Shown: positions 1 through 24,162 of the stretch, in pieces
Layout of the letters: the number at the start of each line of letters is the position of its first letter
How positions within the stretch are numbered: the first letter of the stretch is position 1
IMG/VR virus record: IMGVR_UViG_3300026534_000093
Span: 1 to 24,162 of that record
Direction: 5' to 3' (one strand)
From: a virus
Length of the DNA: 24,162 nucleotides
Program-made: the position numbers and the translations under genes
Notes under the pieces: model-generated
Database searches by the model: none
What the model was told of the DNA's origin: nothing
The model's input: the letters and a program-made list of their open reading frames with translations, nothing else

Positions 1-164
1 AAACAATGCCAGATCGCTCGCAACAACAGCATCGGAAAAATAGAAATAATCGAGATAGGCAATGAAACCTCCAATAATTTCACCGCCTTCTTCAAAGATC
101 AGAAATATATGGTTCGGGGATTGGATGACCCATTCAAACAAGGACAGCACCTTTTTATCGGAAA
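1..164 (-). pseudogene. GNAT-family N-acetyltransferase fragment (runs off left edge)
   Basis: Reading the minus strand from about 162 down to 1 gives an open frame with the hallmarks of phage-type GNAT acetyltransferases: a core with 'FLIFEEGGEIIGGF' followed by 'FYFSDAVVASDLALF', which fits the beta4-beta5 region near the acetyl-CoA site. The N-terminal part is missing because at 164/165 the sequence switches abruptly to methyltransferase DNA in the other orientation. The C-terminus lies outside the window. Base composition is clearly more AT-rich than the adjoining piece. The family call is from residue pattern only. No start codon is present, so the fragment is very unlikely to be expressed as an enzyme. 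Confidence 0.65.
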
Positions 165-275
165 CCCGCCTTCGTGGATGTGGCGATCAAACGCTGGCAG
201 GAAGCGACGGGCCGGCAGGCGGTGCTGGAAGAAACCGGGCAGACCTTTGCCGATATGGCCGACAACCCGCACTGA
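165..275 (+). pseudogene. 3' tip of a ParB-type DNA methyltransferase gene
   Basis: These 111 bases match the last 37 codons (including the stop) of the ParB-domain methyltransferase at 19878-21143, with offset 20868 and no gaps. The frame ends at TGA 273-275, exactly where the intact gene ends. Everything upstream, including both catalytic motifs, is missing and replaced by the GNAT fragment. It is a dead remnant. Confidence 0.8.
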
Positions 276-279
276 GGCA

Positions 280-707
280 ATGGATGGCGTGGCTGTATCT
301 TCCCCCGGACTGCCTGCCGGAGACGAAACCTTGTTCGGCCTCTCGCTCTGCTCTGGCGCCGGTGGGCTCGAGCTCGGCCTCCACATCGCCTGCCCCGGAT
401 ATCGAACTGTCTGTCATGTCGAACGGGACGCTTATGCCGCGGCCGTCCTCGTGGCGCGGATGGAGGACAAGGCCCTGGCGCCGGCGCCTCTCTGGGACGA
501 CGTTGCCACCTTCGACGGCCGCCCGTGGCGTAATGCTGTGGACATCGTCACTGCGGGCTACCCGTGCCAACCGTTCAGCGTGGCTGGCAAGCGCAAGGGC
601 GCGGACGATCCCCGCCACCTCTGGCCCCATGTCGCCCGCATCATCGGAGAGGCTGAACCGCCCTTCGTCTTCCTCGAGAATGTCGCCCATCATCTCCGCC
701 TCGGCTT
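280..707 (+). pseudogene. C5 cytosine DNA methyltransferase, N-terminal half only
   Basis: ATG at 280 is at the same position relative to the upstream stop as in the intact copy at 21148. The fragment keeps motif I (LFGLSLCSGAGGLELG), the catalytic PCQ loop (TAGYPCQPFSVAGKRKG) and the ENV motif (FVFLENVAHH). It then loses homology at 707/708, before motif VIII, the target-recognition region and motif X. The frame stays open by chance to 819 through antisense phosphoesterase DNA. Without motif X the product should not be able to methylate DNA. The copy is roughly 90% identical to 21148-21575 by eye, so it comes from a related but distinct prophage and not from a recent duplication. Confidence 0.85.
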
Positions 708-813
708 CCGGATGCCGCCAGGTGCCGCGCGTTTCGCGGTACCCGAGCTTGCTCAGAAGTCCGGTCAGCTTGTCCGCCTGCCCGTGGATGTCGGGGATGA
801 TGTCCCGGATCAT
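706..813 (-). pseudogene. Metallophosphoesterase, first 36 codons
   Basis: Minus-strand ATG at 813 is preceded by an AAGGA ribosome site. The 36 codons read as the start of a calcineurin-like (PP2A-type) metallophosphoesterase: the metal-binding D8-I-H10-G motif, then 'KLGYRETRGTWRHPE'. Family members normally run past 200 residues. Here the gene stops at the junction with the methyltransferase fragment, and the frame beyond it is antisense to that fragment. It is a broken 5' end facing a broken 5' end. Confidence 0.7.
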
Positions 814-941
814 GGGTAAATCCTTCTAATGCAATGAATCGTGCGACCGCCAATGACGCACAGAGCTTATCACTCCGAACCCGTTGAAAAACACCGATTC
901 TTCCGCTGATCGACGATATTGCTCTGGAGGGCGCACCAAAC

Positions 942-960
942 GTTGAGGTGGCGTTGATGT
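942..960. repeat. 19-bp direct repeat, copy 1
   Basis: GTTGAGGTGGCGTTGATGT is found here and again, identically, at 1215-1233. The two copies flank the tRNA fragment (1028-1074) and are 273 bp apart. They could be residues of two copies of a small repeated element. Their function is unknown. Confidence 0.6.
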
Positions 961-1027
961 AAACCGCTAACGTTTATACACGACTGTTTTTGTCGTGTTC
1001 TAACTATTTGGTTTTGCGTGGTTTTGT

Positions 1028-1074
1028 TGGTTGCGGGGGTAGGATTTGAACCTACGACCTTCAGGTTATGAGCC
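1028..1074 (-). tRNA. 3' fragment of initiator tRNA-fMet(CAT); probable attL core
   Basis: On the minus strand, 1074 to 1028 reads GGCTCATAACC (anticodon loop, CAT anticodon), the variable loop, the T-arm with GGTTCAAATCC, the acceptor 3' strand and an encoded CCA at 1030-1028. This matches the 3' part of alphaproteobacterial initiator tRNA. The 5' half (D-arm and 5' acceptor strand) is absent: the sequence beyond 1074 does not pair. A tRNA 3' half starting at the anticodon loop is the usual footprint of a tyrosine-integrase element. The displaced 3' piece marks the end away from the restored tRNA, so the element lies to the right and the intact tRNA should be at its far end, outside this window. 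Confidence 0.8.
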
Positions 1075-1214
1075 GAATATCACGCGATTCCAATAAGTTA
1101 TAGAAATCAATCGCTTACACTATAAGCCTTTGATTTCCCGGAGTTTCCTTTTCGTTACTCAATGATATTCACCGGGTTTCGACCAGCCCCGCCGTTCCAA
1201 AACGACGTACGACG

Positions 1215-1233
1215 GTTGAGGTGGCGTTGATGT
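1215..1233. repeat. 19-bp direct repeat, copy 2
   Basis: Exact second copy of the 19-mer at 942-960, on the element side of the tRNA fragment. Confidence 0.6.
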
Positions 1234-1452
1234 GAGAAACTGCGATTGGTCGCCATCATGATCGCGGTTTTATCTGCGCACGAGCGTCCGTTGACCCTGT
1301 TTCCGGCACTGCGATCTGCGCTTTCGGCCCAAATCTGCCGTCGGAGCAGCCATCTGGATGTTGCGGTTGCGGTCCGATCCGCGTTCATTCGCCGCGTATG
1401 CAAAACTTGGAGGTGAGCGAAATCATACATCAACGGCCAGGTGCCCTCGTCG

Positions 1453-3660
1453 CTACTGCAAAGTTGCCTTAACTTCACTGTACAAAGCTTGGAGTTCTCC
1501 CATACCCATATCTAGGATCGGCTCGTACATAAAAGCGTTTATGTGAATGTTTGCCGGAGTGATCAAATTAACCCGGCGGAGCAGACCAATTTCCTGGGTC
1601 TGATTGTTAAACTGCTCTTTGAAAGTCTGGAACAAGTCTCCAGTCTGCTTCTGGGCTATATCATAATCCGGCTCGTTGGCGCGAATTTTCGCGATCATGT
1701 AGCGCTCTGCCCAAATCCTGATCGCTATCGAGAGCACAATCTTTTGCTCTAGATTTACGCCGTCATCGACATTTTCGCATGCGTCAGCGGTAGCGAAGAT
1801 ATAGTCAAGAATTCGGTCATCTAGGGAGACCTCAGGAAAACTGCAGTTCGGTAGATTTCTTTCAAAAACGGCCTTGTAGTCGCCAACGGTAAGGGTGTCC
1901 GTCTCGTCCTTGAAGTGCAGCATCCTAGTGAGTTGCAGGTAGTCATTGTTGTCGTTCCCTTCGGCATCTTTGCTACCCAAGGTGTACTCGATTACATTCC
2001 GCAAGAACGGGATATAGGCGATCAAGACAGGTGGCTCGGTCAACCGATTTTGCCATTTATGAAATGGGCTTTGAATGTCCGACTGCTTGAAAGGCTCTAG
2101 CTTGATCCCGGCTTCTGAACGGAACGCCAACCTACACTGGTGGGCAGGGCAGATTTTCCTGCTTGCGACCGTTCGCAAAAAATCGAAGTTATGCGTCAGG
2201 ATGATCGCAATGAAATTGCTGTCCTCTACCTTTGTTACGTCTTCCAAGAAGTCGATGATCGCGAACTTGTTTTTGTAGTCAAACGAGTCCGAAATATCAT
2301 CGAATATGAAGAGCGTCCTCCTGCGTTCTTTCCACCGGACGTAGACTTCGTACATGATGTCCAAGATATACAGCGCTCGACTCTCTCCAGTGCTCAGAGC
2401 GCGAAGTAGCTCCTGCTTTTCGGAGGGAGCATATCGTCGTTCGTCGTCAGCATCTCGAACGACAAAGCCAACAGAAGGAGCAATGCCCTTCAGGATTGCA
2501 TCGGCCTTGTTTTCAACGAAGAGTTCAAATGGAAGGTACAAGAAACGCCGGTTGAAATCCGCAACAACTTCGTCCCAATCGCCTCTTCTGCCTTCTGCCT
2601 CTGAGATGATTTCGGCGAGGGCTTGCTGGCCGGCTCGGTACTCCGAAACCAGCGCTTTGTATTCGTCGCTTGCTGCCAACAGGTATTGTATCCACAACTT
2701 CCGCTTCAAGCTTTCCGGATCACTAAGCATTGGCAGGAGGTGCTTGTTGTCGGTGATATAATCCCGAAAGGCCTGTAGCTCCTTATTCTTGAGCTTGGCA
2801 TTAAAGGCATCGAATCTCTTCGCCACCTCTTCATCGCTGAGAATCCGAAGCTTTTCTTCTACGATGCGCTCTTTGAGAGATTGATCGGATGAAACCTCCT
2901 CCAACGCATCAGACTTTTCGTCAAAGAGACTGATTTTATGTCCGGCACTGAAGAAGTTGTTCGCCTCAAGCTGTTGCTGGACCTGTGTTACATTGTGGTA
3001 CTGGAAATCCCTGCGGAGAATTGGAGATTGTTCGGTAATCTCGTCGTACTTTTTTGCAAAATCCTCTATAGATGCCGCGACATCTTCGGCCGCCAGAAAC
3101 TGCTGGACCTTCGGATCAAACAAGATTTTGAAGTTCGCGTTGGAAAGGCTCGACGGCTGCGTTTCACTTAGCTCATCCTCGATGCCAACTAGCGCGTCAT
3201 AGTAGCTTCCGCCAAAAAGGCTTTCAACAATTGGCTCAATGTTCTCACGCGACCTTTCACCAAACCCAGCTTGGCGTTTGAGACTTTTGTCCAAGGACTT
3301 TTTGGCTTCACCGATAGACCGATGAATTTCATCGTACCTTTTTCTAAGTCCGGCGTCCGCAAGTAGTGTGGCGATCTGATCGGAAGCAAACTTTTCGTCA
3401 TAAGACCTGACAACAAAGATCTCTTCTTTCTTTATCGCTTCGCCATTCAGCGTGACTTCGAAGATGGGCTCTCGCTCGGGGAAGTGAAGGTCCTTGGGTG
3501 TCTTCCCGTTTGAAATGTCCATCATCGTCTTCGCAAGCGACGTTTTCATGACCCCGTTGGGGGCGTAAATCGCAAAACCTCTGTGCTTGAACTCCAGCTC
3601 CGCCTCCAATTTTGTTATTCCATAACAATATCTTAGATTGAACTTAAGCTTATCGGCCAT
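1453..3660 (-). CDS. AAA_13-type (PrrC/RloC-like) ATPase, probable anti-phage cargo
   Basis: A 735-aa P-loop protein with an SMC/ABC-like layout. Walker A is at residues 33-42 (APNGVMKTSL) and is non-canonical: the glycine before the lysine is Met. A long charged, helix-rich insertion covers about 90-370. The ABC-like signature LSTGES is at 422-427, Walker B with D-loop FIFDDISDSFD at 451-461, and a switch histidine (ILTHNFDF) at 490. This order is that of AAA_13 proteins, which include the tRNA-cleaving PrrC and RloC. The C-terminal 200 residues end in a conserved-looking IHINAFMYEPILDMG (705-719) and may hold the effector; I do not recognise a nuclease motif. ATG 3660 has an AGGAGA site 6 bp upstream. 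The gene is visibly poorer in GC than its neighbours and sits between attL and the integrase, both signs of recently acquired cargo. The ATPase call is firm; the defence role is inferred. Confidence 0.85.
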   Translation of the reverse strand: MADKLKFNLRYCYGITKLEAELEFKHRGFAIYAPNGVMKTSLAKTMMDISNGKTPKDLHFPEREPIFEVTLNGEAIKKEEIFVVRSYDEKFASDQIATLLADAGLRKRYDEIHRSIGEAKKSLDKSLKRQAGFGERSRENIEPIVESLFGGSYYDALVGIEDELSETQPSSLSNANFKILFDPKVQQFLAAEDVAASIEDFAKKYDEITEQSPILRRDFQYHNVTQVQQQLEANNFFSAGHKISLFDEKSDALEEVSSDQSLKERIVEEKLRILSDEEVAKRFDAFNAKLKNKELQAFRDYITDNKHLLPMLSDPESLKRKLWIQYLLAASDEYKALVSEYRAGQQALAEIISEAEGRRGDWDEVVADFNRRFLYLPFELFVENKADAILKGIAPSVGFVVRDADDERRYAPSEKQELLRALSTGESRALYILDIMYEVYVRWKERRRTLFIFDDISDSFDYKNKFAIIDFLEDVTKVEDSNFIAIILTHNFDFLRTVASRKICPAHQCRLAFRSEAGIKLEPFKQSDIQSPFHKWQNRLTEPPVLIAYIPFLRNVIEYTLGSKDAEGNDNNDYLQLTRMLHFKDETDTLTVGDYKAVFERNLPNCSFPEVSLDDRILDYIFATADACENVDDGVNLEQKIVLSIAIRIWAERYMIAKIRANEPDYDIAQKQTGDLFQTFKEQFNNQTQEIGLLRRVNLITPANIHINAFMYEPILDMGMGELQALYSEVKATLQ

Positions 3661-3691
3661 GATATTCTCCTAATAGTACATATCCCCTACG

Positions 3692-3708
3692 GGCCATTAC
3701 ATTTGGCC
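3692..3708. promoter_or_regulatory. Small dyad in the AAA/int divergent region
   Basis: GGCCA-N7-TGGCC lies between the divergently oriented ATPase (start 3660) and integrase (start 3839). It could be an operator, but five-bp arms can arise by chance. Confidence 0.25.
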
Positions 3709-3741
3709 TTAGTGGTTCATGGCATGCAAGAAAACTCTCCC

Positions 3742-3768
3742 CGCCACCCCACGCCACCCCGCCACCCC
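3742..3768. repeat. Tandem CGCCACCCC repeats upstream of integrase
   Basis: CGCCACCCC at 3742-3750 and again at 3752-3760, then GCCACCCC at 3761-3768. The first two have a 10-bp period, i.e. one helical turn. The same 22-bp arrangement with one mismatch recurs at 6051-6072 ahead of the excisionase-like gene. Candidate binding sites for the integrase, the excisionase or a regulator. Confidence 0.65.
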
Positions 3769-3838
3769 CTGGTTCAGGCTTCACTTGATATGGGCGCGAA
3801 TCTACGCCTCATGTGTTGGCCGGAAGGAGGTGCGAGTC

Positions 3839-5107
3839 ATGGTCAAGCGATTGCGTTTGAACGAAAAAGTGGTGCGCGAGGCACCGCCGGAGCAGGGCCG
3901 GGATTATCAGATCTTCGATGCCGAGGTGCGGGGCTTTGCCGTTTGCATCTACCGCTCCGGCAACCGGGCGTTCACGCTGGATTACCGCAGCGCTGGGCGG
4001 CAGCGGCGCATGACGATCGGGCGCTGGCCCGAGTGGAGCACCAAGGCGGCGCGCGAGCGGGCTAAGGAATTGCGCCGCGAGATCGATGCCGGGGCCGATC
4101 CACTGGCCGAGCGCGACCAGGTCCGCGAGGCGCCGCAGTTCCGGGATCTGATGGAGCGCTACATCGAGGAACACCTGCCGAATCTGGCCCCGACCAACGC
4201 ATCCGACCAGAAATCCATGTTGCACAAGCTGGTCGCGCCGCATTGGGCCAACAAGCTGGTCACCGAAATCACCCCGGCCGACGTCGAGAAACTCCTGAAC
4301 AAGATCGCCGCCGGGCGGGCCCGGCCCTCCAAGGCCAAGCCAAACAACCGGGCACGCAAGCTGCAGGGGTCAAAGCCCACGCCGATCCGCGCCAACCGCA
4401 CCGGCGAGGTGCTGCGCAAGATGTTCAACATGGCCATCGGCTGGGGCTGGTGCGAGCGCAACCCGGCCCAAGGCTTTCGCCGGCGGGTGGAAAACGCCCG
4501 CGAGCGGTTTCTCACCCGCGAGGAAATCGCCAAGCTGGCCGAGGCGCTGGACAGGGCCGAGGATCAGCGCGCGGCCACCATCATCCGCATGTGCCTGCTG
4601 ACCGGCGCAAGGCTGGGCGAGGTGCGCCAGGCGCGGTTCGAGCAATTCAACCTCGAACTTCTCAGCTGGTCCAAGCCTGCCTCCACCACCAAGCAGCGCA
4701 GGATCCACCGCCTGCCGATCTCGCAGGAGGTGGCGGCCATCGTGCGCCAGCGCCAGCTGGTGGTGCCCAGGGGTTGCCCCTGGCTGTTTCCGGGCGATGT
4801 GCCCGACCAGCCCGTGGTCGAAATCCGCCGGTTCTGGCGCGCCATCCAGCGTGAGACAGGGCTGGAGGATGTGCATATTCACGATCTGCGCCATACCTTT
4901 GCCTCGCTGCTTGTCAGCGGCGGGGCGTCGCTCGAGATGATCGGCAAGCTTTTGGGCCATTCCCAGCTTCAGACCACCCAGCGCTATGCGCATCTGATGG
5001 ACTCGCCCCTGCGTGCCGGGGTCGATGCCGTGGCCAGCATGTTTCAGCCACGCCCCAAACTGGTGCATGATGCGAATGCAGCCGAGGACCGGCGGGACAG
5101 CGTCTGA
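3839..5107 (+). CDS. int: Tyrosine-type site-specific integrase
   Basis: A 422-aa phage integrase that should catalyse insertion at the tRNA-fMet 3' end. Order: N-terminal DUF4102-like arm-binding region (about 1-90), SAM-like core-binding domain (about 98-215), catalytic domain (about 225-400). All catalytic residues are visible: R258 in LLTGARLGEVR, a lysine around 285, H348-x-x-R351 in HDLRHTF, H374 in LLGHSQLQTT and nucleophile Y383 in QRYAHL. The frame is open back to 3719, but ATG 3839 is preferred because GGAAGGAGG lies 8 bp upstream and the family begins with a similar 'lt...v' motif just after this Met. It is convergent with the next gene, with only a 7-bp gap. Confidence 0.95.
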   Translation: MVKRLRLNEKVVREAPPEQGRDYQIFDAEVRGFAVCIYRSGNRAFTLDYRSAGRQRRMTIGRWPEWSTKAARERAKELRREIDAGADPLAERDQVREAPQFRDLMERYIEEHLPNLAPTNASDQKSMLHKLVAPHWANKLVTEITPADVEKLLNKIAAGRARPSKAKPNNRARKLQGSKPTPIRANRTGEVLRKMFNMAIGWGWCERNPAQGFRRRVENARERFLTREEIAKLAEALDRAEDQRAATIIRMCLLTGARLGEVRQARFEQFNLELLSWSKPASTTKQRRIHRLPISQEVAAIVRQRQLVVPRGCPWLFPGDVPDQPVVEIRRFWRAIQRETGLEDVHIHDLRHTFASLLVSGGASLEMIGKLLGHSQLQTTQRYAHLMDSPLRAGVDAVASMFQPRPKLVHDANAAEDRRDSV

Positions 5108-5114
5108 CCGCCCA

Positions 5115-5714
5115 CTACCCGCAGGGATCGCGCAGGGATTTCCAGACCGGGGTGATATGCCGGCGGATGGTGCGCTCGTCCGGCACCTCGCCGGTCACCG
5201 AGTTCCGCACGAACCATTCCTGCACTTCGCCGATCCAGGCGTTCTGCGACTCCGGCACGCCCTGATCGTGGACGCGCTTGATCAGCGAAAGATACATCCC
5301 GTTCCAGTCGTATTGCTTGGTCGAGTTGACGCTGACCGCCGGGCGCCGCAGCACGTCGCAGTACCGCTCGAAGCGGATGACGTCGTCGGCCATGATCACC
5401 AGTACATTGAGTGTGACCTTCACCTTGTGATCGGGGTCGGTGATCAACAGCCAGTCTTTCGAGTTCAATGCCCGGATGCGGCGCAGGGTCTTTCTGGTTG
5501 GACCAGCGCCGCTCGTCAGAAACATGGGCAAGATATCCTGCACAGGGACAGCGACGAGGCCTTCCAGGATCGTATCCCCGCACTGGGTCGGTGCGATCCC
5601 GGTCGCGATGTCGAACCGGCCGACCGAGGCCCAGCCTGCGATGTCCGACAGCGTGCAGCCCCAACGTGCTGCGGCCTCGTGAAGTGAATAGAATGTTCTT
5701 GGGGGGAATGCCAT
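5115..5714 (-). CDS. Conserved hypothetical protein with N-terminal HTH-like segment
   Basis: A 199-aa protein of unknown function. Residues about 8-40 (FYSLHEAAARWGCTLSDIAGWASVGRF) resemble the helix-turn-helix of MerR/excisionase-like proteins, so DNA binding is possible. The middle is mixed alpha/beta; the C-terminus has 'DERTIRRHITPVWKSLR', typical of phage DNA-binding or replication-associated hypotheticals. The frame opens at a TTG (5735), but ATG 5714 is chosen because a purine-rich AGGAAAGGCAGGG stretch precedes it. It is transcribed toward the integrase and away from the excisionase-like gene, so its promoter must lie in the 437-bp region 5715-6151. It may be a regulator of the lysogeny/excision switch; this is position-based inference. 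Confidence 0.75.
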   Translation of the reverse strand: MAFPPRTFYSLHEAAARWGCTLSDIAGWASVGRFDIATGIAPTQCGDTILEGLVAVPVQDILPMFLTSGAGPTRKTLRRIRALNSKDWLLITDPDHKVKVTLNVLVIMADDVIRFERYCDVLRRPAVSVNSTKQYDWNGMYLSLIKRVHDQGVPESQNAWIGEVQEWFVRNSVTGEVPDERTIRRHITPVWKSLRDPCG

Positions 5715-6151
5715 GACCGCCCTGCCTTTCCTCAATAATCGTCGTCACATGCCCTCTTGAACGGGGCATTTGAGCAAAGTTGATGTTGGGCCCACCTTGC
5801 CCGAACAACACGTGACAAACGACAATGGCACGTCCCGCGAAGGGACACCTCGGGAAACGGGGCAGATCGAAAATCCACGACCTCCCCCCGATTCTGCAAG
5901 CAAACAATTTCGCGCAAGAGAAGATTTTCGGCTTGACCCAATGGAGCAAGGCGATTCGCTCATGGGTTGCATTTTGCAAAAATACCTATCGTCGTTCGTC
6001 ATCGCACTGCGCTCAAGCAAACAAGGGGTGGCGCGGCTCATGTCAAACGACGCCACCCCGCGCCACCCCGCCCCCCCTCTCGCTGTGCTCCTGCTGTTCA
6101 CCGACATTCGCCCGCTTTTGCCGGGCATCGGCAGTGAACAGGAGGACAGAG
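5715..6151. promoter_or_regulatory. Long divergent control region, no gene seen
   Basis: 437 bp between a minus-strand regulator-like gene and the plus-strand early operon. Several frames are open but none has family-like protein sequence or a good ribosome site before 6152. It contains an AT-rich palindrome (TTTTGCAAAA, 5972-5981), a GTCCC/GGGAC hairpin near 5830-5845 and the CGCCACCCC repeat cluster. Most likely it carries divergent promoters and operators. Confidence 0.5.
6025..6072. repeat. CGCCACCCC repeats, direct and inverted, upstream of xis-like gene
   Basis: GGGGTGGCGCG at 6025-6035 is an exact 11-bp inverted match of CGCGCCACCCC at 6059-6069. Two direct copies of CGCCACCCC lie at 6051-6059 and 6061-6069 (10-bp period), followed by GCC. 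The tandem pair ends 80 bp before the ATG at 6152; the equivalent 22-bp block before the integrase ends 76 bp before its ATG. Likely a shared operator or recombination-directionality site. Confidence 0.65.
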
Positions 6152-6400
6152 ATGGAGAGTATGGAAATCGCAGGTCACGAACGGGCCGAGGGCATTTTGG
6201 CGGACTGGATCAGCCGCAATGAGCTGGCCCGCGAGCTTGGCATCACCGCCGACACGCTCGGGCGCTGGGCCGCCCAGCGCAAGGGGCCGGCCTACGTCAA
6301 GGCCGGGCGCAAGATCTTCTACCGGCGCGACGTGGTGCGCGCCTGGCTGCAGGGCGAGGAAGTGCAGCCGGTGAAACCCGCGCGCAGGGGGCGGCGGTGA
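6152..6400 (+). CDS. MerR-type winged-helix / excisionase-like DNA-binding protein
   Basis: An 82-aa protein with a single HTH domain: residues about 18-70 read ISRNELARELGITADTLGRW followed by GPAYVKAGRKIFYRRDVVRAWL, the classic AlpA/Xis/MerR-like pattern with a wing. The C-terminal tail is basic (PARRGRR). The frame is open upstream to 5825, but ATG 6152 has a textbook AGGAGG 6 bp before it and excludes a low-complexity leader. It is the first gene of a four-gene overlapping operon. It probably controls excision and/or early transcription. It could equally be a transcription regulator; the sequence alone does not decide. Confidence 0.85.
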   Translation: MESMEIAGHERAEGILADWISRNELARELGITADTLGRWAAQRKGPAYVKAGRKIFYRRDVVRAWLQGEEVQPVKPARRGRR

Positions 6401-6609
6401 TGAACGTGGATATGATTGGGGGCGGGTTGTTGGCCCCCTGGCAGCGCGACCGCCTGGCCGAGGCGCGCGCCATTCTCGCCGATGCCGCCCATCACCGCGA
6501 CAGCCTCAACCTGCTCGCCTGCCGGGTGATCCTCGATCTCAGCCCTGACCGAAAGGAACGCGCGGACGCCCGCGCCCTGATCCGCCTGCTGGAAGGGGGT
6601 GCGCCATGA
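6400..6609 (+). CDS. Small hypothetical phage protein
   Basis: A 69-aa, mostly helical protein (PWQRDRLAEARAILADAAHHRDSLNLLACRVILDL). The start ATG at 6400 shares one base with the upstream stop (TGATG), and its own stop overlaps the next start (ATGA at 6606), so it is translationally coupled on both sides. I recognise no family. Its constant position between a Xis-like and a replication-like gene suggests an early-operon accessory. Confidence 0.75.
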   Translation: MNVDMIGGGLLAPWQRDRLAEARAILADAAHHRDSLNLLACRVILDLSPDRKERADARALIRLLEGGAP

Positions 6610-7544
6610 GCCACAAGGCCACCAACTGGGCCATCCAGCAGCGCGGGCTCAAGCCCGCCACCAAGATCGTGCTCTGGCATCTGTGCGACCGCCACAACCC
6701 GGATTTCGGGTGCTTTCCGACCCAGGCGCGGCTGGCCGAGGACGCGGAAATGTCGATCTCGGCCCTGAACGCGCATCTCGCCAGGCTCGAGGAGCTGGGC
6801 CTGATCCACCGCATCCGCGTGCATGATCCGCGCACCCACAAGCGGCAGGCCACCCGCTACATATTGGGGTTCGAGGAAAACTTTCCACAAGAGCCAACTC
6901 CGGAAACCGGAGATGGGAACGGCCGCGAAACCGACGCACCATCTGCGGAATCCGCACATGGGGCCATCTCCGGATTTTCGGCAAAGCCATCTCCTGATTT
7001 TGCCCAAAGCCATCTCCGGATTCCGGAGACTAACCCTGTAAGGGAACCTTTAAGGGAACCAGTAAAGGAGGAGGAGGGCGCGCAGGTGCGCGAGGATCTT
7101 CCCGATAGGTTTTTTGGTGACCTGCTGCAGGCGCTGGGCTTTGACGCCAACGGCCCGCTGCCCGGCTGGTGGCAGGGGCGGCCGGCCCGCGAGCATGTCC
7201 GACGGTGGCGCGACGACCTCGGCCTGTCGGAAAGCGCAATCCTCGAGGTGGCGCGTGAAACCCGTTCCACCCACCCAGCCCCGCCAGATGGACCCAAGGC
7301 GCTGGATCGGGCCATGGAGCGCGCTGCCCAGCGCCGAGCGCAACCGCCTCGGAGAAAGGCCAGCAAGCGAAAGCCTCCCGACAAGCCGCGCATGAGCCCG
7401 GATGAACTGGCGTTATTCTACGCCGGTCTCGTGAACTCCGACAAATACCTGCCGCCCAGCGCGATCAGCAACACCATGCGCGATCTGATGCTGGCCAGGG
7501 GGCTGGTCACGCCCGAACGCCTGCGCATGCGGGGTGTGCGATGA
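6606..7544 (+). CDS. Winged-helix replication-initiator-like protein (lambda O type organisation)
   Basis: A 312-aa protein. Residues about 3-95 form a winged-helix DNA-binding domain (ATKIVLWHLCDRHN, FPTQARLAEDAEMSISALNAHLARLEELGLIHR). A proline-rich, low-complexity linker follows (about 98-160), then a C-terminal helical part (about 165-312) containing WWQGRPAREHVRRWRDDLGLSESAILEVARETR. Many phage initiators share this plan of N-terminal origin binder, linker and C-terminal helicase-loader contact. The linker is encoded by 23-bp DNA repeats that do not keep the reading frame (see the separate entry). It starts at an ATGA overlap with the previous gene. The DNA-binding call is good; the replication role is inferred from domain plan, repeats and operon position. 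A transcription regulator is the alternative. Confidence 0.75.
   Translation: MSHKATNWAIQQRGLKPATKIVLWHLCDRHNPDFGCFPTQARLAEDAEMSISALNAHLARLEELGLIHRIRVHDPRTHKRQATRYILGFEENFPQEPTPETGDGNGRETDAPSAESAHGAISGFSAKPSPDFAQSHLRIPETNPVREPLREPVKEEEGAQVREDLPDRFFGDLLQALGFDANGPLPGWWQGRPAREHVRRWRDDLGLSESAILEVARETRSTHPAPPDGPKALDRAMERAAQRRAQPPRRKASKRKPPDKPRMSPDELALFYAGLVNSDKYLPPSAISNTMRDLMLARGLVTPERLRMRGVR
6938..7031. repeat. Iteron-like 23-bp tandem repeats (possible replication origin)
   Basis: Three consecutive 23-bp units starting GCCATCTCCKGATT lie at 6963-6985, 6986-7008 and 7009-7031. A diverged 25-bp unit precedes them (6938-6962, ACCATCTGCGGAATCC), and an inverted partial copy (CCGGAGATGGG) lies at 6907-6917. 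Just downstream are two TAAGGGAACC direct repeats (7039-7048, 7051-7060) in purine-rich, GC-poorer DNA. Because 23 is not a multiple of three, each unit is translated in a different frame, so the repetition is conserved as DNA and not as protein. Confidence 0.7.
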
Positions 7545-8188
7545 CCCGGCTTGAGCGTATCCATCGAAAACGGCAGGAGCCCCGGGCGCTGGGCGTGCAG
7601 GCGGTTCTTGAATGGGCCTTCGGGCGCGAGAAGGCCCAGCTTGAACTTCCGCCGCCCCCGGATGTCGAGGCCGAGGCCCAAGGCTATGGGCTGGAATACG
7701 TCCTCTACCAGCGCGCCCAGCTTGGCTGCCAGATCGACGGCGGCCGCTACAAGATCGGCAGCTACACCCACGAGGATGCCGAGGTCGTGGCCACCGTTGT
7801 CGCCGGCCTGCCCGACGCGCTGGGTGGCAAGCGCATGGCGATCCGCATCGCGGAACTTGCGCGGGCCGGTCTGACACCGGACTGGATGCCCGGTGCCGTG
7901 CCCCGCTGCGTGCCCGTCGAGGTCAGGCGCAACCAGCACGGCGTGCGGGCCAAGACCGAAGTCGTTGGGACCGCGCATGTAACCTGGCGCGGGCGAACGC
8001 GCAGGGTCGACATCCTGGCCTGCCCCGTCATCTGGCGCCCGCATCCGGACCAGATCAGGGACGCGCGCCGCGCCTATGAGGCCTGGTGGCTGGCACTCGA
8101 CTGGGTGCGCGAGGGGTTGGTCACGGGGGGCATGCTGCGGGAGATGGTGGTGAGTGAGGCGATGCCGAAGCGGCGGCCGTGGGGGTGA
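7541..8188 (+). CDS. Conserved hypothetical phage protein
   Basis: A 215-aa protein of unknown function, starting in an ATGA overlap with the winged-helix gene. A basic N-terminus (TRLERIHRKRQEPRALGVQAVLEWAF) is followed by an alpha/beta middle. The C-terminal part (ARRAYEAWWLALDWVREGL) is helical and ends 'MPKRRPWG'. No catalytic motif is apparent. It is the last gene of the early operon, followed by a 168-bp gap holding the defence-operon promoter. Coupling suggests a replication or early-regulation role. Confidence 0.75.
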   Translation: MTRLERIHRKRQEPRALGVQAVLEWAFGREKAQLELPPPPDVEAEAQGYGLEYVLYQRAQLGCQIDGGRYKIGSYTHEDAEVVATVVAGLPDALGGKRMAIRIAELARAGLTPDWMPGAVPRCVPVEVRRNQHGVRAKTEVVGTAHVTWRGRTRRVDILACPVIWRPHPDQIRDARRAYEAWWLALDWVREGLVTGGMLREMVVSEAMPKRRPWG

Positions 8189-8296
8189 GTTAAACAGCCT
8201 TGTGCGGCTCCACCGCTAGGCAACCCTGTATGATCTGGAATAATGGGGAGCTTCCTGCATTTTTTCTCTGTAGAGATAGAACTGCATTTATTGGGA

Positions 8297-8325
8297 TTGA
8301 CTCGATCTGCACCGCTCGATAAAAT
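8297..8325 (+). promoter_or_regulatory. Sigma70-type promoter of the defence operon
   Basis: TTGACT (8297-8302), a 17-bp spacer, then TAAAAT (8320-8325): five of six consensus matches in each box with ideal spacing. The expected start site is about 8332, giving a 25-nt leader before the ATG at 8357, with AGAGGA as ribosome site. The surrounding 168 bp is AT-rich against GC-rich neighbours. Confidence 0.8.
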
Positions 8326-8345
8326 TCTGTAATTCTTGTTACAGA
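8326..8345. promoter_or_regulatory. Dyad operator candidate over the transcription start
   Basis: TCTGTAA-N6-TTACAGA is a perfect 7-bp dyad directly after the -10 box, covering the expected start site. This is where a repressor or restriction-modification control protein would block transcription. RhuM or the prophage repressor could bind it; no binding partner is identifiable from sequence. Confidence 0.55.
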
Positions 8346-8356
8346 GGATTCCCCCC

Positions 8357-8950
8357 ATGCGGCTCGGCGAGCTTTGCGACATTCACTCCGGTTATACCGC
8401 ACGCGGCAGGCTCGAGCCGCGACCAGATGGCGGCGTTCCTGCATTGCAGTTGCGCGACGTGAGCACCAGCAGCGAAATCCCGGGGACAGACGTGCAGCGA
8501 TACGACCTGGGCGATCTTCCCGATCGGTACTTCGTGAGAGGAGGCGAGGTGGTGTTTCGCTCGCGCGGCAAGCCCAACACCGCCGTAGCAATTCCCGACG
8601 ACCTGCCCGAACCCATCGCCGTCATCGTGCCGCTAGTCATCATCCGTCCTGACCGTGCGCGCATCCTGCCGGACTACCTTGCCTGGGCCATCAATCAGCC
8701 GGCCGCGCAAAGTGCGCTGGGGGCCGGTGCGCAGGGAACCAGTCTCAGGATGATTCCCATGGCCTCCCTGGAACGGCTCGATGTCCCAGTGCCCGATTTT
8801 CAAGCGCAACGGCGAATCGTTGCGCTCAGCGCCCTCGCGACGCGCGAAATGCAGCTCCTGCAAGACCTCGCCGTGAGACGCACCCAATACATGAGCGTAA
8901 TACTCGAACAGGCCGCCCGCGCCACCGAACACAAGGACATTCCCCGATGA
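8357..8950 (+). CDS. Half-length type I restriction specificity (S) subunit
   Basis: A 197-aa protein with one target-recognition domain (about 1-145: MRLGELCDIHSGYTARG, VPALQLRDVS, GEVVFRSRGKPNTA, PDYLAWAINQP) and one helical conserved region (about 148-190: IPMASLERLDVPVPDFQAQRRIVAL plus the coiled-coil tail). Ordinary HsdS has two such units in about 400 aa; that full-length form is encoded separately at 11466. Half-S proteins are known to work as dimers. The frame runs back to TTG 8336, but ATG 8357 with AGAGGA upstream is preferred. It overlaps hsdM by 4 bp. It could alternatively be a decoy or modulator of the main S subunit. Confidence 0.85.
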   Translation: MRLGELCDIHSGYTARGRLEPRPDGGVPALQLRDVSTSSEIPGTDVQRYDLGDLPDRYFVRGGEVVFRSRGKPNTAVAIPDDLPEPIAVIVPLVIIRPDRARILPDYLAWAINQPAAQSALGAGAQGTSLRMIPMASLERLDVPVPDFQAQRRIVALSALATREMQLLQDLAVRRTQYMSVILEQAARATEHKDIPR

Positions 8951-10464
8951 CCGACCAGATCACCCAAGACCAGGTCAACAACGCTGCATGGGCGGCCTGC
9001 GATACCTTCCGCGGCGCCGTCGATCCGGCGCAATACAAGGACTACATCCTGGTGATGTTGTTCCTGAAATACATCTCGGACCTCTGGAACGACCACGCCG
9101 AGGCCTACCGCAAACAATACGGCGAGGACGAGATCCGCATCCGCCGCCGGCTGGAGCGGGAACGCTTCATCCTGCCCGAAGGTGCCAGCTTCTATGACCT
9201 CTATGCCCAGCGCAACGAGCCCAATATCGGCGAACTCATCAACATCGCGCTGGAGCGGATCGAGGACACCAACCGCGCCAAGCTCGAGGGCGTCTTTCGC
9301 AACATCGACTTCAACTCCGAGGCCAATCTGGGCCGCCCCAAGGACCGCAACCGTCGCCTCAAGAACCTGCTGGAAGACTTCCACAAGCCCGCGCTCGACT
9401 TGCGCCCGTCGCGCATTTCCGAAGACCTCATCGGCGAATGCTACATCTATCTGATTTCCAAGTTCGCCTCGGACGCCGGCAAGAAGGCGGGCGAGTTTTA
9501 CACCCCCGCCGCCGTCTCGCGCCTTCTGGCAAAGCTGGCGGGTCCACAGCCCGGCAACACCATCTGCGACCCGGCCTGCGGCTCGGGCTCGCTGTTGATC
9601 CAGGCATCGCAGGAGGTCGGATCGGACAACTTCGCCCTCTACGGGCAGGAGGTGAACGGGGCGACCTGGGCGCTGGCGCGGATGAACATGTTCCTGCATG
9701 CCCGTGACGCCGCCCGCATCGAATGGTGCGACACGCTCAACAGCCCGACGCTGGTCGAGGACGATCACCTGATGCGCTTCGACGTGGTGCTGGCCAACCC
9801 GCCCTTCTCCCTCAAGAACTGGGGCGCCGAGAATGCCGAGAACGACCCGTGGAACCGCTTCTGGCGCGGGGTGCCGCCCAAATCCAAGGGCGATTACGCC
9901 TTCATCACCCACATGATCGAAATCGCCAAGCGCCAGTCGGGTCGCGTGGCGGTGATCGTGCCCCACGGGGTGCTCTTCCGCGGCGGGGCCGAGGGGCGCA
10001 TTCGGCAGAAGCTGATCGAAGAAAACCTGCTCGATGCCGTGATCGGCCTGCCTGCGAACCTGTTCACCACCACCGGCATCCCCGTGGCCATCCTGATCTT
10101 CGACCGCGCACGCGAGGAAGGCGGGGTACGGGAGGGTGTGCGCGACGTCCTCTTCATCGACGCCAGCCGCGAATTCACGCCGGGCAAGAAGCAGAACATC
10201 CTCGAGGATGCCCATATCGACAGAATCGTGCAGACCTGGCGGGACCGTGCCGAGGTCGAGCGCTATTCTCATCGTGCAACGCCCGACGAAATCGCCGAGA
10301 ACGGCTACAACCTCAACATCCCGCGCTATGTGGACACCTTCGAGCCCGAGGAGGAAATCGACGTGGCCGAGATGCAGAAGGAGATCGACAGGATCGAGGC
10401 GGAACTGGCCGAGGTGCGGACCAAAATGGCGGGCTATCTGAGGGAGCTCGGCGTCGATGTCTGA
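8947..10464 (+). CDS. hsdM: Type I restriction-modification methyltransferase subunit HsdM
   Basis: A 505-aa N6-adenine methyltransferase that, with HsdS, methylates the recognition site and joins HsdR for cleavage. The N-terminal HsdM_N helical domain covers about 8-150. The SAM-binding motif DPACGSGS is at 208-215 and the catalytic NPPF at 284-287, preceded by FDVVLA. The C-terminal helix (EIDRIEAELAEVRTKM) probably packs against the S coiled coil. Length and motif order are normal for the family. The start overlaps the half-S stop by 4 bp, and the stop overlaps rhuM by 8 bp, so translation is coupled throughout. Confidence 0.97.
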   Translation: MTDQITQDQVNNAAWAACDTFRGAVDPAQYKDYILVMLFLKYISDLWNDHAEAYRKQYGEDEIRIRRRLERERFILPEGASFYDLYAQRNEPNIGELINIALERIEDTNRAKLEGVFRNIDFNSEANLGRPKDRNRRLKNLLEDFHKPALDLRPSRISEDLIGECYIYLISKFASDAGKKAGEFYTPAAVSRLLAKLAGPQPGNTICDPACGSGSLLIQASQEVGSDNFALYGQEVNGATWALARMNMFLHARDAARIEWCDTLNSPTLVEDDHLMRFDVVLANPPFSLKNWGAENAENDPWNRFWRGVPPKSKGDYAFITHMIEIAKRQSGRVAVIVPHGVLFRGGAEGRIRQKLIEENLLDAVIGLPANLFTTTGIPVAILIFDRAREEGGVREGVRDVLFIDASREFTPGKKQNILEDAHIDRIVQTWRDRAEVERYSHRATPDEIAENGYNLNIPRYVDTFEPEEEIDVAEMQKEIDRIEAELAEVRTKMAGYLRELGVDV

Positions 10465-11473
10465 AGGCGAAATCATCCTCTATGCCACGGAGGACGGCGC
10501 GGCCGAGATCCAGCTTCGCGCAGTTGACGGCACGGTGTGGCTGTCGCTAAGCCAGATGTCCGATCTGTTTGGTCGTGACAAGTCCGTGATCTCTCGCCAC
10601 ATCAAAGCCATTCTGGACGATGGCGAACTGAACCCGGATTCAGTTGTTGCACGCTATGCAACAACTGCCGCTGATGGAAAAACCTATCAGGTCGATCACT
10701 ATCGGCTCGAAATGATCCTCGCCGTCGGCTATCGGGTGCGATCCCCGCGCGGGGTGCAGTTCCGCCGCTGGGCCACCTCGGCGCTGAAGGAATATCTCGT
10801 CAAGGGCTTCGTCATGAATGACGAACGCCTGAAGGACCCCGCATGGGATTACTTCGACGAGCTGCTTGAGCGCATCCGCGACATCCGCGCGTCCGAGGCC
10901 CGGTTCTATCAGAAGGTGCGCGACATCCTGGCGCTTTCCGAGGATTACGACCCGAAATCATCCGCTGCGCCGGAATTCTATGCGAAAATTCAGAACAAGA
11001 TGCTCTATGCCGTCACCGGCCACACGGCGGCGGAGCTGATCCGCGAGCGCGCCGATCCGGCAAAGCCCAACATGGGGCTGACCACATGGAAGGGCGCGCG
11101 GGTGCGCAAGGGCGACGTGAGCACGGCCAAGAACTATCTGGGCGAGGCGGAAATCCGCGAACTCAACCTGATCGTCACCATGTTCCTCGATACCGCCGAG
11201 CTGCGCGCCAGCCGCCGCCAGACCATGCGCCTGGACGAATGGGAAGGCGTGCTGGACAATTTCCTGCGTTCCAACGAACTGCCGCTCTTGCGCAATGCCG
11301 GGACGGTATCGCAGGCACGCGCCAAACAGATCGCCCACGCCCGCTATGCCGCCTTCGATGCCCGGCGCAAGGAGGCGCGAAGGGCCGAAGCCGAAAAGAC
11401 GGACGAACTGGAGGAACTCAAGCGCATCGCCAAGGCCGCCGAGGGACGTGGAAAGGGGGCGCGGGATGGTTGA
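10457..11473 (+). CDS. rhuM: RhuM family protein
   Basis: A 338-aa protein of the RhuM family, named after a Salmonella SPI-3 gene and often found inside type I restriction operons; its biochemical role is not established. The N-terminal HTH-like segment (about 28-55: WLSLSQMSDLFGRDKSVISRHIKAIL) and the strongly conserved YQVDHYRLEMILAVGYRVRSPRGVQFRRWAT (77-107) are diagnostic. The C-terminal half is helical and ends in a charged coiled coil (ARRKEARRAEAEKTDELEELKRIAKAAE). It overlaps hsdM by 8 bp and hsdS by 8 bp. A DNA-binding or regulatory role is likely from the N-terminus; it may be a candidate ligand of the dyad at 8326. Confidence 0.92.
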   Translation: MSEGEIILYATEDGAAEIQLRAVDGTVWLSLSQMSDLFGRDKSVISRHIKAILDDGELNPDSVVARYATTAADGKTYQVDHYRLEMILAVGYRVRSPRGVQFRRWATSALKEYLVKGFVMNDERLKDPAWDYFDELLERIRDIRASEARFYQKVRDILALSEDYDPKSSAAPEFYAKIQNKMLYAVTGHTAAELIRERADPAKPNMGLTTWKGARVRKGDVSTAKNYLGEAEIRELNLIVTMFLDTAELRASRRQTMRLDEWEGVLDNFLRSNELPLLRNAGTVSQARAKQIAHARYAAFDARRKEARRAEAEKTDELEELKRIAKAAEGRGKGARDG

Positions 11474-12659
11474 GGGGTGGCAAAAGGCTTCAATCGGTGA
11501 GATTGGCACGGTTGTTACCGGAACAACGCCGGCAACTGCGTCGAAGAATTACTATGGCGGCGACATCCCGTTTGTAGCGCCCGGCGACCTTGGGAATGGC
11601 TTGTGGGTCCGAAGCGCGGAAAAGACATTAACAGAAGAGGGCTTCCGCGCGGCGAAACCATTGTCCGAAGGCGCGGTTCTGTTCACCTGCATTGGCGCAA
11701 CGATTGGCAAGGCGGGTATTGCGGCCAGACCTCTTGCAACGAACCAGCAGATTAACGCTGTTATCTGCGACCCGGAGCGTGCCAACAACCTGTTCATTTA
11801 TTACCTTCTTGCCCTGCGCGCGGAGTCGATCAAGCGTCTTGCCGGAGCACAAGCTGTTCCGATAGTAAACAAGTCCACTTTTGAAGACGTAACCGCTCCA
11901 CTCCCCCCCCTCCCCGAACAGCGCAAGATCGCCGCGATCCTGCGCACATGGGACGAGGCCCTCGAAAAGCTCACCAAACTGCGGGAGGCGAAGAAGCGGC
12001 GGCGGGTCTGGTTCCGCACCCACCTTTTCACCGGAAAGGTTCGGCTCCCCGGCTTCTCCGGCGAGTGGCGGGAAGTCCGGCTGAGCGAGGTTTTGCATGA
12101 ACACCGCCTGAAATCGAGTGGCGCGGAAGAGGTCTATTCGGTTTCCGTCCACAAGGGGCTGGTGAACCAGATCGAGCATCTGGGCCGGTCCTTCTCGGCC
12201 GCCAGCACGGAGCATTACAACCGCGTTCTGCCGGGCGATGTCGTCTACACGAAAAGCCCGACGGGGGATTTCCCGCTCGGCATCATCAAACAGAGCAAGA
12301 TCGACCGCGAAGTCATTGTCTCGCCCCTCTATGGCGTATTCACGCCGAGGACCGACGCGCTCGGCGTGATCCTGGACGCGTTGTTCGAGTCGCCCGTTGC
12401 CACGAAGAACTATCTGCGCCCCCTTGTGCAGAAGGGCGCAAAGAACACCATCGCCGTGACCAACAGCCAGTTCCTTGAAGGCAAGCTGCGCCTGCCGATG
12501 GACCCTGAGGAACAGGCGGCAATTGCCGAGGTCGTGAACACTTCGAACACGGAACTCACCCTCATCGACGCCGAAAGCGAGGCCCTAACCCGCCAGAAAC
12601 GCGGGCTGATGCAGAAACTGCTGACGGGGCAATGGCGGGTGAATACGGGGGTAGCGTGA
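11466..12659 (+). CDS. hsdS: Type I restriction specificity subunit HsdS, full length
   Basis: A 397-aa S subunit with the standard TRD1-CR1-TRD2-CR2 plan: TRD1 about 1-145, CR1 with PLPPLPEQRKIAAIL and helix to about 190, TRD2 about 195-340 (VRLSEVLHEHRL, GDVVYTKSPTGDFPLG), and CR2 with MDPEEQAAIAEVV to the end (GLMQKLLTGQWRV). It sets the bipartite DNA target of the HsdM and HsdR complexes. ATG 11466 lies inside the rhuM stop region (8-bp overlap). The stop TGA shares its last base with the Shedu start. The TRDs do not look alike, as expected of an asymmetric site. Confidence 0.95.
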   Translation: MVEGWQKASIGEIGTVVTGTTPATASKNYYGGDIPFVAPGDLGNGLWVRSAEKTLTEEGFRAAKPLSEGAVLFTCIGATIGKAGIAARPLATNQQINAVICDPERANNLFIYYLLALRAESIKRLAGAQAVPIVNKSTFEDVTAPLPPLPEQRKIAAILRTWDEALEKLTKLREAKKRRRVWFRTHLFTGKVRLPGFSGEWREVRLSEVLHEHRLKSSGAEEVYSVSVHKGLVNQIEHLGRSFSAASTEHYNRVLPGDVVYTKSPTGDFPLGIIKQSKIDREVIVSPLYGVFTPRTDALGVILDALFESPVATKNYLRPLVQKGAKNTIAVTNSQFLEGKLRLPMDPEEQAAIAEVVNTSNTELTLIDAESEALTRQKRGLMQKLLTGQWRVNTGVA

Positions 12660-14062
12660 TGGTGTTGGGCTATCGTGAACACGATCCGAACCGCGACGGA
12701 ATTCTGGAGGTCGATCAGATCGGCGCCGACAAGGTTGACGTGTTCTTCGTGCCGCCGGAACGCAGTTTGATTGGTGCGGGTTTAGATCCGCAAAAGGCAT
12801 ACAATCATCGCACCAAACTACTTGAGATCGACGGAAAAGATGACAAGCTCACGATCTTTCCAATTTGCACTTTCGCCGATAGAGACGACTTTCTGAAGCC
12901 GAAATACGAGCAGATTGAACGGATCACTTTGGAGGGCAAAAGATTCTATGGTGGCTTGCCGTCCAGGCCCGACGAAATCCTGGATCTGCTCGAGGGGCTG
13001 CCGCCTGCATTTACCAAGGACTATTCTTATGGTCTGGGCCTTGCGAAACCGTATCGTTTCATCATTGATGCAATCGAAGATCTGACTGACTGCACCGAGA
13101 TCGTTATCAGCGGAACGCGAGACACTGGATCCGCATCGAACGGCAAGATCTTCTACATTTCTCGGAAGGATTTCGAGCGCGCACGCCGCTCCATGAACAG
13201 CATTGGCAACTTGGCGCAGGCGGCAGTGCGAGAAGTCCGGAGGGTTGCCGCCTACAACATCTTTGCTAAAAGCGTGGGCATGGATTCGGTTGAGCCCAAG
13301 CTGGGCCGCCATCCGTACCGGAAACTCTTCACAACGATCGCGCAAGGCAAGGAGCAGCTCTCTGAAGAAGAGCAAATGGCCATCCTGCGAGCGATGAGCA
13401 ATCATGCGGCCAAACTGGCCGAGAAAGAGCCTGAAAAGCTCGCCAAGCTTCGCGGTGACATCGAACTGGTAACACTTGAAACGCTGATCCAGCAGTATGA
13501 AGCAATGTTGAGCAAGAAGCTTGCCGAGAACGATTGGCAGGAGTTCTTTGACGAGAACCCTTTCATCCTGAACTTGGCCTTCGGATACCCGGTCATCAAA
13601 GTCCGCGATCAAGCATCAGTCGGCGGGTGGAAGCTGTCTGGGGACGGCGAAAAAATCACTGACTTCTTGGTAAAGAACAGCCTGACCAACAACACCGCAA
13701 TTTTCGAGATCAAGAAGCCCCAGACGCCAGTTCTCAACAAGCGACCGTTCCGAGAGGGCGTCTTTACTCCTTCGGCAGACCTTTCCGGCTCAATCAACCA
13801 GGTGCTTGATCAGAAATATCAATTCCAGAGACAAGTCGCGCAGATCAAGGAAAATTCCCGGCTCTATGACATCGAGTCCTATGCGGTTCACTGCTGCCTC
13901 GTCGTCGGAACGACGCCAGAGGGTGAGGACCGGAAGAAATCATTCGAGATGTTTCGCAGAAATTCGAAGGATGTGGAGATCGTCACATTCGACGAACTTC
14001 TCGAGAAGCTGAAACAACTGGCGGATTTCCTCCGCACAGCAGATGAGGAGGAAGCCGAATGA
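12659..14062 (+). CDS. Shedu (SduA-like) DUF4263 nuclease
   Basis: A 467-aa protein whose C-terminal part is the DUF4263 PD-(D/E)XK nuclease fold of the Shedu anti-phage family: W293-QEFFDEN, D335 in ITDFLVKN, E350-I-K352 in AIFEIKKP, then SGSINQVLDQK with Q381. The N-terminal 270 residues are an accessory, probably sensing or oligomerisation, region (IIDAIEDLTDCTEIVISG) of the kind that varies among Shedu proteins. Translation starts at a TGATG junction with hsdS and ends in an ATGA overlap with the DUF3800 gene. GC is lower than hsdM, so it may have been inserted later. Shedu is normally described as a single-gene system; its location inside a type I operon is unusual. Confidence 0.88.
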   Translation: MVLGYREHDPNRDGILEVDQIGADKVDVFFVPPERSLIGAGLDPQKAYNHRTKLLEIDGKDDKLTIFPICTFADRDDFLKPKYEQIERITLEGKRFYGGLPSRPDEILDLLEGLPPAFTKDYSYGLGLAKPYRFIIDAIEDLTDCTEIVISGTRDTGSASNGKIFYISRKDFERARRSMNSIGNLAQAAVREVRRVAAYNIFAKSVGMDSVEPKLGRHPYRKLFTTIAQGKEQLSEEEQMAILRAMSNHAAKLAEKEPEKLAKLRGDIELVTLETLIQQYEAMLSKKLAENDWQEFFDENPFILNLAFGYPVIKVRDQASVGGWKLSGDGEKITDFLVKNSLTNNTAIFEIKKPQTPVLNKRPFREGVFTPSADLSGSINQVLDQKYQFQRQVAQIKENSRLYDIESYAVHCCLVVGTTPEGEDRKKSFEMFRRNSKDVEIVTFDELLEKLKQLADFLRTADEEEAE

Positions 14063-14757
14063 AATTCGAAGTCTACTGCGATGAGACGCTGCCCGATCTC
14101 TTCACCTCGCAGCACCCGCAGGCGCGCTACCTGATGATCGGCAGCCTATGGCTGCCCGCCGATCTGCGCGAGACGGCAAAGGACCGCATCGCCGAGTTGC
14201 GCCAGCGCCACGGCGTGCATGGCGAGATGAAGTGGCGCAAGGTTTCGCCCTCCAAGCTGCAATTCTACACCGATCTCATCGATCTGTTCATGAGCTTCGG
14301 GCTCGACCTGCGATTCCGCTGTATTGCAGTGGATCGTGAGGCTATGAACCTGGATTTGCACGATGGCGACGCAGAGCTTGGCTTCTACAAGTTCTATTAT
14401 CAGGTTCTGCACCACTGGATTCTGGACCTGAACGAATACACGATCTTCTGCGACCTCAAGCACAACCGCGACCGGACGCGGCTTGCGACGCTCCGGCGGG
14501 TACTGAACAACGCCAACCGGACATCGATCATTCGTGACGTCCAGTCGCTCCCCTCGCCCGAGGTGGTGCTGCTTCAGCTATGCGACGTGCTACTTGGTGC
14601 GGCCTCGGCGCGGATAAACGCGCTCAGCGATCTTGGGCTGGCAAAGAAAAGCGTGATCGCACATCTTGAAAGCCGCCTTGGGCGCAGGCTAGGGCCGACG
14701 CACAAGGCGGAAGAGAAGTTCAACATCTTCCGAATTCGTCTGGGAGGCGGATGGTGA
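14059..14757 (+). CDS. DUF3800 family protein (predicted RNase H-like fold)
   Basis: A 232-aa protein matching DUF3800, a family seen in phages and defence loci and predicted to have an RNase H-like nuclease core. Candidate acidic residues: D8-E9 in VYCDET at the first strand, E56 in HGEMKWRKV, D132 in IFCDLKHNRD and D176 in the family-typical LLQLCDVLLGAASARIN. The start is an ATGA overlap with the Shedu gene, so both are translated together. No experimental function is known to me for the family; a nucleic-acid cutting effector is the most economical guess. Confidence 0.85.
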   Translation: MKFEVYCDETLPDLFTSQHPQARYLMIGSLWLPADLRETAKDRIAELRQRHGVHGEMKWRKVSPSKLQFYTDLIDLFMSFGLDLRFRCIAVDREAMNLDLHDGDAELGFYKFYYQVLHHWILDLNEYTIFCDLKHNRDRTRLATLRRVLNNANRTSIIRDVQSLPSPEVVLLQLCDVLLGAASARINALSDLGLAKKSVIAHLESRLGRRLGPTHKAEEKFNIFRIRLGGGW

Positions 14758-15212
14758 TGCCGCCATTACTGAAACTGCCCGATCAGGCAGCCTACCGCAC
14801 ACACTATGAGCAAACGCTTTGCCGGGGCGGCATCGCTACCCATGACGGGATTCCGGTGTTTTTCCGCAAAAGCGAATTCGACCACGCCTTCTTTGAAAGC
14901 TCCGACCGTAGAGGGGCGAACGACGTGTTCTCGCTGGAGCGGGCCATGCGGATGGACTGGATTCCCGCCGCGCTGGCTGACCCGGCTGCCGGTTGCTTTC
15001 AAGGTTGGGACCGGCAAAAGAGGCGTTATGACCCAACACGCCGGGTTGCCGTCGTCGTCGATGATTTTGTCATCGTCATCGGCATCAGGCAAACGCGTCG
15101 CAGCACCCTAAAAGCGAATTTCATCACCTGTTATCAAGCCGATAACAGCATCGGGAAAATTCTCCAGTCACCCCGCTGGACCTTGCAGGAGTGCCTGAAT
15201 GCGTTGCGTTAG
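14757..15212 (+). CDS. Unknown 151-aa partner of the DUF3800 protein
   Basis: Not assigned to a family with certainty. The ATG at 14757 forms a TGATG junction with the DUF3800 stop and has GGAGG 9 bp upstream; ATG 14751 (two codons earlier, only 3 bp from GGAGG) is the alternative. Visible features: THYEQTLCRGGIATHDGIPVFFRKSEFDHAFFE near the N-terminus, an R..RMDWIPAAL segment, then strands VAVVVDDFVIVIGI and KANFITCYQAD-SIGKI-SPRW. The final 'aNFiT-Y-ad...I...P.W' resembles the end of BECR-fold RNases (Barnase-EndoU-ColicinE5/D-RelE), making a toxin-like RNase or a partner of DUF3800 plausible. That similarity is from memory and weak. Confidence 0.7.
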   Translation: MPPLLKLPDQAAYRTHYEQTLCRGGIATHDGIPVFFRKSEFDHAFFESSDRRGANDVFSLERAMRMDWIPAALADPAAGCFQGWDRQKRRYDPTRRVAVVVDDFVIVIGIRQTRRSTLKANFITCYQADNSIGKILQSPRWTLQECLNALR

Positions 15213-15339
15213 GGAATTAGGGACGCTGATTTGCTACGCTGGCTCAGCGTCCGAAGCCTCGATAGGTTCACGGCCGCTGGGCAGTGAACTCAATGCAGAT
15301 ATGGTCATTGTATGGCTCAAAAGTCAAGGACTCCCTAAC
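15208..15339. other. Structured gap in the defence operon
   Basis: The only real gap in the operon (15213-15386) contains a 9-bp inverted repeat, GGACGCTGA (15221-15229) and TCAGCGTCC (15244-15252), with a 14-nt loop and no T-tract. An outer 8-bp pair GTTAGGGA/TCCCTAAC (15208-15215, 15332-15339) encloses it. No promoter with good boxes is obvious. It may act as an RNA structure that lowers hsdR expression or stabilises the mRNA, or it may be the scar where Shedu-DUF3800 cargo was inserted. Confidence 0.4.
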
Positions 15340-15386
15340 AGGCAGTTCCGTACACATTGGCCGCACCCGACAGCGGGAGCACGCCC

Positions 15387-18300
15387 ATGACCTTCAACGC
15401 TGCCGAGAAATACCAATCGCAGATCCCCGCCCTGCAGATGCTGGTGGGACTGGGCTTCACGCCGCTCAGCCAGGAGGACGCCCTGCGACTGCGCGGCGGG
15501 CGGCTGCGCAACGTTGTGCTCGACGACGTGCTGGCCGACCAGTTGATGCGGCTCAATCGCTTCACCCATCGTGGCCGAGATTATGCCTTCGACCTCGAGG
15601 ACGCGCATGAGGCGATGCGGCGGCTCAAGCCCACCCCGGACCGGCTCAAGGGGCTGCGCGGCACCAACCAGGACATCTACGATACGCTGCTTCTCGGCAC
15701 CACGATCACCAAATCGATCGACGGGGATTCGAAGAGCTATTCCTTCCGCTACATCGACTGGGAAAATCTGGCGAACAACGTCTTTCACGTCACCGCCGAA
15801 TTTTCGGTCGAACGGACGGGGTCGAGCAGCACGAAGCGTTGCGACATCGTCGCCTTCGTCAACGGCATCCCCGTTCTGGTTATCGAGAACAAGCGCCCGA
15901 CCGAAAGCCTGAAGAAGGCTGACAGCCAGTTGATCGGCTATCAGAAAGAGGACAACATTCCGCATCTCTTCCACTTCGCACAATTGCTTGTGTCGATGAA
16001 CCGCGTCGAGGCGCGCTACGCCACGGTGGGGACGCCACGCAAGTTCTGGCAGACTTGGCGCGACGAAGAAGACCGGGACGAGGATATATCACCAATCGCC
16101 AACCGTCCCTTGTCCGAGCCGGAAAAGGCCGCAATCTTCTCAGGCGATTTCGCACATGCCCGCCACTACTTCGACGAGATGACCGCCGAGGGTGCACGGG
16201 CGGTGACGCCTCAGGATCGCACCATCTACGCCCTGTGCCGACCTGAACGGATGCTTGATCTGATCCGGCGTTTTACCGTCTTCGACGGCGGCGAGAGAAA
16301 GATCGCACGTCATCAGCAGTTCTTCGGTATCCGCCGGGCGATCGAGACGGTCCGGCAGTTCAATCCGGATGGATCGCGCAAGGGCGGCGTGATCTGGCAC
16401 ACACAGGGCTCCGGCAAGTCGCTGACGATGGTCATGCTGGGGCGCGCCCTGGCGCTTGAGCCCAATATCGAGAACCCACGCATTCTGATCGTCACCGACC
16501 GCGACGATCTCGACAAGCAGATCAAGGGCACCTTCAAGTCCTGCGACATGGAGCCGGTGCGCGCCACGAGCGGCTCCAATCTTCTCGAACTCATCCGGAA
16601 CAGGACGCCGCTCATTACAACGATCATCAACAAGTTCGACACGGCGTTGCGCCACAGCGCCTCTGCCGACGAGGATCCCAACATCTTTGTTCTGGTCGAT
16701 GAGAGCCACCGCAGCCAGACCGGCCGCTATGGAGGGCACAGCCAGTTCGCCACCAAGATGCGCCGCCTGCTGCCCAAAGCCTGCTACCTGGGCTTCACCG
16801 GCACACCTTTGCTGAAGAAGGAAAAGAACACGCTGTCGACCTTCGGGCGGCTGATCCATCACTACAAGATCGACGAGGCCGTCGCAGATGGGGCCGTGGT
16901 TCCACTCCTTTACGAGGGCCGGCTGGTTGAGCAGCAGGTGAGCGGCGGCGTCATCGACACATGGTTCGAAAAGATCAGCGAGGGGCTGACCGATAGCCAG
17001 AAAGCTGACCTGAAGCGCAAGTATTCCCGCATGGATGCACTGGCCAAGACAGACCAGGCGATCCGCGCCAAGGCTTTCGACATCTCCGAGCATTACCGTC
17101 AACACTGGCAGGGAACCGGCTTCAAGGCGCAGCTTGTTGCACCGTCCAAGGCCGCGGCCGTGAAATTCAAGGAAGTGCTGGACGAGATCGGCCATGTCTC
17201 GAGCGAGATCATCATCTCGCCGCCTGACGAGAATGAAGGCAACGAGGAAGTTGATCAGGAATCCAAGGACCTGGTGCGCCGCTTCTGGTCCAGGATGATG
17301 GACCGCTACAAGACCGAGGACGCATACAACAAGCAGATCATCGATGCCTTCAAGGGATCAGGCGATCCGGAAATTCTGATCGTCGTGTCGAAGCTCCTGA
17401 CCGGCTTTGATGCGCCGCGCAATACGGTGCTCTACGTTTGCAAATCGCTCAAGGAGCACAACCTTCTTCAGGCAATTGCACGGGTGAACAGGCTTTTCGA
17501 GGAAGGTGGGATCGAGAAGCAGTTCGGTTTCATCATCGACTACGAGGGGCTGCTCGGCGAACTGGACAGCGCCCTGACGACCTACAGCGCTTTCGAAGAC
17601 TACGATCCCGCCGACCTCGCAGGTACGGTTCACGACATCAAGGAAGAAATCCGAAAGCTGCCCCAGCTCCACGACCAGCTTTGGGATTTGTTCAAGCCAG
17701 TGCGCAACAAGAAGGACATGGAGCAGTTCGAACAGCTCCTTGCGGATGAGGCGCTCCGGCAGGAGTTCTATGCACGCCTGAAGGCTTTCAGCCGCTGCCT
17801 GCACATCTCGCTTTCGTCGGACAAGTTGTTCGACGTTCTCGACGAGGCGAGAATCGACGCCCTGAAGCGCGACTGGAAGCAGTTCTCCGAGCTCAAACGC
17901 TCGGTGCAGCTGCGCTACCAGGAAACCGTGGATGTCCGCGAATTCGAGCCCAAGATCCAGAAGCTTCTGGACGACCACGTCGTTGCGATGCCGGCCGAAA
18001 CCATCATCGAGGTCGTGAACATCAACGATCCGGATGCGCTGAAGGCCGTAGTCGAGGAAACGGGCGTGTCGGAAGCATCGCGCGCGGACCGGATCGCCAG
18101 CGCAACCCGAAAGGTCATCACCGAAAAGATGGATGAGGATCCGACCTTCTACAAGCAGTTCTCGGAACTGCTCGAAGAAACGATCCGCGCCTATCGGGAA
18201 AAACGGCTGTCCGAGCGAGACTATCTCGGCCGTGTCGTTGATCTCGCCAGCAAGGTTGCGCGGAGAGACCGCGGCAGGGACGTTCCCGCATCCATCCGGC

Positions 18301-18602
18301 ACGACGACGATGCGCAGGCATTGTTCGGGATTCTTGACGGGCAGATGAAGGACCGGACTGGCCAGCCCGTCACAGGCGGCGATGCCGCCGAAATCGCGGT
18401 TGAGATCATCGACATCATCAAGGGTCACCTCATCGTCGACATCTGGTCGAACGACGTGGCGCAAAACAATCTTCGCAACGCCATAGACGACTATTTCTTT
18501 GATGTGCTCCGGGATCAGAAGGGCATCGATCTTAACGTGGATACCCTCGATGAACTCGAACTCAGGATCATGAATCTGGCGCGCGCACGGTTCCCGGCAT
18601 GA
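15387..18602 (+). CDS. hsdR: Type I restriction endonuclease motor/nuclease subunit HsdR
   Basis: A 1071-aa R subunit, normal length, that translocates DNA using ATP and cuts it at a distance. The N-terminal PD-(D/E)XK nuclease has D153 and E167-N-K169 (RCDIVAF, VLVIENKRP). The SF2 motor has Walker A TQGSGKSLT (339-347), DESH (438-441), GFTGTP (469-474) and later LLTGFDAP and QAIARVNR (motifs V and VI). The C-terminal helical domain that contacts HsdM covers about 780-1071. ATG 15387 is chosen because GGGAG precedes it by 8 bp and the family begins near 'FNAAEKYQSQ'; upstream codons to 15357 look untranslated. It overlaps the next gene by 4 bp. Confidence 0.97.
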   Translation: MTFNAAEKYQSQIPALQMLVGLGFTPLSQEDALRLRGGRLRNVVLDDVLADQLMRLNRFTHRGRDYAFDLEDAHEAMRRLKPTPDRLKGLRGTNQDIYDTLLLGTTITKSIDGDSKSYSFRYIDWENLANNVFHVTAEFSVERTGSSSTKRCDIVAFVNGIPVLVIENKRPTESLKKADSQLIGYQKEDNIPHLFHFAQLLVSMNRVEARYATVGTPRKFWQTWRDEEDRDEDISPIANRPLSEPEKAAIFSGDFAHARHYFDEMTAEGARAVTPQDRTIYALCRPERMLDLIRRFTVFDGGERKIARHQQFFGIRRAIETVRQFNPDGSRKGGVIWHTQGSGKSLTMVMLGRALALEPNIENPRILIVTDRDDLDKQIKGTFKSCDMEPVRATSGSNLLELIRNRTPLITTIINKFDTALRHSASADEDPNIFVLVDESHRSQTGRYGGHSQFATKMRRLLPKACYLGFTGTPLLKKEKNTLSTFGRLIHHYKIDEAVADGAVVPLLYEGRLVEQQVSGGVIDTWFEKISEGLTDSQKADLKRKYSRMDALAKTDQAIRAKAFDISEHYRQHWQGTGFKAQLVAPSKAAAVKFKEVLDEIGHVSSEIIISPPDENEGNEEVDQESKDLVRRFWSRMMDRYKTEDAYNKQIIDAFKGSGDPEILIVVSKLLTGFDAPRNTVLYVCKSLKEHNLLQAIARVNRLFEEGGIEKQFGFIIDYEGLLGELDSALTTYSAFEDYDPADLAGTVHDIKEEIRKLPQLHDQLWDLFKPVRNKKDMEQFEQLLADEALRQEFYARLKAFSRCLHISLSSDKLFDVLDEARIDALKRDWKQFSELKRSVQLRYQETVDVREFEPKIQKLLDDHVVAMPAETIIEVVNINDPDALKAVVEETGVSEASRADRIASATRKVITEKMDEDPTFYKQFSELLEETIRAYREKRLSERDYLGRVVDLASKVARRDRGRDVPASIRHDDDAQALFGILDGQMKDRTGQPVTGGDAAEIAVEIIDIIKGHLIVDIWSNDVAQNNLRNAIDDYFFDVLRDQKGIDLNVDTLDELELRIMNLARARFPA

Positions 18603-19315
18603 CTGCGGATGTTCACCGGCTCGAATACGGTCAGCAAGAGATCATTTACCGGATCGTCCGGCGTCCGCGCGCGACCCTTGAAATAGCCGTCGAACCGGAT
18701 GCCTCAGTGGTTGTTGCCGCCCCCATGGATGCGCCTTTGAAGTCCATCGAGGCGAAGCTGAGGAAGCGCGCATCCTGGGTGATCCGGCAGCAGCGATACT
18801 TCTCGCAGTTTCTGCCCCGAACGCCAGAACGGCGCTACATCGCCGGCGAAACGCATCTGTATCTGGGGCGCCAGTACCGGCTGAAAGTCGTCCCGCATGT
18901 CCAGGAAAAGGTCAAACTCCTGAGGGGCTTCATTGTGGTGCAAACCCACCGACCGAGCCGTGCCGAAATCACGCGTGAACTCGTGGATACTTGGTATCGT
19001 GGGCGGGCCCATATCAAGTTTCCGGAGCGAGTGGAGGCATGCCTTGGACGTTTCCCGAACTCGGAAATGTTCCGTCCCAAAAGTCTCATCATTCGCCAGA
19101 TCAAACAGCGCTGGGGTTCGATGTCTCCGTCCGGCCGCCTTCTTTTGAACCTGCGACTGATACAGGCGCCAGTGGATGCGATCGATTACGTGATCACCCA
19201 CGAACTCTGCCACATGGCCGAACCCCATCATGGCCCGGCATTCTTTCAACTGCTGGAGAACGTCATGCCGGATTGGGAGCGAAAAAAACATCGGCTGGAA
19301 CGTGCAATGGCATAA
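18599..19315 (+). CDS. YgjP/SprT-like zinc metallopeptidase
   Basis: A 238-aa protein of the YgjP (DUF45, M48-like) family. Motifs: the WGS signature at 172-174 (QRWGSMSPSGRLLLNLRL), zinc-binding HELCH at 201-205 with E202 catalytic, and a third ligand, probably H211 in PHHGPAFF. Proteins of this family are frequently encoded next to hsdR, but their role there is unknown; controlled turnover of HsdR or of stalled DNA-protein complexes is possible. It starts in an ATGA overlap with hsdR. It is the last gene before the terminator. Confidence 0.92.
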   Translation: MTADVHRLEYGQQEIIYRIVRRPRATLEIAVEPDASVVVAAPMDAPLKSIEAKLRKRASWVIRQQRYFSQFLPRTPERRYIAGETHLYLGRQYRLKVVPHVQEKVKLLRGFIVVQTHRPSRAEITRELVDTWYRGRAHIKFPERVEACLGRFPNSEMFRPKSLIIRQIKQRWGSMSPSGRLLLNLRLIQAPVDAIDYVITHELCHMAEPHHGPAFFQLLENVMPDWERKKHRLERAMA

Positions 19316-19512
19316 GAACGTCCAACCACCAAGGAAACGAACAACACCGCCCCAGAATTGCAGCGAAGGGTTGCGTGGACACGCCCCGAAGCTATTCGAC
19401 ATACAGTATCTTCGCGGAGGCGATCCATGAGCCACCATTCAGCATCCATTTTAATACGATACCATTGACAACCCTGCCCCTCTTGACTCATACATTCACC
19501 ATCGAAGATTAG

Positions 19513-19542
19513 CGCCCGCAGGAAACCCTCGCGGGCGTTTTT
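19513..19542 (+). terminator. Rho-independent terminator of the defence operon
   Basis: CGCCCGC (19513-19519), an 11-nt loop and GCGGGCG (19531-19537) form a perfect 7-bp GC stem followed by TTTTT. It lies 197 bp after the metallopeptidase stop. The intervening 19316-19512 stretch holds no gene I can support, only a 13-codon frame at 19428 with a GGAGG site. Confidence 0.85.
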
Positions 19543-19633
19543 CTTTGCACCCCCCACCTTGGGTCCTCCCGGGCCGCAATCGTATACGGGGGGGCTTGGC
19601 GCGGTGTTTCGCTAGCGACAGGGTGTTGTTTTG

Positions 19634-19785
19634 GGTCCGCGGTCCGCGGGTCCGCACCCCTTGTCGAAAACAGGAAACACCTAGGTTTACAGGGCCTTGA
19701 GCCAATCGCGACCGGGTGCGGACCCAGCGTTTTGGTCCGCACTTCGGGTCCGCAGGTCCGCACCCGGGTCCGCAGTGGGTCCGCA
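19634..19785. repeat. GGTCCGC(A) repeat cluster, eight direct and one inverted copy
   Basis: Direct copies begin at 19634, 19641, 19649, 19734, 19747, 19755, 19767 and 19778, often extended to GGGTCCGCA. One inverted copy, TGCGGACC, is at 19717-19724. Adjacent starts differ by 7, 8, 12 or 11 bp. The cluster lies in the 335-bp intergenic stretch 19543-19877, directly upstream of the ParB-domain methyltransferase. No gene is supported in that stretch. It could be a protein-binding array (partition-like, replication or late-operon control). Confidence 0.7.
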
Positions 19786-19822
19786 CCCCCCGACAGAATC
19801 CGCCTCCCTGCTGGCAACTCGG

Positions 19823-19850
19823 CCCCGCCTTCGCGCGGGGTCGTTTCTTT
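19823..19850 (+). terminator. Terminator-like hairpin before the methyltransferase gene
   Basis: CCCCGC (19823-19828), a 6-nt loop and GCGGGG (19835-19840), followed by TCGTTTCTTT. The T-tract is interrupted, so termination is plausible but not strong. It stands 28 bp before the start at 19878 and could insulate the gene from read-through. Confidence 0.5.
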
Positions 19851-19877
19851 CAAGGGCGGCAAACGCAAGGAACAGAC

Positions 19878-21143
19878 GTGAAGATCAGGATGACGCCCTT
19901 GGGCGAGCTCACCCCCTATGCCGGGAACGCCCGTACCCACACCGATGCCCAGATCGCCCAGATCGCGGCCTCGATCGAGGAATTCGGTTTCACCAACCCG
20001 ATTCTTGCCGGCAGCGACGGGGTGATCATCGCGGGGCACGGAAGGCTGCTGGCAGCCGAGAGGCTCGGCATGGACAAGGTGCCGGTCATCACGCTGGACC
20101 ACCTCGACGAGGCCCAGCGCCGGGCCCTGGTGATCGCCGACAACAAGATCGCCGAGAACGCCGGTTGGAACGAGGAACTGCTGCGCGCCGAGTTGGCGGC
20201 TCTGCAGGAGATGGACTTCGATCTCGACCTGGTGGGATTTTCGGACGAGGAACTCAATGAACTTCTAGGTGAGCTTGAGGAAGAGGAACCCGAGGGCGAC
20301 ATTGCCCCCGTCCCGGTGCCCGATCCCCCAGAAGACCCGGTCACCCGGGTTGGCGATCTCTGGCTGCTCGGCAACCATCGCCTGCTGTGCGGCGACAGCA
20401 CCAACCTGAAGGACGTGGAGCGGCTGATGGGCGGCCAGACCGCCGCGCTGTTTTCCACCGACCCGCCCTATCTGGTCGACTACACCGGCGCCGGTCGACC
20501 GGGCGGTGCCGGGCATGACTGGTCCGACCTCTACCGCGAGGTGGACATCAAGGATGCCGAGGGCTTCCTGCGTGCCGTGTTCCGCAACGCCATCAAGGTC
20601 ACCCGCAAGGATGCCGCCTGGTATTGCTGGCATGCCCACAAGCGCGCCGCCCTGATCGAGGCCGTGTGGACCGATCTGGGTGTCCTGAACCACCAGCAGA
20701 TCGTCTGGGTGAAACCCGCCGCGATCCCGACCCACAGCTACTACCCCTGGCGGCACGAGCCCTGCCTGATGGGCTGGCAGCAGGGCCACAAGCCGCCGCA
20801 CCTGGGCGGGAACGACCACAACGTGACCAGCGTCTGGGAGCTGGACTGGGAAGGCGCGGCCCGGCCGGCGGGCGCCGAGCACCCAACCCAGAAGCCGCTT
20901 GAGGTGTTCGCGATCCCGATGCGCCGGCACACGAAGAAGGGTGAGATCTGCTTCGAGCCGTTCTCGGGCTCAGGCTCGCAGATCGTCGCCGGCGAGGCGC
21001 TGGGCCGGAAGGTCTACGCGATGGAATTGCAGCCCGCCTTCGTGGATGTGGCTATCCGGCGCTGGCAGGAGGCAACGGGCAAGCAGGCGGTGCTGGAGGA
21101 GACCGGCCAGACCTTTGCTGATTTGGCGGACAACCCGCGCTGA
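19878..21143 (+). CDS. ParB-domain DNA methyltransferase (phage type, beta-class)
   Basis: A 421-aa fusion: an N-terminal ParB/Sulfiredoxin-like nuclease-fold domain (about 5-95, with GVIIAGHGRLLAAERLGMDKVPVI), an acidic linker (about 125-155), then a DNA methyltransferase with catalytic DPPY at 195-198 and SAM-binding FSGSGS at about 362-367. Catalytic motif before SAM motif is the beta-class order (N6-adenine or N4-cytosine). Such proteins are common in prophages, where they modify phage DNA against host restriction. The start is taken as GTG 19878 with AAGGA upstream; ATG 19890 is the alternative. Codons further upstream are repeat DNA. Its 3' tip is duplicated at 165-275. Confidence 0.92.
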   Translation: MKIRMTPLGELTPYAGNARTHTDAQIAQIAASIEEFGFTNPILAGSDGVIIAGHGRLLAAERLGMDKVPVITLDHLDEAQRRALVIADNKIAENAGWNEELLRAELAALQEMDFDLDLVGFSDEELNELLGELEEEEPEGDIAPVPVPDPPEDPVTRVGDLWLLGNHRLLCGDSTNLKDVERLMGGQTAALFSTDPPYLVDYTGAGRPGGAGHDWSDLYREVDIKDAEGFLRAVFRNAIKVTRKDAAWYCWHAHKRAALIEAVWTDLGVLNHQQIVWVKPAAIPTHSYYPWRHEPCLMGWQQGHKPPHLGGNDHNVTSVWELDWEGAARPAGAEHPTQKPLEVFAIPMRRHTKKGEICFEPFSGSGSQIVAGEALGRKVYAMELQPAFVDVAIRRWQEATGKQAVLEETGQTFADLADNPR

Positions 21144-21575
21144 GGCGATGGATGGCGTGGCTGTATCTTCCCCCGGCTTGCTTGTCGGAGGCGACCAACT
21201 GTTCGGCCTGTCGCTCTGCTCCGGCGCAGGCGGGCTGGAACTCGGGTTGCACATCGCCTGCCCCCAATACCGAACTGTATGTCATGTCGAACGGGACGCT
21301 TATGCCGCGGCCGTCCTCGTGGCGCGGATGGAAGACAAGGCCCTGGCGCAAGCTCCTGTCTGGGACGATGTTGCCACATTCGACGGCCGCCCGTGGCGTG
21401 GATCGGTGGACATCGTCACTGCGGGCTACCCGTGCCAGCCGTTCAGCGTCGCGGGCAAGCGCAAGGGCGCAAACGATCCCCGCCACCTCTGGCCCCATGT
21501 CGCCCGCATCATCGGAGAATGCACCCCGCCCTTCGTCTTCCTCGAGAATGTCGCCCATCATCTCCGCCTCGGCTT
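21033..21575 (+). repeat. 543-bp direct repeat, intact-gene copy (partner at 165-707)
   Basis: Spans the end of the ParB-type methyltransferase and the first 428 bp of the C5 methyltransferase gene. It aligns to 165-707 without any gap (constant offset 20868), at roughly 90% identity by eye. Differences are mainly third-position, as expected for homologous coding genes diverging under selection. Confidence 0.85.
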
Positions 21576-22167
21576 TCCCGAGGTCGCCGGAAGCCTGGTC
21601 CGCATGGGCTACAGACTTGCGGCGGGCCTGTTCACGGCGGCGGAAGTCGGCGCGCCCCACAAGCGCGAACGGCTGTTCGTCCTTGCCCAACGGGCGGGAG
21701 ACACGATGGCCGACCCCGCGCGCCTGCTCTGGCAAGAGATCGAGTGGCGGCAACCGGACGGAACTCCTGCGCCGCTGGCCGACGCCGATGGCAACCGACG
21801 GCAACAAGCCCAGCGCGGGCAACCGCAAGGCGGCCGACCTGACCCACGCCAGCCGCCTGTGGCCGACCCCGTCGGCGCGCGATGCCAAGGGCGCCAACAG
21901 CCGGGAACATGTGGAGAAAAATGGCACGGGCCGGCGGCACATGGATCAGCTGGCGAACTTCACCGTGCATTCCCCCCTGGCCCCGGCGACCTTGAGGCAT
22001 GGCGAGACTACCTCCGCCACGCCCCGCACGCTGAACCCAGCCTTCGTCGAGGCGCTTATGGGCTGGCCAACCGCGTGGACCGCCTTCGGCTCTGTGGCAA
22101 CGGCGTGGTCCCCCTGGTTGCGGCGCATGCGGTTCGAGTTCTGGCGGCTGAACTGTGCGACGGATGA
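21148..22167 (+). CDS. C5 cytosine DNA methyltransferase
   Basis: A 339-aa enzyme transferring methyl from SAM to cytosine C5. Motif I is FGLSLCSGAGGLELG (19-33), catalytic PCQ is 95-97 (C96 nucleophile), ENV is 133-135, motif VIII (HKRERLFVLA) is 171-180 and motif X (NRVDRLRLCGNGVVPLVAAHA) is about 308-328. The segment 185-280 is low-complexity with repeated 'ADP/ADAD' and little TRD-like structure; it overlaps a second coding frame. ATG 21148 lies 4 bp after the ParB-methyltransferase stop, so both belong to one operon. Orphan status (no matching nuclease) suggests self-protection. Confidence 0.93.
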   Translation: MDGVAVSSPGLLVGGDQLFGLSLCSGAGGLELGLHIACPQYRTVCHVERDAYAAAVLVARMEDKALAQAPVWDDVATFDGRPWRGSVDIVTAGYPCQPFSVAGKRKGANDPRHLWPHVARIIGECTPPFVFLENVAHHLRLGFPEVAGSLVRMGYRLAAGLFTAAEVGAPHKRERLFVLAQRAGDTMADPARLLWQEIEWRQPDGTPAPLADADGNRRQQAQRGQPQGGRPDPRQPPVADPVGARCQGRQQPGTCGEKWHGPAAHGSAGELHRAFPPGPGDLEAWRDYLRHAPHAEPSLRRGAYGLANRVDRLRLCGNGVVPLVAAHAVRVLAAELCDG

Positions 22168-22180
22168 GGGGGAGGAATGA
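21788..22180 (+). CDS. Overlapping-frame protein with 'WPTP...LNPAFVEALMGWP' signature
   Basis: In the +1 frame of the C5 methyltransferase gene, 21788-22180 encodes 130 aa with features known from phage methyltransferase C-termini and small companion proteins: LWPTPSARDAKGAN, HMDQLANF, then RTLNPAFVEALMGWPTAWTAF. Earlier in-frame WPTP copies (near 21708 and 21778) show that the frame is meaningful before the chosen ATG. Its stop overlaps the next gene's ATG (ATGA at 22177), a coupling signature the methyltransferase stop at 22167 lacks. It may be a separate protein initiated at 21788 or the end of a frameshifted methyltransferase. The ATG has no strong ribosome site, so the exact start is uncertain. 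Confidence 0.5.
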   Translation: MATDGNKPSAGNRKAADLTHASRLWPTPSARDAKGANSREHVEKNGTGRRHMDQLANFTVHSPLAPATLRHGETTSATPRTLNPAFVEALMGWPTAWTAFGSVATAWSPWLRRMRFEFWRLNCATDEGEE

Positions 22181-22425
22181 AGCAAAGCCGGACCATGTCG
22201 CTGATCGAGGCGATTACAAACGTCGTGGTTGGCTATGGCCTGGCGGTTCTGACCCAGGTTCTGACCTTCCCGGCCTTCGGCCTGCACGCGACGCTGAACC
22301 AGAACCTGCAATTGGCCGCCCTGTTCTCGGTCATCTCGGTGTTTCGCTCCTTTGTGCTGCGAAGGGCCTTCGAGGCGGCACGTGTGCGCGCGACACGGCC
22401 CACAACGAACAACGCCGCCCGGTAG
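22177..22425 (+). CDS. Small two-helix membrane protein (DUF7220-like)
   Basis: An 82-aa phage protein with two hydrophobic helices: about 9-32 (IEAITNVVVGYGLAVLTQVLTF) and about 44-62 (LQLAALFSVISVFRSFVL), then a basic, cytoplasmic-looking tail (RRAFEAARVRATRP). I recognise the pattern 'MSLIEA.TNV.VGY..A...Q...FP.FGL' from prophage proteins placed right after methyltransferase genes; function unknown, holin-like behaviour unproven. The ATGA overlap is with the +1-frame ORF and not with the C5 methyltransferase. Confidence 0.82.
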   Translation: MKQSRTMSLIEAITNVVVGYGLAVLTQVLTFPAFGLHATLNQNLQLAALFSVISVFRSFVLRRAFEAARVRATRPTTNNAAR

Positions 22426-22468
22426 GGCGGCGTGGCAGTTTGGGCCTGTCTGGCCGCCTGTGGCGGCC
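22413..22468. terminator. Pair of GC hairpins between convergent genes
   Basis: CGCCGCCC-GGTA-GGGCGGCG (22413-22432, spanning the stop codon) and GGCCGCC-TGT-GGCGGCC (22452-22468) are perfect 8-bp and 7-bp stems. They sit between a plus-strand and a minus-strand gene. T-tracts are short, so they may terminate weakly in both directions or act mainly as 3'-end stabilisers. Confidence 0.55.
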
Positions 22469-22474
22469 CCTGCC

Positions 22475-22672
22475 TCACCCCCGGTCGGGGATGTTGTCGA
22501 TGGCCTCGATCATCGCTTCCAGCATGGCGCGCTGGGCGTCGGCCTCGGCTTCAGCCTGCAGCCAGTTGGTGCTGATCTCGAGCAACTCAAACAGGGCGGC
22601 CTGGTCGCCGTCGCGCAGAGCCTCGGCGGCAGCGGTCATCAGGTCGGTGACGGTGTGGATCTGGGCGTGCAT
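22475..22672 (-). CDS. Small helical hypothetical protein
   Basis: A 65-aa acidic, fully helical protein (IHTVTDLMTAAAEALRDGDQAALFELLEISTNWLQAEAEADAQRAMLEAMIEAIDNIP). The frame continues upstream to 22738, but ATG 22672 has GGAG 8 bp before it and the upstream codons cover a regulatory repeat shared with another gene. No known family. Its promoter element resembles that of the DUF3489 gene, so the two are probably co-regulated. Confidence 0.6.
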   Translation of the reverse strand: MHAQIHTVTDLMTAAAEALRDGDQAALFELLEISTNWLQAEAEADAQRAMLEAMIEAIDNIPDRG

Positions 22673-22741
22673 GGGGGCGGTCTCCGTGGTGTGTCGTTTT
22701 GTGCCCACAGCATTGATCGTCCGCGCGCCTCTATCCACTAT

Positions 22742-22789
22742 AATCGTAGCAATATCATGGCTTTATCGAAGGGCTGGCGATTGCAATCG
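22742..22789 (-). promoter_or_regulatory. Shared upstream element copy A, with palindrome
   Basis: Minus-strand GCCATGATATTGCTACGATT (22761-22742) recurs with one change at 23416-23397. It sits 70 bp before the start at 22672. A 12-bp perfect palindrome CGATTGCAATCG lies at 22778-22789, just upstream. Promoter or operator is likely. Confidence 0.5.
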
Positions 22790-22810
22790 AACGGATCAGG
22801 TTGCGGGTAG

Positions 22811-23329
22811 TCAATCGGCGATACGATAAACCCGCCCGCGCCGGGCATCGGCCTCGGTCACAACATTCAGACCTAGCCGCTTTTTCAACTGGCCCGAGAT
22901 CACACCACGCGCGGTGTGTTTCTGCCAGCCAGTTGCGGCAACGATCTCGTCGAGCGTGGCACCATTCTTTGCGCGCAGCATCTCGATCAGCATCGCCTGC
23001 TTGGTGCCCTTGCGCTGGGCCGGGCGTTCCGGCGCCGGGTCAGCGACCGGCTCCGGCCGGGGTGGGTCAATCTCGATGCCGATTGCCTCGAGCCCGGCAT
23101 CCGTGATGGCAAGCGTGGCAAAGGACCCGTCCCGTCGCTGGCGCCAGAGTGCGCCCCGCTTGCGGGGATCGGCACCGATCTCGGTCAGCAGGCCGCGTTC
23201 GATCAGCGGCGCAACCACCTTTTTCGCGGCCGCCCCACGCAGGCGCCCCGGCAGCGGCAGGGCAATGCGGTCATCGCGCTGAGAGGCGCGGGACAGAATG
23301 AGGGATTGGGTATCGGTGAGTTTTGGCAC
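22811..23329 (-). CDS. DUF3489 domain protein
   Basis: A 172-aa protein. The N-terminal half (about 1-85) looks like a winged-helix region (LTDTQSLILSRASQRDD, KVVAPLIERGLLTEI, ITDAGLEAIGIE), followed by a proline-rich linker. The C-terminal DUF3489 covers about 105-172 (KQAMLIEMLRAKNGATLDEIVAATGWQKHTARGVISGQLKKRLGLNV). DUF3489 is helix-turn-helix-like; the role is unknown, but DNA binding is likely. GTG 23329 is chosen over upstream ATGs because AGGAGG lies exactly 5 bp before it. The gene is divergent from the terminase operon, so it may regulate late genes. Confidence 0.85.
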   Translation of the reverse strand: MPKLTDTQSLILSRASQRDDRIALPLPGRLRGAAAKKVVAPLIERGLLTEIGADPRKRGALWRQRRDGSFATLAITDAGLEAIGIEIDPPRPEPVADPAPERPAQRKGTKQAMLIEMLRAKNGATLDEIVAATGWQKHTARGVISGQLKKRLGLNVVTEADARRGRVYRIAD

Positions 23330-23396
23330 GGCAACCTCCTGTAACTGACCTTCGGATGCCATCACGTTTGATCGACGTACCGCGCGCATCAACGAC

Positions 23397-23416
23397 AATC
23401 GCAGCAATATCATGGC
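23397..23416 (-). promoter_or_regulatory. Shared upstream element copy B
   Basis: Minus-strand GCCATGATATTGCTGCGATT, 19 of 20 bases identical to copy A, 68 bp before the DUF3489 start. Further downstream both copies share CGCGCGG and CGATCAA blocks, giving an imperfect similarity over about 50 bp. Confidence 0.5.
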
Positions 23417-23459
23417 GTTGTGGGCCACCGCCTGATTGCATCATGATCGGAGGATTCCC

Positions 23460-23999
23460 ATGGGACTTTCCCGTCGCGCCTACGCCCAGCACCGGGGCGT
23501 CAGCGAAAAGGCAGTACGCAAGGCCATCGCCACGGGCCGCATCACGCTGGAGCCAGACGGTACCATCGACCCGGCCAAGGCCGACCGGCAGTGGGAGGCG
23601 CAGACCGACCCGGTGAGGCGGCACGTGTCCGGCAAGCCCGTCCCCCGGGCAGCCATCAAGGCGGTCGACGACACCCTGCGCGAGGCCGGCACCGCTGCCC
23701 CGGGTGGCGAGATGTCGTTTTTGCGCGCCCGCATGGCCAACGAGGTGCTGAAGGCCCAGACCGCAAGGCTGCGCCTGCAAAAGATGAAGGGCGAACTGGT
23801 CGACCGGGCGAAGGCCACTGCACTTGTGTTCGACCTTGCCCGGCGCGAGCGCGACGCCTGGATGAACTGGCCGCCCAGGGTCGCCGCCGACATGGCGGCG
23901 GAACTCGGCGTTGACGCCCATCTGATGGAGCAGGTGCTGGAGCACCACCTCCGCCGGCACCTCGCGGAGCTGGCGGAGATCGAAATTGAGCTCGGATGA
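23460..23999 (+). CDS. Phage terminase small subunit-like (Nu1-type) protein
   Basis: A 179-aa protein with an N-terminal HTH (LSRRAYAQHRGVSEKAVRKAIATGRI, residues 3-28), the phage DNA-packaging recognition subunit pattern, followed by a helical middle (FLRARMANEVLKAQTARLRLQKMKGELVDRAKA) typical of Nu1/gp1 relatives. GGAGG 7 bp upstream supports ATG 23460 over the earlier in-frame ATG. The large-subunit frame starts inside its 3' end. It marks the beginning of the late packaging genes. Confidence 0.82.
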   Translation: MGLSRRAYAQHRGVSEKAVRKAIATGRITLEPDGTIDPAKADRQWEAQTDPVRRHVSGKPVPRAAIKAVDDTLREAGTAAPGGEMSFLRARMANEVLKAQTARLRLQKMKGELVDRAKATALVFDLARRERDAWMNWPPRVAADMAAELGVDAHLMEQVLEHHLRRHLAELAEIEIELG

Positions 24000-24162
24000 C
24001 GGCGATGGAACGAACGGGATCGGGACCGCCTGGCTGAAGGGCCTGGCCCCCGATCCGGCGTTGACAGTGTCGCAGTGGGCCGACCGGCACCGGATATTGT
24101 CCTCGCGCGCGGCATCGGAAGCGGGGCCCTATCGCACATCCCGCACCCCCTACATGCGGGGG
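23986..24162 (+). CDS. Terminase large subunit (GpA-type), N-terminus, cut by window end
   Basis: A 59-residue N-terminal piece, open to the window edge. TVSQWADRHRILSSRAASEAGPYRTSRTPYMRG is the characteristic N-terminus of GpA-type large terminases, the ATPase/nuclease that packages DNA. The likely start is TTG 23986, with GGAG 7 bp upstream and a 14-bp overlap with the small-subunit gene; the in-register ATG nearby (23998) belongs to another frame and closes quickly. The catalytic part lies outside the window. Confidence 0.85.
   Translation, partial: MSSDDGDGTNGIGTAWLKGLAPDPALTVSQWADRHRILSSRAASEAGPYRTSRTPYMRG

Follow-up and report, generated by a model that had tools for sequence, protein, structure and literature searches.

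A temperate-phage contig carries, between the second gene of the candidate defence pair PDC-M04 and hsdR and on the opposite strand (15291-15221), an unannotated RNA gene of about 71 nt that is well supported by sequence comparison and for which we infer a role in PDC-M04. Comparison of loci, together with predicted protein folds, points to PDC-M04 as a three-part module in which M04A and M04B are accompanied by a small convergent RNA gene that has a promoter of its own. The module is embedded in an operon whose half-S, HsdM, HsdS, HsdR and YgjP genes are shown, by comparison with related loci, to form a chassis with two cargo slots. We favour, with modest confidence, the reading that this two-slot temperate-phage chassis gathers independent modules and that PDC-M04 acts as a protein-RNA toxin-antitoxin defence, which phages counter with RNA mimics. 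What has been a two-protein 'candidate defence' would then be a system of three parts whose switch can be tested.

Organization of the operon

The window analysed here is the whole 24,162-nt stretch of IMGVR_UViG_3300026534_000093. All nine operon genes were confirmed on its plus strand, from 8297 to 19543, with the following features:

8297..8325, plus: operon promoter, sigma-70-type, TTGACT-17-TAAAAT (10/12 consensus positions)
8357..8950, plus: half-S, a 197-aa single-TRD type I specificity protein (PDLC03199, E 3.1e-19)
8947..10464, plus: HsdM, N6-adenine methyltransferase (family scans)
10457..11473, plus: RhuM family protein, PADLOC PDC-S05, slot-1 cargo (Pfam and PADLOC)
11466..12659, plus: HsdS specificity subunit (Pfam Methylase_S matched once, PADLOC over the full length; start codon taken from the reading frame)
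12659..14062, plus: Shedu nuclease SduA, PDLC00384, slot-2 cargo (564 bits; PDB 8ti8)
14059..14757, plus: DUF3800 protein, PDC-M04A, predicted RNase HII-like fold (PADLOC, 244 bits; structure model)
14757..15212, plus: PDC-M04B, 151 aa, possible BECR-fold (colicin D/RelE-like) ribonuclease toxin (PADLOC, 211 bits; modest fold match)
15221..15291, minus: small RNA of about 71 nt with two hairpins, putative third component of PDC-M04 (comparison)
15298..15327, minus: small-RNA promoter, TTGACT, 18 nt, CATATC, 6 nt to the predicted 5' end (8/12 positions)
15387..18602, plus: HsdR, type I restriction motor/nuclease subunit (family scans)
18599..19315, plus: YgjP/SprT-like zinc metallopeptidase, fixed chassis part (family scan; directly follows HsdR in 32/32 fetched chassis regions)
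19513..19546, plus: terminator-like hairpin with T-run (read from the sequence)

The terminator candidate consists of a 7-bp GC stem and an 11-base loop followed by TTTTTCTTT; a terminator tool with a loop limit of 8 called none in 19300-19600. The initial annotation had described nine genes on one strand between one promoter and one terminator, and the nine plus-strand genes stand, but the description is incomplete because the gap between M04B and HsdR holds an RNA gene and promoter on the opposite strand. Likewise, the overlaps of 1-8 bp that it had noted between neighbours are found at seven of the eight junctions, given ATG starts at 11466 for HsdS and 12659 for Shedu, whereas M04B and HsdR lie 174 bp apart.

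Family scans concur with the earlier assignments of HsdM, RhuM, HsdS, Shedu, DUF3800, HsdR and YgjP, and at the level of genes HsdM, HsdS and HsdR together make a complete type I restriction-modification set. Half-S had no match in the Pfam scan; the PADLOC models for type I specificity do match it, as MADS5 does weakly, and its identity is 67-91% across seven close chassis loci (L002, L005-L008, L010, L011). RhuM is a strong match to PDC-S05, and Shedu contains the SduA C-terminal PD-(D/E)XK nuclease domain (Pfam PF14082, 103 bits; PDLC00384, 564 bits; E 7.5e-30 against PDB 8ti8).

A chassis with exchangeable cargo

The chassis survey drew 10 regions from 28 genomes of the class and 22 from 26 genomes of the order (G006 being the same as L010), and slot contents were counted by eye from frames of at least 60 aa; the cargo survey left out the HsdR matches L021 (G358), L024 (G076), L028 (G377), L033-L046, L048, G732, G507 and G681. 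Slot 1 of this operon holds RhuM and slot 2 holds Shedu with the PDC-M04 pair. Among relatives the content of slot 2 varies, with Kiwa, dGTPase, kinase, DUF6119 and other genes, and the embedding is thus recurrent and known in kind.

The composite itself also recurs. L005 has the full order, with 84-94% identity except in HsdS (36%), and L006 lacks RhuM, its Shedu being 58% identical and its HsdM and HsdR 86-87%. Three plasmids have half-S-HsdM-RhuM-HsdS-Shedu-X-HsdR-SprT, where X is DUF3800 or a HAD hydrolase; related Shedu occurs in 98 plasmid records, four of which had their neighbourhood examined, and a scan of viral contigs for Shedu returned no relative. Because hsdS-Shedu-DUF3800-M04B-hsdR is present in both L005 and L006 and RhuM-HsdS-Shedu-X-HsdR on the three plasmids, neighbourhood comparison indicates that the linkage to hsdS, which the initial annotation would have called accidental if confined to one lineage, extends beyond one. 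The same annotation knew no name for the combination; it is indeed a recurring composite, but its DUF3800 and 151-aa pair is already the PADLOC candidate defence PDC-M04.

The comparison does not support a single fixed system uniting the restriction enzyme with Shedu and the DUF3800 pair, as each occurs apart from the others. Shedu is missing from most of the M04 chassis loci examined. M04A/B are also found with type I genes of other families and within a conjugative region (L016), and at L161 and L163 the available sequence shows no hsd genes around them (at L163 only about 1 kb of contig remains beyond M04B). In Pantoea, a Shedu of the same subfamily stands alone. As far as gene content tells, Shedu and M04 are interchangeable cargo, and the interval that follows hsdS and precedes hsdR-ygjP is a place to seek new defence genes.

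The PDC-M04 proteins

PADLOC identifies the 151-aa protein, previously taken as unknown, as PDC-M04B (211 bits) and its DUF3800 neighbour as PDC-M04A (244 bits), with the two genes adjacent as PDC-M04 demands. According to the passage of PMC12988326 that cites it, the PDCs stem from a guilt-by-embedding preprint (Payne et al. 2024). The predicted model of M04A (pLDDT 82) matches RNase HII with Z 11.1 over 162 residues and, in Foldseek, E 8.9e-6; M04A is thus predicted to take an RNase HII-like fold, and may be a nuclease itself or an antitoxin. For M04B, the first 25 of 44 listed fold matches are toxin, toxin-antitoxin or toxin-immunity entries, in which the toxin chain is not indicated (colicin D, contact-dependent inhibition, RelE, YoeB, HigB, ParE and others), with a best Z of 5.5, where values below 8 may reflect merely a common arrangement. 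Foldseek alone gave no match for M04B at E <=0.001. M04B is a possible RelE/colicin D-type (BECR-fold) ribonuclease. Its frame is damaged by an in-frame stop in L015 and is split in L017 and L018, and the RNA is kept in all three.

A conserved RNA gene behind M04B

The RNA lies directly after M04B in 23/23 loci, the window included (21 plus L138 and L139), all of them located by way of M04B, HsdR or PADLOC models, never through the RNA; these loci span four proteobacterial classes and Chlorobi. Carriers of M04 include Rubellimicrobium thermophilum (L011) and Phyllobacterium zundukense (L004). Frames of 63-92 aa led us to consider a small protein, which we rejected: conservation runs through third positions and the stems covary, and the conserved stretch is hence an RNA. 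In the M04 set 7 of 21 pairs covary and 417 of 420 cells are paired; of five measures compared with 500 shuffles, four were reached by 0 and the fifth (pair types) by 10. Among 26 further, mostly phage sequences, 13 of the 21 pairs covary in an alignment fitted to the model.

The RNA forms two hairpins and is not repeated. Its 3' hairpin is terminator-like in some relatives, with T-runs behind it in L013 and Chlorobi; the window RNA has no T-run there. Single-sequence folding of six RNAs is not uniformly strong, with z near -3 for three of them, between -1.8 and -1.7 for two, and -0.8 for L016. The RNA model is specific, with at most 17.2 bits at 29 chassis loci without M04 and 83-102 bits at 7 with it, and Rfam covariance models, including those of DUF3800 RNAs, gave no match at E 5 (window) or E 10 (L136). 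At a DUF3800-only locus (L083), a convergent RNA resembles the sRNA BjrC68 below threshold (32.6 vs 39 bits).

Upstream of the minus-strand RNA, all 21 loci have a promoter match of 8-12/12, averaging 9.1; shuffled sequences average 6.3, and the best of their 500 means is 7.05. A plus-strand RNA was rejected: upstream promoter matches on that strand average only 5.95/12, the shuffle level, and stems that in the minus-strand reading have 10 G-U cells and 2 A-C cells would there have A-C mispairs in place of G-U pairs.

RNA copies away from M04

In 23 of 29 viral contigs found by RNA pattern, M04 is not beside the RNA. The search pattern selected the 3' half of these IMG/VR RNAs, so the constancy of that half is not independent evidence, and the contigs include near-copies (L114/L128, L116/L130). 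The M04B model, positive in 14/14 known carriers, matched 0/25 whole phage records carrying the RNA, which is not proof of absence because many such records are fragments. A blastn search of 50,697 records, insensitive for this purpose, led to two named phages with a model-confirmed RNA, Lacusarx (entered twice) and DSS3_MAL1, both of which have the matching RNA in unannotated sequence. Weak rows also came from Turba, S-CAM3, Gordonia and Tsukamurella; the weak phage or plasmid matches L143, L144 and L145 were rejected as RNA copies, having no match to the RNA model.

Phage RNAs lie within 150 bases of a tRNA at 4 of 26 loci, against 0.4 expected (P about 4e-5), and in DSS3_MAL1 the RNA sits between two tRNAs. 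A set of 23 copies lacking M04 has a weak promoter signal upstream (7.0, against 6.1 after shuffling and 6.8 for the best of 500 shuffled means). Three gammaproteobacterial chromosomes carry the RNA without adjacent M04, with N6/N4 DNA methylase genes nearby in two and SLFN/AlbA and SIR2 genes in the third; the RNA may thus work with other partners, or be left over as a relic.

Proposed mechanism and alternatives

Comparison of loci shows the independent antiviral modules RhuM, Shedu and PDC-M04 collected under one promoter. By analogy with ToxI on ToxN, the RNA would bind and restrain the M04 ribonuclease pair; infection would lower or titrate the RNA, for example through host transcription shut-off, and the freed M04 nuclease would cut RNA, perhaps tRNA, and stop the phage. 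Phage-borne RNA acting in trans, sometimes from beside phage tRNA genes, could keep M04 off through mimicry. For Shedu we envisage an independent action, possibly at DNA ends left by HsdR, as some Shedu proteins sense free DNA ends according to the relevant part of PMC12409362. The more specific proposal, that PDC-M04 is a new toxin-antitoxin class in which an RNase HII-like protein and a colicin D/RelE-like tRNase are checked by the 71-nt RNA, with a widespread unrecognised phage RNA family, sometimes inside tRNA arrays, as antidote, is tentative and falls a little short of an even chance.

An unlikely alternative makes the RNA a required cofactor or guide, with which M04A (RNase HII-like, distantly PIWI-like) and M04B would form a ribonucleoprotein that recognises phage nucleic acid, the phage copies being inactive competing decoys. 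Decoys in phages would suit this reading as well, Argonaute entries appear among the M04A matches weaker than RNase HII, and a section of PMC10910872 links DUF3800 proteins to putative ncRNAs and a Cas12a2 branch. However, the RNA lacks any variable segment of the kind a guide would have, its unpaired core is nearly invariant, and the toxin-like fold of M04B, if right, favours toxin restraint. It is distinctly improbable that the RNA is primarily a phage regulatory RNA sensed or degraded by M04, with the defence-locus copy as a captured self-marker or autoregulator: orphan phage copies are many and diverse, some adjoin tRNA genes, and stem variation is greater in the mostly phage set than among the M04 RNAs, but the copies look sporadic across phages (the two model-confirmed phages from the insensitive blastn search) and no M04B locus examined lacks a copy.

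We give little credence to the layered defence suggested initially, in which HsdR failure or modification loss would release Shedu or DUF3800 as a second nuclease. The genes do overlap, RhuM-hsdS-Shedu recurs and the end sensing mentioned above would suit it, but each cargo is found without the others and outside the chassis, and we found no evidence of such release. That the RNA is a mere cis-antisense or terminator element tuning hsdR expression from the polycistronic mRNA, as its antisense position in the M04B-hsdR gap might suggest, can be dismissed as very improbable, since it stays with M04A/B where no following hsdR is seen (L016, L161, L163) and occurs alone in phage records.

Comparison with known systems

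The operon resembles the EPEC RRDM island and V. cholerae TgvAB in having cargo embedded in a type I cluster, as the pertinent parts of PMC12255303 and PMC12409362 describe them; in RRDM, DarTG2 lies between hsdS and hsdR, with an M48 metallopeptidase gene downstream (same passage of PMC12255303). It differs in its two slots, three stacked modules, leading half-S gene, temperate-phage location and other cargo. M04A, M04B and RhuM match the PADLOC PDC-M04 and PDC-S05 models strongly, but the PDC-M04 models comprise two proteins, whereas here an RNA gene accompanies the pair at every locus examined and phages carry the RNA alone. DUF3800 RNA motifs were reportedly described by Weinberg in 2017. 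Excerpts of PMC10910872 associate structured RNA with DUF3800 genes, and one of PMC11701678 gives the Rfam names DUF3800-I and DUF3800-IX. The M04 RNA is like these in being structured and adjoining a DUF3800 gene, but has no Rfam match.

The RNA of type III toxin-antitoxin systems consists of tandem repeats on the same strand, upstream of the toxin. PDC-M04 is not classed with them because its RNA is single, non-repeated and on the opposite strand. It shares with ToxIN a possible ribonuclease toxin (from predicted folds) with a small structured RNA, linkage of the RNA gene to the toxin gene, here at 23/23 M04B loci, and phage-borne RNA copies; it differs in its two-hairpin RNA with its own opposite-strand promoter, possible BECR-like toxin and DUF3800 partner. 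Pseudo-ToxI, in the account that part of PMC3475682 gives, is a precedent for phage RNA mimicry of the ToxIN antitoxin. If our reading is true, such mimicry extends past ToxIN, and some unexplained small RNAs next to phage tRNA genes acquire a function.

Recurrence of the operon and its modules

Reading frames and family scans bore out the nine genes listed by the initial annotation, and PADLOC assigned RhuM to PDC-S05, Shedu to SduA, and the DUF3800 and 151-aa proteins to PDC-M04A and PDC-M04B (hereafter M04A and M04B). The window, 24,162 bases long, is in its entirety a virus record of IMG/VR. A temperate phage is most likely the carrier and the operon its cargo, because elsewhere in the window there are genes matching the integrase, excisionase, O-like replication initiator, ParB/methyltransferase and small terminase families. 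A terminator hairpin is visible by reading the window sequence, and the terminator tool makes no call there. Upstream of the integrase, outside the operon, lies an ATPase-like protein that matches the PADLOC candidate PDC-S46 with 790 bits.

Features of the window
1453-3660 (-): 735-aa ATPase-like protein
8297-8325: operon promoter
8357-8950: half-S gene
15291-15221 (-): small RNA, about 71 nt, between M04B and hsdR
18599-19315: YgjP-type peptidase gene

The operon had been proposed to be a single coupled composite. The order HsdS-Shedu-DUF3800-M04B-HsdR does recur in two loci, L005 and L006 (in L006, Shedu is only 58% identical to that of the window and RhuM is absent), but M04A/B and Shedu also occur apart, and the composite is hence better described as a set of modules. 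M04A/B are found within other type I families; in L016 they lie in a conjugative transfer region, and in L161 and L163 the stretch examined has no hsd genes. Of 98 plasmid records encoding a Shedu relative, four were examined. In one, from Pantoea, Shedu stands alone; the other three (Roseicitreum, Methylocystis, Neotabrizicola) encode half-S, HsdM, RhuM, HsdS, Shedu, X, HsdR and SprT, where X is DUF3800 in one and a HAD hydrolase in two. Shedu and M04A/B are interchangeable modules.

A type I chassis with two cargo slots

Relatives of HsdR were matched in 28 of 385 alphaproteobacterial genomes (E 1e-60) and in 26 of 390 genomes of one order (E 1e-150), and 32 chassis regions were compared, taken from the better HsdR matches first. 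In all 32 (L074-L105) a YgjP-type (YgjP/SprT) peptidase gene lies immediately 3' of hsdR, and in distant HsdR families (L013, L164) no such gene directly follows. The peptidase might serve the operon as its own restriction-alleviation protease, a hypothesis that can be tested. The hsdS-hsdR interval (slot 2), readable in 29 regions with L079, L089 and L102 excluded, by our count holds extra genes in 23 and is empty in 6.

Cargo of slot 2, named by scanning one member per cluster of similar proteins
M04A/B: L076, L093, L099
Kiwa: L074, L101
DUF3800 alone: L075, L080, L083
DUF6119: L081, L084, L088
Protein kinase with unknown 164-191 aa protein: L082, L085, L086
PDC-S16 with PDC-S21: L087
PDC-S34: L077
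dGTPase: L095, L097, L098; with DUF3800 in L094
Unnamed genes: L078, L096, L100

Slot 1, occupied by RhuM in the window, is likewise filled by RhuM in seven of the 32 regions (L074, L077, L078, L086, L087, L090, L105); L004 has a GIY-YIG protein (PDC-S14) there and L014 has PDC-S13. Against seven close chassis loci (L002, L005-L008, L010, L011), half-S is 67-91% identical to that of the window, whereas HsdS is only 31-62% identical, as though one specificity stayed constant and the other was swapped.

The recurring serine/threonine kinase of slot 2 (PD-T4-6-like; L082:6234-7879 (-)) and its 164-191 aa partner are a candidate two-gene defence. Upstream of hsdM, L095, L096, L097, L100 and L101 encode, in place of half-S, a 144-170 aa protein that by eye looks like a helix-turn-helix regulator. 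DUF3800-only cargo comes with a convergent RNA-like element of its own (L083:4750-4819 (-); also L080, L075, L094), and that of L083 resembles the Bradyrhizobium sRNA BjrC68 at 32.6 bits, below the threshold of 39.

A small RNA accompanies M04

Alignment of the M04B-hsdR gap (174 bp in the window) across ten loci revealed a conserved block, found in all 21 M04 loci then collected, that on the minus strand forms an RNA with two hairpins. Seven pairs change on both sides, with 417 of 420 cells paired, and RNAalifold and the pair count agree; in 500 shuffles, four of five covariation measures were never reached and the fifth was reached by 10, and sliding abolishes the signal. Folding energy alone is weaker evidence than covariation: of the six sequences folded, three have a z close to -3, two have -1.7 to -1.8 and the last has -0.8. 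The minus-strand reading gives 10 G-U versus 2 A-C pairs. All 21 loci show a sigma-70-like promoter upstream of the predicted 5' end, matching 8-12 of 12 positions (mean 9.1, compared with 6.3 in shuffles, whose highest mean was 7.05, and 5.95 on the other strand). T-runs after the 3' hairpin are clear in L013 and the Chlorobi loci and absent in the window. An Rfam search with the RNA returned no match. The divergent M04B model PDLC04363 led to two more loci (L138, L139), both with the RNA, which is thus present in 23 of 23 loci found without using it.

The calibrated covariance model of the RNA, R1, was run on 36 loci: seven M04 loci score 83-102 bits, and the 29 chassis loci that lack M04 reach 17.2 bits at most. 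On four M04-free plasmid stretches R1 found no match at E 0.1. Among 385 alphaproteobacterial genomes there are three matches, two with M04 (G006, G100) and one adjoining this HsdR (G358, read on the HsdR side). Among 274 gammaproteobacteria there are eight: four have M04A/B, a fifth has an M04B remnant of 58 residues, and the other three have neither. Both of these large searches were run with stricter filters, at the cost of weak matches. Chromosomal copies without M04 neighbour N6/N4 DNA methylase, restriction (ResIII), or SLFN/AlbA and SIR2 genes, and may have other partners.

Chromosomal RNA copies without M04
L159:8108-8186
L160:9919-9997
L162:10033-10111

Copies of the RNA in phages

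A pattern of 24 bases from the 3' half of the RNA retrieved 29 IMG/VR contigs, all matched by R1 (weakest 49 bits, one cut by the contig end). M04A/B adjoins the RNA in six, among them the L002 and L003 contigs. Four more contigs came from a second pattern, again all matched by R1, with no M04 in the stretches examined; one of the four equals the Lacusarx genome in length. M04B was found in 0 of 25 whole records (23 contigs and two named phages), many of them fragments and some contigs near copies. Portal, terminase, sheath or primase genes occur in nine of ten contigs tested. The 5' half of the RNA lies outside selection by the first pattern, and there each letter of the linker GAGG is conserved in no fewer than 21 of the 22 phage rows, while the stem letters covary. 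Sphingobium phage Lacusarx carries the RNA (66 bits), unannotated, 780 bases before its tmRNA gene, and Bacteriophage DSS3_MAL1 carries it (53 bits) between two tRNA genes; a tRNA lies within 150 bases of the RNA in 4 of 26 IMG/VR loci, against 0.4 expected.

The M04 proteins and a possible role for the RNA

The M04A model (pLDDT 82) matches RNase HII (Z 11.1, Foldseek E 8.9e-6). For M04B (pLDDT 91), Foldseek gave nothing at E 0.001 or below, and toxin, toxin-antitoxin or toxin-immunity entries make up the top 25 of 44 VIA rows, with colicin D and a toxin-antitoxin complex from Salmonella leading at Z 5.5; the listing does not specify the toxin chain of these entries. These toxin-type matches presumably share the BECR fold. 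H43, E47, R62, R65, W68 and W141, invariant in 17 M04B sequences, may form the active site.

In the loci examined M04B always comes with the RNA, the RNA is often found without M04B, the fold is toxin-like and phage copies lie beside tRNA genes; together these data point to an RNA that would act as antitoxin of M04, with phage-borne copies as mimics. Less probably, the RNA is a cofactor of M04, or a phage RNA that M04 senses. Speculatively, the DNA ends produced by HsdR might be a target of Shedu, since PMC12409362 reports end sensing by some Shedu proteins.

Comparison with known systems

A search for PDC-M04 found no paper in the collection covered, and the Payne 2024 preprint could already contain part of these results; the passages compared from the DUF3800 literature hold no pairing with this RNA, and Weinberg 2017 could likewise contain part. 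The role proposed for the RNA of M04 resembles that in ToxIN, for which the abstract of PMC3475682 reports an RNA antitoxin and a phage mimic, pseudo-ToxI. The chassis resembles the EPEC RRDM island, in which, according to the part of PMC12255303 compared, hsdS and hsdR flank DarTG2 and an M48 metallopeptidase is encoded downstream, and V. cholerae TgvAB (PMC12409362, in part) is a precedent for cargo inside a type I cluster. Hence, a type I chassis with embedded cargo is of a kind already known.

Follow-up and report, generated by a model that had tools for sequence, protein, structure and literature searches.

Overlapping reading frames that probably encode two polypeptides of a single phage C5-cytosine methyltransferase

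Introduction

Can a phage C5-cytosine DNA methyltransferase gene encode a second protein in another frame, and what would that protein be? The question is raised by a 24,162-base virus record, called the window in what follows. An earlier note on this DNA saw two conserved coding frames overlapping at the end of the methyltransferase gene (21700–22180) and read them as either a true overlapping gene or a programmed frameshift giving two alternative C-termini. To our knowledge, same-strand overlapping genes of such length and wide conservation are unusual in double-stranded DNA phages.

We call the frame 1 polypeptide alpha and the +1-frame polypeptide beta. Judged from patterns in the sequence, both frames almost certainly code, and the locus very probably specifies one C5-cytosine methyltransferase made as two polypeptides in overlapping frames. 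The two frames appear to hold complementary parts of one enzyme, which goes beyond the earlier reading of an overlap at the gene end only.

Layout of the locus

The locus has a G+C content of about 67%. Its alpha and beta frames are nearly coextensive because their ATG codons interleave, and beta reads open from the ATG at 21152 to the TGA at 22178–22180. The features are:

21142–21145, plus strand: GAGG, a possible Shine-Dalgarno sequence read from the letters, 2 nt 5′ of the alpha ATG and 6 nt 5′ of the beta ATG
21148–21154, plus strand: interleaved start codons ATGGATG (alpha ATG at 21148, beta ATG at 21152)
21148–22167, plus strand: alpha, putative large polypeptide of a C5-cytosine methyltransferase, frame 1, 339 aa, motifs I–VIII and X
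21152–22180, plus strand: beta, +1-frame polypeptide, 342 aa, WPTP region and motif-IX-like end
21211–21678, plus strand: alpha motifs I (SLCSGAGG) to VIII (KRERLF), with motif IV PCQ at 21424 and motif VI ENV at 21538
21707–21871, plus strand: three beta WPTP motifs (21707–21718, 21776–21787 and 21860–21871), each over TGGCCGAC
22031–22081, plus strand: beta LNPAFVEALMGWPTAWT, motif-IX-like by hhalign against the M.HhaI C-terminus and by its invariant residues
22096–22113, plus strand: alpha motif X GNGVVP, by sequence reading and substitution constraint
22177–22425, plus strand: next gene, a DUF7220 protein (PF23858, 3e-30), whose ATG overlaps the beta stop (ATGA, 22177–22180)

Motif X in frame 1, the three WPTP motifs followed by LNPAFVEALMGWPTAWT in the +1 frame, and the ATGA overlap with the next gene had all been described in the earlier note and are all present. 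The repeated DNA word that it remarked on, TGGCCGAC, lies exactly beneath the three WPTPs (at 21707, 21776 and 21860). The window has six copies of it where 1.5 are expected, a number not reached in any of 100 shuffles.

Alpha matches PF00145 (5e-32) and has the features of a C5-cytosine DNA methyltransferase, including the catalytic motifs PCQ (IV) and ENV (VI) and the AdoMet-binding fold; its residues 21–332 match phrog_363 (1e-60). An AF2 model of alpha is confident in the catalytic core and motif X helix, with the middle disordered, and Foldseek matches its fold to M.HaeIII and M.HhaI (E 5e-14). Residues 79–311 of beta match a different family, phrog_1008 (‘DNA methyltransferase’ in PHROGs; 8e-20), which other betas match at 1e-33 to 3e-27. 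The alpha and beta families are present in PHROGs as two separate entries.

Relatives with the same layout

In a first collection, made with either frame, 80 loci came from prokaryote genomes and 158 from viral contigs. Beta lies at +1 relative to alpha in 231 of the 235 loci that allowed placement of both frames. A scan with the beta profile only added further contigs at 30–45% beta identity, nearly all with motifs I–VIII and X in one frame and beta at +1 over the same DNA. The arrangement is kept across hundreds of phage and prophage sequences. Named examples are Acinetobacter phage ABMM1, Synechococcus phages Ssp-JY39 and Sc-Yong805-2, Acidovorax phage Alfacinha1, Paenibacillus phages, Xanthomonas phage PhiXhv-18 and coliphage N15. 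A Paenibacillus polymyxa plasmid also has the layout, its beta being interrupted and partly repeated.

Four loci (L234, L235, L238 and L310), with WPTP in frame with the N-terminal part or with motif X displaced, were considered as in-frame ancestors. They were rejected, because in each a single indel seems to have displaced both frames at once.

Stop codon avoidance

Stops expected in each frame were estimated by shuffling synonymous codons within each gene. The window's clade gave 149 usable genes of 154 non-redundant ones, chosen for a long alpha and a placed beta. A separate clade around locus L241 gave 63 usable genes of 66; the 79 genes of this clade have a median G+C of 0.52.

Between the beta ATG and the WPTP part, the beta frame has 3 stops in the window's clade (175.7 expected) and 1 in the L241 clade (171.6 expected). 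Within the beta-constrained part, it is the alpha frame that stays open, with no stops in either clade (321.2 and 237.8 expected). The third frame, serving as control, shows no depletion: 953 stops against 769 expected in the window's clade, and 541 against 486 in the L241 clade. These tallies are not independent counts, since clade members are related and the first clade was selected; stop avoidance does agree in two clades and in many distant loci. The earlier note had held that an overlapping gene would be contradicted by stop codons in the +1 frame of homologues. None falls inside the beta match in any of the 235 loci, and upstream of it the two clades together have 4 where about 347 are expected.

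Long chance frames are common in DNA of about 67% G+C, and the +1 frame might be such an accident, with frame 1 alone real. We consider this extremely unlikely: the pattern persists near 50% G+C (the L241 and L303 clades, a Paenibacillus phage and N15), and stops fall far below the synonymous-shuffle expectation while the control frame is undepleted.

Substitution constraint in the two frames

Each substitution was classed as silent (s) or non-silent (n) in alpha (A) and in beta (B), and rates are given per 1000 opportunities. In the window's clade, constraint changes frame along the gene as follows.

Codons 1–8. AsBn is 3.0, AnBs 26 and AsBs 260. The first residues of beta (M.WLYLPP) are therefore constrained, AsBn being so far below AsBs.

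Codons 9–186. AsBn is 41–85 and AnBs 3–16, so that alpha is constrained and beta hardly.

Codons 187–248, the WPTP part. AsBn is 5–7 and AnBs 77–84, so that beta is constrained and alpha hardly.

Codons 249–290. Constraint is intermediate.

Codons 291–316, around motif IX. Both frames are constrained, at 26 and 16 against an AsBs of 67.

Codons 317–336, motif X. Alpha is again constrained (AsBn 67, AnBs 13).

The switch of constraint between frames is repeated in the L241 and L303 clades, making three clades in all. Stops in both frames are far rarer than chance would give, and both frames evolve under protein-coding selection, their constraints being complementary. Constraint confined to frame 1 had been named in the earlier note as a second result that would speak against an overlapping gene, and codons 187–248 are much more constrained in the +1 frame. 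The low constraint on the beta residues beneath alpha codons 9–186 is odd for a stretch translated only within beta, and speaks against the split-enzyme reading developed below.

Some silent sites of alpha are also conserved. The third base of codon 157 (21616–21618) is T in 154 of 154 relatives, and the His codons 137–138 (21556–21561) are CAT in most relatives; this may reflect local constraint on beta.

Start codons of beta

The alpha and beta starts lie at most 8 nt apart in 116 of 139 non-redundant loci, most commonly as ATGNATG or with the beta ATG just 5′ of an alpha GTG or TTG; a few of these 116 close pairs lie within the gene, by chance. With ATG as the sole start codon considered, beta begins at +4 in 123 of 154 genes of the window's clade and in 64 of 66 of the L241 clade. 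A second class, made up of the L303 clade with the Paenibacillus phages, has an internal beta start at about alpha codon 54–61, preceded in most members of the L303 clade by the Shine-Dalgarno sequence AAGGAG. An internal TTG at 21617, found in 140 of 154 relatives, was dropped as a candidate beta start, since the open frame and the N-terminal constraint of beta both extend from the interleaved ATG.

These starts bear on programmed frameshifting, by which a +1 shift near codon 187, possibly with a −1 shift near codon 316, would join alpha, the middle of beta and motif X in one chain, or would yield two alternative C-termini. The constrained frame does switch near codons 187 and 316, and the shifted chain would carry all motifs in their usual order. 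Such a chain would not need alpha to stay open through the beta part, however, where it has 0 stops against 321 expected, and alpha codons 181–186, the site of the first shift, are variable, with no conserved shift site. Beta begins at a conserved start of its own, has a constrained N-terminus and stays open from that start onwards; the L303 clade starts it internally behind a Shine-Dalgarno sequence. Conserved interleaved starts together with these internal ones favour separate initiation, and frameshifting is very unlikely.

Of the two options in the earlier note, the frameshift with alternative C-termini is accordingly disfavoured, whereas stop avoidance, frame-switched substitutions and conserved beta starts lend strong support to a true overlapping gene. 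The coding overlap at the end of the gene stands, but its extent has to be revised: beta coding apparently begins at the ATG at 21152 and covers nearly all of the gene.

A methyltransferase probably divided between two frames

No motif IX is recognisable in a motif reading of the alpha sequence. The beta profile aligns, weakly, to motif IX of M.HhaI (RKLHPRECARVMGYPDSY; hhalign E 0.013, in a single comparison with M.HhaI letters entered by hand), and alpha gave no alignment to this motif in the same kind of comparison. The motif-IX-like end of beta lies directly before motif X, where motif IX belongs, and its L, N, L, M and W are invariant in 22 diverse betas.

Two-polypeptide C5 methyltransferases are known. 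One is M.EcoHK31I; Lee et al. are said to have described in 1995 that its smaller gene is nested within the larger one in another frame. In this enzyme, which recognises YGGCCR, the larger polypeptide has motifs I–VIII and X and the predicted recognition domain, and the smaller has motif IX (PMC3404938). The present locus resembles it in having two polypeptides, here predicted from sequence, in overlapping frames, and in that alpha, like the larger polypeptide, has motifs I–VIII and X and lacks IX. The likeness is one of motif layout. There are differences too: in our locus the starts interleave and the two frames cover almost the same DNA, and the variable WPTP region belongs by constraint to beta, whereas the predicted recognition domain of M.EcoHK31I is in its larger subunit. 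M.AquI (CYCGRG) is likewise spread over two chains by a linear split, with motifs I–VIII in one and IX and X in the other (PMC3404938); it differs from our locus, where motif X remains with motifs I–VIII.

A split methyltransferase is the best reading because alpha is without motif IX, the beta profile aligns there, if weakly, and M.EcoHK31I divides its motifs alike. The weakness of that alignment and the placing of the predicted recognition domain in the larger M.EcoHK31I subunit count against it. Beta could instead be a real overlapping gene for an independent protein, such as a regulator or anti-restriction factor. It has no Pfam match and no match to a solved structure (the beta profile, run against PDB sequences, hit only haemoglobins, by chance), and an AF2 model of alpha residues 1–186 fused to beta gave the beta part no confident fold, although the underlying alignment mixed unrelated fragments, which may partly explain the poor beta model. 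But alpha and beta are constrained in complementary stretches, the end of beta, just before motif X, aligns with the motif that alpha lacks, and beta over alpha recurs in very distant phages. We consider an independent beta very improbable.

In the split methyltransferase, ribosomes would initiate at either of the interleaved ATG codons. Alpha would supply the AdoMet-binding catalytic domain (motifs I–VIII) and the motif X helix, joined by a hardly constrained and probably disordered segment. Beta would contribute motif IX and the WPTP region, which is probably responsible for target recognition; the stretch ahead of the WPTP region would have to stay open and be otherwise little constrained. 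The two chains would assemble into a single enzyme, as in M.EcoHK31I. Separate initiation at the interleaved starts, formation of a heterodimer and the role of beta as recognition subunit are what we infer for this scheme. The fusion model not being confident in its beta part, the basis for the suggested recognition role is constraint.

Annotation of related loci

Annotation often retains one frame of the pair only. The alpha frame alone is annotated in N15, Xenia and ABMM1; in N15, gene 58 (L427:912–1907) is called a methyltransferase, and the unannotated +1 frame has W.TP motifs and LNPHHSRWLMGLP. The beta frame alone is annotated in Ssp-JY39 (L242), Alfacinha1 (L243) and Komagataeibacter phage phiKX1 (L244), where an alpha with catalytic motifs goes unannotated. 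Where gene callers retain a single frame at a locus, the partner stays hidden, and in these several GenBank phages beta was kept and alpha lost.

A second CDS nested in the methyltransferase gene is already present in the deposited records of PhiXhv-18 and of the Paenibacillus larvae phages Bloom and Diva, labelled ‘DNA cytosine methyltransferase’ or ‘DNA methyltransferase’ twice, or ‘g49 internal gene’. The beta start in these three is internal, unlike the interleaved starts of the window. The genome paper (PMC6070908), in the passages searched, contains no discussion of the nested gene. Among open-licence papers, a search found none dealing with overlapping frames in phage C5 methyltransferases, and none that presents this layout as general.

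We see an even chance that these loci form a large and ancient class of phage C5 methyltransferase, with two nearly coextensive genes, interleaved starts and each frame free where the other is constrained. Many proteins annotated as ‘methyltransferases’ in one frame or the other would then be half enzymes, with beta as the specificity subunit. If so, many seemingly complete phage methyltransferases would be half enzymes, and either frame cloned alone would fail. The reciprocal constraint also offers a clean and testable case of the coexistence of two overlapping genes.

Other features of the window

The gene immediately 5′ of the locus (19716–21143) encodes a DNA methyltransferase of the N6/N4 type whose N-terminus has a weak ParB-like match, so that two different methyltransferases adjoin, the C5 locus beginning at 21148. 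On the minus strand at about 1030–1080, a stretch (GGATTTGAACCTACGACC...) looks by eye like part of a tRNA gene; ARAGORN reported no tRNA there, and the stretch may be what is left of one at an attachment site. Part of the locus is present a second time at 170–723. This partial copy is preceded by the end of the upstream gene, has alpha residues 1–148 at 280–723 (89% identical) and then breaks into unrelated sequence; a remnant, a second element and an assembly join are all conceivable origins.
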